This document shows, in pieces, positions 1 through 57,308 of a stretch of DNA of 57,308 nucleotides. The notes beneath the pieces are model-generated. The model was not told the origin of the DNA. It ran no database searches and saw only the letters and a program-made list of their open reading frames with translations. Origin of the DNA: Verrucomicrobiota bacterium. GTDB lineage: Bacteria > Verrucomicrobiota > Verrucomicrobiia > Chthoniobacterales > JAFAMB01. The stretch spans positions 1 through 57,308 of the forward strand of contig JAFBAP010000062.1 of assembly GCA_019247695.1 (NCBI GenBank), in the 5' to 3' direction. The first letter of the stretch is position 1. Every line of letters starts with the position of its first letter. The position numbers were made by a program, and so were the translations under genes.

Positions 1-1191
1 CGCCAACGGCTCCAACGGGCCCGGCTCCAAAAGCTCGGCGACTGGCTGCCCTTAAGCGACCCGCTCGACGGCTGGCGCAAGGCCGCCTACGCCGCCGCAT
101 TAGAACAAATCGAGCGCCGCCGCCCCGACCTGCTGCTGGTCTTCATCTACCCCTATGCCAGCGGCGACGTCGGCCTCCAACTCCGGCAAGCCACCCGCAT
201 CCCCACAGTGTTCAATTTTGACGACAGCCCCTCGTGCGACGACATGCACCCCGTCTACCCCAGCCGGTGGCACTTCCAACGGATGCTGGCCTGGGAAGAC
301 CGCATCGTGGAAGCCGCCGCGGCCGTCATCTACGTCTCACGCCGCAACCTCGAAAAGGTGCGCGAGCGCCAAACTCCCCAAAACCAGGGCAAGCTGCACT
401 TGGTGCGATGCGGCGTGACCGACCGGCTGCCGCCCCCGGCGGCCCGGGCCCGGCGGCCTGAAGCCCCCTGGACCATCCTTTACGCCGGCAACATGTCGGG
501 TTGGGTCGAGTTTTTCGACCCGCCGGGCCGCACCCCGGCCTATAAAAGGGTTTTGGCGGCCTGGAACCGTCTGGGCCAGCACACCCGCATGCGCCACGAC
601 TTCAAAGGCTCCACGCCCTACTACCTGGTGCAGGCCCTCCGCCGCCTGGGCCGGCGCGTCCCGGCCTTCAAGGACCGTTTCCGCTTCGAACTCATCGGCA
701 ACACCTACCCGGCACGCATGATCGAGCGGGCGTTGCGTCACGCCAACCTGGCCGACGTGGTCAGCGTCCGCGGCGCGTTGCCCCACCATGAAGCCCTAAG
801 CCAACTGCAAGCGGCCGACGTGCTGTTCATGTGTCTGCCGGGCCGGCCCGACGGCAGCCCGGGGGGTCGCATCTCGGCCAAGACTTACGAGTACCTGGCC
901 ACCGACCGGCCGATCCTGGCCGCGCTGCCCGCCGGCGAAAACCGCGAGTACCTCGAAGGCCAGCCCGGCGTCTGGATCACCGAACCCCACGACGTCGAAG
1001 CCATGACCCACGCCCTCCAGGACATCGCTGGCGCAAGCCAGGCCGCAGGTGGCCGGGCCTGCTTCAGCCGCCGCGACCTTCTCAGGACCGTAGGTTATGC
1101 GGAGTTGACCAGGAAGTTTGAGGACGTCTTACATTCAGTATTAGGCGTAACCGCATGTAGCCAAAGCACGAGGCCCGGCAGCATCCATTAA
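1..1191 (+). CDS. Glycosyltransferase, GT4-like, 5' end outside the window
   Basis: The frame is open from the first base of the window through the GTG at 208 to the stop at 1191, so the gene begins upstream and the internal GTG is not its start. About 396 residues are visible. The N-terminal part contains a hydrophobic strand followed by FNFDDSPS, typical of the acceptor-side domain of GT-B enzymes. The C-terminal part has GRISAKTYEYLA followed by RPILAALPAGEN, the nucleotide-sugar side pattern of GT4-like enzymes. It probably transfers a sugar onto a lipid-linked exopolysaccharide intermediate at the cytoplasmic membrane. The next gene starts 16 bases downstream on the same strand. The specific donor cannot be read from the sequence. 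Confidence 0.8.
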   Translation, partial: RQRLQRARLQKLGDWLPLSDPLDGWRKAAYAAALEQIERRRPDLLLVFIYPYASGDVGLQLRQATRIPTVFNFDDSPSCDDMHPVYPSRWHFQRMLAWEDRIVEAAAAVIYVSRRNLEKVRERQTPQNQGKLHLVRCGVTDRLPPPAARARRPEAPWTILYAGNMSGWVEFFDPPGRTPAYKRVLAAWNRLGQHTRMRHDFKGSTPYYLVQALRRLGRRVPAFKDRFRFELIGNTYPARMIERALRHANLADVVSVRGALPHHEALSQLQAADVLFMCLPGRPDGSPGGRISAKTYEYLATDRPILAALPAGENREYLEGQPGVWITEPHDVEAMTHALQDIAGASQAAGGRACFSRRDLLRTVGYAELTRKFEDVLHSVLGVTACSQSTRPGSIH

Positions 1192-1206
1192 GCTGTCCCG
1201 AATCCA

Positions 1207-2451
1207 ATGATTAGACCTGTGAGCTTTACCGACTGGTTCCGGACACCGAATCCACCGTGCACACTTTCAAAACCACGGAATCTGGCGTTACTCGATTACC
1301 TGCGTTGTCTGGCAATACTTCTGGTGGTTTTCCGACACCTGGTCGGAATAAATTTCCATTGGCAGTTACCCTGGGTTTACGATGTGCGCGACTTCAGTGC
1401 ATACGGCCTCGGCTCGATACTGGTCCATCTTTTCTACATTGGGTGGGCCGGCGTCCCACTCTTTTTCGTTGTAAGCGGCTTCTGCATCCATTGGTCCTGC
1501 CTGCGTCTTGAACGATTCGGCATGACTCGCTTTTTCTGGCAACGATTCTGGCGCATTTATCCCGCCTATATTACCGCCTTGATTCTCTTCACCTGGGTGG
1601 AATTGAAAGGCAATTTCAATCTGGCCGCAGGCCGGCAGTTTTTCTCACACGTTTTCCTGATTCAGAATCTCTCTACGACTACTTTCTGGGGCATTAATGG
1701 TCCGTTTTGGAGCGTCGCCGTAGAGGTACAACTTTACCTGCTTTACCCCGTTCTACTTGCAATCAGACGGCGTTCAGGATGGCGCGGTTGTTTCCTCATT
1801 GCCGGTTCCTTGAGTCTCCTGTGGAGAGTATTTGCAGTCACGAGATGGGGATGGCCGGATCATAGTGTTAACCCGGCGATGACATCGCCCTTGATGACCT
1901 GGGCCGATTGGATGGTAGGCGCATGGATCGCTGAATGCTACGGAGCTAACCGCCGTGCGTTCCCGCCGAGCAGGATACTCCTGCCGATTGTCTTTATCGG
2001 CTTTCTTGCTAGTACGATCTATCGGCCGTTAACTGTTTTTAGCTTTTCTCTCGCCGGGTTGAGCTCGGCAATATGGCTGGACCAAATGCTTCATCGTAAA
2101 GCGTCGGCCGCATTTAACTCCACACCGTCGGCCTTTGTGAAAAGAAACGCCATCAGGGTTGGGCTGATCAGCTACTCCGTTTATCTCTGGCACGAACCGA
2201 TTCTGATTCATTGGCATGCATTCATTACCCAGCACGCCATCGGAAAGTTAACCGGAACGAGCTTCACGTTGCTGGCTGTGGTAATACCAATTGTGTTTGC
2301 TATCATCGTCGCGTACCTGTCCTATCGCTTGATTGAAAGGCCCGGGATACAACTCGGGCGCTGGCTCTTGGAGCGCTTTACGGCGTTACCTCGACCGGAT
2401 TCGAGAATTCTCGAACTCGCCCCGTCACGGCCCGAAGCTGGGATTCACTAA
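1207..2451 (+). CDS. Acyltransferase 3 family membrane protein (O-acetylase type)
   Basis: This 414-residue protein has the acyltransferase-3 (OafA/YrhL-like) pattern: an N-terminal LDYLRCLAILLVVFRH with the conserved Arg and His, then about ten hydrophobic segments, VPLFFVVSGFCIHWS after the second, FWSVAVEVQLYLLYP in the middle, SYSVYLWHEP late, and a terminal YRLIERPGIQLG. Members move acyl groups, usually acetyl, from the cytoplasm onto extracytoplasmic sugars. It follows the partial glycosyltransferase by 15 bases and converges with the large leftward operon. Its composition is visibly more AT-rich than the flanking glycosyltransferases, which suggests separate acquisition. The acyl group and target sugar are unknown. 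Confidence 0.9.
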   Translation: MIRPVSFTDWFRTPNPPCTLSKPRNLALLDYLRCLAILLVVFRHLVGINFHWQLPWVYDVRDFSAYGLGSILVHLFYIGWAGVPLFFVVSGFCIHWSCLRLERFGMTRFFWQRFWRIYPAYITALILFTWVELKGNFNLAAGRQFFSHVFLIQNLSTTTFWGINGPFWSVAVEVQLYLLYPVLLAIRRRSGWRGCFLIAGSLSLLWRVFAVTRWGWPDHSVNPAMTSPLMTWADWMVGAWIAECYGANRRAFPPSRILLPIVFIGFLASTIYRPLTVFSFSLAGLSSAIWLDQMLHRKASAAFNSTPSAFVKRNAIRVGLISYSVYLWHEPILIHWHAFITQHAIGKLTGTSFTLLAVVIPIVFAIIVAYLSYRLIERPGIQLGRWLLERFTALPRPDSRILELAPSRPEAGIH

Positions 2452-2600
2452 CTGGCAGCGTTGCCGGGCGGTCACTTCTGCAGGAACATGCGGACGGAGA
2501 GCGGGCCATGGCCGTTGCGGGGGGGACGTAATGCAGCGAGACGGCGCATTGGCAATTGGCCTTCTTGCTCGAATCCCCGCGGCCTTCTAATCCTTCTAAT

Positions 2601-3500
2601 TTACGTAAACCGGGCCCACGCTCCCGAAAGGAATAGCGCGCGGTAATGGAGATAGAGTTGGGCCGTCTTCCACCATGCCACCATGCCAAACCTGTCCTTG
2701 CAGGCCTCGGTGCCCTTGAGCAGCAAGTGCACCTGATTAGCCAGGGCGCGTAGCGTAAAGTATCCCCAGCACTCGAGGATCGCGCGCCATGATGGAAAAT
2801 AAACTCCGTAAGTCAGCGCGGCGGCCAGAAACGCCGTTTGGACCTGGACCAACGGCAGGTCATAACTGCGAACCGGCCCACTGTGATGGATGATGTAGGT
2901 GGTTGGAAGGTGGCGGATTCGATAACCACGCGCTTTGAGCCGGGCGCCAAATTCCAGGTATACGCTGCCGAAGACAAACCGCTCCAGCATGCGGTTTTCC
3001 GCAAAAACCCGGCGGGGATAAACGGTGGCCCCGTCCGAAATTGCCATCGAGGCATCCGGATTCCTGGGCGGCAACGAAAATCCCCGGGGTTGAACCTCCG
3101 GTGCCACCGGGACAGGCTCTTTCACCTGAGCCCAGCCGTAATATTCCCCGATCACCCACACCGCTTCCGGGTCGGCCGCTATAGCGTCGCGCACGCGCCG
3201 CCAATGGCCGGTTGGAAATTCGTGATCGTCATCAACCGTCCGCACGTGCGTTCCCCGGCACTGGCTGGCGGCATGATTCCGGTTCGCATACAAACCCCGG
3301 CGCGGGCCCCGCACGTAACGGCATCCGAACGTCTCAGCGACTTCCCGAGTCGACGGCGCGAACGCCTCGTCTGAGTCGTCGGATACGACTACCTCCTCGG
3401 GCGGTTCGGCCGCCGCACTGAGGCTCCGCAAGCAGCGTTCCAACTGCTCCGGGCGATTGCGCGTGACCAACGCCACGCTCAGAATCATTTCTGAAGCCAT
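2601..3500 (-). CDS. Glycosyltransferase family 2
   Basis: The predicted protein has 299 residues from the ATG at 3500, which is preceded by GGAG at a good distance; a longer open frame to 3566 would overlap the upstream methyltransferase gene. The N-terminus MILSVALVTRNRPEQLERC is the classic GT-A/GT2 start, followed by VVVSDDSDEAF and RTVDDDHEFP, which supplies the DxD-like nucleotide-sugar and metal site. The C-terminal part has hydrophobic stretches that could associate with the membrane. It is the last gene of the leftward operon that begins with the OPX gene at 9512. It likely adds one sugar of the exopolysaccharide repeat; donor and linkage are unknown. Confidence 0.88.
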   Translation of the reverse strand: MASEMILSVALVTRNRPEQLERCLRSLSAAAEPPEEVVVSDDSDEAFAPSTREVAETFGCRYVRGPRRGLYANRNHAASQCRGTHVRTVDDDHEFPTGHWRRVRDAIAADPEAVWVIGEYYGWAQVKEPVPVAPEVQPRGFSLPPRNPDASMAISDGATVYPRRVFAENRMLERFVFGSVYLEFGARLKARGYRIRHLPTTYIIHHSGPVRSYDLPLVQVQTAFLAAALTYGVYFPSWRAILECWGYFTLRALANQVHLLLKGTEACKDRFGMVAWWKTAQLYLHYRALFLSGAWARFT

Positions 3501-3517
3501 AGATCTCCGGAAGGTAA

Positions 3518-4243
3518 TCAAACCCGGCCGAGGCCAGGGATGCGCCAGGTAACCGCTCCCCTCCAAGCCCGGTCCAATCGCCGCCCGAACCCCTCACGCA
3601 ATCGCCAGACTTGCGCCTGCCACTCCCAACCGGGCCCCAGCCCCAAACGCCCGGGATGCATAAAAAGCACGTCGCTGAAGTCGGTAAAGGAACCTTTGAA
3701 GGCCCGAAAACCAAGACCCTCCAAACGACGGACGATGTTCCGGATATCCTGTACGGTGCCGATTCCGATGCTTTCATGAAACTCCACTGCAATCTGATCG
3801 ACACAAGCCAGGACCGAAGCGTCTGTGTTCGCCAACAGCGCCAACTCGGCGCCCTCGATATCGATCTTGAGTAAATCGACGTGCGTGACGCCGGTCCGAT
3901 CCAAAAAGCCGGCCAAGGTCAGTGCCTCACATTCAATCGCCGAACTTACGGCCGACGTGGTCGGACTGAACAGGGAAGAGCACTCGTCGTTATCGGCCAG
4001 GTTAAAACGGAGGCGCCCCGACACTGGCGCGATAGCCACGTTGAAGACCGTCAGGCCCGCTCGCCGGGCAAGCCCCTCGCATAATTGGGGGTTGGGTTCT
4101 GCACAGTAAACCTTACATCCGGCGGCTGTCAAAACGGCCGTAGCAAACGCGCCTCGGTTGCTGCCGAGATCGACTACTACCGATTTCGCATCCAGCCGGC
4201 TTCGCAGCACCGAGTGTCCGTAAAACCTGGCAAACTGTATCAT
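3518..4243 (-). CDS. FkbM family SAM-dependent methyltransferase
   Basis: The 241-residue product has the class I methyltransferase motif VVVDLGSNRGAFATA (SAM binding), followed by VYCAEPNPQLCEGL and then the FkbM-typical VDLLKIDIEGAELALL and VAVEFHESI. FkbM proteins O-methylate sugars or polyketide hydroxyls; in a polysaccharide cluster the substrate is presumably a sugar hydroxyl. The start codon overlaps the stop of the upstream GT4 gene in an ATGA arrangement, showing translational coupling, and the gene ends 17 bases before the GT2 start. Family assignment is firm; the methylation site is inferred only from context. Confidence 0.9.
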   Translation of the reverse strand: MIQFARFYGHSVLRSRLDAKSVVVDLGSNRGAFATAVLTAAGCKVYCAEPNPQLCEGLARRAGLTVFNVAIAPVSGRLRFNLADNDECSSLFSPTTSAVSSAIECEALTLAGFLDRTGVTHVDLLKIDIEGAELALLANTDASVLACVDQIAVEFHESIGIGTVQDIRNIVRRLEGLGFRAFKGSFTDFSDVLFMHPGRLGLGPGWEWQAQVWRLREGFGRRLDRAWRGAVTWRIPGLGRV

Positions 4244-5553
4244 CAGCGGATCCTTCCCCTGCGCCCCACCGGCGGTTCTTGAGTTAGAAGCGGTTCCAAA
4301 GAGTTTAAGAAACAGGCCGCACTGCGCCGCCAGGTATAACTACCGGCTGCGTCCAGGCTCGCGGCGCACAACGACACGTAGTCATCCGCCGGCAGGTTGA
4401 GGAAATTCAGCAATGCAGCGGCCGTCGCGTCAACGTCACCGACAGGAACCAGAAGCGCCGGATTGACTTCACGCACTAGGGTGCGAACCCCCGGAGCATC
4501 CCAGGCCACGACCGGCAGACCCGCAGCCATCATTTCCAGCACGCCTAACGGAAAGCCTTCGACATAACTTGGAAACACGGCCACTTTGGCCTCGGCCAGA
4601 AGCGCCGGGAGCTGTTCCGGCGAATAGAACGGGCGCACGACGACCGCAGCGCGGTCGCAAGGATCAAACGCGGATTTCACCCGGCCTTCGCTGACGCCGG
4701 TTCCCAGGAGGTGAAATGATACCTTCGGATTCGTCCTGCGCACCCTGCGGACAAGCGATGGAAACTCCGCCTGGCCTTTGCGCAGCCCCCACGTGCCCAC
4801 AAATGTCACCACGTTGGATGCGGCGCGAATCACTGGCACGCTCGTGGCACGAAGGGCCGCCGAGAAGCCCTCGGACAGGCCGTTGGGAACGATGACGGCT
4901 TTGTCGCCGAAACCGAACTCGTCAGTGAGCACCGCCTGTTCCTCGCTATTCAGTACGTGAATCAGATCTGCGGTTGAAAACGTTCGTAAAGCGGCGCCCC
5001 AGCGGCCTCCCGAAGCCAAACGGCCCGCCTTGCGGAGAAAGTTCCCGCCCCAGGTGCCGCGCTGTCCGGTCTGCCGCATGAGGCGCCGCTCAGCCGACCG
5101 GTGCCAGCGCTCGTAGAAGAGCGGCAGCCCATTGCTCTTGGCCACCATGATCCCGTCAAAGCCGTACGCCGCCCGTGGGAACGGGCCCAGATTACTCTCC
5201 AACTGAACGACGTCGAAGTTGCGCCCCTGCCTCCTCAAGAAATCCAGCAGGCGCCACTGAAAGAGGGAAACGTCAAAATAGCGGTTCCATTTGCCCAGTC
5301 CTCGCGGGAACGCCTGTTCCCAAGCGTAATGCGAACACCGGTGCCCGAGCCGCTGGAGCTGACGGGTTAATTCTATGCTCACCCGCGGCACACCCATCCG
5401 CTCCGTCCAGGGTGAGTTCACGGCAAACAAAATTCGTAAAGGCCGTTGTACACCGTCCCCGAGCTCGCCATCTACCTGGTCGGTTGCCGTGAGCGATGCC
5501 TTCGCGGGTCGCTGATGGTATTGTCCGCCCTCAATTACTGCCTTCAAACGCAC
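4243..5553 (-). CDS. Glycosyltransferase family 4
   Basis: The 436-residue open frame contains LRILFAVNSPWTERMGVPRV (N-terminal GT-B domain with the Gly-rich loop), VTFVGTWGLRKGQAEFP at the domain border, and the GT4 donor-binding signature FPSYVEGFPLGVLEMMAAG with the two spaced glutamates. The first 35 or so residues look unlike the family and the 5553 start is a GTG, so the true start may lie inside. It sits in the leftward operon, 18 bases after the preceding glycosyltransferase and overlapping the FkbM gene. It presumably extends the lipid-linked repeat unit in the cytoplasm. Confidence 0.88.
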   Translation of the reverse strand: MRLKAVIEGGQYHQRPAKASLTATDQVDGELGDGVQRPLRILFAVNSPWTERMGVPRVSIELTRQLQRLGHRCSHYAWEQAFPRGLGKWNRYFDVSLFQWRLLDFLRRQGRNFDVVQLESNLGPFPRAAYGFDGIMVAKSNGLPLFYERWHRSAERRLMRQTGQRGTWGGNFLRKAGRLASGGRWGAALRTFSTADLIHVLNSEEQAVLTDEFGFGDKAVIVPNGLSEGFSAALRATSVPVIRAASNVVTFVGTWGLRKGQAEFPSLVRRVRRTNPKVSFHLLGTGVSEGRVKSAFDPCDRAAVVVRPFYSPEQLPALLAEAKVAVFPSYVEGFPLGVLEMMAAGLPVVAWDAPGVRTLVREVNPALLVPVGDVDATAAALLNFLNLPADDYVSLCAASLDAAGSYTWRRSAACFLNSLEPLLTQEPPVGRRGRIR

Positions 5554-5571
5554 CTCCCGGTTCCATGGTTT

Positions 5572-6507
5572 CTACTGCGTCTGCCGCTCCGCCAAGTCCA
5601 CCAACTCAGCCGGACAATGGGCGGCGTTGGACGGGTACCGCGCCGCCAGCCAGAACTTATGGCGGACCGTGCTTACGTAATGCCGGCACACCGGCCCGGC
5701 CCGTCCCGCAAAACTATCCTTAAACAACCATTGATCCTTCAACGACAGCACGTACCGGTTCCGACAAAGGGCCTTGCCCCGGCTGGAACGCATCGCCAGG
5801 TGCACGGCCGTCTGCTCGGCGAAAAAGGCAGGCGGCATGCCTCGTTCCGCCAACCGGGCCAGCGCCTCTGACCAATCCAACGGCCGAGGTATGTAGAGCA
5901 CGCCCGTGTTAACGAGCGGAACACGTTCGCTCAGGTCAAGTTGGCGAGCGTCGCCGCTGAAGACAATGTCCTGCATAAACGCCGGTTGCCCACCCAACCG
6001 CGCCAGGTCCTTTCCCAACGATGACGCACCCTGGAAATAAAGGACATCTGGATCGGTGAAGAACCAGCGATCCGAAGGAGGCAGGTTCAGCAGGAACACC
6101 AATTTCTTCACATAAGCCTCAGGGATAAAAGGGTTGGGCTTCAGGTACCCCTGGAGCAATTCCGGGACCCTTCCCCGCACCTGGTCGGCAAAATCCTCTA
6201 CGCAGACCCGCGGCGAGAGGGCTCGCAAAGCTTTCGCGTCCTCCCGCGTAAGCGAGCCGTCCGAGACAATCAAAACCCGCTCCGGGGTACCGGCGCGGGC
6301 AAGAAAACTGGAAAGACAAACCAGCATTTCCGGAACGTTCGAACGCCCCAGGATCGACGTTACCGAACATTCCAGGCGTCGATCCGAGGGGTAAAGGGGC
6401 CGGAAGGCATGCTCCTTCATCCTGGCCTCGAAGCGCGACCGGCGGATGCAGGCCAACCAACGGGCGGCTTGATAACTCCACCGGACCGTGAAAGGATTAA
6501 CATTCAT
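5572..6507 (-). CDS. Putative glycosyltransferase with DxD-type motif
   Basis: The 311-residue product starts at an ATG at 6507. Residues near 65-95 read like a GT-A nucleotide-binding fold (VLIVSDGSLTREDAKAL), and about residue 145-160 there is DRWFFTDPDVLYFQG, a plausible DxD metal site. Later VPLVNTGVLYIPRP resembles GT8-like acceptor regions. I cannot place it in a named family with certainty. It is the third gene of the leftward operon, between the tyrosine autokinase and a GT4 enzyme, which supports a role in building the exopolysaccharide repeat unit. Confidence 0.72.
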   Translation of the reverse strand: MNVNPFTVRWSYQAARWLACIRRSRFEARMKEHAFRPLYPSDRRLECSVTSILGRSNVPEMLVCLSSFLARAGTPERVLIVSDGSLTREDAKALRALSPRVCVEDFADQVRGRVPELLQGYLKPNPFIPEAYVKKLVFLLNLPPSDRWFFTDPDVLYFQGASSLGKDLARLGGQPAFMQDIVFSGDARQLDLSERVPLVNTGVLYIPRPLDWSEALARLAERGMPPAFFAEQTAVHLAMRSSRGKALCRNRYVLSLKDQWLFKDSFAGRAGPVCRHYVSTVRHKFWLAARYPSNAAHCPAELVDLAERQTQ

Positions 6508-6662
6508 TCACCCACCAAACTTATATTCCGATGGCAGGTAACCTTCATTACCTGCCCAATTCCCGGATCAGCCAGCTGACACCCGTTTTAATCGACCGTG
6601 CAGCATGCGCTTGTCGCAAAACCGATTGCCGCCCCAAGCGCAACCACCTTCCAGCCGGCTGC

Positions 6663-8807
6663 TTAGCGGCCGTTGTCTGCATAGTACCGGTCGCCGTAGT
6701 AGTAATAGTAATAGCTCGCGCCGACTTTGAAGTTAACCCGGTTCAGGAAAAAGCCGGCCAACTTTCCGCCCGCCGAATGGATCAGGTGCGCGCATCGGGC
6801 GATCGCTTTCTTCGGTGTTTTCGCCGGGCGCACGACCAGGCAGACGTAGTGAGCTGCCCGGATAATGGTAAGGGTATCGCTCACGGCGGTGAGCGGGGGA
6901 CTGTCGATGACCACACGGTCAAATCGTTCCGACAATGTTTTGATCAATTCGCTAAACGCTTTTCCGGACAAGAGTTCCGCCGGGTTCGGCGCCTTGCGTC
7001 CCGCGAAGAGCAGGAAAAGGTTGGGAACCCGGCTCTGTACCAGCACCTCGTCCAGCGGAACGTTGCCGGCAAGCAGGTCGCTCAAACCCGGGGTCTCACG
7101 ATTCGCGATGTCTTTGAATGCCTTGTGCAACGTAGGCATGCGCAAGTCGGCCTCCACCACCACCGTTTTAAGGTTCTCAACCGCGAACGCCGCCGCCGTG
7201 TTAAGCGAGGTGAACGTCTTGCCTTCAGAAGGCACGGCGCTGGTAAACAGGAAGATTTTACGCGTCTCCTCGGGCCCGAGGAGCGACACCGACGCGCGAA
7301 TGGTCCGGAACGCTTCCGCCTGGCGCGACCTGGGTTCATCCACCACCGTCAAAGGCAATGCGATATTACTTTTGCGTTTCTCTTCGGGGATCACGGCCAG
7401 CGCCGGCATGCCCAGAAATTCTTCTGCCTGGTCCACCGAACGAAGGGTGTCGTCCATTGAGTCCAATGCGACGATGATGACGACCGAAACAAGCAGAGAG
7501 AACACGAGTGCGATCAGAAGGGTTTTGACCTTTTCCGGTTTCACCGGTACCCAGGAAACCGTGGGCGCTTCCACCAGCCGGAATGGGCTTTTATCCATCC
7601 CGCTGCTGATGTTGGTTTCACCGATGCGCGTCACCAGCGAGTCGTAAAGCGCGCGCTCCGAGGCCAGGTTACGCTGCAGGACGTTGTAGGGAATGGCGAT
7701 CTTGCTCAGGTTAAGCGCCTCGTTCTCCTGATCGTGCAAAGCCGCCGTCAACTGGGTTTCGGTTGCCTTGGCCTCGGAAAACCGGGTCGTGAGAATGTTG
7801 CCGACGTCCTGCAGGGTGCGGCGTAACGAGTCCTGTAAACCCTGAATTGTGGTAATGGCCTGGATGTACCTCGGGTGGTTGCGACCATAACGCTTTTGCA
7901 GCGCGTTGAACTCCGCCTGGACCGTTACAATCTGCGCCCTGAGCTGGGATACCTGCGGGAGGGCCGCTACGCTGGAAATATGGAGGATCCCGTCGGTGTC
8001 ATCGGGGCGAACCCGGCGCAACTGCTCCAGATCGGTGTCCAAACGGATCCGCGCATCCTTGGCAGCCGTGACCTTACCATTGAGGTCTCTTAGCTTGTCG
8101 GCCACGATGTTCTGATTCTGGTCGAGCGACACGGCTTTGTGCTCCTCGCGGTACGTCTGCAGTTCGTGCTCGATGCTCTCGACCTTTGCCTTTTGCTGGT
8201 CTGCCTGCTCCTGCAGGAAGCGCGTGGCAACGTTGGCGACCGTCATCTGCTGCTCGAAGTTCTGGCGCAAAAACTGGTGGAAAACGGCGTCGGCAATGCG
8301 CTGGGCCCGCTCCGGCTCTTCGTCCTCCACGGAGATATCCATCAGCCGGGTCCCGCGCCGCAAGGCGGCTTTTACCCGCTTGGATGCCGCACCGGCAATG
8401 GCGGAGTCGCTGTACGGCTTCCCGTCAGGCCGGGGTGGAAACAGCCTCGGGTCCCGGTCCAACCCAACCTCTCTGGCCACCCGCAGCATAAGCGTTTGGT
8501 TGGTCATCGATTGGACGATGGTGTTGAGGTAATCGTCGCTGTTCAGGTGCTGCGGCTGGAGGTCTTCCACCTTGCTCAAGATCCGTTGTTCCTCCTGCTC
8601 AATCTGGATGACGACGCGCGAGCCGTATTCTTTCGGCTGCCGTGATACCCACGCGAATGCCCCCGCCACGCTCAACGTGATCACCACCCCGATAAACGGC
8701 AGGTTGGCTACAACCAAGTGGTAGTAACGTTTTACGTCGAAGTCCTTGCCCCCACCCTTCACGAAATCCTGCATCAGGTGCCGTTGCACCGGCATCGGTT
8801 CACTCAT
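6663..8807 (-). CDS. Polysaccharide co-polymerase with BY-type tyrosine autokinase domain (Wzc-like)
   Basis: This 714-residue inner-membrane protein has the full Wzc plan. TM1 lies near residues 33-53, followed by a periplasmic Wzz/GNVR domain rich in coiled coil (about 150-400). A proline-rich stretch PTVSWVPVKPEK precedes TM2 (about 430-452). The cytoplasmic kinase has Walker A PSEGKT near residue 525, Walker A-prime VVVEADLRMP (Glu in place of the usual first Asp) and Walker B RVVIDSPPL near 634. The C-terminus carries a tyrosine cluster, six consecutive Tyr then two more, the usual autophosphorylation tail. It controls chain length and export with the OPX protein encoded 57 bases upstream. 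Confidence 0.95.
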   Translation of the reverse strand: MSEPMPVQRHLMQDFVKGGGKDFDVKRYYHLVVANLPFIGVVITLSVAGAFAWVSRQPKEYGSRVVIQIEQEEQRILSKVEDLQPQHLNSDDYLNTIVQSMTNQTLMLRVAREVGLDRDPRLFPPRPDGKPYSDSAIAGAASKRVKAALRRGTRLMDISVEDEEPERAQRIADAVFHQFLRQNFEQQMTVANVATRFLQEQADQQKAKVESIEHELQTYREEHKAVSLDQNQNIVADKLRDLNGKVTAAKDARIRLDTDLEQLRRVRPDDTDGILHISSVAALPQVSQLRAQIVTVQAEFNALQKRYGRNHPRYIQAITTIQGLQDSLRRTLQDVGNILTTRFSEAKATETQLTAALHDQENEALNLSKIAIPYNVLQRNLASERALYDSLVTRIGETNISSGMDKSPFRLVEAPTVSWVPVKPEKVKTLLIALVFSLLVSVVIIVALDSMDDTLRSVDQAEEFLGMPALAVIPEEKRKSNIALPLTVVDEPRSRQAEAFRTIRASVSLLGPEETRKIFLFTSAVPSEGKTFTSLNTAAAFAVENLKTVVVEADLRMPTLHKAFKDIANRETPGLSDLLAGNVPLDEVLVQSRVPNLFLLFAGRKAPNPAELLSGKAFSELIKTLSERFDRVVIDSPPLTAVSDTLTIIRAAHYVCLVVRPAKTPKKAIARCAHLIHSAGGKLAGFFLNRVNFKVGASYYYYYYGDRYYADNGR

Positions 8808-8864
8808 ATGACCTCCCTAACTGTCGAAATTTATTTTTCCTGCTGACCGCTATGCCAGGAAAGG

Positions 8865-9512
8865 TTAGAAAATCGATTCCCCGACCGTGATGACGTCTCC
8901 CGGGTGAATCTTGAAATCCGGGCCGTTAGCGCTGCTGGCGCCATCGCGTCCATCCAAGCGGATCCGTTGTTCCTGGCCACCTTCGTTCCGGCGCACGGTG
9001 ACCGCCGCCCGATTGGCGATACGAGTATAGCCTCCGGCCATACCGACCGCTCCCAACAGGGAAACGGACTCGTTACCCACTATGTCGTAGGTCCCCGGCT
9101 TTTGAACCTGACCCAGCACCGTGAAGGTCCGTTTACCATAGGAACGGACCCCCAGGTTCACCTGCGGATTGACAAAGTATTCCTGCCGGATGTAGGCGTC
9201 TCGCAACGTTTCGCTCGCCTGGGCTACGGTCAGCCCACCAATCCGGACCGATCTAAGAAATGGAAAATTTGCCGTGCCATCTCCCGCAACGCGGATATCG
9301 GCTACCGTGTCAGGTTCGCCGAAGATCCCGAAATACAGGATATCATTGGGCGCCAGACGATAATTTTCCGTCTGCTGACCCCAACCGGGGCACGCCGCCG
9401 CGACAAGTCCAACTGTTACCAATGCAAAAACCGCCCGCCGGGCGGTCCTGACCCGATCAGGGACACCTGAAAAGGCCCCTGCCAACGATAACCAATTCCT
9501 TCGAACATTCAT
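8865..9512 (-). CDS. OPX-family polysaccharide export protein, short form (Wza-like)
   Basis: The 215-residue product has an N-terminal hydrophobic export signal ending VGLVAAAC, compatible with a lipobox. It is followed by the Poly_export domain (NYRLAPNDILYFGIFGEPD, about residues 48-125) and one SLBB-like domain (FTVLGQVQKPGTYDIVGN, about 130-185), and it ends at HPGDVITVGESIF. It is much shorter than E. coli Wza, having one SLBB repeat and no C-terminal amphipathic helix to form the outer-membrane pore. Short OPX proteins of this type are thought to need a separate beta-barrel, and one is encoded at 12537-14201. It is the first gene of the leftward operon with the autokinase. Confidence 0.9.
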   Translation of the reverse strand: MNVRRNWLSLAGAFSGVPDRVRTARRAVFALVTVGLVAAACPGWGQQTENYRLAPNDILYFGIFGEPDTVADIRVAGDGTANFPFLRSVRIGGLTVAQASETLRDAYIRQEYFVNPQVNLGVRSYGKRTFTVLGQVQKPGTYDIVGNESVSLLGAVGMAGGYTRIANRAAVTVRRNEGGQEQRIRLDGRDGASSANGPDFKIHPGDVITVGESIF

Positions 9513-9616
9513 GAAGTATTCCGTGCCTCTCGGCTCTGTGTCCTTGAGGGGTGTTCAACGGCGGAATTCCTCTCACCTTTAGGAGAAACGTCACACGACG
9601 ACCGCAGCGGGGGATG

Positions 9617-9789
9617 GCGGGCACAACGTAAGAGTTCACACGGTCACACGGCGGGCACAGCGTAAAAGACTCACACGGCGCCACGGCGGAACACGGCGAC
9701 CACGGCGGAAAGACAGAATCAGCCGCAGAACACGCAGAGAACGCAGAAAGGAGAAAACGTCCACAGATTACACAGATTGACACAGATTA
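9617..9789. repeat. Mosaic intergenic repeat block, order A-B-C
   Basis: Three short-period tracts follow one another. A (9617-9712) is variants of cacggcgaa, including gcacaacgtaagagttcac. B (9713-9759) is variants of cgcagaaca. C (9760-9789) is variants of cacagattga. A second partial B-C copy lies at 9860-9916. The same tracts recur in many intergenic spaces of this window, in either orientation. No open reading frame in this 9513-10047 gap looks genuine. Confidence 0.85.
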
Positions 9790-10047
9790 GGGGGCACACG
9801 ACGGATATAGCGCCTCTCTTACCCGGCACTCGACACTCGACACCCGGCACCTTCATTTTCATCCGCAGACAACGCAGAAAAGAGAAAACGTCCACAGATT
9901 ACGCAAAGTACACAGGCAAGGCGATGGAGGGTCCTACGCCGTTGATCGTGCATGGCCCGGAGACGCAACCGCGGTGTGAATTACGGCTGGTTCATGAATG
10001 AGTCTTAGGCCGTCAGGATGGGTGAATCCTCGCGGGTGGCGAATGTT

Positions 10048-10599
10048 TCAGCGCAGAAACGTGGTCGGAATGTGCCGGGGAAAGGCGGGGCAGATGGCCG
10101 AATGTTCCAGCAAGCCTTCCCGGCTGTAAAAGGTCATTGTGCCATCCAGGTCAGATACCCAGACTTCCTGGACGCCCGCGCCGAAGTACGCGTCTGTTTT
10201 CTTCTGGATGTCGCGCTTGCTGTTGCGCTTCGATCGCACCTCGACGCAAATATCCGGCGCGAACTCCGGAAGGCTAACGTCCGCGGTTTCCAAGGTCCGA
10301 GCGTTCTCCGCCCGGTACCACACCGCGTCGGCAACCTTGACCCCCTCCGGGGTGGAGACGGCCCCCTCGGTAAATGAACCACCTTCGGGCAGCTGTCGCT
10401 CCAATAACTGGTTGATGTGGTGCTGGCGGATGCGATGCGGCGTTCTCGGTGGGGGACTCATGATCAGATTGCCGTCGCGGTCGGTCTCGATCTTCTCGAG
10501 CACGTCGTTGAGGCTTGGATCGTCAATGAGCCTTTCCCATACCTGGCGGTTCACGGCGTGCTGCTCGGGAAAGGTCCGACGGAGAGTGGGTACGCTCAT
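10048..10599 (-). CDS. Uma2 family protein (DUF820, PD-(D/E)xK-like endonuclease fold)
   Basis: The 183-residue product shows the Uma2 layout: an N-terminal helical part, ETDRDGNLIMSPPPRTPH near residue 38-55, VKVADAVWYR, then the core FAPDICVEVRSKRNSKRDIQ and KTDAYFGAGVQEVWVSDLDG. The Asp, the Glu in CVEV and a following Lys fit the PD-(D/E)xK-type site of the family. Its biological role is unsettled; members are abundant in cyanobacteria, Planctomycetes and Verrucomicrobia. It stands alone, flanked by repeat-bearing intergenic DNA. A second family member is at 37953-38543 and a decayed one at 39292-39466. Confidence 0.88.
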   Translation of the reverse strand: MSVPTLRRTFPEQHAVNRQVWERLIDDPSLNDVLEKIETDRDGNLIMSPPPRTPHRIRQHHINQLLERQLPEGGSFTEGAVSTPEGVKVADAVWYRAENARTLETADVSLPEFAPDICVEVRSKRNSKRDIQKKTDAYFGAGVQEVWVSDLDGTMTFYSREGLLEHSAICPAFPRHIPTTFLR

Positions 10600-10720
10600 G
10601 CTGCACTGTGCCTTAAACCAGCATGATACGTGATCCCAACGCCGTACACAAGCACGCCAAAGTATGACGACGCAGTCGAGGTATCGCTCCGGGACGCTCC
10701 GCTATCGACCCTCAATTTCC

Positions 10721-10765
10721 GTAATCTGTAAATGTTTTCTGCGTTGTCTGCGTGTTCTGCGGATA
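10721..10765. repeat. Mosaic intergenic repeat, C'-B' fragment
   Basis: A short reverse-orientation copy: a degraded taatctgta tract followed by tctgcgttgtctgcgtgtt. It lies in the 10600-11041 gap between two leftward genes. Apart from this copy I see nothing recognisable in that gap. Confidence 0.7.
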
Positions 10766-11041
10766 CGCCTTCTGAGGACCCCACCTATGGCACCGTGTGA
10801 CGGGATCCCTTCTCATAGCACGGAAACAATTATTTGGGTAGAACCCTGCCCGGCAGCCGGTCGTGCGCCCTCCCGCAGCGTGACTCCTGAGGTCATTGAG
10901 CCGATTCCCGACGCTGACGGCCCCCGTTTTCGGCGGCCGCATCGCTATGGTCCTGGATCGATCAACGCTGATTTCCGGCTGACCTCGATCCGAGAGCAGC
11001 CGTGCGGTGACCGGTAGCTGGTGAGGGTAGGGCGTCGCCCT

Positions 11042-11779
11042 TCAGCCTTTCCTGATTACCATGTCAACCGAACAGGGCAGGACCTTCTGAAGGAACGGGA
11101 GGCAACGCAATCCCAGGTAATATATCGTTTCGGCAGGGCCGCGATTGATAAGCGACGGGGCAAAATGCGTTTCGACCGTCAACCCCAAATCCTTGGCAAT
11201 TGATTCAATCTCGCGAAATCGGATTACGTCTTCGGGTACCTCAGGACGTCTTCGATTCACCCGCAGGCAAGCGAGCCGATAAATGTAGGCGCGGCAGGCT
11301 GGTTCATGCAAATAGAGCGCAGTTCCATCAGGTCGCAGAACACGTTTGATCTCCCGCAACACGCTCCGATGCCTGATGAAGTGATGCGCTGCGCAATAGA
11401 CGAAAATCACGTCGAAAGAATTATCAGGAAATGGGGTGCTATAGCTGCGGCACGCCAGCCCTTCTTCAATCTTGACCTGGTATACGTGCTCCCATTTTGG
11501 GAGTGATGCAACGGCAGCCGGGCTGATGTCGGTCGTGACCACACGAGCAGCCGGATAGAAGCGCTTGACGATGCACGAAGCCCACCCTTGCCCCCCGCCC
11601 AGTTCCAGGATGCTGCCTGCTCCTGAGAAAATGGGCCCAAAGGCCTGGAGCTTCTCGACAAACACCCGTGCCTCGGCACACTTGGTGAGAATGTTTACTA
11701 TTGACTGGCTCTCCGGACTTTCGATGTCAGAGGCCTTCCAGAAATCTATCTCAATGGCTTCTTTCTCAGCAATATTCAC
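11042..11779 (-). CDS. Class I SAM-dependent methyltransferase (Methyltransf_11-like)
   Basis: I place the start at the GTG at 11779, which has a strong AAAGGAG ribosome-binding site a few bases upstream; the open frame continues to an ATG at 11860 but without such a site. The 245-residue product has motif I ILELGGGQGWASCIVKRF, then VVTTDISPAAVASL, FPDNSFDVIFVYCAAHHF (motif II region) and LREIKRVLRPDGTALYLHEP, the standard order for the ubiE/Methyltransf_11 group. The substrate is unknown. It lies beside the exopolysaccharide genes, so a glycan or lipid target is possible, but it is not in an evident operon. Confidence 0.87.
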   Translation of the reverse strand: MNIAEKEAIEIDFWKASDIESPESQSIVNILTKCAEARVFVEKLQAFGPIFSGAGSILELGGGQGWASCIVKRFYPAARVVTTDISPAAVASLPKWEHVYQVKIEEGLACRSYSTPFPDNSFDVIFVYCAAHHFIRHRSVLREIKRVLRPDGTALYLHEPACRAYIYRLACLRVNRRRPEVPEDVIRFREIESIAKDLGLTVETHFAPSLINRGPAETIYYLGLRCLPFLQKVLPCSVDMVIRKG

Positions 11780-12233
11780 GTGGACTCCTTTCAGGATGGG
11801 ACTTCTGCGCGGTACCAGAGACGCATGCCACCTGGGCATCTGAAGTTGGCGTACGGGCATTACGGTCCCCGGTCCTGTGACCGCGTTCCGCTTAGCCGGT
11901 AACCGGCCATACGGTTAACATTTTCTCTAAGGGAGTGAGGCTACAGAACAGAAGATTTCCTTATAATAGATACAATAATGTTTATATGTTCTGGTGAATA
12001 CAACCTTTTTCTTTGGTTTGTGATTATCGAATTTTGGTCAGCGCCCGACCGAGCGGGGCGGAGATGAAATGCATGATCTCAAAAGGAACGCCTGCATTCT
12101 TACGCGTCCTCCAGAACGTTGATCACGCTCCGCGATAAGGCGCGCGCGAATGACCCGGCTCGGACCTGGAAGGTTTCGGCTGTTGCAATCGCTGGCCGTC
12201 GTCGTCCACTGCGGTTTTCCTCTGCGCCTGGGC

Positions 12234-12320
12234 ACCAGGGCGGTATCAATATGGTGCGGAGCATCTCCGGTGCCGACGCCCCCAGGCGGCATTCCACCAG
12301 CATAACTGTCTAAATGGTGC
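12234..12320. repeat. Right-end fragment of the ATACCATT element
   Basis: The stretch containing gtgcggagcatctccggtgc and ending near aactgtctaaatggtgcc closely matches the right end of the larger element at 21950-22028. It directly precedes the deleted copy at 12336, so two element remnants lie end to end in this gene-free space. Confidence 0.65.
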
Positions 12321-12335
12321 CAGCACCAACGACTC

Positions 12336-12485
12336 ATACCATTTCGACGGCCATGGAGGTAACAATTTTGTCTTCCTTCCGAGGTGCTCTGTCAGCGTTA
12401 CACCTATTAGACCGTATAAATGGCCTCAGGCCCAACGGGCCGGGAGACCTTAGCCCAGGGTTCCACCAAGATAACTAAATCGTAT
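12336..12485. mobile_element. Internally deleted copy of the ATACCATT-bounded element
   Basis: The copy begins ATACCATTTCGACGGCC and follows the left end of the 21226 element for about 125 bases, to ttagcccaggg. It then jumps directly to ccaccaagataact and AATCGTAT, which correspond to the right end. The central foldback is absent and the right terminal repeat carries one change. The size and structure are MITE-like. No coding capacity is seen. Confidence 0.7.
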
Positions 12486-12535
12486 CAGTCTGTGTAATCT
12501 GTGTAATCTGTGGATGTTTTCTTTCTTTTCTGTGA
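12486..12535. repeat. Mosaic intergenic repeat, C'-B' copy touching the beta-barrel gene stop
   Basis: Two copies of ctgtgtaat are followed by ctgtggatg and a degraded tctttcttttctgtg tract. The copy stops within two bases of the stop codon of the leftward beta-barrel gene. Read outward from that gene, the order is B then C. Confidence 0.75.
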
Positions 12536-12536
12536 A

Positions 12537-14201
12537 TTAGAAAGAAATACCTAGCCGGAAGGTCACCCGATTATCCGTGAAACTGACCAAATGCTGGTTG
12601 GATCCGTCCCTTCTGAACTCGTAGGAGAGCGTTGCAGACAACCACTTGTTGAGGTTGTACGACAGCGTCGGCGTCACATGGAAATAATTGTCCTCGCGCC
12701 TGGACCCGAACGTCGATCCTGAAGTTTCTGATTGGTAAGAATCGTTTTCATAGCCGACCGCGACCCCGGTGGTCAACCGGTGAAACCAGAGTTGGCTAAG
12801 GGACACCGCCACGCCGGTGGCAACGTAATTGGTGCTGGCGTAGAGCGGCGAGGCGTTCACGTTGCGAAAACCGGTGACGCTTACGGCAGTGTCCACGAAG
12901 GGCCGCCAGGTGGCGCCGAGAGAGAATACCGGCGTGATGCTCGTTCCATCCCCACGGTAGTTCCGAGCCTCGCCGCCGGCGCTCAGCTGCAGAGAGAATT
13001 TTTCGGTCCACTCGTAGTTTACCCGCAGGTTCAACTGTCCGTAAATCGACAATGGGCTGGCTTCCTGGTCTACCGCACCAACAACGCCCTCGCCTCCCAG
13101 CTTGATCTTCGGGGTGATCTGATAATCAGCGCCGCCCCGGAGGATGTACTCATAAGAACTAAGATAGCTGGGATAAAGATTTGTACTCTGCTCGAACGCG
13201 AGAAACGCCTGGGTTTTCTCGCTGATGTCATCCAATAGCCGGACGGCGTTACCGATAAAATAGTGGTCGGCGAAGGTCCCCACACTACGATCGGCACCCG
13301 TCAGGTATTGGAACTGCGTATCGGTTTGTAACGTCAGCTTGGAAAAGCGGAACTGCGTCCGGAGGGCGCCAAACTGGTTAACGGAATCCTCCCCGGAGAA
13401 GCGGGAGAAGAAAAACGCGTCCGCACGGTACTGCGCCAAGAGGTAGTTCTCGCGCAGGTTGCGGTAATCCCCCATTTCAAAGGCCAGCCCTCCGGAGAGG
13501 GTAAAGATCTCGTCGGACTGCTTGTGGTCGTGGGAGATAAAAATGTTGTCGTCGTAGGTGACGCCGAGGCCAAAGCTAGGGTGCAGCCGCCAGAGCTTGT
13601 TTCCGGCGTCTCGGCCCGTGCCGGTGCTCGCCCCTCCCGGGAGCGCTAAGCTCAATGCGGACGGGGCCGCTTCGGTTGAGGGGGGAGGCGGAGCGACGGG
13701 GGTGCCGGACACAGTCGCGGGCGTCTCGTCCTGGGCGTCCGGAGGTATGGGAGCTGCGGCCCCCATAGCCGATGTTTCCGTCTCGGGTGCCGCTGCAGGG
13801 TTCTCTACGGCCAGGGCCGGCATCACCTCACCCGTGCCCGGTGCCCCTGCCGGATCTGCAGGCGTTGCGGCTGCATCAGCAGAGACCGCTGCCGGATCCG
13901 CGGGAGATATTACCGGCCTGGCCGGCACAGACGCGCCATCGTCAGGCGATAGCGGTACCGGAGCGTCTTGTGCGGAAATCGAAGGCTGGCCGGGCAGAGA
14001 GGCGGCCGGATCCGTAGGAACAGCCATCACCGACCCGTCTCCGGCAGGTTCGGCCGGAGCCCGGCCTACATCCGTCGCCTCTGGTGAGACCGACGTTGGC
14101 AGCGGCAGAATAGCGGTTTCGTATCCGAAAGCCGGCGGGCGAAGCACCTGTAAGGTGACTACGAGTAGCGTACATCTGAAGAATTTCGCAGTCTTCATCA
14201 T
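12537..14201 (-). CDS. Outer-membrane beta-barrel protein with Pro/Ala-rich periplasmic linker (BBP2_2-like)
   Basis: From the ATG at 14201, with an AAGGGA site upstream, the product has 554 residues; an open-frame extension to 14360 lacks family-like sequence. A signal peptide (MMKTAKFFRCTLLVVTLQVL) is followed by about 170 residues rich in Pro, Ala, Asp and Glu with no obvious fold. A barrel of alternating strands follows, starting LHPSFGLGVTYDDNIFIS and ending DNRVTFRLGISF, with the terminal Phe typical of Bam substrates. The barrel resembles the BBP2_2/EpsL-type proteins of exopolysaccharide loci. It may be the outer-membrane conduit for the short OPX protein. It is not contiguous with the OPX operon but lies in the same cluster. 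Confidence 0.82.
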   Translation of the reverse strand: MMKTAKFFRCTLLVVTLQVLRPPAFGYETAILPLPTSVSPEATDVGRAPAEPAGDGSVMAVPTDPAASLPGQPSISAQDAPVPLSPDDGASVPARPVISPADPAAVSADAAATPADPAGAPGTGEVMPALAVENPAAAPETETSAMGAAAPIPPDAQDETPATVSGTPVAPPPPSTEAAPSALSLALPGGASTGTGRDAGNKLWRLHPSFGLGVTYDDNIFISHDHKQSDEIFTLSGGLAFEMGDYRNLRENYLLAQYRADAFFFSRFSGEDSVNQFGALRTQFRFSKLTLQTDTQFQYLTGADRSVGTFADHYFIGNAVRLLDDISEKTQAFLAFEQSTNLYPSYLSSYEYILRGGADYQITPKIKLGGEGVVGAVDQEASPLSIYGQLNLRVNYEWTEKFSLQLSAGGEARNYRGDGTSITPVFSLGATWRPFVDTAVSVTGFRNVNASPLYASTNYVATGVAVSLSQLWFHRLTTGVAVGYENDSYQSETSGSTFGSRREDNYFHVTPTLSYNLNKWLSATLSYEFRRDGSNQHLVSFTDNRVTFRLGISF

Positions 14202-14379
14202 AAAAGTTCCCTTCCGTGCGAAGCTGAATGGAGGGCGCTGCGCCCTCGCAGCGTCCAAGGAAAAAAAAGTGCTCCTGGTGAGGTAAATGTGTCCTGCGGT
14301 GAACTCCTGGGGCCTGATGTCCCCGGGATGAATTGCAGGTACCCGGCGGGGAACAGTCACGTCCGGGAAAAATCAACAA

Positions 14380-14931
14380 CTACGGCAGAGCGCCTTGCTC
14401 CCTCGGTTCCATTGAGGCCCGGTACCCCATCTCTGAACCAAGCGCGGTCTCGGGTCCAAAAAACGCAAGACCCACTACGACCGACTCGGCGGTTTCCCAG
14501 ATACGGGTAGCCTGCTCCGGGACCTGGGCCGTCGCCGTCCGGACCACAAGCGTTGCCCAACTCGGGCGGGCCAGGATGGCCGTCCGGACGAGGGCCGGGA
14601 TTTCTTTCGCCGGCGTGATCGTTACCAGTGCCGCGATCACCGCCGCCCCTTTGGCGTCGTCACGGCGGCTCAGGCCGTTAAAAAGAAAGCGCATCAGCGC
14701 CGCAGCATCGACCCGATGGAGGCGCACCGCGCGGTCCACGGCCTGCCCCAAGGTCTCGGCCGAGCAGGTTTCGATGCCCTCGGGGACCAATGCCGCCAGC
14801 AGGCGAGCCTGCGCCAAACCGGCCGGGGATGCCCCGCAGAGCCAGCTCAAGAATCGTCCGATCCGCATCCTGTTCCTGCGCAAACCAGCGCTATCCCGGT
14901 AATCCATTTGCCTTTGGTCCATCTCGTTCAC
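14380..14931 (-). CDS. Hypothetical protein, Ala-rich helical
   Basis: I do not recognise this 183-residue product. It is rich in alanine and leucine, mostly helical in appearance, with a mildly hydrophobic segment KGAAVIAALVTITPA near the middle; there is no clear signal peptide. The start is a GTG at 14931 or an ATG at 14922; neither has a strong ribosome-binding site. It is upstream of and in the same direction as the beta-barrel gene, separated by about 180 bases, so co-transcription is possible. Codon use matches neighbours, which argues for a real gene. Confidence 0.5.
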   Translation of the reverse strand: MNEMDQRQMDYRDSAGLRRNRMRIGRFLSWLCGASPAGLAQARLLAALVPEGIETCSAETLGQAVDRAVRLHRVDAAALMRFLFNGLSRRDDAKGAAVIAALVTITPAKEIPALVRTAILARPSWATLVVRTATAQVPEQATRIWETAESVVVGLAFFGPETALGSEMGYRASMEPREQGALP

Positions 14932-15389
14932 TTACAACCCATGTTTCTCTTCCTGCAGGCGAATCAGCTACAGGGCCCTCAGGCCCCCGCCTGTTATCCG
15001 TCGCCACTCAGTGGCGAGGACCAACGCAGGTGAACTAGCGTCACAGATCGCCGGAACGGGCGCATTCTTTAGAGTGTTTATATAGATTGAAAATGGTTTT
15101 TCCCGGCGAGAGTGTTATTAATCGCAATTCTGTTTAAGGAAATCCCGCCGGCTGCCGAATAAGAGGGCTATGGAGATGACACGGAGGTTTTGCCGGGATT
15201 CGCTGCGTTCATTCCCAAACACTGGGCCCTTTCCTCCCAGTGCGCTCGCCGACAGCTTCCTTAAGAATCGTTTTCCGGTTCCTACCCTGCCTGTTGAAAG
15301 AGAAGGGTACAAAAACCCACGCGCCGAGCCGTGGTTTCCCCCGCGCACTAAATGCGTCATGGACGATCAACCAGAACCCACGCCTAACC
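14932..15389. other. Gene-free spacer before the rightward glycan operon
   Basis: About 460 bases without a convincing gene. An AT-rich patch (tagagtgtttatatagattg, near 15072-15091) could hold a promoter for the rightward genes that start at 15390, but no clear -35/-10 pair can be defended. Short open frames here on both strands lack family features. Confidence 0.4.
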
Positions 15390-16754
15390 ATGAGCATTGA
15401 ATGGGCCGTTGCCGCCCTCCTCATCCTGCCCGCGCTCTGCCTCTCAGCCCAGAACTCACCCGCCTTGGTGGATTACGCGATTCTGGTCTACGCATTTAAC
15501 CGCGAGATCCGGCGCGTTGTTGACTGGTATCAGGGAGCTTTCAACCCGTTCTCACCGATCAGCCTGACACCACTGCTTATCATTGCGCTTTTGCTCGCTC
15601 CCTTCCTGAGCCGGCTTCGACGATTGCACGCCATCCCTAAACAGGCGTTTTTCCTCCTCTTTGTTGCCATCGGTTACGGCACTTTCGTCGGACTCGCCCG
15701 CAATGGGTTCGCCGCGATTTACGCCACGGCGGAGTACCTCTCGCCGGTAGCGCTCATGGGTTACGCCGCTGTAAGCCAGGCCGATGAACGGACCTCGGAT
15801 CGCTGGCTCAAGACGGCTGGGTGGGCAACGCTCGCAGCTTGCGCCTACGGGTGGTACCAATACCTGACGATTCCTCCCTGGGACGCCTTTTGGGTGCAGT
15901 CGGTCGGCTTCGTCGGCTACCTGGGCAAACTCGCCCCGACCGAGATGTGCGTCTTTTCTACTTTCGGTGAACGCGGAATATGCGCGGCGTTCCTGGCGCT
16001 CAGCGCCATCCCGATGCTGGTCTCTCGCCGGTGGCGGCTCCTGCTCGGCTGGCCGGAAGGACTTTTCATCCTTTCGGTAATCCTCCTCACGCTGGTCCGC
16101 ACGGGTATTATTCTGGTGGGCTTGGGCGTCATACTCTACCCCATGCTGAACCGCGGCAAGGGAGCCGCTCGACTGGCGTTGGCTCTGGCCAGCCTGGGCG
16201 CCGCCGCCGCGTTCGGCTTTGACCACTTGCCGGGTGCGGAGCGCATCAACGATCGCTTTTCAACGTTGCAAAATATGCGGGAAGACGCCTCCTACCAAGG
16301 TCGTCTGGGCATTGCCCAATACGGAGCACAAATGGCCCTCTCAAATCCGGTCGGATTCGGCATCGGTTTCGCAGGGCTTGGCGGTCGCCTCAACGGGAAG
16401 TCAGGCGATGCAACGGGAGCCATCGCTGTCGACAACGGCTACATTGAAGTGTTGTCTTCTTTGGGTGTCCCCGGGATGTTCTGTCTTACCGTCGCCCTCG
16501 TCATGCTCTGGCGCTACCTGACTATGTGCACACGCTACGGGCTGCGGGACGACTATTTTGCCTTGGCCCGTGGCTTTTTCGTCGTGTTTCTAATCGGCAT
16601 GATGGTCACCAACTTTTTCAATGGGCTGACCGTCATGTGGATTGCCCTTGGCCGCGCGCTCTCCCCGATGATGCTGCACAAACTGCAGATGGCACCGGAA
16701 TACGACTCGCCGGAGCTTCTGGCGGAAGGACTACATCCCCAACGCATCCCGTAA
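15390..16754 (+). CDS. O-antigen ligase/polymerase-like membrane protein (Wzy_C type)
   Basis: The start is taken as the ATG at 15390 (MSIEWAVAALLILPAL), giving 454 residues; an upstream GTG at 15240 would add 50 residues of unlikely sequence. The protein has roughly ten hydrophobic segments. A large loop carries SNPVGFGIGFAGLGGRLNGK and later VDNGYIEVLSSLGVPGMF, the arrangement seen before the last membrane spans in O-antigen ligase-like proteins. Such proteins polymerise or ligate undecaprenyl-linked glycans on the periplasmic side. It heads a rightward group followed by two GT4 genes, and is a good candidate polymerase for this exopolysaccharide. Confidence 0.78.
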   Translation: MSIEWAVAALLILPALCLSAQNSPALVDYAILVYAFNREIRRVVDWYQGAFNPFSPISLTPLLIIALLLAPFLSRLRRLHAIPKQAFFLLFVAIGYGTFVGLARNGFAAIYATAEYLSPVALMGYAAVSQADERTSDRWLKTAGWATLAACAYGWYQYLTIPPWDAFWVQSVGFVGYLGKLAPTEMCVFSTFGERGICAAFLALSAIPMLVSRRWRLLLGWPEGLFILSVILLTLVRTGIILVGLGVILYPMLNRGKGAARLALALASLGAAAAFGFDHLPGAERINDRFSTLQNMREDASYQGRLGIAQYGAQMALSNPVGFGIGFAGLGGRLNGKSGDATGAIAVDNGYIEVLSSLGVPGMFCLTVALVMLWRYLTMCTRYGLRDDYFALARGFFVVFLIGMMVTNFFNGLTVMWIALGRALSPMMLHKLQMAPEYDSPELLAEGLHPQRIP

Positions 16755-16842
16755 TACAGGTTCGAATCCGGACCGCCTCCCCTTCCCGGGACGTTACCAT
16801 ACCCCAGGGGCTCTTTAGGCCGCTAAACCCTGAAAGATTGTT

Positions 16843-18048
16843 ATGCAACGTCTGCAAATCGCGTATGCAATGATCAACACCAATCGGCGCGATGGCAGCG
16901 CCCGCGCGCTCTGCGAGGTGGCGGAGCGCCTGTCGCAAAGGCATGAGGTGCACCTCTTTGCCCGGACCGTGGCGGATTTGGATTTGAGCCATATCCGCTG
17001 GCACCGGATGCCCGGGCCGGGTTGGCCCGCGGTCGCTGACTTTCTAAGTTACCACCTTCTGGCTGACTTTAAAATCAGGGCCGGCGACTTCGACATCATC
17101 CACTCCATCGGCAATAACGCGATGGCGTCGAATGTCATAACGATCCAGAATATCCAACCGGCCAAACGCCCGTTCCTAACTGTCGCAGGAACCCAGGCCA
17201 GCCTCGCGCGCCGGCTGACCCGCTGGCTTTTTCTTAACGTTACCTCGGCGGTGGAAGGTAGAGTTTATTCAAATCGGGCCAGGCACAACCGGCCGATCCC
17301 TTTGTTCCTGCCCGTATCGCAGGGCGTGGACCGCGAACTCAGGACCCATTACGCCATCGGTTCTGCGCCGGTGCGCATCATCCCCAATGCGGCCGACACG
17401 GATGTCTTCAAACCGCTTGCCCCGGAAGAAAAGGCGCGGTGGCGACACGCCAACGGCCTCCGCGAGAAGGATACCGTGCTGGCTTTTGCGGGCGGGGAGT
17501 GGGCCCGCAAAGGCCTCGAGTTCGCCATCGAAGCGCTGGCCCGGATCCCGCGACCCGAAGTGAAGCTGCTCGTTCTCGGGCAGGATGCTGAGGCCTCGCG
17601 TTTTAACGAACTGGCCCGCCGTTTGGGTGTAGGGGATCGAATCGTCTTTGGGGGCTTCCGGCGCGACGTCGCCGAGGGGCTCGGCGCGAGCGACGTGTTC
17701 CTTTTTCCGAGCCGGTACGAAGCCTTCAGCCTCGCCACGATCGAAGCCGCCGCTTGCGGGCTGCCTATCGTTGCTACGCGAATCAACGGGGCCGAGGACT
17801 TCATCACCGCGGGTCACAATGGGTTCTTCATTGAACACAACCCGGAACAAATCGCCCGGACCCTTCTACCCCTGCTGACCTCGCCCGAATTGCGCCAGGA
17901 AATGGGCCGGGCCGCCCGCCGGCGCGTCGAGGAGCATTACACCTGGGACCGCGTGGCGGACCTCACTGAAACCGCCTATTTTGAATATTTGGGGCTGACG
18001 ACCGGCAAAGGGGCGGAACAGTTAGAAACGCTGGCTTTTCATGGCTAA
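16843..18048 (+). CDS. Glycosyltransferase family 4
   Basis: The 401-residue protein begins MQRLQIAYAMINTNRRDGSA with a GT-B N-terminal pattern. It then has VRIIPNAADTDVFKP at the domain junction, VLAFAGGEWARKGLEFAIEA, and the donor site FPSRYEAFSLATIEAAACG with its paired glutamates. These are standard GT4 landmarks. It overlaps the next GT4 gene by eight bases, so the two are translated together, and it follows the polymerase-like gene by about 90 bases. It likely adds a sugar to the repeat unit; its donor is unknown. Confidence 0.9.
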   Translation: MQRLQIAYAMINTNRRDGSARALCEVAERLSQRHEVHLFARTVADLDLSHIRWHRMPGPGWPAVADFLSYHLLADFKIRAGDFDIIHSIGNNAMASNVITIQNIQPAKRPFLTVAGTQASLARRLTRWLFLNVTSAVEGRVYSNRARHNRPIPLFLPVSQGVDRELRTHYAIGSAPVRIIPNAADTDVFKPLAPEEKARWRHANGLREKDTVLAFAGGEWARKGLEFAIEALARIPRPEVKLLVLGQDAEASRFNELARRLGVGDRIVFGGFRRDVAEGLGASDVFLFPSRYEAFSLATIEAAACGLPIVATRINGAEDFITAGHNGFFIEHNPEQIARTLLPLLTSPELRQEMGRAARRRVEEHYTWDRVADLTETAYFEYLGLTTGKGAEQLETLAFHG

Positions 18049-19294
18049 CCACTTCACCCCGGCATTCCGGCGCCTCATCGAGATCGGTATGCGCGGCGAC
18101 GCGAGCTTCGGAGGCGCGGATCGCTACTTCTGGGGACTGCATAACGCAATCCGGCGCCGGGAGACGGATTTTACCGCAACGGCGTATCATTTTGAGGAAA
18201 TCGAACGCATGCCGGATGAGAATAACGGCCGCGTGCCGTTGGGATCGACCCGCCTCCCTTTGCACTCCAGGCTGAAGATATTGCGTGACGGCGTTCTCCG
18301 GGAACTCAGAACCGGGAGTTGCGGCAACCGGACGCCATCCGCTCGAGGCCAACCTCTTCACCCCGGCACCGTCATCGCCTCCCATTTTGCCCTGCACGCG
18401 CTGCCCCTTTTACCGGAATTGAGCCGGGCTGCTCACGTGGTGCATTTTCATGGTCCTTGGGCGCAGGAGTCCAACGTTGAAGGTCAACCTTGGATACATG
18501 TAACCGCCAAGAAAGCCATTGAGAACCTCGTGTACGGCAGTGCCCGGGCGTTCGTTACCCTTTCAGAGGCATTCCGCAAACTCCTTATCGACGCCTACAA
18601 GGTGCCCCCTCATAAGGTTCACGTTATTCCGGGCGGGGTGGACGTCGAGCGCTTTCGCCCGGGGAATCGATGCGCCGCGCGCGCCGCGCTGGGCTGGCCG
18701 CAAGATCGGCCGCTTCTGGTCTGCGTCCGGCGGCTCAACTCCCGGATGGGGCTGGAGAGCCTGATCCGGGGTTTCTCCCGGATCGCGCCCCGGTATCCTC
18801 AGGCGCAGCTGATCATCGGCGGCAAAGGCCCGCTCCGGCTCCGGCTGGACGCGTTGATTGGCTCGCTCGGTCTGCAGGAGCAGGTCCGCCTGGCCGGGTA
18901 CATTCCCGAATCACAGCTACCGGCGGTATACCAGGCCGCTTCCGCGACCATCGTGCCCAGCGAACGCCTGGAGGGTTTCGGATTAACCACCGTCGAGTCG
19001 CTGGCCTGCGGAACGCCGGTGCTGGTTACACCGGTTGGCGGCCTCCCGGAAATCATCCGGCCTCTCGCTCGGCCATGCGTGTTCGCCGGTACCGGTGAGG
19101 AGCCGATTGCCCATGGGCTGGACGCCTTTCTGGCAGGAAAATACCCCGTCCCGGATACAAAAACCTGCCGGCGCTACGCCGTCGAACGTTTCGATTGGGA
19201 CCGCATCGCCGGCCAGGTCCTCGATGTATACCGGAACGCGGCGTACGTAAGCCGCGACCCGGCAAGCAACAGCCGGTTATCCCGGCTCCCGTAA
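18041..19294 (+). CDS. Glycosyltransferase family 4
   Basis: The 417-residue product has the GT4 features VHVIPGGVDVERFRPGN, LLVCVRRLNSRMGLESLI, then AQLIIGGKGPLRLRLDALI and the donor-binding VPSERLEGFGLTTVESLACG. The N-terminal domain includes FGGADRYFWGLH in place of the usual Gly-rich loop. The start lies inside the end of the preceding GT4 gene (eight-base overlap). An acyltransferase gene follows after 171 bases. It is part of the rightward exopolysaccharide group. Confidence 0.9.
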   Translation: MANHFTPAFRRLIEIGMRGDASFGGADRYFWGLHNAIRRRETDFTATAYHFEEIERMPDENNGRVPLGSTRLPLHSRLKILRDGVLRELRTGSCGNRTPSARGQPLHPGTVIASHFALHALPLLPELSRAAHVVHFHGPWAQESNVEGQPWIHVTAKKAIENLVYGSARAFVTLSEAFRKLLIDAYKVPPHKVHVIPGGVDVERFRPGNRCAARAALGWPQDRPLLVCVRRLNSRMGLESLIRGFSRIAPRYPQAQLIIGGKGPLRLRLDALIGSLGLQEQVRLAGYIPESQLPAVYQAASATIVPSERLEGFGLTTVESLACGTPVLVTPVGGLPEIIRPLARPCVFAGTGEEPIAHGLDAFLAGKYPVPDTKTCRRYAVERFDWDRIAGQVLDVYRNAAYVSRDPASNSRLSRLP

Positions 19295-19465
19295 ATGTAG
19301 AAATCTCCAGAAGCACTCAAAAAGCTAATCCAATCACTGCCAACGCCGATAATACCGGGTGCCATGGAATGGTCTCAATCTTCGACTCCCCCATCAAGCT
19401 CCGGGACAGCTCCTGGTGGGCTTCCCTCCGCCATCGACCTCACCTCGACTGCTTGACCCTCCGAC

Positions 19466-20722
19466 ATGCCGACCAAAACCTCCGCCGACATCATCGCCCC
19501 GATAGCTCAATCCATGCCGTTCAAATCGAGGAACATCCAGATCGACGCTTTGCGAGGGATCGCAATCCTAAGCGTCATCCTCCTGCATTACTCTGTCTGG
19601 TTGCCTCTCGGCTTCCTTGGACTTCCCACTGAGGTTGTCTCCCCTTTTATTCACAACGGGTACTACGGCGTCATCATCTTTTTCGTCATTTCAGGCTACC
19701 TGATCACCTCAAGGGTACTTGAGAATGGGATCCAGAATTTTTCGGCCCGCCGCTTCTACCTGATGCGATTCGGGCGCATCTTCCCCTGTCTCCTGTTGAT
19801 GGTGTGCGTGGTGAGCGCCCTGACCCTGCTGAAGCCCGAGTCAATCGGCTTTGACCCCCACAAGCATCGCCTGCCCAACTTGTTAGCGTATGCATTTACC
19901 TTTCGAGCAAACCGTTACGTTCTGGAAAACGGAAGCGCCGGTCTGGCCTGGGACATTCTCTGGTCGCTGTCAGTCGAAGAGGTCTTTTACCTCGTACTCC
20001 CGTTCGTGGTTAAAATTTTCCGCGACCAGCGGCTCTGCAGCGTCCTGCTGATTACCGTGGCCGTGATCGGGCCGATCCATCGGTGCACCACGCGCAGCCC
20101 GTACGATTACGCCGGTTGCTTTGACCTGATCGCGATCGGCTGCCTGACCGCAATGCTTGCGCACACGTTCGGCCCGCTGAAAAGCCATGCGGCTCGATCC
20201 AATCTGTGCTGGTTAGGTGCAGGCCTGATCCTGTGGTCCTACGCATTTCGCAATGTCGTTGATAACCGCGTGCTCGGTCCGTCGCTGGTGGGGATCGGAA
20301 GCTCGCTTTTTATTCTCGGAAGCGTCCCGTCAGACAAACACCACAACCTTCTCCAGCAGGTTCTCGCGAAGCTCGGTTCACTCAGCTATGAGCTTTACCT
20401 GTTCCACATGCCCCTTCTTTACCTGACGCTGCATTGCGCACGGCAGTTGTCAATGTACCCCACGAGTTCGCAGGCGGGCACCTGGCTGTTCCTGCTATGG
20501 TCAGGCCTGCTCGCCGGCCTGGCCCAATTGATTTCGCGGTTTTACTCTGAACCGCTTAACCGCTTAATCCGAAGAATGTTAATTGCCCGGCTTGGCGCCG
20601 CAGAATCCCGGTCCGATGCCATCGCCGGTGCCGGTGGGTTCCCCATGGCTTCTGCCACTGAAGGCCATTCAACGGCCAATACTGCAGATCTCGTCGCCGG
20701 TACCGCCCATCTCGTGCCATGA
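19466..20722 (+). CDS. Acyltransferase 3 family membrane protein
   Basis: The 418-residue protein shows the acyltransferase-3 pattern: NIQIDALRGIAILSVILLHYS near residue 28-48, YYGVIIFFVISGYLITSRVL, RFYLMRFGRIFPCLLLM, WSLSVEEVFYLVLP and SYELYLFHMPLLYL, with about ten membrane spans. The start is either this ATG or the in-frame ATG at 19514. The last 50 residues, after FYSEPLNRLIRR, are a soluble tail rich in Ala and Gly. It likely O-acylates the polymer made by the neighbouring enzymes. Confidence 0.88.
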   Translation: MPTKTSADIIAPIAQSMPFKSRNIQIDALRGIAILSVILLHYSVWLPLGFLGLPTEVVSPFIHNGYYGVIIFFVISGYLITSRVLENGIQNFSARRFYLMRFGRIFPCLLLMVCVVSALTLLKPESIGFDPHKHRLPNLLAYAFTFRANRYVLENGSAGLAWDILWSLSVEEVFYLVLPFVVKIFRDQRLCSVLLITVAVIGPIHRCTTRSPYDYAGCFDLIAIGCLTAMLAHTFGPLKSHAARSNLCWLGAGLILWSYAFRNVVDNRVLGPSLVGIGSSLFILGSVPSDKHHNLLQQVLAKLGSLSYELYLFHMPLLYLTLHCARQLSMYPTSSQAGTWLFLLWSGLLAGLAQLISRFYSEPLNRLIRRMLIARLGAAESRSDAIAGAGGFPMASATEGHSTANTADLVAGTAHLVP

Positions 20723-20794
20723 AGTCGATTATCAGCACGGTATACGGTCGGGTCAGCACCTTCCGATTCTTGGAATTGCCGGCTTTAAGATAGG

Positions 20795-21049
20795 TTGGAC
20801 GGCTGTCCTACAGCCCTTTACATCTGCCAAACCTTGTTTCTCCAGTCTCAACGTGTCCCTGATCCCCGGTGGCTGGCCGTCGTGCAGCATTTTCCGGCGA
20901 ACATATTCTTGATTGTCTTGTGCTCCGTCGTCACGCACTACTTAGTGGAACGGCCGATGATACAGCTCGGCCGCAGGCTCTCCCGTGCAGCGCCTGTTTC
21001 TCACGCGAATCCTGCCTCTCTGGTGCCTGAGCCGGCGATGATGCCCTGA
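20795..21049 (+). pseudogene. C-terminal remnant of an acyltransferase 3 gene
   Basis: The last 60 residues of this 84-codon frame read FLIVLCSVVTHYLVERPMIQ, followed by LGRRL and a short tail. This is the normal C-terminal membrane span and ERP motif of acyltransferase 3 proteins, and is close to the end of the protein encoded at 1207-2451. No in-frame N-terminal part exists upstream; the frame is stopped just before it and the intact acyltransferase ends at 20722. It is best read as the stub left by deletion of a second acyltransferase gene. Confidence 0.65.
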
Positions 21050-21225
21050 GCGCGTCCTCGATGGGCGTGAGATGGACTCACCCGCACCATGAGCAATCGG
21101 GTAACGGGCACGCTTCAAGGCGAGCGCTGAGTCCGCGACAAACGGGAAGGCCGCCGCTGGTTCTGGAAGCGAGCAATTTGGGCACAGGAGGGAGCCGCCG
21201 GGGTAGTGACGTCAACATGCGTGTC

Positions 21226-22028
21226 ATACCATTTCGATGGCCCTGGAGGTAAAATTTTGCCTTCCTTCCCAGATGCCCTGCCAGCGTTACACCTGTTAAA
21301 CCGTAAAAACGGTCTTAGGCTCAACGGGCCGGCAGACCTTAGCCCAGGGTAAACCCCAGTGCCATTTAGTCAGGGGCGAGGGGGGATGCTTTCGTCCCGG
21401 AGGGACGGCTGATGTTAGACAGGGACTTCAGTCCCTGTGAGGCGCATCTAAGAAGGATCGCGTCCCGTCGGCACGCCTGAAACGCTGCACCGGAGGATTC
21501 CGACTCCCAAGGGGCCGGCCAAACCCGGCGCGACCATCAGCACCAAAAAGCCGAACGTCCCCCAACCTTCGACGTCCGCCTGGTTTGGCGCACGCCTTCA
21601 GGCGTCCCGACGGGACGCAATCCCTGGGGGGAACGCCCTCACAGGAACTGAAGTCCCTGCCTAACATCAGCCGTCCCTGCGGGACGAAAGCATTCCCTCC
21701 TCGCCTTTAACTAAATGGCAGTGGGGGTTTACCCTGGGAAGACGTTTCCCCCGCGCCCAGCCCTGAAGGGGCGGTAGCAAGCGTTGCCGGCGGGTTCTGC
21801 CGCCCCTTCAGCAAATCCAACGCGGCGGGGCGGGTGTTTGTTCGGGAGGGCGTACAGGCGTGACCCCTTAGGAGGGCTCATCGTCATTTTACGGCTACCC
21901 AGGGTAAACCCTGAGCTAAGTTCTCCCGGCCCGTTGGGCCTAAGGCCGATTCAACCAAGTACGGAGCATCCTCCGGCGCCGACACCCCCTGAGCCGGCAT
22001 TCTACCGAGATAACCGTCTGAATGGTAT
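21226..22028. mobile_element. Non-coding element with ATACCATT terminal inverted repeats
   Basis: The element starts ATACCATT at 21226-21233 and ends with the exact complement AATGGTAT at 22021-22028. Inside the termini, the segments ending ttagcccagggtaaaccc (about 21310-21355) and starting agggtaaaccctgagctaag (about 21902) are inverted with respect to each other. Between them is a large foldback (21343-21738). No transposase or other coding frame is visible. A shorter relative at 12336-12485 has the same ends without the centre. This pattern fits a MITE-like or other non-autonomous element. Together with flanking DNA it fills the 21050-22303 gap. Confidence 0.68.
21343..21738. repeat. Long imperfect inverted repeat, arms of about 145 bases
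   Basis: The left arm (21343-21488) and right arm (about 21594-21738) are near-perfect reverse complements for their outer 100 bases, sharing atgctttcgtcccg, agggacggctgatgtta and agggacttcagt. They are weaker inward through gcgtcccgtcgg. Each arm also contains small hairpins such as cgtcccggagggacg. Transcribed in either direction, it could fold into a very long stem with a loop of about 105 bases. Confidence 0.85.
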
Positions 22029-22303
22029 CAGGGGTTCACGCGTCAACACGGGAGATCGCTCCCCATGCGTGGGCAAGTGTCCACGCAACCGCTGATCCCG
22101 TGAGGACCCGGGCAGGGTGAGGGTGGAAATCGCAGAGGCCCATCAAGGTACCGGTGAAGCGAGTACCGATCGCGGAGCGAAGCGGCCTTGGCTCAATGGT
22201 GCTAAGTTAGGCCCGCTTTATGGCGGTGGCGGTGCTGAGTCAGCGCCGGACCATGACCTAATGACCCCCTCCCGGTCATCCGACAACCCGGAGAGTCTTC
22301 CGG

Positions 22304-23575
22304 TCAATTTGCGTCGGCGACATCAACCGGTTGCACCGGCCGGGACGCTGAGCCGTGCGTGGCTCCCGGACACGACTCATCGAGCGACAGACGGTCCTGG
22401 CGGCTCGTCCATGCCGCCAAAACAGACTTCCCGACCGAGATACTCGGGGTCTCGACAAAGCGATAGATCAGACCGCTAACCGGGAAAATAATGATCCAAC
22501 TGGTAGCCCCGGCTACAAAGTACAGCAGGGGCCGGCTCTCAAGATGGGGAAAAGCCGCCAGGTAGGCGTTCAACACAGATTTTAGGATCGGATGATGTAT
22601 CAGGTAGATGCTGTAGCTCCAGAGACCCGCCGTTTGAATATGCCGGCTTAGAACATTCTTTTTTTCCGGATCGATCCGCCCGGGGTGGAGCATGCGCCAG
22701 AGCAGATTGGCTGCAAAAAGGGCGAAAAAGGTAAATGAAAGGGCATGCGCCGGGAGGTCCGCGGTCGCCATACCCAAGATCAGCCACAGACTAGTCGGGA
22801 TCCGCCGGACCAGCGTTAAAGCTCGACCGTCCAGGTAAGCTTGAGCAAGCCCTGCCCCGATCGACCAGCTGAACCAGTAGAACAGAGGGGACATGCAGAG
22901 GGGAATCGGAAGCGCACCGAAGCGGGCCTGATGGAAAATCGTGATCACCTGGCACGTCAGCTCGATCAAACCGGTGAGCAGCAGGGCTTTCCTCCACCCC
23001 CAACGCCTCGTTACGAGCAGAAGGGCAGGAAAAATGGCGTAGAGCTGCACTTCCACGGCGATGCTCCAAAAGTTTCCGTTTATTCCCCAGATACACCAGG
23101 AGATGTAGTTATGGACGAGTAAGAGGTGGGTGACAAGCTGCGCCCATTGATTGAGCTTGGTGAAAGCCAGCCTGGTGGCAGGAAACACGAGAGCGAATAG
23201 GAGCAGGGCAAACAGATACGGTGGATAGATCCGGAAGAACCGTCGTATGTAGAAACTCGTAAATGGGTTAACGGTGGTCTTCTTGAAGCTAAGGTGGATG
23301 CAGAATCCACTGATGACAAAAAATACCGGCACGCCGATCCAACCGAGGGTGAATGGGTATAGGACAAGCCCGGTAAGCAAGGACTTGAGATAAACCGGAA
23401 AGGAAACGCATAGCTCAGCCGGCACCACCCACGGATGCTTGAAGGATCGGCCGGTGAGCAAAAAGTACTCCCAAACGATGTGTCCGAGAAAGACTGAGAT
23501 GACGGCGAGGCCGCGAAGATCGTCAAGGAAAAGAAAGTGAATTCCGGATTTCGCAGAGGATGACGAACGGTTCAT
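22304..23575 (-). CDS. Acyltransferase 3 family membrane protein
   Basis: I take the ATG at 23575 (MNRSSSSAKSGIHFLFLDDL) as start, giving 423 residues; the 95-residue open extension upstream looks non-coding. Family landmarks are LFLDDLRGLAVISVFLGHIV, WIGVPVFFVISGFCIHLSFK, YIRRFFRIYPPYLFALLL, FWSIAVEVQLYAIFPALL and SYSIYLIHHPILK, with about ten membrane spans and a terminal FVETPSISVG. The closest relative in the window is the protein at 1207-2451. It lies downstream of the GT-C-like and UbiA genes on the same strand, 140 bases away, and likely decorates the same glycan. Confidence 0.88.
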   Translation of the reverse strand: MNRSSSSAKSGIHFLFLDDLRGLAVISVFLGHIVWEYFLLTGRSFKHPWVVPAELCVSFPVYLKSLLTGLVLYPFTLGWIGVPVFFVISGFCIHLSFKKTTVNPFTSFYIRRFFRIYPPYLFALLLFALVFPATRLAFTKLNQWAQLVTHLLLVHNYISWCIWGINGNFWSIAVEVQLYAIFPALLLVTRRWGWRKALLLTGLIELTCQVITIFHQARFGALPIPLCMSPLFYWFSWSIGAGLAQAYLDGRALTLVRRIPTSLWLILGMATADLPAHALSFTFFALFAANLLWRMLHPGRIDPEKKNVLSRHIQTAGLWSYSIYLIHHPILKSVLNAYLAAFPHLESRPLLYFVAGATSWIIIFPVSGLIYRFVETPSISVGKSVLAAWTSRQDRLSLDESCPGATHGSASRPVQPVDVADAN

Positions 23576-23715
23576 AGTGAGTGCACGGCGTGGGTCGATC
23601 CAAATAGAATGGCTGGACGATGGCTGGTGCCGATGACTTTCAGGGTGCCTTGCACGAACCTCTCCAGGGTTGCCCGCCGCTGAACCGGCTTGTGCGAACG
23701 CGATCCCCCTTTTTC

Positions 23716-25284
23716 TCAGGTACCAACCGTCGCGGTCTTCACCTGGGCCGTCTTCGGCGGCCGGGTCCCTTGGACGGCGTCGCCGGATCGATCCGGTCGC
23801 CTGAAAATGCCGGCAAGCGCAGCACCATTTATCGACAGGAGCATGAGCGTGATCGCCCAAGCGACGATTCTACCGCCGGCCGAATGTTCCCCGAGCCGCA
23901 CCAGCCAAAAATCGGGAAATCGGTTGGCTCCGGAACGAGCCGGGTCCTCGGCGGCCTCACGTGACTTCTGGGAAACAGGCAACGGTTTACCATGGATGCC
24001 AAGCCAAAGGCCATGCCAAACCGCAATTTGTTGGCTGGGAAAACCTACATCTTGGTTCCATGCGGTTTCCGACTCGACGGTTGCCAGATGCCAGTTCACG
24101 AGTACCGGCGGGACGGTTAAAGCCGCAGACGCGATGACGAGCGCAGCAAAGGCCGGGCGAAACCTGGAACGCCAGAGGGCGACGGCGACGGGAGCGACTG
24201 CAACGCCGAAAATGGGCAAGACCGGCAGCAGATAGCGGGGTCCCCAGCCGAAGGCGCCCCAATTCTGCATCCTGGCGATCAGGAGCGAGTACAAAAGCGC
24301 CCCCGGTAAAAACGTCAGCACCAAACCGCGCGTCGGTCTAGGAACATGCTTCCAATAGAACGGCAGCAGAAAGATCAGGAGCAAGACCGGTGAATAAAGG
24401 AAAAGGCCGCGGTTCGGAGCGAAAAAGAGGCCAAAGAGGCCGTGAAAAACATTTCCGTTTAATGCGTTGTTGCCGTTGAGATAAACCGGTGCCGTCGTAC
24501 CTGGGCGCAACGGGTTGCCCATCCGCAGCCAGTTGTAGGCAAAGGTCGGAACGAGCACCGTGAATCCGGTTAGGGCGGACATGAGGTAGTCGGAAAATCG
24601 GACCTTTCGTCGCTGCAAGAACAGGTACACCGCAAACGCGAGGCCGGCGAATATTCCCAGTGAGTAGCGGAAGGTGCAGGCCAGTGCGAAGGCGGCTGCG
24701 GCGAGGATCACGTAGAGCCGAGGACGCGGCACGAGCGGGATCTTGCCGCAAAGGTAGAGCAAGGCGCACATGCAGACGCACCCGCCCATAACGTCCCACG
24801 CCGTCTTGCTGTAAGGCCAGTACATCGTCGTCATTACAAATCCCGCGGACAACAGGAAGGCTGTGCGCGTTGAAAACGTCAGCGCGAAAAGCTGATACAC
24901 CAGCAGCGCGCCGATGGCGCTGAAAATCGCATAGGTAAACGCGACGCCGATCCGGGTGAGCACAGGGGGAGATGCAATCTTGTCAGCCGCAGTGCCCTTC
25001 GACAGACAGGATCCCAGAAGAGCGGCGGGCAGCATCAATACCGTATTGCCGAGGTCGTGGGGCTCGTAATAGCGATGATCCGGGCCTTGGATCCATGCCG
25101 GTATTTCTTCCGGCGAGCTCAGGGTGCCCTTATTTACGATTAACAATGCGACTCTCAACTGCTCAGTTGCGTCGCCGCTGGACATCCGGCCGGATGCGAA
25201 CAGCAATAAGAAGCTGACAACAAAAGCGGTGACTGCCAGGGCCGGACGGCTCGTGAGGGCAGGTTTGTAAAAGCGTTGATGCAT
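23716..25284 (-). CDS. GT-C-like polytopic membrane protein, paralogue 1
   Basis: The start is set at the ATG at 25284 (MHQRFYKPALTSRP), giving 522 residues. After TM1, the loop ASGRMSSGDATEQLRVAL carries an Asp in the position where GT-C glycosyltransferases keep a catalytic acid. About ten to eleven spans follow, with the conserved PTFAYNWLRMGNPLRPGTTA in a central loop and a C-terminal segment with RFPDFWLVRLGE. The protein at 32929-34548 shares all these blocks. GT-C enzymes take sugars from polyprenyl-phosphate donors. The gene follows the UbiA-like donor-synthesis gene by 73 bases in the same direction, which supports this role; family placement is otherwise by pattern only. Confidence 0.72.
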   Translation of the reverse strand: MHQRFYKPALTSRPALAVTAFVVSFLLLFASGRMSSGDATEQLRVALLIVNKGTLSSPEEIPAWIQGPDHRYYEPHDLGNTVLMLPAALLGSCLSKGTAADKIASPPVLTRIGVAFTYAIFSAIGALLVYQLFALTFSTRTAFLLSAGFVMTTMYWPYSKTAWDVMGGCVCMCALLYLCGKIPLVPRPRLYVILAAAAFALACTFRYSLGIFAGLAFAVYLFLQRRKVRFSDYLMSALTGFTVLVPTFAYNWLRMGNPLRPGTTAPVYLNGNNALNGNVFHGLFGLFFAPNRGLFLYSPVLLLIFLLPFYWKHVPRPTRGLVLTFLPGALLYSLLIARMQNWGAFGWGPRYLLPVLPIFGVAVAPVAVALWRSRFRPAFAALVIASAALTVPPVLVNWHLATVESETAWNQDVGFPSQQIAVWHGLWLGIHGKPLPVSQKSREAAEDPARSGANRFPDFWLVRLGEHSAGGRIVAWAITLMLLSINGAALAGIFRRPDRSGDAVQGTRPPKTAQVKTATVGT

Positions 25285-25357
25285 TTCTGGATCGAATATT
25301 TCTGGGTCGTTCTCGTAACGATGGCAAAATGCCCGGAACTCCGGAACTTGGTCCGGG

Positions 25358-26818
25358 TTAAAAGACCGTGGCGAAGACCAGGACCGCAGCGAGAAGCAAG
25401 GCAACCACGTAGCTCCGCGCGTCCCTGAGGGCGAAAACGATCGGGTCATGATGCACGTCGTTGCGCCCGGTCAGTATCCAGAGTCTCGCAAACCAATAGA
25501 GAAGAATCGGGCAGGCGATGAGAAGGAGCTGAGGAGATCTGTACAGGGCCTGGACCTCGGGCGAACTGACGTACAAGACCAGGATCAACGTCGACAAGAT
25601 TCCTGACGACACGCCCAGCATCGCAATAATCAGGAGATCAGTGGGGCAATACGCCCGCCCGGAGTTTCCGGCCATGGACTTACCCATGGCGTTGATCTCC
25701 GTGTACCGTTTCACGAAGGCCAGGCTTGTGAATAGGAACATTGAGAACGCCAGCAGCCAATGCGACAAGACGATGTGTGCGGTGATTCCTCCGGCCAGCA
25801 CGCGTGCACTATAGAGCAGGGCGAGGCAGATCACGTCGACGATCAACTTGCGTTTCAGGTAATGTGAATAGGCAAACGTGATGCCGTAGTAGGCGAAAAG
25901 GCAGAGAAAGAAGCCGGGTGAGACCGATGCAGACAGGGCCAACCCCCCGGCCAGGAGAGCTATGGAAGCGCCGAGCGCCTTTCCGATGGGCAGGTCGCCG
26001 TTGGCGATCGGACGATGCTTCTTTTTCGGGTGCGCACGATCGTTCTCAAGGTCGACGATGTCGTTGGTGAGATAGACACTGGACGCAACCAGGCAAAACG
26101 CGATGAATGAGACGGCGACGGCCAGGTCTGTACGGAAATCGAATATCCGGTGTGCCGCGATCAACGGGACAAAAAGCAGGATGTTTTTGGCCCATTGGTG
26201 CGGCCGGCAAGCCCTCAACAGGCTTCGAAACAGTGAAAGTCTTTTGACGTTTACCGTTGCAAGCTTCGGGACCGCCCGCAAGACGTGTTTCTGCGGGTTG
26301 ACCGCGTAGGCGCGCCGCGCCTGTGCCCAGACGGGGATGTCAGCGGTAGAATCTCCAACGTAGTCAAACCCGGATGCTGAGAATCGTTTGTTTAACTCGT
26401 CAACCTTGGCGCTGCCTTTGAGGTTCCGGGTGGCGTTGCTGGCGATGACCATGTCGAAACAGCCGACGTGGCGGGCAACCTCTTCCGCGATGGCAGCGTT
26501 CGCGGCAGTGGCAAGAACAAGCTTGCGCCCGCTCGACTTTTCTGTCCGCAGCCAGTCGATGAGGGCGTGGTTATAGGGCAACAGCGCGATATTCGGCAGG
26601 TTCTCCTGCGCCAAGCGCTCCTTGAGGCAGGCCCGTCCCTTGACCAGCGCCGCCAGGATCAGAAAAACGTTGGTCGGCCGTTTCAACACCCACCGCAAAC
26701 ATGATTCGATGAGGGTGTCGGTCCGGCATAGCGTGCCGTCCAGATCCACGCACAGAGGGGCGGACGTGAGATCCACCGGTTCCTCCGATGCAGACGATTG
26801 CGAGATGGTTCCAGCCAT
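25358..26818 (-). CDS. HAD-UbiA fusion, decaprenyl-phosphate phosphoribosyltransferase-like
   Basis: The 486-residue product has two parts. Residues about 20-190 are a HAD phosphatase domain (LCVDLDGTLCRTDTLIES with the DxDGT nucleophile, and YVGDSTADIPVWAQA as the C-terminal acid motif). Residues about 205-486 are a UbiA prenyltransferase with SLLRACRPHQWAKNILLFVP, YLTNDIVDLENDRAHP and then HRPIANG, and later AFVKRYTEIN. The KRxxE second motif is that of the DPPR synthase group rather than of menaquinone or heme enzymes. Those enzymes join polyprenyl phosphate to phosphoribosyl pyrophosphate. The HAD part could remove the 5-phosphate. It precedes a GT-C-like gene. Confidence 0.85.
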   Translation of the reverse strand: MAGTISQSSASEEPVDLTSAPLCVDLDGTLCRTDTLIESCLRWVLKRPTNVFLILAALVKGRACLKERLAQENLPNIALLPYNHALIDWLRTEKSSGRKLVLATAANAAIAEEVARHVGCFDMVIASNATRNLKGSAKVDELNKRFSASGFDYVGDSTADIPVWAQARRAYAVNPQKHVLRAVPKLATVNVKRLSLFRSLLRACRPHQWAKNILLFVPLIAAHRIFDFRTDLAVAVSFIAFCLVASSVYLTNDIVDLENDRAHPKKKHRPIANGDLPIGKALGASIALLAGGLALSASVSPGFFLCLFAYYGITFAYSHYLKRKLIVDVICLALLYSARVLAGGITAHIVLSHWLLAFSMFLFTSLAFVKRYTEINAMGKSMAGNSGRAYCPTDLLIIAMLGVSSGILSTLILVLYVSSPEVQALYRSPQLLLIACPILLYWFARLWILTGRNDVHHDPIVFALRDARSYVVALLLAAVLVFATVF

Positions 26819-27306
26819 TCAAAAACCCCGGTTCGAGAGATCCGTGCCGGCAGGGTACGAGAAGGTCCTGCCGCAACCCGTCCTTGTTCGTGACATGCAA
26901 CGGATGAACGGCAGGCCCAATGTAAACTTTAGCAAGGCCGCGGCATTTACTGATTTGGGACTGGACCGAAGGGGGGTGTAAAGTGAACCGCTTGGGATCG
27001 AGCGGCTCGCCGGAAATGCCCTCCGGATGCGCCGGTGTCGCGCCGTCCGCAGCGGCTGAAATTTGAGAGAGATAACCCTCAAGGAGGCGGAGAATACTCC
27101 GAATGTTATGACTTGAATTCTCTCCACGGAGCCCACGGGATGAGCAAGGACCAGCACACGGCTACACATCTCCGAAAGCAAGGCCACGGCGGCGCAGCAA
27201 GTACACGGATGTCGTATCACCACCTCAGCCAAGGTCCGAATCTCGGCATGACAGCTTAAGGGGAAACCCCGGGGTCTTCAGGATACAAAGATGATTGGCA
27301 AGACTA
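26819..27306. other. Divergent spacer between the UbiA and acyltransferase genes
   Basis: About 490 bases separate two divergently read genes and should contain both promoters. Open frames here are not gene-like. I could not identify a defensible promoter pair, operator or hairpin. Confidence 0.4.
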
Positions 27307-28521
27307 ATGACTATAAAAAATAATTTGGATGCGACCCTGAAAAGCCATAATGCCGGCCGCATTCCCAGTCTGGACGGCTTACGCGCCGTTGCAATTCTGA
27401 TGGTCATCCTCGGCCACGGTTCGTATTCTTTGCCTAAATTCTTGTCTCCGGCACTGGCCTTTGCCGGCAATGGCCAGCTGGGTGTCAACGTCTTCTTCGC
27501 CTTGAGTGGATATTTGATTTTCCAGCTCAGCGTTCGCGAAAGGGAAACAACGGGAGAGTTTGATTGGAAGCAATTTTACGTCCGACGCGTTCTGAGGATA
27601 TTCCCCTGCTTTTACTTTTATCTTGCCGTAATCGGAGTCCTGATCAGCTTTGGAGCGCTGACGCTTACCGGCCCGATGATAGGATCGGCGGCCACGTTCA
27701 GTCTCAACTACCGTTGCCTGTGGGATCACTGGGTTGGCGATTCGAACTATTCGGTCATCGGGCATTATTGGACGTTGGCTCTGGAGGAGCAGTTTTATCT
27801 GATGTGGCCGCTTCTCATGGTTTTATCGGTGAGGCGGAAGTTGGTTCCGGCGTTGGTGGCCGCTATACTGCTCGCCCCGCTTCTGCGGGTGATTTCTTAC
27901 TTCTTGGCGCCGGGCCTGCGTGGCCAGATCGGAATGATGTTCCATACCGGCTTCGACTCGATCGCAGTGGGCGTTTTGCTTGGGGAACTGCTTAGGAGGA
28001 CTCGCCCGAAAGCATGCCTTGAAAGGCTGGCTCGCAATCCATGGATCGTAGGGACGACGATCGTGTTCCTAGTATTCCTGTCGCCCCTTCTGACCGCAAG
28101 GTTCAAAGGAATGTATTCGCTCGCCATTGGCAAAACGCTCGAACTATCGTGCCTTGGTATTCTGATTACCGCTGCGGTTTCGCAACCGGGAACGTTTCTG
28201 TTTCGGTTTCTGAACTGGCGCCCCGTCGCATACATTGGTGTCCTATCGTACAGTCTGTATGTATGGAACAATCTATTCCTAAACGGCGAGGGGCACTGGA
28301 TGGTAAACACCTTCCCGTTAAACTTTGTATGTGTCGCCGGAACGGCGGCTGCCTCACATTATCTGATCGAGAAGCCATTCCTTAAGCTGAAGAGTCGTTT
28401 TCACAGGTCTTCGAAACCCGGCATTAGCCCGGTCAGCACACGAGGCTTACCGAGCAACGCGCCGGCCATCCCGACGCTTACGCAGGCGGAAGTGGGATCT
28501 GCCACCGGTGGCCGGCGTTGA
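27307..28521 (+). CDS. Acyltransferase 3 family membrane protein
   Basis: The ATG at 27307 gives 404 residues; a TTG four codons upstream is an alternative. Landmarks are IPSLDGLRAVAILMVILGHG, LGVNVFFALSGYLIFQLSVR, FYVRRVLRIFPCFYFYL, YWTLALEEQFYLMWPLL and SYSLYVWNNLFLN, ending SHYLIEKPFLKLKSRF and a soluble tail. The gene precedes the FkbH/ACP operon by 174 bases in the same direction, so it is the likely membrane transferase for the acyl group that operon may make. Base composition is more AT-rich than that of nearby genes. Confidence 0.88.
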   Translation: MTIKNNLDATLKSHNAGRIPSLDGLRAVAILMVILGHGSYSLPKFLSPALAFAGNGQLGVNVFFALSGYLIFQLSVRERETTGEFDWKQFYVRRVLRIFPCFYFYLAVIGVLISFGALTLTGPMIGSAATFSLNYRCLWDHWVGDSNYSVIGHYWTLALEEQFYLMWPLLMVLSVRRKLVPALVAAILLAPLLRVISYFLAPGLRGQIGMMFHTGFDSIAVGVLLGELLRRTRPKACLERLARNPWIVGTTIVFLVFLSPLLTARFKGMYSLAIGKTLELSCLGILITAAVSQPGTFLFRFLNWRPVAYIGVLSYSLYVWNNLFLNGEGHWMVNTFPLNFVCVAGTAAASHYLIEKPFLKLKSRFHRSSKPGISPVSTRGLPSNAPAIPTLTQAEVGSATGGRR

Positions 28522-28695
28522 TCTGCGTGCCTCATCCCTGACCGTGGTTTAGGATCGTCAGACGCCGCAAAATACCAGTAGCCCGTGAGGCTCTCCCGTT
28601 TCCACTCCTACGGCAGATTCTCATTTTTGCGGCGATACGTCCCGGATTAGTTCATATTCTATTGTGGATCGTTAAAGGAGCCTGCGCTTCGTCCG

Positions 28696-30552
28696 ATGGT
28701 ACTGGGCAACCAGACATCTTCTGCGAAGGATCTGATGAGCAAGGACAAGCGAGAAATCCTGGATTGGCTGAAGGCGGATCCCTCTCCTGCGCGCTACGTC
28801 TCGGCCGCGCGCCGCCTCGACGCATTGGCGGATGACGATGCACCCGAGATTCGAGTCGCCATCCTCCGGAACGCCACGATAGACCCGGTCGTTCCTTACA
28901 TTAAGGCACAGTTCCACGACGCCGGGCTCAGGCCACAGATTTACCTCGGGAACTACGACAACGTTCATCAAGACGTTTTCGACAGGGGTAGTCCGCTTTT
29001 TGAGTTCCGGCCGGACGTCATCATCCTGGCTATGCGCCTGCATACCCTGCAGCCGCGCCTGGTGTTCAACTATGCCGCACTGTCGCCGGAAGAGGGTGAA
29101 TGCCATGCAGCTGAGGCGCTCGAGCGCGTTGCCGGCATCCTGCGAGCCATTCGGGAACGGTCTCCTGCGCTCATCCTCGCCCACACCTTTGAACGGCCGA
29201 TCTATCCGGCGTATGGCGTGCTTGACCCGCATTGGGCGCATGGACAGCAAAACACCACTTTGCGCCTCAACGCGCGTCTAGGGGAACAGGTCACGGCCCT
29301 TGGCGGTGCGTTCCTTGTCGATCTGGATGGGATTCTTTCCCGAGTCGGTTACGAACAGGGGTTGGATGACCGGTACTGGCACATCAGCCGGGCACCCTAC
29401 AAGCCTCCGGTTCTGATTCGGCTCGCCGATCAGTACGTACGGTTTGCCGTCGCCCTCAGAGGCAAGAATCGAAAATGCCTGGTTCTGGATTGTGACAACA
29501 CGCTTTGGGGCGGCGTCATCGGTGAGAACGGCATCAATGGGATCCGGCTGGGCAACACCTATCCGGGATCAGCGTACGTGGAATTTCAGGCTGCGATCCT
29601 CGACCTGTACCATCGAGGGGTGTTACTGGCGCCCAACAGCAAAAACAACGAGAAGGACGCCTTGGAGGTTTTCGAACGACACCCATCCTCGCTGTTGAAA
29701 CCCGAACACTTCGTGGCAAAACGAATCAACTGGCAGGACAAGGCTTTAAACCCGCGCGAGATCGCAGCGGACCTCAACATCGGCATAGACAGCCTGGTGT
29801 TTGTCGATGATAACCCGGTCGAATGCGCTTACGTCCGGGAATGCCTGCCGGAAGTCGAGGTCGTTCAGCTTCCGTCTGACCCCACCGGATACCGGCGCCT
29901 GCTGCAGAGCCTGAACTATTTCGATTCGCTCACCCTGACGCAGGAAGACCGCCGGCGAAGCAGCATGTACCAGACCGAGCAGCGCCGGAGACAGGTTCAG
30001 ACCGAGAGCAAAACGATAGAAGATTACCTAGGCTCGCTGGAGATGACCATCACCATCGGCCATGCTGACGCTTTCACCATTCCACGGGTTGCGCAACTCA
30101 CCCAGAAAACCAACCAGTTCAATCTCACGACCCGGCGCTACTCGGAAGAGGATATCCGCGCGCTGGCGATAAATCCTTCGACAGACCTTTTTCATGCAAG
30201 TTTGAAGGATCGTTTCGACGATAACGGCGTCATCGCGGCCGCGATTGTTCGCTATGAGGGTGACGCCGCCCGTATTGACACGTTGTTGATGAGTTGCCGC
30301 GTGATCGGCAGAGGCGTCGAACAGGTCATCCTGGCGCACCTCGAAAAAGCCGCAAGAGCGCGGGGGTGTTGCCGACTGGAAGGCGAGTACATCCCGACAC
30401 CAAAAAACGGATTGGTAAGGGACCTGTTCAGAAACAACGGTTTTGTATCGGTACCTGACGATGCGCAAGGTTTATGGCTTCGGAACTTGTCCGAGCCGCC
30501 GTTAACACCTCCTCCATGGTTCGGGGAGATCTGTATCAAGAAACAAGATTAA
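28696..30552 (+). CDS. FkbH-like protein (HAD-IIIC phosphatase family)
   Basis: The 618-residue product has an N-terminal SGNH-like region (VAILRNATIDPVVPYIKAQF, about 50-250). The HAD-IIIC core begins at residue 258 with CLVLDCDNTLWGGVIGENGI, followed by LAPNSKNNEKDALEVF and SLVFVDDNPVECAYVRECLP. A C-terminal GNAT-like domain has RVIGRGVEQVILAHL. FkbH proteins use 1,3-bisphosphoglycerate to load a glyceryl unit onto an acyl carrier protein. The next gene, six bases away, is an acyl carrier protein, which fits exactly. Here the loaded acyl unit is likely destined for glycan modification rather than polyketide synthesis, since no polyketide synthase is nearby. Confidence 0.92.
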   Translation: MVLGNQTSSAKDLMSKDKREILDWLKADPSPARYVSAARRLDALADDDAPEIRVAILRNATIDPVVPYIKAQFHDAGLRPQIYLGNYDNVHQDVFDRGSPLFEFRPDVIILAMRLHTLQPRLVFNYAALSPEEGECHAAEALERVAGILRAIRERSPALILAHTFERPIYPAYGVLDPHWAHGQQNTTLRLNARLGEQVTALGGAFLVDLDGILSRVGYEQGLDDRYWHISRAPYKPPVLIRLADQYVRFAVALRGKNRKCLVLDCDNTLWGGVIGENGINGIRLGNTYPGSAYVEFQAAILDLYHRGVLLAPNSKNNEKDALEVFERHPSSLLKPEHFVAKRINWQDKALNPREIAADLNIGIDSLVFVDDNPVECAYVRECLPEVEVVQLPSDPTGYRRLLQSLNYFDSLTLTQEDRRRSSMYQTEQRRRQVQTESKTIEDYLGSLEMTITIGHADAFTIPRVAQLTQKTNQFNLTTRRYSEEDIRALAINPSTDLFHASLKDRFDDNGVIAAAIVRYEGDAARIDTLLMSCRVIGRGVEQVILAHLEKAARARGCCRLEGEYIPTPKNGLVRDLFRNNGFVSVPDDAQGLWLRNLSEPPLTPPPWFGEICIKKQD

Positions 30553-30557
30553 ATTCG

Positions 30558-30791
30558 ATGAGTGTGGATCAACGTCTCAGCAAAGTTTTTTCAGAAGTTT
30601 TCGAACTGTCACCCGAGGAAGTTTCCGATGAGGCCTCGCCAAAAACCATCGAGCGATGGGACTCGATGAATTCCATGGTCCTGGCGATGGCGCTGGAGGA
30701 AGAATTCGAGGTTCAGTTTTCTGATCAGGAGCTGATACGGATGAACAGCTACCGGTCAATCCGGGAAACGCTGGCGCAGAAAGGATCGTAA
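30558..30791 (+). CDS. Acyl carrier protein
   Basis: The 77-residue protein starts at the ATG at 30558, six bases after the FkbH stop; longer frames overlap that gene and are not ACP-like. It has the four-helix ACP pattern with the phosphopantetheine attachment serine in ERWDSMNSMVLAMALEEEF (Asp-Ser at the start of helix II) and SPEEVSDEAS in the loop before it. The sequence is of the stand-alone discrete type used with FkbH or in sugar acylation, not the fatty-acid AcpP (no DSLDTVE). It is the second gene of the five-gene operon. Confidence 0.92.
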   Translation: MSVDQRLSKVFSEVFELSPEEVSDEASPKTIERWDSMNSMVLAMALEEEFEVQFSDQELIRMNSYRSIRETLAQKGS

Positions 30792-30813
30792 GCAGCCTGA
30801 AAGGAGTCGAAGG

Positions 30814-31266
30814 GTGCTGAAACCGGGGCGCATTTGGTATTGGAGTTGCAAGGCATACCGGAAACGGATGATTACGGTCGCCAAAGCCTTGAAGCTCCTG
30901 AATTACATACTCTTCAAATGTTTGCTTCCCTTTGAAGCGGAGCTCGAAGGAGAAGTAGACATGCGGCATTGGGCCCTGGGGGTAGTCGTCCATCCGCAGG
31001 TCCGAATCGGCAAGAACGTGGTTCTTTATCATCAAACGGCGTTGGCGGCGCAGACGTGGATCGGATCGCCCCATCGAATCATCGTTGAAGATGACGTTAC
31101 GATCGGGGTCGGTGCAATCGTCGTCGGCAGCAATTTACGCAGCCTCAGGATTGGCAAAGGCGCGACGATTGCGCCCGGATCGGTCGTGGTCCGGGACGTT
31201 GAGCCGGGGCAGACGGTGGTCGCAACACCGGCGCGTCCTGTTCCCACCGCGGCCTGCAGCGCCTGA
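30814..31266 (+). CDS. Left-handed beta-helix (hexapeptide repeat) acyltransferase, CysE-like
   Basis: The 150-residue product starts at a GTG at 30814 with AAAGGAG nine bases upstream. A short N-terminal helical region is followed by hexapeptide repeats (VVVHPQVRIGKNVVLYHQTA, then RIIVEDDVTIGVGAIVVGS and LRIGKGATIAPGSVVVRDV), the pattern of serine acetyltransferase and related glycan acyltransferases. The catalytic His is probably the one in LYHQT. It follows the ACP gene by 22 bases and ends three bases before the next gene. It may transfer the ACP- or CoA-borne acyl group to a soluble sugar nucleotide or a small intermediate. Confidence 0.87.
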   Translation: MLKPGRIWYWSCKAYRKRMITVAKALKLLNYILFKCLLPFEAELEGEVDMRHWALGVVVHPQVRIGKNVVLYHQTALAAQTWIGSPHRIIVEDDVTIGVGAIVVGSNLRSLRIGKGATIAPGSVVVRDVEPGQTVVATPARPVPTAACSA

Positions 31267-31269
31267 GCC

Positions 31270-32889
31270 ATGACCCGAGAAATCCTGGAGCGCAAGCGCT
31301 TCACCATTGAGGACCAGGAGCGTTTTGCGCGGTTGTCCGGAGATAGAAACCCGCTGCATATGGACCCCGTTGCCGCGAGGCGGACCCAGGCGGGTGCGCC
31401 GGTCGTGCATGGGATCCACACGCTGCTGTGGTTCCTGGACGTGCTGAGCCGGAAGCATCCTGATCTACCCCCGTTCGGAACGGTGAACGTCCGTTTCGAG
31501 AAGCTTCTTTACGTCGGCGAGACCGCTGAGGCGATCGTGACGCATTGTGATGCATCGGGTGTGCGGGCGGAGGTAACGGCGGCGGGCACGCTCGTCGTAC
31601 GCGTGACCGGAACTTTCGGAAAACCCAAACCGCCGAACCCGACGGTGGCGGATACGGAAATGCCGGTTCAACGTCCCCTGCTTCCGGCCGAGCTTTCTCT
31701 GAAGGAAATAGCCGGCAGAACCGGCCGGGTCGGCTTTGCCGGATCGCCAGGGGAGATTGCGCGCGCGTTTCCCGACGCGGCCCGTGCCTGGGGCGAGCGG
31801 CGTGTCGCCGCATTCGCCTGCTGCACTTACCTGGTTGGGATGGTTTGCCCCGGATTACATTCCATCTTTGGCGGGCTCGTGCTGACCAGGTGCGAAGAGG
31901 CGGATGAACGGGATGCGATCAGCTTCCGCGTTACGCTCAGCGATCCGCGGTTTCGGCTGGTCCGGATGGAGATCTCGGGCGGCGGGCTCGCCGGCAATTT
32001 AGAAACTTTTGTGCGCCAACCGCCTGTCGCACAAGCCGGCATGGCCGAACTCGCCGGACGCATCACTCCCGGCGAGTTTGCCGGCACGACGGCGCTCATC
32101 GTCGGCGGCTCCCGAGGTCTCGGTGAATTAACAGCCAAAATCCTGGCCGCAGGCGGCGCACAGGTCCTCATAACCTACGCGGCCGGTCAGGCGGACACCG
32201 AACGGGTGCGGGATGGAATGACCACGCAGGGAGGAAACTGCGAGATGCTGCACTACGACGTCCGAGCCCCGGCCGGGGCGCAGTTGGTGAACCTCGCCAA
32301 GGAGCCGGCCGAACTTTACTATTTTGCGACTCCAGCGATCTTCAGGCGCAAAACCGGCGTTTTCGCGCAGGATAAATTCAACGACTTCTTTTTGTTTTAC
32401 GTCACCGGGTTTTATGACCTTTGCCAGATGCTTTGTCGACGACGGTCCCAAGGGATCTCAGCGTTTTATCCCTCCTCAACGGCGGTCGAAACGCGGCCCG
32501 CAGGGATGACCGAGTACGCCATGGTCAAGGCTGCCGGTGAGATCTTGTGCACCGACATGATGGCCTACGAAACTCGGATCCACATCACGATCAAACGTTT
32601 GCCCCGGCTGCCTACCGATCAGACGGCGACGCTGATGCAAGCCGAAGCCGCGGATCCGGTGGAGGTAATAGTACCCATCGTTCGCGAAGTGCACGCGCGC
32701 TCTGATGCGAGGAGTAAGCAGCGCCCGGTGAACGCGGCTACCTCGTCGGCTTCGCAATCCGTGGTATTCGGTTCCTGCGACGCCTCGCCTGAGGAGTTGC
32801 CGACCAGGGATCGGCTCGACGCTGGTGACCCGGCTGACGACGAAATACGATGTCTGGCACATGACACGAGGCGGGATACGCTCGGCTAG
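31270..32889 (+). CDS. Double-hotdog (MaoC-like) and SDR ketoreductase fusion
   Basis: The 539-residue product has three parts. Residues about 1-125 form a MaoC-type hotdog with the hydratase motif RLSGDRNPLHMDP (catalytic Asp and His present). Residues about 140-255 form a second, degenerate hotdog (GLHSIFGGLVLTRCEEA). Residues about 262-480 form a short-chain dehydrogenase with TALIVGGSRGLGELTAK, SSTAV and the YAMVK active-site Tyr and Lys. The combination is expected to make or consume an (R)-3-hydroxyacyl thioester. After residue 480 there is a 60-residue tail with no homology pattern, possibly from a lost stop or frameshift. It is fourth in the FkbH operon. Confidence 0.85.
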   Translation: MTREILERKRFTIEDQERFARLSGDRNPLHMDPVAARRTQAGAPVVHGIHTLLWFLDVLSRKHPDLPPFGTVNVRFEKLLYVGETAEAIVTHCDASGVRAEVTAAGTLVVRVTGTFGKPKPPNPTVADTEMPVQRPLLPAELSLKEIAGRTGRVGFAGSPGEIARAFPDAARAWGERRVAAFACCTYLVGMVCPGLHSIFGGLVLTRCEEADERDAISFRVTLSDPRFRLVRMEISGGGLAGNLETFVRQPPVAQAGMAELAGRITPGEFAGTTALIVGGSRGLGELTAKILAAGGAQVLITYAAGQADTERVRDGMTTQGGNCEMLHYDVRAPAGAQLVNLAKEPAELYYFATPAIFRRKTGVFAQDKFNDFFLFYVTGFYDLCQMLCRRRSQGISAFYPSSTAVETRPAGMTEYAMVKAAGEILCTDMMAYETRIHITIKRLPRLPTDQTATLMQAEAADPVEVIVPIVREVHARSDARSKQRPVNAATSSASQSVVFGSCDASPEELPTRDRLDAGDPADDEIRCLAHDTRRDTLG

Positions 32890-32928
32890 ACACGGATCTC
32901 CCGCTTATCACAAACTTAATTGAACTCT

Positions 32929-34548
32929 ATGTCTTACCTTACTAATCAAACAAGTCGGATGGCTCGGTCGCGACTGGTTATCCCCGTGTTCTTCATTAGT
33001 TTCTTTCTTCTCTCCGCATCCGGTCGGATGTCCAGCGGTGATGCCCTAAATCAGTTACGGGTGGCGCTCTTGATGCTGACCGAGCGCGCTGTGAGCCCAA
33101 CGGGTGAACACGAGGCCTGGATTCGAGAAAAGGGGGAATGGTTTCAAGGCCAAAACGGTCACTTCTATGAGCCTCATGAACTTGGAAACACCGTTGTCAT
33201 GTTGCCCGCCGCTCTCCTGGGGCTGTCTGCGCCTGCCCCGCATTACTCGACCGGCTCGACGCAGGACGTGATCATCAATCCGCCCGTCGCTGCGAAGATA
33301 GCTGCGGCGTTATCCTACGCCGTCTTCAGCGCGGTAGGCGCAAGCTTTATATTTTTCCTCTTCGGCCGGTTCTTTTCGAAACGTGCAGCGTTTTTCCTAA
33401 CCGTCGGCTTTGTGACCACGACGCTTTACTGGACCTACAGCAAGACCGCTTTAGATGTCATGGGTGGGAGCATCTGCGTGTGCGGTCTGCTCTATTTCTG
33501 CACTATGATTCCGGTGTCATCGCGTCCTCGATTGAACGCAATCTGCGCTTCCGTATTCTTCGGGCTGACCTGCCTGTTTCGGTATGCACTAGCTCCATTC
33601 CTTGGCCTTGCTTTTGTCACCTATTTGATCCTGCATCGGCGCAGGCTTCGTTTGATAGATTATACTTTATGTGCATTGACGGGATTCGTTATTTTACTGC
33701 CAACTTTCGCTTATAATTGGTTGAGAATGGGTAACCCCTTACGTCCAGGTACAACCGCACCCTATTATCTAGCCGAATTTAATGCGATGACCGGGAACAT
33801 TCTAGGAGGGACGCTTGGACTGCTCTTTTCGCCAAATCTCGGGCTCATGTTCCACTCGCCAGTTTTGCTGTTGATCTTTCTCGTGCCTCTGTTTTGGAAA
33901 TCGTTTCCGTTGCAGATTCGACAACTGACGATGTGTTTCCTCCCGGCGGCCATTGGCTATGTATTCGTGATCGCTAAGATGAAGCATTGGTCGGGGCTGA
34001 TGGGCGTGGGGCCCCGCTATTTGCTTCCGATCCTACCGATTATGGCTGTTGCGATCGCGCCCATCGCGCTGACTCTCTGGCGATCAAAGTGGCGGTTCCT
34101 ACTGATCGCCTTGGTGACCACATCGGCGATTCTCGCCGTTGCACCGGTCCTCGTAAACTGGCAGGTTGCGGTTGCCGAGTCTCCGAATGCTATGTCTCAG
34201 GATGCTCGATATCCAATCCAGCAAATGGCCATGTTGAGAGGACTCTGGCTTGGTCTTCACGGAAAACCCTTGCCGACGTCAGGTTTGTCGAAAGCAGTCA
34301 CCGAGGATCCGGTATATTCGAGTGTAACTCGTTTCCCTGATCTCTGGCTCGCACGTCTGGCGGAGCAATCGATAGGCATGAAGGTTCTCTCGGCGGTAAC
34401 GACGCTGGTGCTCGTAGGGATGAATATAAGCACTTTGATCTGCATCCTGGTGGTCACGAGAGACGGTGAAAAGATCAGATTCGAGAGGTTTCATAGCGAA
34501 GATACGGGCTGCGGCGTCGATGCGACAAAAACCGTTCTTGACGTTTGA
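32929..34548 (+). CDS. GT-C-like polytopic membrane protein, paralogue 2
   Basis: The ATG at 32929 gives 539 residues (a TTG three codons upstream is possible). The protein aligns by eye along its length with that at 23716-25284: LLSASGRMSSGDALNQLRVA, FYEPHELGNTVVMLPAALLG, PTFAYNWLRMGNPLRPGTTA, GVGPRYLLPILPIMAVAIAP and RFPDLWLARLAE. It has about ten to eleven spans and an Asp in the first extracytoplasmic loop. It is the last gene of the rightward FkbH operon, 39 bases after the hotdog/SDR gene. The coding sequence is visibly more AT-rich than that of paralogue 1, so the two probably did not arise by recent duplication in place. Confidence 0.72.
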   Translation: MSYLTNQTSRMARSRLVIPVFFISFFLLSASGRMSSGDALNQLRVALLMLTERAVSPTGEHEAWIREKGEWFQGQNGHFYEPHELGNTVVMLPAALLGLSAPAPHYSTGSTQDVIINPPVAAKIAAALSYAVFSAVGASFIFFLFGRFFSKRAAFFLTVGFVTTTLYWTYSKTALDVMGGSICVCGLLYFCTMIPVSSRPRLNAICASVFFGLTCLFRYALAPFLGLAFVTYLILHRRRLRLIDYTLCALTGFVILLPTFAYNWLRMGNPLRPGTTAPYYLAEFNAMTGNILGGTLGLLFSPNLGLMFHSPVLLLIFLVPLFWKSFPLQIRQLTMCFLPAAIGYVFVIAKMKHWSGLMGVGPRYLLPILPIMAVAIAPIALTLWRSKWRFLLIALVTTSAILAVAPVLVNWQVAVAESPNAMSQDARYPIQQMAMLRGLWLGLHGKPLPTSGLSKAVTEDPVYSSVTRFPDLWLARLAEQSIGMKVLSAVTTLVLVGMNISTLICILVVTRDGEKIRFERFHSEDTGCGVDATKTVLDV

Positions 34549-34656
34549 GTGACCCCATACCGGCATTCTTTTGATTCCGATCGTTCCTCAACCGTATTAC
34601 ATCTGGCTTAAGGAAATCGTCCTCTCATGGTCAGCCACCAGAGAAATTCACGAGGA

Positions 34657-36687
34657 TCAGGTCCCACCATCGTCGTCGATGATCAATAGGTATGGATAAT
34701 CGGCGGCGACGGCCGTCAGGGTAATGGCATTTCCGGAGGCGGAATCCACGGTCACCGGCACGTCACGATCGTTAAGCGGGTCATAGGCCCGGGCACGGAT
34801 ACTAGCAGCGTTCACCCCCTTTAAACTGATGGTGAACACCTCCGGGGCAAGGGCTTGCGTCAGATCGCGCGTCATCACGTAGTAAGGGATGACGAAACGA
34901 CCGGCATTGACCTCGAAAGGCAGGATCGCAAGCACGTCACGGTCATAGAGCGGAGGGTGCGCGGCGGTGCCGTCCCCGTCGAACTGGCGATGGTCATGCG
35001 CGTCGCTGATCGAGGTCACCTGCAGGGGCCGGGTGGCCATCAGGGCGGAATCCAACCCTTGGCTCATGAGGTCGACGATCCGCTTGGTTACCATCAAAGC
35101 CGGTGACGTGTAGGAAGAGTCGTCGTCAGGATAGGCTTTGTGGCTTTTTGCGTAATCGATGAAGTTATCCTGCACGATCCCGTACTCAAGGTCGCCGGCC
35201 CCCGAACTGAAAAGCGTCAGGTTTTTAACCCCTTTCTGCAGGTAAAAGCAGAGCGTACGCGCCGTTGCCTTGGCTTTGAGGGTCAGCGCTGTGGGGGCGT
35301 CAACAACGCCGTACCCATGCGGATCATACCCCGTCTCAGTGATCCACGTATCGCATTCGACCACGCGTCCATCTGCGACCCGGGCCTGACGGCCATGGGC
35401 GTCGGTCGCAATGCGGGTGGTGAGCGGCGACATGTCCCGGATGAGGTGCTCGGTCTGGATCGCCGTCCCGCCGTATTCGGGAAAACGGCAGCGGTAACCG
35501 GGCACCCAACCCCGGTTTTCAAGTTGCAATTGCGCGTTCACGCTGCTCCTGCCGTCGTCGTCCACCGGAAAGCTCCGGTCGCGCGGGTACGGATGCTTGC
35601 AGATCGCGCCGATCCCGACCGGTTGATTGGATGCGCTCGGCCACGGGATCGTGCTCGCAAAGCCATCGGCGACCTGCACGCCGGAAAAAGCGCCCGGTGC
35701 TTGCCGGGCGCAATCGACGGTCGCCTGCAGAAGGTTACCCCAGACCACGTCCTGGTTGTACTGGTAAGGTGCCGGCCGGTAGTACGCATTGATGTACAGG
35801 AAGTTCGAGCCGAACGTCAGCTCGTTCCAGATCTCCAGGTCGAAGCCTTTGTCGCCGCGGTTATCAGCCGTGCCAAGCGCCTCACCGGCATAGCGGGCGA
35901 CCGTCTCGACGTAGCGCCTCCACCCGTTAAGGGTCTCTTCGCCTTCGGGGGTGCCGGGCGGCGAGAACGGGCGATACTTCAGGGTAGCCATGCTCACACG
36001 GGTATTGGCGGGAATCGCTTTCGGCAGCGGCTTGGATAGGGTCACCGTGTGGCCGTCAATTGCCGTGATGAGGGCCTCGGCCGCCCAGTAGCCGGTTAGA
36101 TTGCTTAAGCCGCTTCGCCCGAGGACCAGGCCCGTGGTGCCGTCGAGTTGTACGCTCGTGGCCCCTGCGGCCGCCTCGGCTGTGACGGTACGATAGAAAT
36201 AGCGTGCGGGGCAAGGGGCGCCCTGATTGGCGTTCAACAGGATGATCGGGCGGATACCCCATTTTTTGCATGCCTGCAGGGCTGCGCGCAGCGAAGGAGA
36301 GGTTAGAGACTCGTCCTCATAGTTGAGGTTACCCCAACCAACCTCAATCCGGGTGAGCTTGATGCCGTGCCTGGCCAGATGCTCAAGGACAAGGTCCGCG
36401 TTATCGGGGCTGCTTAGGACCACGCCGAGCCCGTTGAGGAAACGGTTGGCCGGGACGGTTTCGAGGTAGGCGCGCCAGGGTTGAATCCAGTGGGAGCGGG
36501 CGCCAAACGGAATGTCGAGCTGATAATTGGGGTCGGTGTAGGCTGAGGCCAACGTACCGGAATGCATCGGGCACGCCGTTGCGGAGAATAGAGTAGCGAT
36601 AAGGCGGCTAATGCGCAGACGCCGGCGAAGTGGCGCCTGTGCCAAGCGGGGAGCGGCCGGACCGGCAATCGATTGTTGTGGGACCAT
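34657..36687 (-). CDS. Secreted clan GH-A-like glycoside hydrolase, paralogue 1
   Basis: The start at 36687 gives 676 residues; upstream codons in this frame belong to a decayed PIN toxin gene. A long positively charged signal region (RRRLRISRLIATLFSATACP) is followed by a TIM-barrel-like domain with IKLTRIEVGWGNLNY, FDLEIWNELTFGSNFLY (acid/base Glu of the WNE motif) and CDTWITETGYDPHGYG (candidate nucleophile). Between about residues 170 and 260 a beta-rich insert starts AAAGATSVQLDGTTGLVLG. A C-terminal beta domain ends DYPYLLIIDDDGG. It may trim or release the exopolysaccharide. No exact GH family can be assigned. Its paralogue is at 48548-50593. Confidence 0.75.
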   Translation of the reverse strand: MVPQQSIAGPAAPRLAQAPLRRRLRISRLIATLFSATACPMHSGTLASAYTDPNYQLDIPFGARSHWIQPWRAYLETVPANRFLNGLGVVLSSPDNADLVLEHLARHGIKLTRIEVGWGNLNYEDESLTSPSLRAALQACKKWGIRPIILLNANQGAPCPARYFYRTVTAEAAAGATSVQLDGTTGLVLGRSGLSNLTGYWAAEALITAIDGHTVTLSKPLPKAIPANTRVSMATLKYRPFSPPGTPEGEETLNGWRRYVETVARYAGEALGTADNRGDKGFDLEIWNELTFGSNFLYINAYYRPAPYQYNQDVVWGNLLQATVDCARQAPGAFSGVQVADGFASTIPWPSASNQPVGIGAICKHPYPRDRSFPVDDDGRSSVNAQLQLENRGWVPGYRCRFPEYGGTAIQTEHLIRDMSPLTTRIATDAHGRQARVADGRVVECDTWITETGYDPHGYGVVDAPTALTLKAKATARTLCFYLQKGVKNLTLFSSGAGDLEYGIVQDNFIDYAKSHKAYPDDDSSYTSPALMVTKRIVDLMSQGLDSALMATRPLQVTSISDAHDHRQFDGDGTAAHPPLYDRDVLAILPFEVNAGRFVIPYYVMTRDLTQALAPEVFTISLKGVNAASIRARAYDPLNDRDVPVTVDSASGNAITLTAVAADYPYLLIIDDDGGT

Positions 36688-36756
36688 ATTCGTCAGTGGC
36701 TTGGAACGCAGGTGGAAGCTCAAAGTCTGCCGTACATGGCCCCTGAAGCCACGGCT

Positions 36757-37105
36757 GGCGTTGACGGCGAGAGCCGTTGCAATGACGTGATCGTCATTCG
36801 GGTCCCGGCAGGCCGGCCCGATTTCAGGCAAGCGGACCAGGGAACACATTCCCGGCTGCTTCCAGATCGGCGCACCACGCCACGACCGCCGTCTCATCAT
36901 GGCCGTAGGCCTTCCGCAGCCGGGGCGAGAGCAGCGCGGTTTTGGTTTCTTCGAGTAGGAGCGGTGACAGGTGCATGACGAATGCGCCTTGGCCCGCCAG
37001 CTTCAATATCCACCCCGGAACGCTTCGGGGAAACAGGAAGGCGCTCACCAGCACCGAGGCGTCAACGACGGCGCTTGCGGGCATGGGAAGCTCTGGCTTC
37101 GTCAA
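36757..37105 (-). pseudogene. Frameshifted PIN-domain toxin gene
   Basis: The first frame (37105 to 36824) encodes SAVVDASVLVSAFLFP and LSPLLLEETKTALLSPRLRK, a normal PIN N-terminal half, then stops after LEAAGNVFPGPLA. The continuation IGPACRDPNDDHVIATALAV, which carries the conserved acidic residues of the PIN C-terminal half, is in another frame, so one frameshift lies near 36840-36855. The last strands of the fold are missing or garbled before the hydrolase gene. The start overlaps the AbrB antitoxin gene. The toxin is probably inactive unless frameshifting or a sequencing error is involved. Confidence 0.75.
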
Positions 37106-37328
37106 CGGCAGCCAGAATCTCGGCTTCCTGTTCAGGGGTGGGTTCGCGCCCGGAAATGCTCACCGGACGCAGCAGGATCGCGCCGCTTTCGGTGACTTCG
37201 GCCTCCAGATAATCGCCTTCTTCCAGCCGGGCCGCTTCTCGGATATCGCGGGGGAGGGTAATTTGCGCTGCCCGCCGGACCTTCACGAGCGCCAAAGGCG
37301 AGCCTTCCGGGTGCAGATGGTCTGACAT
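37062..37328 (-). CDS. AbrB/MazE-type antitoxin
   Basis: The 88-residue protein has the swapped-hairpin AbrB pattern: LALVKVRRAAQITLPRDIRE followed by EEGDYLEAEVTESGAILLRP, with a charged C-terminal tail (EAEILAAVDEARASHARKRR) that would bind a toxin. It overlaps the start of the PIN gene downstream, the usual antitoxin-toxin order. The partner toxin is frameshifted, so this antitoxin may now be an orphan DNA-binding regulator. Confidence 0.85.
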   Translation of the reverse strand: MSDHLHPEGSPLALVKVRRAAQITLPRDIREAARLEEGDYLEAEVTESGAILLRPVSISGREPTPEQEAEILAAVDEARASHARKRRR

Positions 37329-37482
37329 AGGGAGCTACCTTTCAAATTACGAATTTATCATAACATCTTTGGCCGTTGGGGTCAACAAGCGCGAACCCTC
37401 GGCATCCCGCTGCCTGCTGATACACTATGTATATGAAGCGTATCAAACAGGCTTCCGGGCCGTCGCCGGCCGGCATGCAGCT

Positions 37483-37861
37483 TTACGACCAGGACGGCCG
37501 TGCGCACGCCGGTGTGAAAATCCGGTAGCTGGAGCCTTCAATGACGACTGTTTCGGCATGATGGAGCAGCCGGTCAAGGACGGCCGCGGTGATGGTGCGC
37601 TTCGCCGTTAAAAGTCGCCGGCCATTGTTTGAAGGCCTTGTTGGAAGTGAGGACGATCGACCCGCGTTCGTAGCGTTGGCTGATGACTTGGAAGAGCAGG
37701 TCGGCGCCGCGTTGATCGGTGGGGAGATAGCCAACCTCATCCAGCACCAGTAAGGCGGGCGACAGGTAACGTCTGAGCTGGGGTTTGAGCGTGCCTTGCG
37801 CCTGGGCGGCGCTCAAGGTGTTAATGACGTATGGACAGATCGGCCGGCGCCAACGGCCCAC
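37483..37861 (-). pseudogene. IS21-family IstB ATPase remnant
   Basis: Codons from about 37790 down encode LSPALLVLDEVGYLPTDQRG, then ADLLFQVISQRYERGSIVLT and SNKAFKQW, the Walker B and sensor region of IstB helper ATPases. The end of the protein (TAAVLDRLLHHAETVVIEGS, then SYRI) is in a different frame, so there is a frameshift near 37620. The N-terminal half with Walker A is absent, and there is no IstA. It marks an old IS21-type insertion in the accessory island. Confidence 0.85.
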
Positions 37862-37952
37862 TATGACGCAATTCCCGAAGCATCAGTCAGCGTTATGCGC
37901 CCGGCGTCGCCACCGCTTGCACCCGGCGTTTCGGAACCATAAACTCACTGTG

Positions 37953-38543
37953 ATGCCGCTTACCATCGAGCTCTGCGCCTCAGAGGAGCAAACGGCCTTC
38001 AATTTGCATCGTTGGGCCGAAATCCAGGCCGACCCGGAACTCCGGCGTCTGCCCCACCGAATTGAAACGGACCGGCACGGTCGCATCCTGATGAGCCCAC
38101 CCCCTGCCCCCGCGCACGGCAACCGCCAGAGCCGTACCGCCGCCCTCCTGATCGATCTACTTGCCGAGGGCCAGGTTGTAACCGAATGCCCGCTGTCGAC
38201 CTCCGACGGCGTTAAAGCGATCGATGTGGCCTGGCTGGCACCAGGCCGTGAGGCCGAGGTGGAGTCCTCCATCTGCTTGATGCGCGCCCCGGAGGTCTGC
38301 GTCGAGATCATCTCGCCCTCTAATACCGGCGCAGAGATTGATGAAAAGGTCGCCTTGTATTTTGAGGCCGGTGCCCGCGAGGTCTGGCTATGCGGGCTGG
38401 ATGGGAAGCTCACCTTTCACATCGGCTCGGCCGGAAACTGCCGTGCCTCCTGGACTTTGTGCCCGCAGTTCCCGACGGCGGTTCCACGTGCCGACCCCAC
38501 CCGGTCGCCCGGATGCCGGGCCTCTTGCCAACAATCGCAGTAG
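37953..38543 (+). CDS. Uma2 family protein
   Basis: The ATG at 37953 (MPLTIELCASEEQTAFNLHR) gives 196 residues; the open frame further upstream overlaps the IstB remnant. Core motifs are RIETDRHGRILMSPPPAPAH, VKAIDVAWLAP, APEVCVEIISPSNTGAEIDE and KVALYFEAGAREVWLCGLDG. The Asp, the Glu of CVEI and the following Lys match the family nuclease-like site. The gene precedes a Phd/VapC pair, and part of it is duplicated on the far side of that pair. The cellular function of Uma2 proteins is not established. Confidence 0.87.
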   Translation: MPLTIELCASEEQTAFNLHRWAEIQADPELRRLPHRIETDRHGRILMSPPPAPAHGNRQSRTAALLIDLLAEGQVVTECPLSTSDGVKAIDVAWLAPGREAEVESSICLMRAPEVCVEIISPSNTGAEIDEKVALYFEAGAREVWLCGLDGKLTFHIGSAGNCRASWTLCPQFPTAVPRADPTRSPGCRASCQQSQ

Positions 38544-38576
38544 ACTAGTCTGGACGGGTCGATTACATGGAGTGCT

Positions 38577-38837
38577 ATGGCCCAAGAGACTTTGGTGGGA
38601 GCCTACGAAGCGAAGACCCGACTCCCTCAACTCCTTGACCGAGTCGAGGACGGTGAGATTATCGTAATCACCAGGCATGGCAGGCCGGTGGCCAAGCTCA
38701 TACCGGCCTCGGCCGAGAAGGTTCGACCCGACGTACAGCAAGCCATCAAAGAGATGCTCGAATTTCGGGACAAGCACGGCCCGCGCCTCCAAGGCCTAAG
38801 CCTTCGGGAGCTGATCGAAGAGGGACGGCGTTACTAG
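38577..38837 (+). CDS. Phd/YefM-type antitoxin
   Basis: The 86-residue protein starts MAQETLVGAYEAKTRLPQLL and continues DGEIIVITRHGRPVAKLIPA, the typical Phd/YefM fold, followed by a helical C-terminal tail for toxin binding. It lies 14 bases before a PIN toxin gene on the same strand. Together they form a type II toxin-antitoxin pair, in which the antitoxin is expected to bind its own promoter just upstream. Confidence 0.9.
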   Translation: MAQETLVGAYEAKTRLPQLLDRVEDGEIIVITRHGRPVAKLIPASAEKVRPDVQQAIKEMLEFRDKHGPRLQGLSLRELIEEGRRY

Positions 38838-38851
38838 CTGAAGGGGTTCCC

Positions 38852-39286
38852 ATGTCCCAAGAGGTCAGGGGCCGATTCATCCTGGATACGTCGCTAACCC
38901 TGGCGTGGTACTTCGCCGATGAGGCCAACCCCTACGCGGATGCTGTCGCTCAGAAGTTTGCCTCGGCTGAAGCCATCGTCCCCTCACTTTGGCCGCTCGA
39001 AGTCGCTAACGCCCTGCTGATGGGCGAGCGGCGAAAGCGGAGCACCGCAGCCCAAGCGTCAACCTTTTTGGCTCGCTTGGGCACGCTTCCCATCGTCATC
39101 GATCATGAGACAGACGCTCGGGCGTGGAGCGATACCATTAGCCTCGCTCGGGCTCATAACCTCTCGACTTACGACGCGGCTTATCTCGAACTCGCGATGC
39201 GGCGAGGACTGCCGCTGGCCTCACTTGATGAGAAGCTTAAAGCCGCGGCGACTGCCGTTGGCGTCGGTCTGTATTCGCTGCCGTGA
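38852..39286 (+). CDS. vapC: PIN-domain ribonuclease toxin, VapC-type
   Basis: The 144-residue protein has the PIN acidic residues in order: FILDTSLTLAWYF (first Asp), PLEVANALL (Glu), STYDAAYLELAMRRGLPLAS (third Asp) and LDEKLKAAA (fourth acid). VapC toxins cleave tRNA or rRNA when freed of their antitoxin. The start is 14 bases after the Phd-type antitoxin stop. All key residues are present, so it looks functional. Confidence 0.9.
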   Translation: MSQEVRGRFILDTSLTLAWYFADEANPYADAVAQKFASAEAIVPSLWPLEVANALLMGERRKRSTAAQASTFLARLGTLPIVIDHETDARAWSDTISLARAHNLSTYDAAYLELAMRRGLPLASLDEKLKAAATAVGVGLYSLP

Positions 39287-39291
39287 CCGGC

Positions 39292-39466
39292 CTGTGGCCC
39301 GGCTCGCACCGGGCCGTGAGGCCGAGGTGGAGTCCTCGGCCGGTGCCCGCGAGGTCTGGCTATGCGCGCTGGATGGGACGCTCAGCTTTCACCTCGGCTC
39401 AGCTGGGAATCGCTGCGCCTCCTCGACTTTGTGCCCGCAGTTCCCGGCGGCGGTTCCACGGGTAAA
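39292..39466 (+). pseudogene. Partial duplicate of the Uma2 gene with an internal deletion
   Basis: This stretch repeats the segment of the upstream Uma2 gene that starts LAPGREAEVESS and the later segment GAREVWLCxLDGxLxFHxGSA. The 32 codons between them, which hold the catalytic region, are missing in frame. Similarity ends near the equivalent of position 38494. It starts six bases after the VapC stop, so the toxin-antitoxin pair is bracketed by two copies of the same Uma2 sequence. Confidence 0.85.
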
Positions 39467-39506
39467 CCGGTCGGAACGGGTGATGGGTGGCTCCGCCGCA
39501 GCCGCT

Positions 39507-39570
39507 GAATCTGTGTTAATCTGTGTAATCTGTGGATGGATCTCTGTTCTGCGTAATCTGTGGATCCACT
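39507..39570. repeat. Mosaic intergenic repeat, C' tract
   Basis: Variants of aatctgtgt and ctgtggatg occur twice, separated by a short tctgcg tract. It lies just after the Uma2 duplicate, in the gap before 39676. Confidence 0.75.
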
Positions 39571-39675
39571 AACCGGGACGGCACGGATCCCACTTTCGGG
39601 ACGCCGGTCAGGTCCGCTTCGTAGCGCTCAAGGGACTCCGCCCGGCTCGGCTGAGCTCGCTAATCCCTAAATTCC

Positions 39676-40074
39676 TTGATGTCAGCCGGTTACGTTCAGG
39701 ATGATTATCCGGTTACGTTCTCCCGGGCTGCGCGGAGGGGCTTGGCACGGCTTAAGCAGTCACTCTCAATCGTTATGAGCGCCGCCCTTTCCGCTTCCAA
39801 CCCGCTGGCCGCCTTCGCTCTTCCCGACCTGCCCCGTCGGTCGCCCCGGACCTCGATCATCCTGGCCGAACTGGCCCGCCAGCGCCGTCAGGAACGCTGT
39901 CGGCGCCGCCAAGTCCGAGCCCGGCGGGCGGCCTGGCTGTTCTGGCTGGACCGGCGGCCGTTTGACTCGGCGCGCGTGCCGCAACAACCCCTGCCCGGGC
40001 TGGTTTTCGCGGGCGGCATGCTGCAGGTCTGCGTCACACCACGGGCACGGCGATTTGGCGGGCACAACGACTGA
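39676..40074 (+). CDS. Small Arg-rich hypothetical protein (doubtful)
   Basis: An open frame of 132 codons with ATG start. The middle part is rich in Arg and Gln (LAELARQRRQERCRRRQVRA) and then RRAAWLFWLDRRPF. The last residues, FGGHND and the stop, are made by a copy of the intergenic repeat. I recognise no family and see no ribosome-binding site. It could be a real lineage-specific gene starting at the ATG at 39775, or a chance frame in GC-rich DNA. Confidence 0.3.
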   Translation: MMSAGYVQDDYPVTFSRAARRGLARLKQSLSIVMSAALSASNPLAAFALPDLPRRSPRTSIILAELARQRRQERCRRRQVRARRAAWLFWLDRRPFDSARVPQQPLPGLVFAGGMLQVCVTPRARRFGGHND

Positions 40075-40400
40075 GTTCACACGGCGAACACGGCGAGCCA
40101 CGGCGACCACGGCGGAAAGAAGAAAGAGTTCGGGGTTCGGAGTGGCATCGTGGGGGGTGGGTGCGAGTGTCGGCCTTAGAGTTACCGCCAGGTCCTCTTA
40201 ATCTGTGTCAATCTGTGTAATCTGTGGATGCTTTCCTCTTTTCTGCGTGTTCTGCGGATGATTTAGTCGTTCCGCCGTGTTCGCCGTGGTCGCCGTGTGA
40301 ACTCTTACGTTGTGCCCGCCTTTTCGCTGTGCCCACCGTGTGACCGTGTGAACTCTTACGCTGTGCCCGCCACACCCGCCGTGCCCGTGGTGTGCCCGAC
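40046..40400. repeat. Mosaic intergenic repeat block, palindromic order A-E-C'-B'-A'
   Basis: An A tract (cacggcgaa type, to about 40125) is followed by E (agttcggggttcggag), then C' (40198-40228), B' (tctgcgtgttctgcggatg) and a long A' tract (ttcgccgtggtcgccgtgtg, repeated to about 40390). The two A tracts are in opposite orientation, so the block can fold back on itself. Confidence 0.85.
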
Positions 40401-40538
40401 ACCTCCCGATCATTCCCACCGAGCGATTTAGTCGCCGGCTGACCTCAACCGCCGCTCCGGGGCAAAGACCGGCTCAGCCGCCTTGAAATCCGGTATCGCG
40501 CGACTTGCACCGGATGATATCAATGCTATCATTGGTCA

Positions 40539-40778
40539 ATGGCCCAGCTGCTGGTGCGGGATTTGGAAGACGAAGTGGTCGTTGCCCTGCGTTCAAAGGC
40601 GGCTGAAGAGGGTACCTCGGTCGAAGAGGCCCATCGTCGTGTGCTGCGTGATTTTGCCGGCCGGCGCGGGCGCCAACGGAACGACTTCAAAACCTTTCTG
40701 TTGAGCTTTCCAGAAGGTGATCTCGATGAGGTCTTTGAGCGACAACGCAACGTTCCACGGCAAGTAGACCTGGCGTGA
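40539..40778 (+). CDS. FitA-like ribbon-helix-helix antitoxin
   Basis: The 79-residue protein begins MAQLLVRDLEDEVVVALRSK and continues EEGTSVEEAHRRVLRDF, the strand-helix-helix of FitA/VapB-type antitoxins, with an acidic toxin-binding C-terminus. Its stop overlaps the start of the PIN toxin gene (GTGA), the usual sign of coupled translation in these operons. Confidence 0.9.
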   Translation: MAQLLVRDLEDEVVVALRSKAAEEGTSVEEAHRRVLRDFAGRRGRQRNDFKTFLLSFPEGDLDEVFERQRNVPRQVDLA

Positions 40779-41191
40779 CGTACTTGCTCGACACCAATGT
40801 GCTCTCGGAACTGCGGCCCAGGGCAAATCGTCACCCGGGAGTACTGGCATGGTTTATGGCGGTTAACGAAGAGGACCTTTTCACCAGCGTGCTGGTGTTA
40901 GGGGAAATTCGCCGCGGGATTGAAAGGGTCCGCGCGTATGACGCGGCGTTTGCAGCTCGGCTCGAGGCTTGGCTCACCGTCCTCAAAGCCGACTACGCAG
41001 ACCGTGCCTTGCCGATAGACCGCGCGGTGGCGGATGTCTGGGGCACATTCGACCGTCGCCAACTGCCGCCGGAACCGGATGGTTTGGTCGCCGCCACCGC
41101 TTTAAGACACGGGATGACCCTCGTCACGCGGAATGTTGAGCACGTCGCCGGGACCGGGGTTGCCACCCTCAATCCATGGACGTGGGCTTAA
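40775..41191 (+). CDS. FitB-like PIN-domain toxin
   Basis: The 138-residue protein starts at the GTG at 40775 overlapping the antitoxin stop. PIN residues are YLLDTNVLSELRP (first Asp), VLGEIRRGIERV (Glu), PPEPDGLVAATALRHGMTLV (third Asp) and TRNVEHVAGTGV (Asn/Glu at the last position). This is the FitB subgroup of VapC ribonucleases. All expected residues are present. A repeat tract begins a few bases after its stop. Confidence 0.9.
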   Translation: MTYLLDTNVLSELRPRANRHPGVLAWFMAVNEEDLFTSVLVLGEIRRGIERVRAYDAAFAARLEAWLTVLKADYADRALPIDRAVADVWGTFDRRQLPPEPDGLVAATALRHGMTLVTRNVEHVAGTGVATLNPWTWA

Positions 41192-41206
41192 AAGCGGCGT
41201 GAGCGA

Positions 41207-41320
41207 ATCCGCAGAACACGCAGACGGGTCGCGGCGCGTGCCGGTGGATGCGTGCGACGCTACATGACCGTAATCTGTGTCAATCTGTGGATGATCTCTT
41301 TTCTGCGTTGTCTGCGAGTT
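41207..41320. repeat. Mosaic intergenic repeat, B then C'-B'
   Basis: A B tract (cgcagaacacgcagac) directly after the FitB gene faces a C'-B' tract (aatctgtgtcaatctgtgga, then tctgcgttgtctgcg) across about 40 bases. The gap 41192-41515 is otherwise without recognisable features. Confidence 0.75.
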
Positions 41321-41515
41321 TTTTGGTCCCCCCTTGCCTTGCGCTGCGGAAGGCAGGATCATTGCACGAAGTCAAAACGCATTCCCCCCTGCGCACCCTC
41401 CATTCCCCCTTAAGTGAAAAGCGGAAAAAACCCATCGGCCGTTTCCCGTGACTCGCGGTCTGCTGACGGCGCCACTGCACCGGAATTTTCGGGGCAGCCG
41501 AACCCTGCGGGGATC

Positions 41516-44086
41516 ATGGGGCGCGGCCTCGTGCTTGGGGGCCTTCATGAGGTGACCAAGTCGTTCGGCGCGATTGTGGCCATCCAGGGAGTTTCTTTCG
41601 ACCTGCGTTCGGGCGAAGTGCTCGCCCTTCTGGGGGAAAATGGCGCCGGCAAGAGCACGTGCGTGAAGGTCCTGGCCGGCGTCCATGCCCCGACCGCGGG
41701 GCACGTTTACCTCGAAGGGCAACCGGTTCAACTGCATTCACCGTCGGACGCGCAGCACCGCGGCATCGCCGTCATGCACCAGCACCCGGGGCTCTTTGGA
41801 GACCTGTCGATCGCGGAGAACGTTTTTATGGGGCACCCGAGAAAGGGATTCCTGGGTCTCCTGGATCACGACGCGATGCTCGCGGAAACGCATCGGTTGC
41901 TGAAAATCGTGGGGCTGCAGGCGGACCCCCGGGCGCCGCTTTACAGCCTGCGGACGTCGGAGCAGCAATTGGTCGAAATCGCCAAGGCGCTGGCCGTAAA
42001 GGCTCGCATCATGATCATGGACGAACCGACCGCGGCCTTGTCGCGTCGCGAGGTCGATCAGCTTTTTCTCGTCGTGGACGGCCTGCGGAAGCGCGGTGTG
42101 GCAATGATGTTCGTGGGCCACCGGATGGAAGAAGTTTATGAGGTCGCCGATCGCGTCGTGGTTTTGCGCGATGGAAAGGTGATCGGCGAGGCGCCGGTCG
42201 GCGAAATGCCCCGGGATCGGGCGATTCAACTGATGGTGGGCCGGCCGTTGGCTGACCTTTACCCGAAGCGGTCCAATTCTTTGGGAGAAGTCATTCTGGC
42301 AGTCGAGGGGCTTTCCCGGGGGACCATGTTTGAGAACGTCTCGTTCACCGTCAGGTCAGGTGAAATCCTGGGGTTCGGCGGCCTGGTCGGAAGCGGCCGA
42401 ACGGAGATCGCGCGCGTTTTATTCGGAATCGATCAACCGACGGCCGGAAGGATTCTGCTCGACGGGAAACCGGTTTCATTCGCGACGCCCAAGGACGCGC
42501 TGAAAGCGGGGATTGCGTACGTCTCGGAAGACCGGATGGGCCAGAGCCTCGTGATGGACTTTTCCATCCTGGCGAACGCGGTTCTGCCCGTGGTAGACCG
42601 CGCGGCCCCGTTCGGTTTCGTGGAACGCGCACGCGAACTTGCCCTCGCCGGGCCGCACCTGGATCGCCTGCGGGTGCGCTGCCGCGGCTACGACCAGCCC
42701 GTGCAGCAGCTTTCGGGCGGGAACCAGCAAAAGGTCGTGCTCTCAAAGTGGCTCGCAACGAAACCGCGGATCTTCATTTTTGATGAGCCGACGCAAGGGG
42801 TGGACGTGCAGACCAAAGCCGAGGTTCACGCCGTGATCGCAAGCCTGGCGAAGGACGGGGCGGCCATCATCGTGATCTCGTCCGAATTGCCGGAGCTCAT
42901 CGGCGGCTCCGATCGCATCATGGTCCTGCGGGAGGGGGTCGTCACGGGCGAATTTTCGGCCAAGGACGCAACCCAGGAAGGAATCATGCGGGTCGCAACG
43001 GCGGAAACGGCCGTGATCAATCCGCCACCGGGTGAGGCGGCGGCGCCGCCCGGGGCAGCCGGGCCTTTACTGCCAAAGCCGGCCGCCGACGGGTTGAACC
43101 CGCGACGTCTGCCGGACCTTCTGCTGGTCCGGCGGGAACTGGGGCTGGTAGCCGCCATCCTGATGATCATCATCCCGGCCACCATTTTGAATCCGAGGAT
43201 GCTGGGCGCGTCCAACCTCAAGGCGCTGTCGATGGATGCCGCCCTGCTCAGCATCGTGACGGTCGCGCAGATGCTCGTTCTGATCACGAGAAACATCGAT
43301 CTCTCGGTTGCCTCCGTGATCAGCCTTTCGGCCTACGTTTCCGCCATGGTGTTGAAGGCGTCGCCCCACACGCCGATCCCGATCGCGATCCTGATCGCGT
43401 GCGCCGTCGGGTTGCTGTGCGGGCTGATCAATGGAGCGATCATCGCTTACGGGCGGATTCCGGCGATCGTGGCCACCCTGGGAACGCTTACCTTGTTCCG
43501 CGGCTTCAACAGCCTTCTGGCCAACGGGGTACAGATTAGCGCCGACCAGGTGCCCCAGGGTTGGCTCGACCTTACCACGGCCTCCCTCTTCGGGGTTCCC
43601 GGCGTGGTCTTCGTGGCCGCAGCCATCGTGACGGCGATCGCGCTGGGTCTCCGCCACCTGGAGGCCGGCCGCCAATGGTTTGCGATCGGCTCGAACCCGG
43701 ACGGCTCCCGCCTGATCGGCGTCCCGGTCACCAGGCGAATCCTGGCGGCTTTCGGTCTGGCCGGACTTCTGACCGGGTTCGACGGGGCGCTTTGGGCTTC
43801 CCGGCTGGGAACCGTCGATTCCCAGGTGGCATTCGGCGTCGAACTCACCGTGATCGCTTCGGTGGTCGTCGGCGGGGTGGCGATTCGCGGCGGCTCGGGA
43901 ACGGTCCTCGGCGTCCTGCTGGGCACGATCACGCTGCTGGTAATCAATAACGCCCTGATTCTCGTGCACATCGATCCGCTGCAAATTCAATCCGTGTATG
44001 GGCTGGTTATTCTCGGGGCGATCTCAGCCGACGCGTACGTTACCCGAAAAGCGCATCAGCCGCGTTCAACCCGGGTCAGGAAATGA
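41516..44086 (+). CDS. Fused sugar ABC importer: RbsA-type tandem ATPase joined to RbsC-type permease
   Basis: From the ATG at 41516 the product has 856 residues (a GTG at 41414 would add 34). NBD1 has LLGENGAGKST, a degenerate signature RTSEQQLVEIAKAL and IMIMDEPTAALSRREVD. NBD2 has FGGLVGSGRTEIARVLFG, an intact LSGGNQQKVVLSKW and IFIFDEPTQGVDV. After a Pro/Ala linker (about residue 515-540) a BPD_transp_2 permease follows with about eight to ten spans, including LITRNIDLSVASVISLSAYV and VVGGVAIRGGSGTVLGVLLG. These are usually separate proteins. The periplasmic binding protein gene follows after 160 bases. Probable substrate class is rhamnose, ribose or a similar monosaccharide. Confidence 0.93.
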   Translation: MGRGLVLGGLHEVTKSFGAIVAIQGVSFDLRSGEVLALLGENGAGKSTCVKVLAGVHAPTAGHVYLEGQPVQLHSPSDAQHRGIAVMHQHPGLFGDLSIAENVFMGHPRKGFLGLLDHDAMLAETHRLLKIVGLQADPRAPLYSLRTSEQQLVEIAKALAVKARIMIMDEPTAALSRREVDQLFLVVDGLRKRGVAMMFVGHRMEEVYEVADRVVVLRDGKVIGEAPVGEMPRDRAIQLMVGRPLADLYPKRSNSLGEVILAVEGLSRGTMFENVSFTVRSGEILGFGGLVGSGRTEIARVLFGIDQPTAGRILLDGKPVSFATPKDALKAGIAYVSEDRMGQSLVMDFSILANAVLPVVDRAAPFGFVERARELALAGPHLDRLRVRCRGYDQPVQQLSGGNQQKVVLSKWLATKPRIFIFDEPTQGVDVQTKAEVHAVIASLAKDGAAIIVISSELPELIGGSDRIMVLREGVVTGEFSAKDATQEGIMRVATAETAVINPPPGEAAAPPGAAGPLLPKPAADGLNPRRLPDLLLVRRELGLVAAILMIIIPATILNPRMLGASNLKALSMDAALLSIVTVAQMLVLITRNIDLSVASVISLSAYVSAMVLKASPHTPIPIAILIACAVGLLCGLINGAIIAYGRIPAIVATLGTLTLFRGFNSLLANGVQISADQVPQGWLDLTTASLFGVPGVVFVAAAIVTAIALGLRHLEAGRQWFAIGSNPDGSRLIGVPVTRRILAAFGLAGLLTGFDGALWASRLGTVDSQVAFGVELTVIASVVVGGVAIRGGSGTVLGVLLGTITLLVINNALILVHIDPLQIQSVYGLVILGAISADAYVTRKAHQPRSTRVRK

Positions 44087-44246
44087 ATAGAAAGATTGCG
44101 AACCTGTCAGGCAGCCGGGACTTCTTTCCGGCCGTCCTGTTTTTCCGCGCGTTCGCCTACGCTTTGCCGGATTCCCTGACTAACTTCGGTTTGAACATGA
44201 TCGGCCCGACAGAGGATAGGTGTACTTGTACGAAAAAAACTAACAA

Positions 44247-45260
44247 ATGACGAGGACCATGAGAATCCATTCCTGCATATTTAACATAATCATCATTGCC
44301 GCCGCTGCTTGCATGGCCGGCACAGCCGGGTCCGCTGCCGACGCCGATATTACGGTCGGCTTCATCCCGAAGCTGGACACCGATCCCTATTTCAAAGTCG
44401 CCGGCGAGGGCGCAGCCGAGGCGCAGAAGGAAATCGGCGGGAAGTCGCTTTTCGTCGCGCCTTCAACCGCAACCGGGGAGGCGCAGATCCCGTTCATCAA
44501 TAACCTGGTTTCGCAAAGGGTGAACGTCATCGCCATTGCCGCCTCGGACACGAATTCGGTGGTGCCGGCATTGCGACGGGCGCTGGCGCAGAAAATCCGT
44601 GTGATGACGTTTGATTCGGACTGCGCGAAGAATGGCCGGGAGCTGTTTGTAAACCAGGCGACGCAAAGCAGCCTGGCCGAGATGATGCTGGATAGTTTAG
44701 GCGGGATGATCGGTTACGAAGGCGAATTTGCGATCCTCTCGAGCACGCCGACCGCGACGAACCAGAACCAATGGATCGATGCGATGAAGAAGAGAATGGC
44801 GAATGACCCGAAATTTGCCAAACTGAAGCTCGATCAGGTGGCCTATGGGCAGGAATCCGCGCAGGTCAACCAGCAGCAGGCGTTGGCCCTGGCTGAAGCC
44901 TTCCCGAATCTGAAGGGCATCATCATTCCAGCCGGCATCGGCTTGCCGGCGGCGGCCCGGGCCCTGGAACAGGCGGGGTTGCTCGGCAAGATCAAACTGA
45001 CCGGTCTGGCACCGGCCACGCTCATGAAGAAATACATCCTCGCCGGTCAAGCCCAGGATATCTGGTGGAACGTCAAAGATCTCGGCTACCTGAGCTATTA
45101 TGCCGCGGCGGCGCTCGCGACGGGCAAAATCACCGGAAAAAAAGGTGAAACGTTCACCGCGGGACGCCTTGGGGAACGCACCATCGGAGATGACGGCGAG
45201 ATCCTTCTAGGCCCCGCCGTAATCGTGACGCCGGAAAACGTGAATTCGTTTGCCTTCTGA
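44247..45260 (+). CDS. Sugar ABC transporter substrate-binding protein, RhaS-like
   Basis: The 337-residue product has a signal peptide (SCIFNIIIIAAAACMAGTAG) and the periplasmic-binding-protein type 1 fold: DITVGFIPKLDTDPYFKVAG, INNLVSQRVNVIAIAASDTN, IRVMTFDSDCAKNGRELFVN, and FAILSSTPTATNQNQWIDAM. The ATNQNxWI motif and the ending GERTIGDDGEILLGPAVIVT are close to rhamnose-binding RhaS proteins and more distantly to LsrB. It works with the fused ATPase-permease upstream. No rhamnose catabolic genes are in the window, so the substrate is an inference. Confidence 0.88.
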   Translation: MTRTMRIHSCIFNIIIIAAAACMAGTAGSAADADITVGFIPKLDTDPYFKVAGEGAAEAQKEIGGKSLFVAPSTATGEAQIPFINNLVSQRVNVIAIAASDTNSVVPALRRALAQKIRVMTFDSDCAKNGRELFVNQATQSSLAEMMLDSLGGMIGYEGEFAILSSTPTATNQNQWIDAMKKRMANDPKFAKLKLDQVAYGQESAQVNQQQALALAEAFPNLKGIIIPAGIGLPAAARALEQAGLLGKIKLTGLAPATLMKKYILAGQAQDIWWNVKDLGYLSYYAAAALATGKITGKKGETFTAGRLGERTIGDDGEILLGPAVIVTPENVNSFAF

Positions 45261-45452
45261 CACACGGCGGGCACAACGTAAGAGTTCACACGGCGAACAC
45301 GGCGGAAAGACAGAATCATTCGCAGAACACGCAGAGAACGCAGAAAAAGAATCCCAAACGCTGGACCTGACAGCGGCAGCCGGCACCCATGCTGCCGCTC
45401 CGAACTCCGACCGACACCCGCTATTCGTTACCCGTTACCCGTTACCCGCCAC
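45261..45452. repeat. Mosaic intergenic repeat block, A-B-D
   Basis: The A tract begins directly at the stop codon of the binding-protein gene (tgacacacggcgggcacaac). B (cgcagaacacgcagagaacg) follows, and then a D tract of cgttaccc repeats ends near 45452. The 45261-45549 gap also contains a terminator. Confidence 0.85.
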
Positions 45453-45481
45453 TCTCTTCCATTTGTGGCATTTAAATAGAG

Positions 45482-45510
45482 AACGCCCGGTCTTGCGACC
45501 GGGCGTTTTT
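45482..45510 (+). terminator. Rho-independent terminator
   Basis: A perfect 11-bp stem (aacgcccggtc pairing with gaccgggcgtt, loop ttgc) ends in a run of five T. It should end the rightward transporter transcript. The A-containing flank on the other side may let it also serve the leftward gene ending at 45550. Confidence 0.9.
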
Positions 45511-45549
45511 CTGAACCGCTGCAGCGGACGGAGCGCTGTTATTTATTGA

Positions 45550-46539
45550 TTAAAGATTGCGTTCCTCGCGTCGCCGTTCCCTTTCGGCTTCCCGCTCGGC
45601 TTCCGTGCCCGTCACGCCGGTTGTAGTGGTGGTCTCACCGGTACGCGCCGTTTCACCCAACCCCGAGCGATCGACTTCCACGTCCGTCTTTCGGACCGAA
45701 TCCGAGACGGTCTGCTGCTCGACATCTTCGGTCTTGCGGGCACGCACGGCCCCGGTGACCACCCGTTCCTTGTCGACCACTGCTTCCTCGCGCCGGATCG
45801 GCACCTCGACTTCCTGCTCCGTAAGCTCGCCCGTCTGGCCCGCGCGCACCTGATCGGCAGGCACCCGCTCGATCACCACGTCTTCACGGCGCAACTCGAC
45901 CGGCACGTTGACCTGCTCGGTCCGCACCAGCTTACGCAGCCGGACCCGGCCCGCCTCAACCTCGCGCTTGCCTACCCGTACGCGCTCCTCTTCAGTCGGG
46001 ATTTCCACTTCTCCGGTCGCGCTTTCACGAGGCGTCCCGGTAACCCCGATTTGGTCGCGGCGTTGCTCGGTAATGTCCCGCTCGCCCGTGACGGCACCAG
46101 CGCGCGTGTCAGCCGCCTCGGTCCCGATAGCCGTCGCGCTTGTCCTCTCGGCACCGATTGCCGCCGCACCGGCTGCACCGGCCGTCTCCGCCCCGGTAAC
46201 GGTCGCACCGGCCGTTCTGCCCTGGTAATACTGGATAACTTCCTGCTCCCGCGCGTCCGACAGCACCTCTTCGGCAGGATGGCTGGGCGCATTTTTCACA
46301 AGCTCAGCATCATAGGGAACCCGGACTTGATCGTCGTGGATTTCCACGCTGCGAGCGGGCACCACGTGTATCTTGCCCAGCAGCCAGCCGGTCTTGATTC
46401 CGAGGAATTCAACCTTGCCGCTTGCCTCGTCGGTCCAAAGGGCGTCCAGGGTGCCAATGGTATCGCCTCGGTTATCGACAACCTTTCGGCCGATAAGCGA
46501 TTGGAACGTCTGGTCGTTAATATCGTCAAATGTATTCAT
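45550..46539 (-). CDS. PRC-barrel and DUF2382 (YsnF-like) stress protein
   Basis: The 329-residue product has an N-terminal PRC-barrel-like domain (SLIGRKVVDNRGDTIGTLDA, about 14-85). A linker rich in Ala, Thr and Gly (about 105-165) precedes a C-terminal DUF2382 domain with its charged repeats (EEERVRVGKREVEAGRVRLR, then EEAVVDKERVVTGAVRARK). The charge alternation is the hallmark of YsnF/AvaK-type general stress proteins. There is no signal peptide, so it is cytoplasmic. It is transcribed alone and converges with the transporter operon. Confidence 0.88.
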   Translation of the reverse strand: MNTFDDINDQTFQSLIGRKVVDNRGDTIGTLDALWTDEASGKVEFLGIKTGWLLGKIHVVPARSVEIHDDQVRVPYDAELVKNAPSHPAEEVLSDAREQEVIQYYQGRTAGATVTGAETAGAAGAAAIGAERTSATAIGTEAADTRAGAVTGERDITEQRRDQIGVTGTPRESATGEVEIPTEEERVRVGKREVEAGRVRLRKLVRTEQVNVPVELRREDVVIERVPADQVRAGQTGELTEQEVEVPIRREEAVVDKERVVTGAVRARKTEDVEQQTVSDSVRKTDVEVDRSGLGETARTGETTTTTGVTGTEAEREAERERRREERNL

Positions 46540-46669
46540 AATACCTTGATTCCACTTGCTGGTGGTGAAGCGTTAGTAAAGCTTCGCCAACGCGGCTGGC
46601 GACGGCCTTATCCCATTTACGATTCTCAAGGCGGCAACATTGCGACGCAAAACGGGAGGGTTCCGTCAC

Positions 46670-47032
46670 ACGGCGGGCGCAGCGGGTTGGGCGGGCACAA
46701 CGTAAGAGTTCACACGGCGAACACGGCGGACCACGGCGGGAAGAGGGGGAAGGGGAAAGAGTTCGGCGTTCGGAGTGGCATCATGGGTGCGAGATGCCCA
46801 TGTCAAGCTCCGGTTTCGTGGATTCTTTTTCTGCGTTCGTCTGCGTGTTCTGCGGATGATTCCGTCTTCCCGCCGTGTTCCGCCGAAAGATTGGATCCAG
46901 TCATAGGACGTCTCCGAGCTCCGAACCCCGAACGCCGAACTCCGAACTCTCTCCCCTCTTCCCTCTTCCCGCCGTGGTCGTCGTGTTCCGCCGTGTTCGC
47001 CGTGTGAACTCTTACGTCGTGGCCGCCGTGTG
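46670..47032. repeat. Mosaic intergenic repeat block with opposed A tracts
   Basis: Order A (46671-46741), E (agttcggcgttcggagtggc), B' (tctgcgttcgtctgcgtgtt), short A', E' (ctccgaactctc type), long A' to 47032. The outer A and A' tracts are reverse complements. The right edge runs into the coding end of the leftward flavoprotein gene and supplies its stop codon. Confidence 0.85.
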
Positions 47033-48460
47033 ACAGAGAACGTCGTTCAGCGCGGCTTTAGCCGCCCCGTAGCCGGCCATGCCGTGCACTCCGCCTCCCG
47101 GCGGGGTGGAAGAGGAGCATAAATATACCCCGCGCAGCGGCGTGCGGTACGGCACCGGCCCGAACACGGGGCGTGCGATCAACTGCCAAAGGTTGTTGGC
47201 GCCCCCGCTGATATCGCCGCCGATCAGGTTGGCATTTAACCGTGCCAGGGCCGCAGGGCCTGACACGTGCCGCATCAGGATGCGTTCGCGAAACCCGGGT
47301 GCGAAGCGTTCGATCTGCCGCTCAAGGGCGTCCGTCATGTCGATGGTCAACCCGTAGGGCACGTGGCAATAGGCCCACAACGTGTGTTTGCCTGCGGGCG
47401 CCCGGGTACGATCCCAAAGGGTGGGCTGGCTGACCAAAACGAAGGGGCGTTCCGGCACGGCGCCGGCAGCAGCCTGGCGTTCCGCCAAGGCGATTTCCCG
47501 GAGCGTGCCGCCCAGGTGCAGCGTGCCGGCTCTCCTGCATTCCTCGGCGGTCCAGGGCACCGGGCCATCAAGGGCATAGTCGACCTTGAACACCCCGGGG
47601 GCATGACGGAACCGCTCCAACCGGCGCCGGTAGCCGGCTGGAAGCTGCCGGCCGGCGATCTGGACGAATTGCCACGGGGTCAGGTCCAGCAAGATGGCCC
47701 GGGCGGACGGGATTTCACTGAATTGCCCGATCCGTACGCCGGTCTCGATCTTTCCGCCGAGTTCGCGCAGGCAGCCGGCCAGAGCGTCGGTGATCGCCTG
47801 CGCTCCGCCGAGCGGAATGGGCCAGCCCACCGCGTGGGCCAGCATCCCCAGCACCACCCCAAAGGCGGCCGAGACCGGCGCTTCCAACGGCAGGAATGAA
47901 TGGGCGGCAACGCCCGCGAACAGTGCGCGCGCCGGTTCCCGGCTGAACACGGTGTTGGTAAGCGCGGCCGCGGGCCAGATCGCCCGCAGGCCGAATCCGG
48001 CCAGGGTGAAGGGATGCCGGGGCAGGTGCAGCATCGGCTGCAGAAACTCGAACACGAGTTTTTCCCACCGGCGCACCGAAGGGCCGATGAGCTGCCGGTA
48101 AGTCCAGGCGTCCGGGCCCAACGCCCTGGCGGTCCGGCTGAGGGAGTCGTAAAGGCAGGCGGCGGTCCCGTGATCGAGCGGGTGGGCCAGCGGAATGTCC
48201 GGCCGCAGCCACCTGAGCCCGAAACGTTCGAGAGCCAGGGTTCTGAAAAACGGGGAGGCCGCTCCGAGGGGGTGAACGGCGGAGCCCAGGTCATGCACAA
48301 AGCCCGGCAGGGTCAATTCCGCCGAGCGGGCGCCGCCGCCGATGGTGGAATTAGCCTCCAGGACCAGCACCGAGCAACCGGCCCGCGCCAGGGTGATGGC
48401 CGCCGCCAGGCCGTTCGGCCCGGCACCGACCACCACAGCATCGAAGTCAGCGGCGCTCAT
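47012..48460 (-). CDS. FAD-dependent oxidoreductase, phytoene desaturase-like
   Basis: The 482-residue protein opens with a Rossmann dinucleotide-binding site [20 protein letters not shown], then [20 protein letters not shown] and [20 protein letters not shown], as in the phytoene desaturase/NAD(P)-FAD oxidoreductase group. The C-terminus has [20 protein letters not shown], the second FAD contact. No carotenoid genes are nearby, so the substrate is unknown. The last residues (HTAATT) and the stop codon lie inside an intergenic repeat copy, suggesting the repeat replaced the original end. Confidence 0.88.
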
Positions 48461-48547
48461 GGCGCCGTGCCGGTCCGGTTAGGTTATACCATCGCATCTG
48501 CCGAGAATTACGCTGCACAAGGGTAGCAGGTTGTCCCGGAAGTCGTA

Positions 48548-50593
48548 TCAGGTGCCCGCGCCGTCGTCGACGACCAGGAGGTAAGGATAATCGGCGGCGT
48601 TGACCGTCACGGCAATGGTATCGCCCGCCCCGGCGTTGTTGCGGTTGACCGTTACCGGCACCATCGTGCCGTTGAGCGGGTCGTAGGCGCTGATCCGCGC
48701 GTTTGCGGCGTTCACGCCCTTAAGGCCGATGGTGAACGGCTCCGGGATGAACCTTTGCGTCACGTCACGCGTCATGACGTAATAAGGGATGACGAACCGG
48801 CCGGCATTGACCTGGAACGGCAGGATCGCAAGCGCCTCACGGTCGTAAAACGGAGGGTACGCGGCGGTGCCGTTGCCGGGGAACTGGTAATGGTCATGCG
48901 CGTCGCTGATGCCGGTGACCTGAAGGCTCCGGGTCGTGGTCAGGGCGGGGTCCAAGCCTTCGCTCATGAGGTCGACAATCCGTTTAATAACTGCCAATGC
49001 CGGTGAGGTGTAGGGCGAATCGTCGGCCGGGTAGGTACCGTTGCCGTTTGCGTACCGGATAAAATTGTCCTGCACGACCCCATAATATAGATCGCCGGCT
49101 CCCGAACCATAAAGCGTAAGCTTGGGAACGCCTTTCTGCAGGCAGAAGCAGAGGAATCGTGCGGTGGTTTTTGCTTTGAGGTTCAGTGCCGCCGAGGCGT
49201 CGGTGATTCCAAATTCAGACGGGTCGAATCCGAGTTCCGTAATCCATTCGTCGCACTTCACCACCTGACCATCCACCACTCGGGCATAGCGCCCATGGCC
49301 GGATTGGCCGATGTTCGTCGTGATCGGCGACATGTCCCGGATCATGTGTTCCGTCTGAACCGCGTTCTCATAGTATTCGGGAAAAGCGCAATGGTAGGCC
49401 GGTACCCACCCCGGGTTCTCCAATTGTAGTTGGGCGCTGACGCTGTTTGTCCCGTTGTCTCCGGAGGGGAATTGCCGGTTGCGCGGGTAAGGATGCTTGC
49501 AGAGTGCAGTGATTCGAACCGGCTCCTGGGATGAGCACGGCCAGGGAATCGTGCTGGCAAAGCCGTCGGCCAGCTGCACCCCGCTGAAGGCAGCCGGGTT
49601 CTGCTGGACGCAATCCGCCGTGGCCTGCAGCAGGTTACCCCAGATCACCGCTTGATTATAGTTGTAGAGGGCCGGTTGGTAGTAGGTATTGATATAGAGG
49701 AAATTCGAACCGAACGTGAGCTCGTTCCAGATCTCCAGGTCAAAGCCTTTGTCGCCGGCGGCACCCGTGGTGCCGAGCGCATCGGCCGCGAAGGCGGCCA
49801 CGATCCGTACGTATCGTTGCCAGGCGGCGATCGTCTCCGCGTAGTCGGTGGTGCCGGGGGGCGAGAAGGGACGGTACTTCAGGGTCGCGATGCTCACGCG
49901 GCTATCGGCGGGAATCGCTTTCGGCAGCGGCTTGGATAGGGTCACGGTATTGCCGTTGACGGCGGTGATCAGGGCCTCGGCGGCCCAGCCTGTGGTCAGG
50001 TTGCTGAGACCACTGCGCCCGAGCACCAGGCCGGACGTATCATCCAGCTGTACGGTCGTGGCCCCCGCAGCTGCTGCCGCCGTGACGGTGCGACTGAGTA
50101 CCTGAAGCGGGCAAGGATCGCCCTGATTGGCGTTCAACAGGATAATCGGCCGGATACCCCACTTCCCGCATGCTTGCAGGGCCGCCTTCAGTGAGGCGGA
50201 GGTGAGGGAGTCGTCATTGTAATTCAGGTTGCCCCAACCGATCTCGATCCGGGTGAGCTTGATGCCGTGGCGGGCCAGGTGCTGAAGAACCAGGTCAGCG
50301 TTACCGGTGCTGCTGAGGACTACGCCGGTGCCGTTGAGGAACCGGGTGGCCGGGACGGTTTCCAGGTAGGCGCGCCAGGGCTGGACCCAGTGGGAGTGGG
50401 CGCCAAAGGCGATATCGATCTGGTAAGCGGGATCGGTGTAGGGCGACGCGAGCGAACCGGAACGCACCGGGCATGCCGTTGCAAAAAGCATCACAATGAT
50501 AATCAAAGCATTGATCAATGACTGGGGCGCTGCGGTCGGGAACATTGACCGATCGCATCTGTCCGGATTGCTGATGGATGGCAGTAGTTTCAT
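48548..50593 (-). CDS. Secreted clan GH-A-like glycoside hydrolase, paralogue 2
   Basis: From the ATG at 50593 the product has 681 residues; 50626 (TTG) and the ATG at 50545 are other possible starts. A signal segment (INALIIIVMLFATACPVRSG) is followed by the same domain order as paralogue 1: IKLTRIEIGWGNLNY, the beta-rich insert AAAGATTVQLDDTSGLVLGR, FDLEIWNELTFGSNFLYINT, and CDEWITELGFDPSEFG. It ends with a beta domain and DYPYLLVVDDGAG. The catalytic glutamate candidates are conserved between the two. Here the gene stands near sugar-uptake operons rather than exopolysaccharide genes. Confidence 0.75.
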   Translation of the reverse strand: MKLLPSISNPDRCDRSMFPTAAPQSLINALIIIVMLFATACPVRSGSLASPYTDPAYQIDIAFGAHSHWVQPWRAYLETVPATRFLNGTGVVLSSTGNADLVLQHLARHGIKLTRIEIGWGNLNYNDDSLTSASLKAALQACGKWGIRPIILLNANQGDPCPLQVLSRTVTAAAAAGATTVQLDDTSGLVLGRSGLSNLTTGWAAEALITAVNGNTVTLSKPLPKAIPADSRVSIATLKYRPFSPPGTTDYAETIAAWQRYVRIVAAFAADALGTTGAAGDKGFDLEIWNELTFGSNFLYINTYYQPALYNYNQAVIWGNLLQATADCVQQNPAAFSGVQLADGFASTIPWPCSSQEPVRITALCKHPYPRNRQFPSGDNGTNSVSAQLQLENPGWVPAYHCAFPEYYENAVQTEHMIRDMSPITTNIGQSGHGRYARVVDGQVVKCDEWITELGFDPSEFGITDASAALNLKAKTTARFLCFCLQKGVPKLTLYGSGAGDLYYGVVQDNFIRYANGNGTYPADDSPYTSPALAVIKRIVDLMSEGLDPALTTTRSLQVTGISDAHDHYQFPGNGTAAYPPFYDREALAILPFQVNAGRFVIPYYVMTRDVTQRFIPEPFTIGLKGVNAANARISAYDPLNGTMVPVTVNRNNAGAGDTIAVTVNAADYPYLLVVDDGAGT

Positions 50594-50934
50594 GTTCGCA
50601 GGCAGTTGATGGTTTTTTGAGGGCAAAGGGGGGATACTGCGGAGACAAAGCGCCTCTGCGAGGTAGAAGAATCTACCTCTTCATAACACCGGGCGTTATC
50701 CAACCCCGCGGGCGCCTCGGGGATGACCGGGGTTAGTTAAATCTCTGCGGGATGACCAAGGCTGGAGCTGGCCGTGTATGCATCGTGACGTGCCGGACTG
50801 CTGGCCAAGTGGGTAGCGAGGAGCTTGGACGAGCCGCTGACCTCCTGTCTGGCTCAATTACTCAATACAATCATTACAGTTAATATTATAAAATATACAC
50901 GCCTACCGAAATGCCAAGGGAAATACGGCGCACT
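50594..50934. other. Spacer upstream of the second hydrolase
   Basis: About 340 bases contain an AT-rich patch (cattacagttaatattataa, near 50872-50892) that could be promoter DNA. Otherwise I see no gene or strong structure. Confidence 0.35.
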
Positions 50935-50942
50935 GGTAAGGG

Positions 50943-51291
50943 TGTCGGGTAGAGCTCGGAGTTCGGAGTTCGGGGTTCGGAGTTCGGAGCGGAAGAGAAT
51001 GCCACAAATGCCACAAGCGGAAAAATGCCACAAATGGAAGAGAGTGTCGGGTGTCGGCCACGAGCTTGGGGAAGAGTCGCCGATGTCAACTCTGTAACTC
51101 TTCTTCCCGCCGTGGTCGCCGTGTTCCGCCGTGGCGCCGTGTGATCCTCTTCCGCTGTGCCCGCCGTGTGCCCTTAATCTGTGTAATCTGTGGATGTTTT
51201 TTCTTTTCTGCGTTCTCTGCGTGTTCTGCGGATGATTTATTTAATCTGTGGACCCGCCGTGTGATGAACCCGTTACCCGTTACCCGCTACG
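50943..51291. repeat. Mosaic intergenic repeat block, E-A'-C'-B'-D'
   Basis: E (gttcggagttcggggttcgg) is followed by ccacaaatg repeats (about 51001-51040), A' (cgccgtggtcgccgtgttcc), C' (ctgtgtaatctgtggatg), B' (tctgcgttctctgcgtgttc) and a D tract (cccgttacccgttacccgct). The D tract ends exactly at the stop codon of the leftward AraC-type gene. Confidence 0.85.
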
Positions 51292-52191
51292 TTACCGAAT
51301 CCGAGTCATGTGGCGGTAACGGTCGGGGGTAAGGTGGAAGTGTTTGCGGAAGACCTTGCCGAGATGGGTGGCGTCGGCAAACCCGGTCAACTCGGCAATG
51401 ACGGCCAGCTTCAGGTCGGATGAAACCAACAGGCGGGCGACCTCACCGATCCGGACCTGGGCGATGAATCTTCCCGGGCTGAGCCCGGTAATCTGGCGGA
51501 AGTAATGGGAGAAACGGGTCCGGCTCATGCCGTACTTCTCCGCGATCTGAGGAACGCTGAACGCGGCCTGAGACATTCCTTGCAGGACCGTTGCACGGGT
51601 ATCGGCCAGCAACCGTTCCCGGCGAGCGGCGGGATAGACCAGCGCGTGCGCAAACCGCTCGTATTCGATGAGGAACCGGAAGAGCGCAGTTTCCTCGGCG
51701 AATTCATCCGGCAACGAGGCGGCGCGCACGGCGTCGTACAGGTCGACGGCGCAGCCGACCAGGGGGGACTCGGGCGGCAACCGCCAGACTTGGCCGGCCG
51801 GCCGGAAGCACGCCTGGATCCGCCGCACGACGTACTCATGGTCGATGATGAGCCAGAAAAACGTCCACTCGCGCGATCCGGGCGGCAGAAAATAGAGGTC
51901 ATCGCTGGGCACGGCCGTCGCAAAGGCATCACCCGGGCTGACTGGGATTTCCTGGCTCGAACTGCCGGAACGGAAGGCGCCCTGCCCTGACAGGGTGTAT
52001 TGCCAGACCAGAAAGGGTCTTTTCTCGTCGCCTTCGCGTTCGCGGCAGTGCCAGCGGTAATGCCGGGCATGCGTGTGGGTCTCCAGCCCGCTCAGGACGC
52101 GTGCCTGATAGTTGAGCGGTTCCTCCGGACGGCACCGGAGCGTTCGCAAGGTCCGGTACAGGCGGGTCAAGGCGTCGTCGCTGGGCTCCAT
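51292..52191 (-). CDS. AraC family transcriptional regulator
   Basis: The 299-residue protein has an N-terminal cupin-like sensor domain (about 30-170, with SPGDAFATAVPSDDLYFLPP). The C-terminal double helix-turn-helix domain (about 200-299) has FSVPQIAEKYGMSRTRFSHY, ITGLSPGRFIAQVRIGEVAR and GFADATHLGKVFRKHFHLTP. The gene is divergent from the sugar ABC/GH4 operon that starts 135 bases away, so it probably activates that operon in response to the transported sugar. Confidence 0.92.
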   Translation of the reverse strand: MEPSDDALTRLYRTLRTLRCRPEEPLNYQARVLSGLETHTHARHYRWHCREREGDEKRPFLVWQYTLSGQGAFRSGSSSQEIPVSPGDAFATAVPSDDLYFLPPGSREWTFFWLIIDHEYVVRRIQACFRPAGQVWRLPPESPLVGCAVDLYDAVRAASLPDEFAEETALFRFLIEYERFAHALVYPAARRERLLADTRATVLQGMSQAAFSVPQIAEKYGMSRTRFSHYFRQITGLSPGRFIAQVRIGEVARLLVSSDLKLAVIAELTGFADATHLGKVFRKHFHLTPDRYRHMTRIR

Positions 52192-52217
52192 GCGTGCACA
52201 ATCGGGTCTGGGACCGG

Positions 52218-52240
52218 TCGGTCACGGCGGCGCCGGTCAC
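52218..52240. promoter_or_regulatory. Candidate AraC-type operator, direct repeat
   Basis: Two copies of cggtcac, starting 15 bases apart, lie in the shared 135-base region between the AraC gene and the ABC operon. Direct repeats in such regions often bind AraC-family dimers. The copies are short, so this is only a candidate. Confidence 0.35.
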
Positions 52241-52326
52241 AAAATGACTATCATCCGATACAGCCGACTATTGCGACCTGAACCGATTTAGCCAAGCTAG
52301 AAGTCGGTTTCAAAAGCCCCCCGATT

Positions 52327-53631
52327 ATGCGAATCAGATTTCCACACATTTTGATGGTTGCGGCCGCGTTGTTCTCGACGGCGGCCTCCGGCGTCAGCAA
52401 AGAACTCGACCTTTGGTTCATTCCGATGGCATCGGAAGGCCCGGCCAAGGTTCCCCTGCTGAACTGGGCCAAAGAGAATTTCCCGAAAGAGCTGCCTTCG
52501 GGCGTCACGGTGGCGAACAATTACGGGCCGCCGGTGTACCAGGATGCGCAGCAGAAGTTCATCGTCCAGGGACGGCGCGGCAAGCCGGACGTCATCGAAG
52601 GCGTGCTTGAGGGCATGATTGCGTATCAGAAAGCGGGCTTGATCGAGCCCCTCAATGACCTCTTTGATAAGTGGCCGGACAAGGACCAGTTCGTTCCGAG
52701 CACGATCAAGGCCCTCACCATCGGCGGCAAGGTTTACGGGGTCCCGTACAACACCAATGTCCGGGTCCTGCTTTACCGGAAGGACCTGTTGCAGAAATAC
52801 AATCTGCAGCCGCCCAAGTCCTGGGACGAGATGATCGACGATGCCGGGATGATCTCCGCCAAGGAACAGGGCGTCAGCGGCCTGGGTCTGACCACCAAGA
52901 CGGGCAGCGTGCGCACGTTCCAGGAGTTCATCTCTTTCTTTTTCCAGGTGAACAACGGGGAAAACCCGTTCAAGCAGGATGAGGGTACCCAGAAATGGTC
53001 GATGAACACCACGCCGGAAAAACTGGCGACGGTGCTCAAGCTGTACGAGGCCGCCTTCTTTAAGGGAAATCCGTCCGCGGCGAACCAGAACGCGCGCGGC
53101 AACGATTACCAGGCGACCGACGCTGATTATGTGGCCGGCAAGACCGCGATGGTGCCGATGGGCCCGTGGATCTGGCAATACCGCGCCACGGGCGAGGTGG
53201 GCCGCAAGGTTCTGGAAGAGAACACCGGCGTGATCGCGCTGCCGTTGCCTCCGGGCGGGACCCAGGCCACCTACCTTGAGGTGAAGCCGATCATGCTGAA
53301 TGCGGCGAGCAAGGACAAACAGGACGCCTGGGCGCTGATCCAGACGCTGGGCTCGAAGGCATTCGTCGCGCTTGACGACAAACTGGAGGGCGTCAACCCG
53401 CCGCGCAAAGATGTCGCGGACCTGCCGGAATTCAAAAACGACTGGTGGCAGCAGGCCTTTACGGCCCAGTTGGGGACGGGCGTGGCTCTGGCGCCGATCA
53501 ACTGGGGCCTGGTGGTCAACGACATCACCGAGGCGCTCCAGAAGGTGATCTACAAAAACAAAACGGCCGAGGACACCGGCAAAGAGCTCTACAATGCGCT
53601 CGAACAGCGAGCGAAAAACAACCAGCTGTAA
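52327..53631 (+). CDS. Extracellular sugar-binding protein (ABC family 1)
   Basis: The 434-residue protein has a signal peptide (ILMVAAALFSTAASGVSKEL), no lipobox, and the SBP family 1 pattern: LDLWFIPMASEGPAKVPLLN, GVPYNTNVRVLLYRKDLLQK, PPKSWDEMIDDAGMI and VAGKTAMVPMGPWIWQYRAT. It belongs to the oligosaccharide-binding MalE/UgpB-like group. It is the first gene of the operon with two permeases and a GH4 glycosidase, so a galactoside or glucoside is the likely ligand. Confidence 0.9.
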   Translation: MRIRFPHILMVAAALFSTAASGVSKELDLWFIPMASEGPAKVPLLNWAKENFPKELPSGVTVANNYGPPVYQDAQQKFIVQGRRGKPDVIEGVLEGMIAYQKAGLIEPLNDLFDKWPDKDQFVPSTIKALTIGGKVYGVPYNTNVRVLLYRKDLLQKYNLQPPKSWDEMIDDAGMISAKEQGVSGLGLTTKTGSVRTFQEFISFFFQVNNGENPFKQDEGTQKWSMNTTPEKLATVLKLYEAAFFKGNPSAANQNARGNDYQATDADYVAGKTAMVPMGPWIWQYRATGEVGRKVLEENTGVIALPLPPGGTQATYLEVKPIMLNAASKDKQDAWALIQTLGSKAFVALDDKLEGVNPPRKDVADLPEFKNDWWQQAFTAQLGTGVALAPINWGLVVNDITEALQKVIYKNKTAEDTGKELYNALEQRAKNNQL

Positions 53632-53660
53632 CGATATATAAATAACAACAACGTGTTCAG

Positions 53661-53686
53661 GGGCGGGGCTGCCACAGGCCCCGCCC
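53661..53686 (+). promoter_or_regulatory. Intercistronic hairpin between binding protein and permease
   Basis: A perfect 9-bp GC stem (gggcggggc with gccccgccc, loop of 8) lies 29 bases after the binding-protein stop and 8 bases before the permease ATG. It has no T tract. Such hairpins protect upstream mRNA from 3'-exonucleases and favour binding-protein excess over permease. It also favours the ATG at 53695 over the GTG at 53653 as the permease start. Confidence 0.7.
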
Positions 53687-53694
53687 GGGATCCC

Positions 53695-54651
53695 ATGCTT
53701 AACGCTCCCTCCACACCGTCCGCTGTACCGGCCGCCCAGGGCAAGCCCCGCCGGGGCGCCACCGGTTGGGCCGCGCGGCTGGGCGAGGACAGTTTCGGCT
53801 ACCTGCTGCTCGCGCCCGCGTTGCTGGTCATTCTCGGCCTGAACCTTTACCCGACGATTTGCGGCGTTCTGGCGTCATTCACGGACGAGTCGCTGCTGAA
53901 CCCCAACACCTGGAACTGGGTTAACCTGGCCAACTACCAGAAACTGTTCGGCGACCCGGTTTTTCGCCTCGCGTTCGTGCACTCGTTGCAATTGACGATC
54001 GCGGCGGTCGTGCTCCAGGTCGTGTTCGGCCTCATCGTGGCGCACCTGTTGATCCAGAACGTTCCCGGAATCCATTTTTTCCGAAGCATCGCGATGATCA
54101 CCTGGGTGCTGCCGATCATCACCGCGGTGGTCATGTTCCGGTTCATCACGCTGCCCAGTTTCGGGTTCATCAACATCCTGCTGCGCTCAGTCGGCCTGGG
54201 GAGCCTGGCCCGCAACTGGTTCGGCGACCCGGGCTGGGCATTTGCGTTCGTGCTGATCATGCATCTTTGGCGCAACATCCCGTTTTACGCGATCTCCTTC
54301 ATGGCGGCGATGCAGGCGATTCCGGTCGACATCTATGAAGCCGCGCGCATCGACGGTGCGTCCGCGTGGAAGCAGTTCTGGCACGTCACGCTGCCTAACC
54401 TGCGTTACATCATGCTCGTGATGGTCGTGCTGCACGTCACGTTCACCCTCAACAACTTCGATTTTGTCTACCTGTCGACCGGCGGCGGCCCGGTGAACGC
54501 GACCGAGGTCATGGCGACTTACATCTACAAGCAGTCTTGGCAGGGTTACGCCCTGGGCTACTCCAGTGCGGGCGGCGTCGTCCTGCTGGTCGTGCTCGTC
54601 CTGCTGGTGTTTCTCTGCCGCCGGCTGATCGGAGGAATGGACGCCAGATGA
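53695..54651 (+). CDS. ABC sugar transporter permease, MalF/UgpA-like
   Basis: The ATG at 53695 gives 318 residues with a 30-residue cytoplasmic lead and six spans. LLLAPALLVILGLNLYPTIC is TM1. The EAA-loop motif is IYEAARIDGASAWKQFWHVT followed by LPNLRYIML. A GGGPVNATEVMATYIYKQSW loop is near the end. It pairs with the permease encoded by the next gene, whose start overlaps its stop (ATGA). No ATPase is present in this operon; a shared MsmK/UgpC-type ATPase elsewhere is expected. Confidence 0.9.
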   Translation: MLNAPSTPSAVPAAQGKPRRGATGWAARLGEDSFGYLLLAPALLVILGLNLYPTICGVLASFTDESLLNPNTWNWVNLANYQKLFGDPVFRLAFVHSLQLTIAAVVLQVVFGLIVAHLLIQNVPGIHFFRSIAMITWVLPIITAVVMFRFITLPSFGFINILLRSVGLGSLARNWFGDPGWAFAFVLIMHLWRNIPFYAISFMAAMQAIPVDIYEAARIDGASAWKQFWHVTLPNLRYIMLVMVVLHVTFTLNNFDFVYLSTGGGPVNATEVMATYIYKQSWQGYALGYSSAGGVVLLVVLVLLVFLCRRLIGGMDAR

Positions 54652-55481
54652 AAAGTGACCTGAAGCCGGGCCGTCTGCTCCTCATCTATGGAGGATTGCT
54701 CATCACCTTCCTGTTTTTGCTGTTGCCGATCGTCTGGCTGGTGTTCGCGAGTTTTCGCAGCAATGACTCGATTCAAACGGGCCAACTCTGGCCGGCGCCG
54801 GGGGATTTGACGCTGGCGAATTACGCCGAGGTCTTTCAAATCAACGGGCTCGTCGGGTTCCTGGTGAACTCGGTCGTGATCGCCATCGCCACCACGCTGC
54901 TGGTGGTTTTTCTGGGCAGCCTGGCCGCGTACGGGTTGAGCCGGTTTGCCCTGCGCGGCAAACAGCTTTTCATGACGGCGGCGCTGCTGCCCCAGTTCTT
55001 TCCGTACGTGCTGATCCTGATCCCGTTTTACGTGCTGATGTCGAACCTCGGCCTGGTCGACACCCACGTCGGGCTGATCCTCACCCACACCTCGATCACC
55101 CTGCCGTTCGGGCTGTGGATGCTGACCGGCTATTTTAACGCCATTCCCCGGGAACTGGACCAGGCGGCCGCGATTGACGGCTGTTCCCGGCTCGGGGTGT
55201 TGTTCAGGATCATCTACCCGATCGCCGTACCCGGCCTGGTCGTTGCCGGGTTTTTCGCCTTCGTGGTGTCGTGGGGCGACTACCTGTTTGTCTCCATCCT
55301 TTCGCAAAGCACGAGCACCCAGACGCTGCCGATCGCGCTCCAGACGTTCATGAGCAGCCTGCAGGTGAAATGGGGCATGATCACGGCCGGAACGGTCGTG
55401 GCCATCGTGCCGACGATCGTGTTTTTCTCCATCGTGCAGCGCCGGCTGGTAGCCGGGCTCACGGCCGGTGCGGTCAAGTGA
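54648..55481 (+). CDS. ABC sugar transporter permease, MalG/UgpE-like
   Basis: The ATG at 54648 overlaps the previous stop and gives 277 residues. TM1 is GGLLITFLFLLLPIVWLVFA; the EAA-loop motif is ELDQAAAIDGCSRLGVLFRI followed by IYPIAVPGLV. About six spans are present. This is the second permease of the CUT1-type importer. The open frame upstream of the ATG is antiparallel to family logic and was not used. The GH4 gene starts 127 bases after its stop. Confidence 0.9.
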   Translation: MKSDLKPGRLLLIYGGLLITFLFLLLPIVWLVFASFRSNDSIQTGQLWPAPGDLTLANYAEVFQINGLVGFLVNSVVIAIATTLLVVFLGSLAAYGLSRFALRGKQLFMTAALLPQFFPYVLILIPFYVLMSNLGLVDTHVGLILTHTSITLPFGLWMLTGYFNAIPRELDQAAAIDGCSRLGVLFRIIYPIAVPGLVVAGFFAFVVSWGDYLFVSILSQSTSTQTLPIALQTFMSSLQVKWGMITAGTVVAIVPTIVFFSIVQRRLVAGLTAGAVK

Positions 55482-55608
55482 CGTAACTGTAACTGAATCA
55501 GACTCTACCCGCCGTCCCGCTCGCTCGCTCGCTCGTCCGCCCGGCGGATACGGCGCGGTGAGGTGCGGTGCGGCGGGACAAATTATCAGCAGTTCTTCCT
55601 GTAGTTTT

Positions 55609-56931
55609 ATGCCAAAAATAACCTTTATCGGGGCGGGCAGCCTGGTGTTCACCCGTAACCTTTGCAACGACATCCTCCTATGCCCGGCGCTCGAAGGGAG
55701 TACCATTGCGCTCATGGACGTGGACGGGCAGCGGCTCGAACAATCCCGTCGGATCGTCCAAGCCATCATCGATAAGCGAAAACTCCCGGCCCGGGTCGAG
55801 GCGCACCTGGACCGCGCGGCGGCCGTCCGCGGTGCGGACTACGTGGTTACGACCTTCCAGCAAGGGGGGCTGGAAGCGTATGCCCTGGACATCGAGATCC
55901 CCCAACGGTACGGGGTTGAACAATGCGTCGGTGACACCCTCGGCCCGGGCGGCGTCTTCCGCGCGCTGCGCACCATCCCGGTGTTGCTCGACCTTTGCCG
56001 GGAGATGGATGATCACGCCCCGGACGCCTTGCTGCTCAATTACGTGAACCCGATGGCCGCCAATTGCTGGGCGGTCGATGCCGGCACGGGCCGGCCTCAC
56101 GTGGGATTGTGCCACAGCGTGCAAGGCACGAGCGAGATGCTGGCCAAATGGGTCGACGTGCCGTACAAGGAGGTGGTTTATTTCTGCGCCGGCATCAACC
56201 ACCAGTCGTTCTTTCTGGAGTTTCAGCGCGGCAAGGTTGACCTTTACCCGCGCATCTTTGACGCCGTTAACCGGCCCGAGATTTACGGCGAAGAACCCGC
56301 GCGGATCGAACTCCTGAAGCACTTCGGGTACTTCGTCACCGAATCGAGCGGCCACACCAGCGAGTACGTTCCGTACTTCCGGAAAAACGCAAAAATGGTC
56401 GAGAACGAGCTCGTGCCGAAATTTACCAGTGACGTGAATGACTGGCTCGATTACGGCCGGACCGGCGGTTATCTGCGGCACTGCCGTAATCGTTTAAAGA
56501 CGTTCCAGCAGGAATTTGATGAAATCCTGGCGGAAGATCCGCCGCTGGCGCGCACCCACGAGTACGGGTCCTACATCATTGAGGCGATCGAGACCAACTG
56601 CCCGATCCGCATCAACGGCAACGTGCCGAACGTGCACCTGATTGATAACCTGCCCGAAGGCTGCTGCGTGGAGGTGCCGTGCCTTGTGGACGGCAACGGG
56701 ATTCAGCCGAGTTACGTCGGGTCGTTGCCGCCTCAGCTCGCCGCGCTGAACCGCACGAACATCAACGTTCAGGAACTCATCGTCGAGGCCGCCCTCACCG
56801 GCAGCAAGGAAGCCGTCTACCACGCCGTCATGCTTGACCCGCTGACCGCGGCGGTTTGCACCCTGCCGCAGATCCGTCAAATGGTGGACGAATTGCTCGA
56901 CGCGCAAGCCGACTGGATCGCCGTCGAGTAA
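55609..56931 (+). CDS. Glycoside hydrolase family 4 (alpha-galactosidase/alpha-glucosidase type)
   Basis: The ATG at 55609 gives 440 residues, matching the family length. The NAD-binding start is MPKITFIGAGSLVFTRN, followed by LNYVNPMAANCW, then the metal-site Cys168 in LCHSVQGTSEM and His198 in GINHQSFFLEF. GH4 enzymes use NAD and Mn to cleave glycosides by an oxidation-elimination route and act in the cytoplasm. The CHS metal motif is that of MelA-like alpha-galactosidases and related alpha-glucosidases. It closes the ABC operon under the AraC regulator; the longer frame from 55468 is not family-like. Confidence 0.9.
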   Translation: MPKITFIGAGSLVFTRNLCNDILLCPALEGSTIALMDVDGQRLEQSRRIVQAIIDKRKLPARVEAHLDRAAAVRGADYVVTTFQQGGLEAYALDIEIPQRYGVEQCVGDTLGPGGVFRALRTIPVLLDLCREMDDHAPDALLLNYVNPMAANCWAVDAGTGRPHVGLCHSVQGTSEMLAKWVDVPYKEVVYFCAGINHQSFFLEFQRGKVDLYPRIFDAVNRPEIYGEEPARIELLKHFGYFVTESSGHTSEYVPYFRKNAKMVENELVPKFTSDVNDWLDYGRTGGYLRHCRNRLKTFQQEFDEILAEDPPLARTHEYGSYIIEAIETNCPIRINGNVPNVHLIDNLPEGCCVEVPCLVDGNGIQPSYVGSLPPQLAALNRTNINVQELIVEAALTGSKEAVYHAVMLDPLTAAVCTLPQIRQMVDELLDAQADWIAVE

Positions 56932-56939
56932 GCAGCGGG

Positions 56940-57308
56940 CACGGCCGGGAAAGTTCGGAGTTCGGGGTTCGGGGTTCGGAGACACGGCGGGCACAGCGGG
57001 TCAGGCGGGCACAACGACAGAGGTTCACACGGCGAACACGGCGAGCCACGGCGAACACGGCGAGAAGATTAAATCATCCGCAGAACACGCAGAGAACGCA
57101 GAAAAGGGAAAACATCCACAGATTACACAGATTGACACAGATTACGGGGACCCGGCGGCAACTCCAAGGTTGACACTCGCACCTAACCCCCATGCTGCCG
57201 CTCCGAACTCCGAACTCCGAACTCCGAACTCCGAACTCCTCTTCCTCTTCCGCCGTGGTCGCCGTGGCTCGCCGTGTTCGCCGTGTGAACTCTTACGTGG
57301 TGCCCGCC
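56940..57308. repeat. Mosaic intergenic repeat block, order E-A-B-C then E'-A'
   Basis: E (gttcggagttcggggttcgg), A (cacggcgaacacggcgagcc), B (cgcagaacacgcagagaacg) and C (ccacagattacacagattga) follow the GH4 gene. After a 40-base centre come E' (ctccgaactccgaactccga) and A' (gccgtggctcgccgtgttcg), running past the window edge. It is the clearest palindromic example of the series. No gene lies in this gap. Confidence 0.87.

Follow-up and report, generated by a model that had tools for sequence, protein, structure and literature searches.

A four-gene operon with a double-hotdog/SDR fusion and a proposed lactyl-ACP route in a verrucomicrobial glycan locus

Gene content of the locus

The window, by which we mean the whole 57,308-nucleotide stretch of DNA analyzed here (contig JAFBAP010000062.1 of the Verrucomicrobiota bacterium assembly GCA_019247695.1), carries four genes arranged head to tail on the + strand at positions 28696-32889, each with an open reading frame. 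The first encodes FkbH, a glyceryl transferase/phosphatase of the HAD-IIIC type (28696..30552; TIGR01686, 309.8 bits against a cut-off of 146.65), and it is the sole FkbH in the source genome. The second encodes an acyl carrier protein (ACP; 30558..30791; PF00550, 25.8 bits, cut-off 20.8), whose likely start is the ATG at 30558, 5 bases past the FkbH stop. This gene is followed by one for a hexapeptide (left-handed beta-helix) acyltransferase (30814..31266; PF00132, 28.1 bits, cut-off 27). The last gene encodes a fusion in which a double-hotdog domain of the MaoC type (31270..32055; PF01575, 56.3 bits) precedes an SDR domain (32065..32709; PF00106, 32.2 bits) and a C-terminal tail (32710..32889). 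The intergenic gaps are 5, 22, and 3 bases and the motifs are intact, in agreement with the initial annotation, which had described a compact operon with gaps of 3-22 bases and the key motifs present.

That annotation had also placed an acyltransferase 3 (AT3) gene and a GT-C gene on either side of the operon. The former is indeed present on the + strand, 174 bases upstream of fkbH, and encodes a membrane protein (27295..28521; PF01757, 107.9 bits). It is a possible O-acyl transfer partner of the operon, and its membership in the operon is suggested by distance only. Situated 30 bases downstream, also on the + strand, is the gene for a polytopic membrane protein and putative glycosyltransferase of the LA_3751/LA_3752 family (32920..34548). 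Because its score against the NCBIfam model LA3751_2_3_fam (NF047440) is 59.9 bits, under the cut-off of 200, the name GT-C is plausible but unproven. Neighboring genes were called as longest open reading frames without a gene finder, and therefore our neighbor lists are approximate. The claim that no polyketide or fatty acid synthase is encoded nearby holds for ketosynthases, as none was found on this contig (C62) and the genome's matches to PF00109 (nine) and PF08545 (two) are all on other contigs.

Conserved residues and predicted folds

Residues expected for function are retained in FkbH, the ACP, and the fusion. In FkbH, D265, D267, T269, D371, D372, and C534 are invariant among the eight aligned FkbH proteins, and Ser36 of the ACP, located in the motif WDSM, is likewise invariant in 8/8 aligned ACPs. 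The hexapeptide protein also yields EpsC/CysE-like profile matches, which are below the cut-off.

The first hotdog of the fusion carries the catalytic-type residues D25, N27, P28, and H30 (D-x-N-P-x-H). In the fusion alignment, D25 and H30 are kept in all 81 rows that have a letter at these positions, and the other 2 of the 83 rows are gapped. The SDR domain has a Rossmann GxxxGxG motif (GGSRGLG) and a triad composed of S402 (82/82 rows with a letter), Y416 (81/82), and K420 (82/82). Because a fold search with the whole predicted model returned SDRs only, the N-terminal domain was folded separately. The resulting model (mean pLDDT 96.2) matches double-hotdog hydratases over its full length with a Z score of about 18, and the predicted C-terminal domain aligns with SDRs at a Z score of about 24. 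The tail extends 63 residues past position 476, a length that does not exceed 18 in any other of the 83 alignment rows. It is thus absent from relatives and is mostly predicted to be disordered, with pLDDT values below 50 for residues 496-539.

Relatives in polyketide and lankacidin systems

The initial annotation could not name a combination of these families with a hotdog-SDR fusion. The fusion can be placed, because its relatives include loading modules of polyketide synthases (PKS) and a protein encoded in the lankacidin cluster. A tblastn search of plasmids with the fusion gave 15 records, six of which cover at least 80% of the query. Two proteins, P0005 from Ensifer canadensis plasmid pT173a and P0006 from a Streptomyces anulatus plasmid, carry MaoC, SDR, FkbH, ACP, and KS in one chain, with FkbH domain scores of 278.8 and 285.9 bits, respectively. 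These loading modules include every function of the operon except the acyltransferase and have the same order inside the fusion, but there a ketosynthase comes next. The remaining plasmid records were mostly SDR-only matches and were set aside; S. griseofuscus was among these and later proved to hold the lankacidin locus.

At the lankacidin locus, where the LkcE gene was identified by a score of 1019 bits to 6f32, genes for a fusion, an ACP, and FkbH (282 bits) lie about 12-18 kb from that gene. The same three families as in our operon are thus present near lkcA-G as separate genes. The source and lankacidin fusions share 26% identity over 493 columns (E 3e-17), and hhalign gives 99.9% over 443 columns. 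The lankacidin starter has been proposed in the literature to be lactoyl-ACP made from 1,3-bisphosphoglycerate. Unlike the glycan-side operon, the lankacidin system supplies a pyruvoyl/lactoyl unit to an NRPS/PKS, and no glycan acyltransferase was seen beside the fusion genes at that locus.

In a quick tree, from which four short sequences (L063, L067, L079, and L115) were left out, the lankacidin and PKS fusions form a separate group, with a value of 98 on the branch of 79 glycan-side rows and with long branches. The fusion SDR of the source operon also has the sequence YYFATP, whereas the natural-product versions carry the usual N-A-G type motif. Given the low identity and the separate tree group, the substrate of the fusion may differ from that of its natural-product relatives. 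Work on FR901464 (He 2014 and Zhang 2011) reportedly concerns a glycerate-derived starter unit; going by these titles only, the proposed chemistry is the same as that considered here.

Co-occurrence of the fusion with FkbH

A pattern search (LVGM[VE]CPG and YYFATP[AKF]I), from which the best 80 of 95 relatives were kept, tilts our sample toward the glycan-side type. The 84 hotdog-SDR loci compared span many phyla, and in 63 of them an FkbH gene falls inside the flanking sequence that was retrieved. Two of the loci (L038 and L089) are one contig with identical rows, and therefore there are 83 distinct loci, 62 of which have FkbH. In 15 of the other 21 loci FkbH is found elsewhere in the genome or record, leaving 6/84 where it is absent altogether, and some of the contigs are short or incomplete. 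With FkbH present in 56/387 genomes as background, these counts indicate that the gene association is more than chance. The co-occurrence check proposed in the initial annotation thus shows that the pairing is not confined to one genome.

No ACP was detected in 5 of the 63 FkbH loci. The acyltransferase slot varies over the 84 loci, with MBOAT in 28, a hexapeptide protein in 10 (9 besides the present one), AT3 in 7, and WcbI in 4. Recurring neighbors are sugar-nucleotide, deacetylase, glycosyltransferase, and membrane acyltransferase genes, and ketosynthase III is found in three loci (L060, with PF08545/PF08541, L070, and L080). Matches to the fusion occur in 166/387 genomes, nearly all by the SDR alone. 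Full-length relatives are present in three (G000, G069, and G180), and a fourth genome (G216) has a different fusion. The relative in G069 is split over two open reading frames.

A proposed lactyl-ACP pathway

Loading of the ACP by FkbH, a self-contained acyl-ACP operon, and a linkage to glycan genes, all suggested in the initial annotation, are supported at the level of sequence. That annotation had predicted a glyceryl- or hydroxyacyl-ACP. Glyceryl probably remains as the first intermediate, but lactyl seems the more likely acyl group to be transferred. We infer the reactions, the lactyl product, and its acceptor from the observed genes, residues, folds, recurrence, and polyketide links, and on balance we favor the view that the operon is a lactyl-ACP factory for a polysaccharide pathway. 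FkbH would take a glyceryl unit from glycolytic 1,3-bisphosphoglycerate, remove the phosphate, and load the glyceryl onto the dedicated ACP. The double-hotdog domain is proposed to be a glyceryl-ACP dehydratase, whose first hotdog would eliminate water (the C3 hydroxyl with the C2 hydrogen) to give enol-pyruvyl/pyruvyl-ACP. The fused SDR, a proposed alpha-keto reductase, would then use NAD(P)H to reduce the alpha-ketone, yielding lactyl-ACP. Finally, an acyltransferase might pass the lactyl unit on to a sugar in an exopolysaccharide or in its precursor; here this would be the hexapeptide protein, with AT3 perhaps assisting it or taking its place. This role of the hexapeptide protein is proposed from its fold family, and the hexapeptide and WcbI proteins are putative ACP users in these loci.

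The lactyl reading is favored by the one-chain PKS versions, the lankacidin homologs, and the co-occurrence with FkbH, and the retention of catalytic residues in both fusion domains supports it further. The absence of a ketosynthase from the contig also fits, because a C3 route needs none. Lactyl-ACP starters are already known from polyketides. Our literature search found neither lactyl groups made in this way on a polysaccharide nor widespread use of lactyl-ACP in polysaccharide loci, and results on glycan lactylation were mostly reviews of protein lactylation.

Comparison with other FkbH systems

According to a passage in PMC7489565, tetronate glycerate-utilization and methoxymalonyl-ACP operons pair FkbH with a dedicated ACP to make glyceryl-ACP, as we propose for the present operon. 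The systems differ in what comes next, which is a FabH-like condensation for tetronates and two dehydrogenases plus an O-methyltransferase for methoxymalonyl-ACP, versus hotdog plus SDR here. We rejected the tetronate route because the contig has no FabH-like ketosynthase (both PF08545 matches are elsewhere in the genome), and the methoxymalonyl route because a Pfam scan of 10 surrounding proteins found no set of two dehydrogenases and an O-methyltransferase.

In favor of the lactyl reading, FkbH loading is listed in PMC7901079 as giving D-lactate-ACP. As a sign that D-lactate loading is already a standard label for FkbH, this is weaker than it appears, because the citation given there is to the FR901464 study, and the title of that study speaks of a glycerate starter. 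In the oocydin system (DH-MT-FkbH-ACP), the FkbH module was judged not functional in the section of PMC4552970 that treats it, and therefore function should be read from architecture with caution. A literature search on bryostatin loading gave, in the excerpts it returned, nothing useful.

Alternative functions

It is unlikely, although worth weighing, that the glycan receives glyceryl or modified glyceryl from the FkbH-loaded ACP and that the fusion has another role, for example in proofreading or in a side branch. Many genomes encode FkbH but no such fusion, given that the 56 of 387 genomes with FkbH compare with 3 that have a full-length fusion relative. Moreover, a part of PMC7099621 describes the fkbH-domain gene cj1302 in the flagellar glycan region of C. 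jejuni, where dimethylglyceric acid-pseudaminic acid was found. Like our operon, this places FkbH in a glycan locus, but in one from a setting of dimethylglyceric acid glycan synthesis. However, the fusion nearly always occurs with FkbH while the reverse is untrue, an asymmetry that fits a downstream enzyme pair. The conserved catalytic residues of the fusion, and a best-documented natural-product relative in a cluster with a proposed lactoyl-ACP starter, also argue against a purely glyceryl product.

We give a low probability to the idea that lactyl-ACP, rather than being a glycan donor, is the starter for a lipid or small secondary metabolite with genes that are in the polysaccharide locus by coincidence. 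The relatives discussed in the literature are natural-product systems, and ketosynthase III could extend the unit in the three loci that have it, but a synthase is absent from the present contig and the recurring neighbors point to glycans. Least probable is the hydroxyacyl option of the initial annotation, in which fatty acid synthesis would provide the 3-hydroxyacyl chains that the fusion handles and the glycan would receive a hydroxybutyryl-type group, because, even though both domains match (R)-3-hydroxyacyl and 3-oxoacyl thioester enzymes and those same three loci (3/84) have ketosynthase III, this leaves FkbH unexplained, finds no ketosynthase on the contig, and does not account for a domain order and partner set that match FkbH-containing PKS loading modules.

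Implications

Extending the lactyl-ACP proposal beyond the source genome, we see an even chance that many phyla run a glycolysis-fed lactylation of surface polysaccharides in which an FkbH/ACP/hotdog-SDR factory is joined to interchangeable MBOAT, hexapeptide, WcbI, or AT3 proteins. If true, lactyl decoration of exopolysaccharides would be widespread and would be made from 1,3-bisphosphoglycerate rather than from free lactate, by a factory that elsewhere serves as a PKS loading module. The prediction, drawn from sequences, is a lactyl ester or amide modification of glycans with lactyl-ACP as donor and 1,3-bisphosphoglycerate as carbon source, at loci in many phyla that include soil Acidobacteriota, Alphaproteobacteria, and Akkermansia. 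The presence of the fusion might then serve as a marker that separates lactyl-using from glyceryl-using FkbH loci. These relationships also suggest that one building block is common to the loading modules of polyketide systems and to cassettes for glycan acylation.

Operon structure and genomic context

On the basis of open reading frames and family matches, the operon at positions 28696-32889 of the forward strand encodes FkbH, an ACP, a hexapeptide transferase, and a double-hotdog (MaoC-type)/SDR fusion protein (31270-32889). If the ACP is taken to start at ATG 30558, the intergenic gaps are 5, 22, and 3 bases. On the upstream side, 174 bases separate the operon from the end of an AT3 gene, and 30 bases downstream begins the gene for an LA_3751-like putative glycosyltransferase family membrane protein (32920-34548; 59.9 bits, which is below the cut-off of 200). 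This protein is paralogous to a second LA_3751-like putative glycosyltransferase (23716-25449), such that the pair flanks the operon on both sides. Also located 3′ of the operon are two similar proteins of 690-750 amino acids (34657-36900 and 48548-50626) that are apparently paralogs, and the first of these has no Pfam match.

The window is the entire contig, and the genome (5.19 Mb, 191 contigs, 96.7% complete) carries one FkbH and two MaoC copies. Ketosynthase families have no match on this contig and do have matches elsewhere in the genome.

Fold and conserved residues of the fusion protein

The AlphaFold model of the whole fusion has a mean pLDDT of 89.5, and residues 1-262 modeled separately reach 96.2. 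In fold comparison, the N-terminal part of the model aligns over its full length with the double-hotdog hydratases/dehydratases 2bi0, 4e3e, 5i7n, and 8hgn (Z 18.1 to 18.4, rmsd 3.1 to 3.3, 222-232 residues), the last of which is a mesaconyl-CoA hydratase. The C-terminal part adopts an SDR fold (Z about 24).

Conservation was counted across 83 aligned glycan-side rows, which are fusions of the window type; locus L039 was omitted because its fusion is split. Among rows with a residue at the position, the hotdog D25 and H30 are kept in 81 of 81, and the SDR residues S402, Y416, and K420 in 82/82, 81/82, and 82/82, respectively. A YYFATP motif at window residues 350-355 is a glycan-side signature, whereas natural-product fusions carry at this place the N-A-G type motif that is usual in SDRs.

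The window fusion extends 63 residues beyond position 476, compared to at most 18 in all other aligned rows, and its residues 496-539 are predicted to be disordered. The tail absent from relatives corresponds to window positions 32710-32889, the C-terminal end of the fusion. It is possible that the stop codon was lost, or the frame changed, near the natural end.

Recurrence of the cassette

When genome contigs were scanned using an alignment of three proteins, 95 relatives of the fusion were recovered. The best 80 of these 95, together with L034, L038, L039, and the window, gave 84 loci for comparison, 83 of which are distinct (L038 and L089 are one contig). By record title, carriers include Alpha-, Beta-, and Gammaproteobacteria, Acidobacteria, Desulfobacterales, Nitrospirae, Planctomycetes, Chlorobiaceae, Chloroflexi, Gemmatimonadota, Omnitrophota, Myxococcales, Mycobacterium, Lentisphaerales, and Akkermansia, among others, and individual labels may be wrong given that many are MAG contigs.

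FkbH is present in the fetched flank of 63 of the 84 loci, and in 49 of these 63 it shares its strand with the fusion (median distance 519 bases). The same flanks contain an ACP in 61 of the 84 loci, and in 58 of the 63 with FkbH. Searching the whole genome or record for the 21 loci lacking a local FkbH recovered a match in 15, 13 of them above the cut-off. The fetched flanks also encode transferases of several types (MBOAT 28, hexapeptide 10, AT3 7, WcbI 4), polysaccharide deacetylase (14/84), and ketosynthase III (3/84). As the background rate for these figures, 56 of the 387 genomes of the window's phylum set have FkbH. The association is one-way: only three of the 387 (G000, G069, and G180) have a full-length fusion, and FkbH commonly occurs without it.

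Several loci have further features. In L060, L070, and L080 the cassette is accompanied by a hexapeptide protein, which is PglD-like in L060, together with ketosynthase III and a FabG-like SDR; L060 and L070 additionally encode a DegT aminotransferase and a sugar transferase. In these loci the C3 unit may be extended prior to transfer, as if to an amino sugar acceptor. A divergent second ACP type of about 100 amino acids with an LDS motif, which escaped the first ACP search, is the partner of FkbH in L038, L039, L077, L092, L096, and L111; those scanned against Pfam PP-binding (L038 and L111) gave no match. In Akkermansia-type loci (L039:5087-17067, L118, and L120), FkbH, an ACP, and MBOAT genes accompany the fusion. 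L039, in which the fusion gene is divided between two ORFs, carries the divergent ACP in addition to an ordinary one, as well as a VOC protein, an SDR, and an AMP ligase.

Another genome of the phylum set (G216:C200, L040:3396-7292) has consecutive genes for a hexapeptide protein, a different fusion, FkbH, and an ACP-like protein, followed by glycosyltransferase-like, methyltransferase-like, and polysaccharide deacetylase genes. Unlike the double-hotdog type of the window, this fusion joins one hotdog to a FabG-like SDR. Because so dissimilar a fusion has the same partners, the functional link between hotdog-SDR, FkbH, and ACP is strengthened.

Natural-product relatives

FkbH chemistry and lactyl-ACP starters are already known for polyketides. 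Ensifer canadensis pT173a encodes a single protein that begins with MaoC, SDR, FkbH, ACP, and KS, and so does a plasmid of Streptomyces anulatus. Streptomyces griseofuscus pSGRIFU1 and Streptomyces sp. NBC_01224 have separate hotdog-SDR, ACP, and FkbH genes adjoining PKS genes. The neighboring amine oxidase of pSGRIFU1 matches LkcE (6f32) over its full length with 1019 bits, and therefore this locus is the lankacidin cluster. The window and lankacidin fusions share 26% identity over 493 columns, with an hhalign probability of 99.9% over 443 columns. A quick tree, in which long branches leave the details unsure, groups five natural-product rows (support 84) opposite 79 glycan-side rows (98). 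Within the window's phylum, FkbH domains also lie in open frames of 3,485-4,220 residues (G083, G237, G240, G243, G277, G319, and G320), which are probably PKS proteins.

We found no description of an FkbH/ACP/hotdog-SDR cassette in polysaccharide loci in the open-licence literature, which leaves its absence unproven. Open-licence papers on lactyl glycans give no account of one, and those on named acyl-ACPs concern natural products, except for one cannabis study, and describe no such cassette in polysaccharide loci.

A possible route to lactyl-ACP

The analysis establishes the genes of the cassette, their catalytic residues and folds, its recurrence, and its homology to natural-product systems; the reactions, the donor and acceptor, and the stereochemistry are what we infer. 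The hydratase-2-type hotdog would eliminate water from glyceryl-ACP to give the enol of pyruvyl-ACP, which is feasible because the leaving hydroxyl at C3 is beta to the thioester. The ketoreductase-type SDR would then reduce pyruvyl-ACP to lactyl-ACP. Such a route would explain why a dehydratase is fused to a reductase with FkbH and ACP alongside, and why a ketosynthase would be unnecessary. An acyltransferase might then move the lactyl group to a glycan sugar. The transferase slot varies while the other three components are constant, as would be expected if one donor serves different acceptors.

Follow-up and report, generated by a model that had tools for sequence, protein, structure and literature searches.

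Nested palindromic repeat units at gene ends of a Verrucomicrobiota genome and the arms around GxxExxY genes

The DNA analysed here, a stretch of 57,308 nucleotides (the window), holds spacers built from tandem tracts of several unrelated short motifs. The question raised by this locus is why different motifs should share one order and polarity from spacer to spacer. The window is contig C62 of the Verrucomicrobiota genome G000 (5.19 Mb, 191 contigs). Eleven modules were defined from the commonest 12-mers in 1.2 Mb of G000, which also served as the sample for the arrangement described below, and mapping of the modules over this sample gave 226 blocks. A prime denotes a module on the minus strand. 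Gene calls in G000 come from a home-made hexamer caller, and G001 (MAG CP_BM_RX_22) was used as a congener for comparison. Many contigs of G000 (e.g. C1, C5, C17, C21, C53, C55, C106, C128 and the window itself) end within the repeats described below, at which the assembly breaks, so that repeat copy numbers are lower bounds.

Nested units in the window and the genome

In the window, 75 matches to the 11 module consensuses were obtained against 1.45 expected from mononucleotide-shuffled copies, modules A and a overlapping in this count. The tracts noticed by the sequence-only reading were therefore borne out at their places. They make up six large blocks and four or five single tracts, so its figure of at least ten spacers was fair, while the period of 8 that it gave for E is corrected to 7 (CTCCGAA). 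The A, B, and C arms are arrays of three to four iterons (CRCNRAN) with a period of 9-10; judging by its motif, H is probably an inverted array of 9-10 bp iterons too. The features are as follows, blocks being unstranded.

56950..57304, block E' A A B C E A' A' G', flanked by a stop codon and the end of the contig; RNA fold z -7.1
57028..57062, plus, A iterons CACGGCGAA, left arm of a T (J-G-A-Z) unit; the same arm as beside the GxxExxY gene at G000:C29
57078..57094, plus, B iterons CGCAGAACA; B arms also stand beside the GxxExxY gene at G000:C25
57117..57144, plus, C iterons (CACAGATTA/GA); C-type arms also stand beside a GxxExxY gene in genome G027
57201..57239, plus, E heptamers (CTCCGAA)n
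57251..57304, minus, A' and G', right arm of the T unit
50951..51286, block E' H I' Z' A' J' C' B' D
46664..47030, block J G A Z E' B' E Z' A' G', a near-complete nested palindrome with two arms; RNA fold -221.9 kcal/mol, z -11.3
45270..45472, block G A B E D H', with a stop codon immediately before it
40046..40368, block G A E' C' B' A' G' J' G'; RNA fold z -6.5
9616..9882, block G J A B C I B
41209..41225, plus, single B tract
39518..39534, minus, single C' tract
12487..12512, minus, single C' tract
10746..10762, minus, single B' tract

Related CCGCTCCGGGGCAAAGACCGGC sequence lies beyond the blocks at 40440-40500. A search of the window with Rfam gave no gathering-score match inside the blocks; the sole match, to the Acido-Lenti-1 RNA (RF01687), lies outside them at 21393-21438 on the minus strand. 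Across the whole of G000 the C tract occurs 140 times and its reversed pattern not once.

The blocks are stacks of nested palindromic repeat units, each with two arms. Left-type arms (H, J, G, A, and Z on the plus strand; D, E, and I on the minus strand) preceded right-type arms in 1512 of 1513 pairs from 96 spacers of the 1.2 Mb sample, where permutation or shuffling predicts about half; this polarity was assigned from the same G000 data that it describes. A held-out check on nine loci (151 pairs) gave one exception, and the congener (59 pairs) gave two. Tracts in random order and mainly on their own, the outcome that would have spoken against the sequence-only reading, were thus not what was found. 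Wherever one spacer of G000 held two complete units, these were nested or overlapping (19 of 19) and never side by side. From outside to inside, the preferred succession is H-D-I-J-G-A-Z-E, E being found outside as well. The shared order accordingly comes from a small number of palindrome types nesting in one another and not from one element. Regarding the fixed A-B-C order that had been proposed, the B-C part holds for order and polarity in G000 (57 versus 2 in the sample, 126 versus 2 across the whole genome), but A does not belong to it, being a palindromic arm that stands on either side (A..BC versus A..C'B', 30:30). Beyond G000, the C-to-B order is also present in 10 of 38 genomes, so even the B-C order is not universal.

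A propagating composite element had also been suggested. The 91 multi-unit blocks display 78 different architectures, 69 of them found once, which argues against a single composite. Propagation itself is supported by the linkers at unit junctions, which are identical in many blocks, by the amplification of J, G, Z, and E in G000 and not in the congener, and by the match of the arms to the flanks of GxxExxY genes. At four sites of G000, T arms surround an alternative core, whose own palindrome GCCGTCTTTGCCCCGGAGCGGCGG replaces E and B/C:

C53:31765-31932, alternative-core T unit
C84:5175-5352, alternative-core T unit
C116:23501-23689, alternative-core T unit
C44:13461-13639, alternative-core T unit

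The congener is 81-90% identical to G000 and its spacers have turned over, orthologous spacers of the two genomes holding different blocks. The densities of H, D, B, and C are closer to those of G000; J, G, Z, and E, by contrast, are scarce there: G occurs twice in 463 kb, compared with 126 times in 1.2 Mb of G000. Since the G001 spacers are too diverged from those of G000, neither a target-site duplication nor a base-resolved insertion was seen, and a clean empty site sought in Segatella relatives was not obtained. One G001 spacer (L111, 7260-7350) contains a near-perfect GC-rich hairpin, GCTTGCGTCGCCCCCCCAATCG...CGATTGGGGGGGCGACGCAAGC, which its G000 orthologue lacks; this would be a young insertion of a single hairpin.

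Placement at gene ends and distribution

The units fill the 3' ends of genes. Module density in G000 is 63 times higher in non-coding than in coding DNA. Of convergent spacers of 200-450 bp, 26 of 39 (67%) were occupied, compared with 5 of 54 divergent spacers, and the median distance of a block was 11 nt to stop codons and 58 to starts. A preference for the vicinity of stop codons and for convergent spacers is shared by REPs, which are also intergenic and palindromic (PMC3733652).

Across GTDB species, the B-C pair was found in Bacteroidota, Hydrogenedentota, Cloacimonadota, Acidobacteriota (Holophagaceae), Planctomycetota, Chloroflexota, Sumerlaeota, Spirochaetota, and Gammaproteobacteria. 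Outside G000 such pairs often form nested palindromes of the same polarity, plus then minus in 34 cases and minus then plus in 5. The E heptamer was dropped as a motif common to several phyla, being nearly confined to G000. Carriage by phages or plasmids was likewise rejected: B-C and C-B patterns numbered 0 in viral contigs, and plasmids yielded a single 35-bp match and no block. E. coli gave no match.

GxxExxY genes between the same arms

Two genes of the GxxExxY family are present in G000, and both lie inside arms of the kind that build the blocks. At the first (L288, G000:C29), the complete 74-bp J-G-A-Z arm stands on both flanks of the gene, aligned end to end. The second (L289, G000:C25) has B on one side and B' on the other, with J' and C' next in line. 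In G027, a relative, the palindrome is of the C type and surrounds a single short gene (L036), which again encodes a GxxExxY protein. Inverted terminal arms, as in MITEs, are therefore common to gene-bearing copies (J-G-A-Z at C29, B at C25) and gene-less blocks. Remnants of the gene were looked for inside the gene-less hairpins of the 1.2 Mb sample, and none were seen. Moreover, GxxExxY units part gene pairs that are adjacent elsewhere: the C-armed unit of G027 lies between metK and ahcY (neighbours named from a reading of the sequence), and a unit in Solimonas lies between sufB and sufC, a pair adjacent without an insert in both G000 and G001.

The link between arms and gene was also observed across many genomes. 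In a set of 57 loci, chosen as the best-scoring GxxExxY gene matches and hence not a random sample, the inverted-repeat score was 41 for a gene's own flanks versus 18 for mismatched flanks. Strict iteron arrays of the correct polarity stood on both sides at 24-26 of the 57 loci versus 0 of 627 control windows, and a motif-free periodicity test was positive on both sides at 37 of 61 loci across phyla versus 8 of 641 controls; about 40% of GxxExxY loci gave no two-sided array. The typical arm is (A)ACC-CRCNRAN with three repeats, the iteron core differing between genomes (CACAGAT, CGCAGAG, CACGAAG, CACCAAG, CGCGAAT). The iteron type of the left arm agrees with that of the right (4.74 of 5, p=5e-5), and gene-flanking arms match the gene-less blocks of their own genome (p=2e-4, 27 genomes; the two sets have one locus in common). 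Three GxxExxY loci on viral contigs, from a separate collection unused in finding the rule, also carry inverted iterons. Two of them (L350 and L353) share an insertion site and have orthologous genes with proteins 72% identical; their iterons differ on both arms together, CGGAATAAA versus AATGAAACG, as if the arms had been rewritten in concert. In the order of the host, 161 of 197 genomes have a GxxExxY gene and 97 of 197 have the CCRCAGATTNCRCAGATT iteron pair (reversed control, 0); the pairs persist in 4 of 20 listed genomes without the gene.

The loop gene is a plain member of the GxxExxY family (TIGR04256/PF13366, PDDEXK_3), which has a PD-(D/E)XK nuclease fold. Three loop proteins scored 138, 132, and 132 bits against TIGR04256 (cut-off 35) and 125-130 bits against PF13366 (cut-off 22). 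The G, E, and Y of the name motif are invariant, as are the nuclease D..ExK residues D67, E77, and K79. A structure model built from only three sequences (pLDDT 80.5) matched the Cas4 protein SSO0001 best (Z 9.1), and the archaeal Holliday-junction resolvases Hjc at Z up to 7.9, values below 8 being weak according to the tool. T7 endonuclease I was matched in sequence at E 0.2 only. The likeness of the model to SSO0001 and Hjc makes a nuclease for branched DNA or hairpins plausible. In the papers found to name the family, it is mentioned only in passing, with no link to repeats.

Origin of the units and comparison with known systems

The explanation preferred here, to which a probability of roughly 0.6 is assigned, is that the A, B, and C hairpins derive from a GxxExxY-nuclease element, lack its gene, and insert into hairpins already present at gene ends. 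A complete element would consist of an arm, a GxxExxY gene (~125-140 aa, PD-(D/E)XK nuclease), and an inverted arm; the A (J-G-A-Z), B, and C units would be its terminal arms and the gene-less copies its MITE-like derivatives. We infer that the element is mobile and that hairpins or cruciforms formed by the iteron arms are the site of action of the nuclease, or of host repair once the nuclease has cut. Each new unit would be copied into the centre of a hairpin that already stands at a gene 3' end, which would make the units nest rather than sit side by side. Subsequently, tandem slippage may lengthen the arms, and selection may clear copies from promoters. The E, D, and I heptamers, which form much of the G000 blocks, behave as further units; no source was found for them, nor was any of them found beside a GxxExxY gene. 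The presence of the arms beside GxxExxY genes in many phyla suggests a type of mobile DNA not described before, scattered over the ends of genes. Whether GxxExxY proteins are in general the enzymes of pan-bacterial, undescribed mobile palindromes, each nuclease recognising its own hairpins, spreading gene-less copies, and nesting them at gene ends while the iteron type of both arms changes together, is judged an even bet.

GxxExxY may instead be a passenger or homing-type nuclease gene that entered pre-existing hairpins, the arms being its target and not its ends, with the hairpins spreading by a separate route such as ectopic recombination, slippage, or an unknown transposase. The gene does sit in a hairpin loop, only two genes stand against hundreds of hairpins in G000, iterons occur in some genomes without the gene, and the heptamer units have none. 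This reading is nevertheless unlikely, because the iteron type of a gene's two arms agrees across very different genomes and because, at the one site shared by L350 and L353, both arms changed together around an orthologous gene, which fits arms owned by the element. Plain slippage with ectopic gene conversion among short repeats, with no dedicated enzyme, would suit the widely varying length of heptamer tracts and the recombinant composition of blocks; we consider it highly improbable, as it accounts neither for matched arms flanking one gene family across phyla nor for nesting in 1512 of 1513 pairs. Gene conversion or compensatory evolution within a block was rejected, since the arms of one block are no more alike than arms from different blocks.

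The same comparison of arms bears on a transcribed 3'-end RNA fold under selection (a terminator or mRNA stabiliser), as the sequence-only reading had also entertained. The very stable folds of three window blocks (z -6.5 to -11.3) and the preference for gene 3' ends are in its favour. It is very doubtful all the same: the orientation of the asymmetric core is random to gene direction (20:19), arm mismatches have no G-U excess (30 G-U versus 40 A-C), the arms of one block do not covary, and the architecture is unlike in nearly all spacers. Little credence is also given to the idea that the units are REPIN/RAYT-like or BIME-like palindromes which a Y1 tyrosine (HUH) transposase spreads. Such palindromes behave similarly, being intergenic and favouring convergent spacers and the neighbourhood of stop codons (PMC3733652), and G000 does have a RAYT-like gene; however, one of its two Y1 loci (L214, L215) is an IS605-type pair and the other is bounded by a different palindrome (CCCTGAAGGGGC, CCCAGGGT). 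No block modules were matched at either locus, and RAYT was rejected as the driver. REPs and REPINs are defined by a GTAG or CGTC tag at one stem end (PMC3733652), whereas the arms here have neither tag and begin (A/T)CC, followed by iterons.

The nuclease element favoured above thus resembles REPIN/RAYT, REP, and BIME systems in its intergenic palindromes, present in hundreds of copies near stop codons in mosaic arrangements, and REPIN/RAYT in having a dedicated nuclease-type gene between copies of its palindrome. It differs in that a PD-(D/E)XK protein takes the place of the Y1 HUH transposase, in its tagless arrays of 9-10 bp iterons with arms of ~30-74 bp, and in the nesting of units in one another. 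Bacterial MITEs (Correia/NEMIS, RUP, BOX, YPAL) are likewise short non-coding units with terminal inverted repeats, and YPAL targets sites in or beside dyad symmetry (PMC2229807). Here, in contrast, there is no known parent transposase, the candidate parent carrying a GxxExxY nuclease, and target duplications were not seen, the congener spacers being too diverged. A literal-motif search of the open-access literature returned no earlier description; one elsewhere is possible. Heptanucleotide STRR repeats occur in cyanobacteria. By description, D, E, and I are similar as tandem heptamers between genes, but here they form inverted arms within nested palindromes.

If correct, the proposed element would provide a widespread nuclease family with a function and a biological context and account for intergenic repeats of one class that occur in many phyla. 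It would also be a further mobile-palindrome system, with a restriction-fold nuclease where REPINs employ a Y1 transposase. The arm-gene rule is easy to test in any genome collection. A separate, second repeat family was also observed in G000, at L215 (G000:C153:14742-15080), where the RAYT-like Y1 gene lies with palindromes of its own, CCCTGAAGGGGC and CCCAGGGT...ACCCTGGG.
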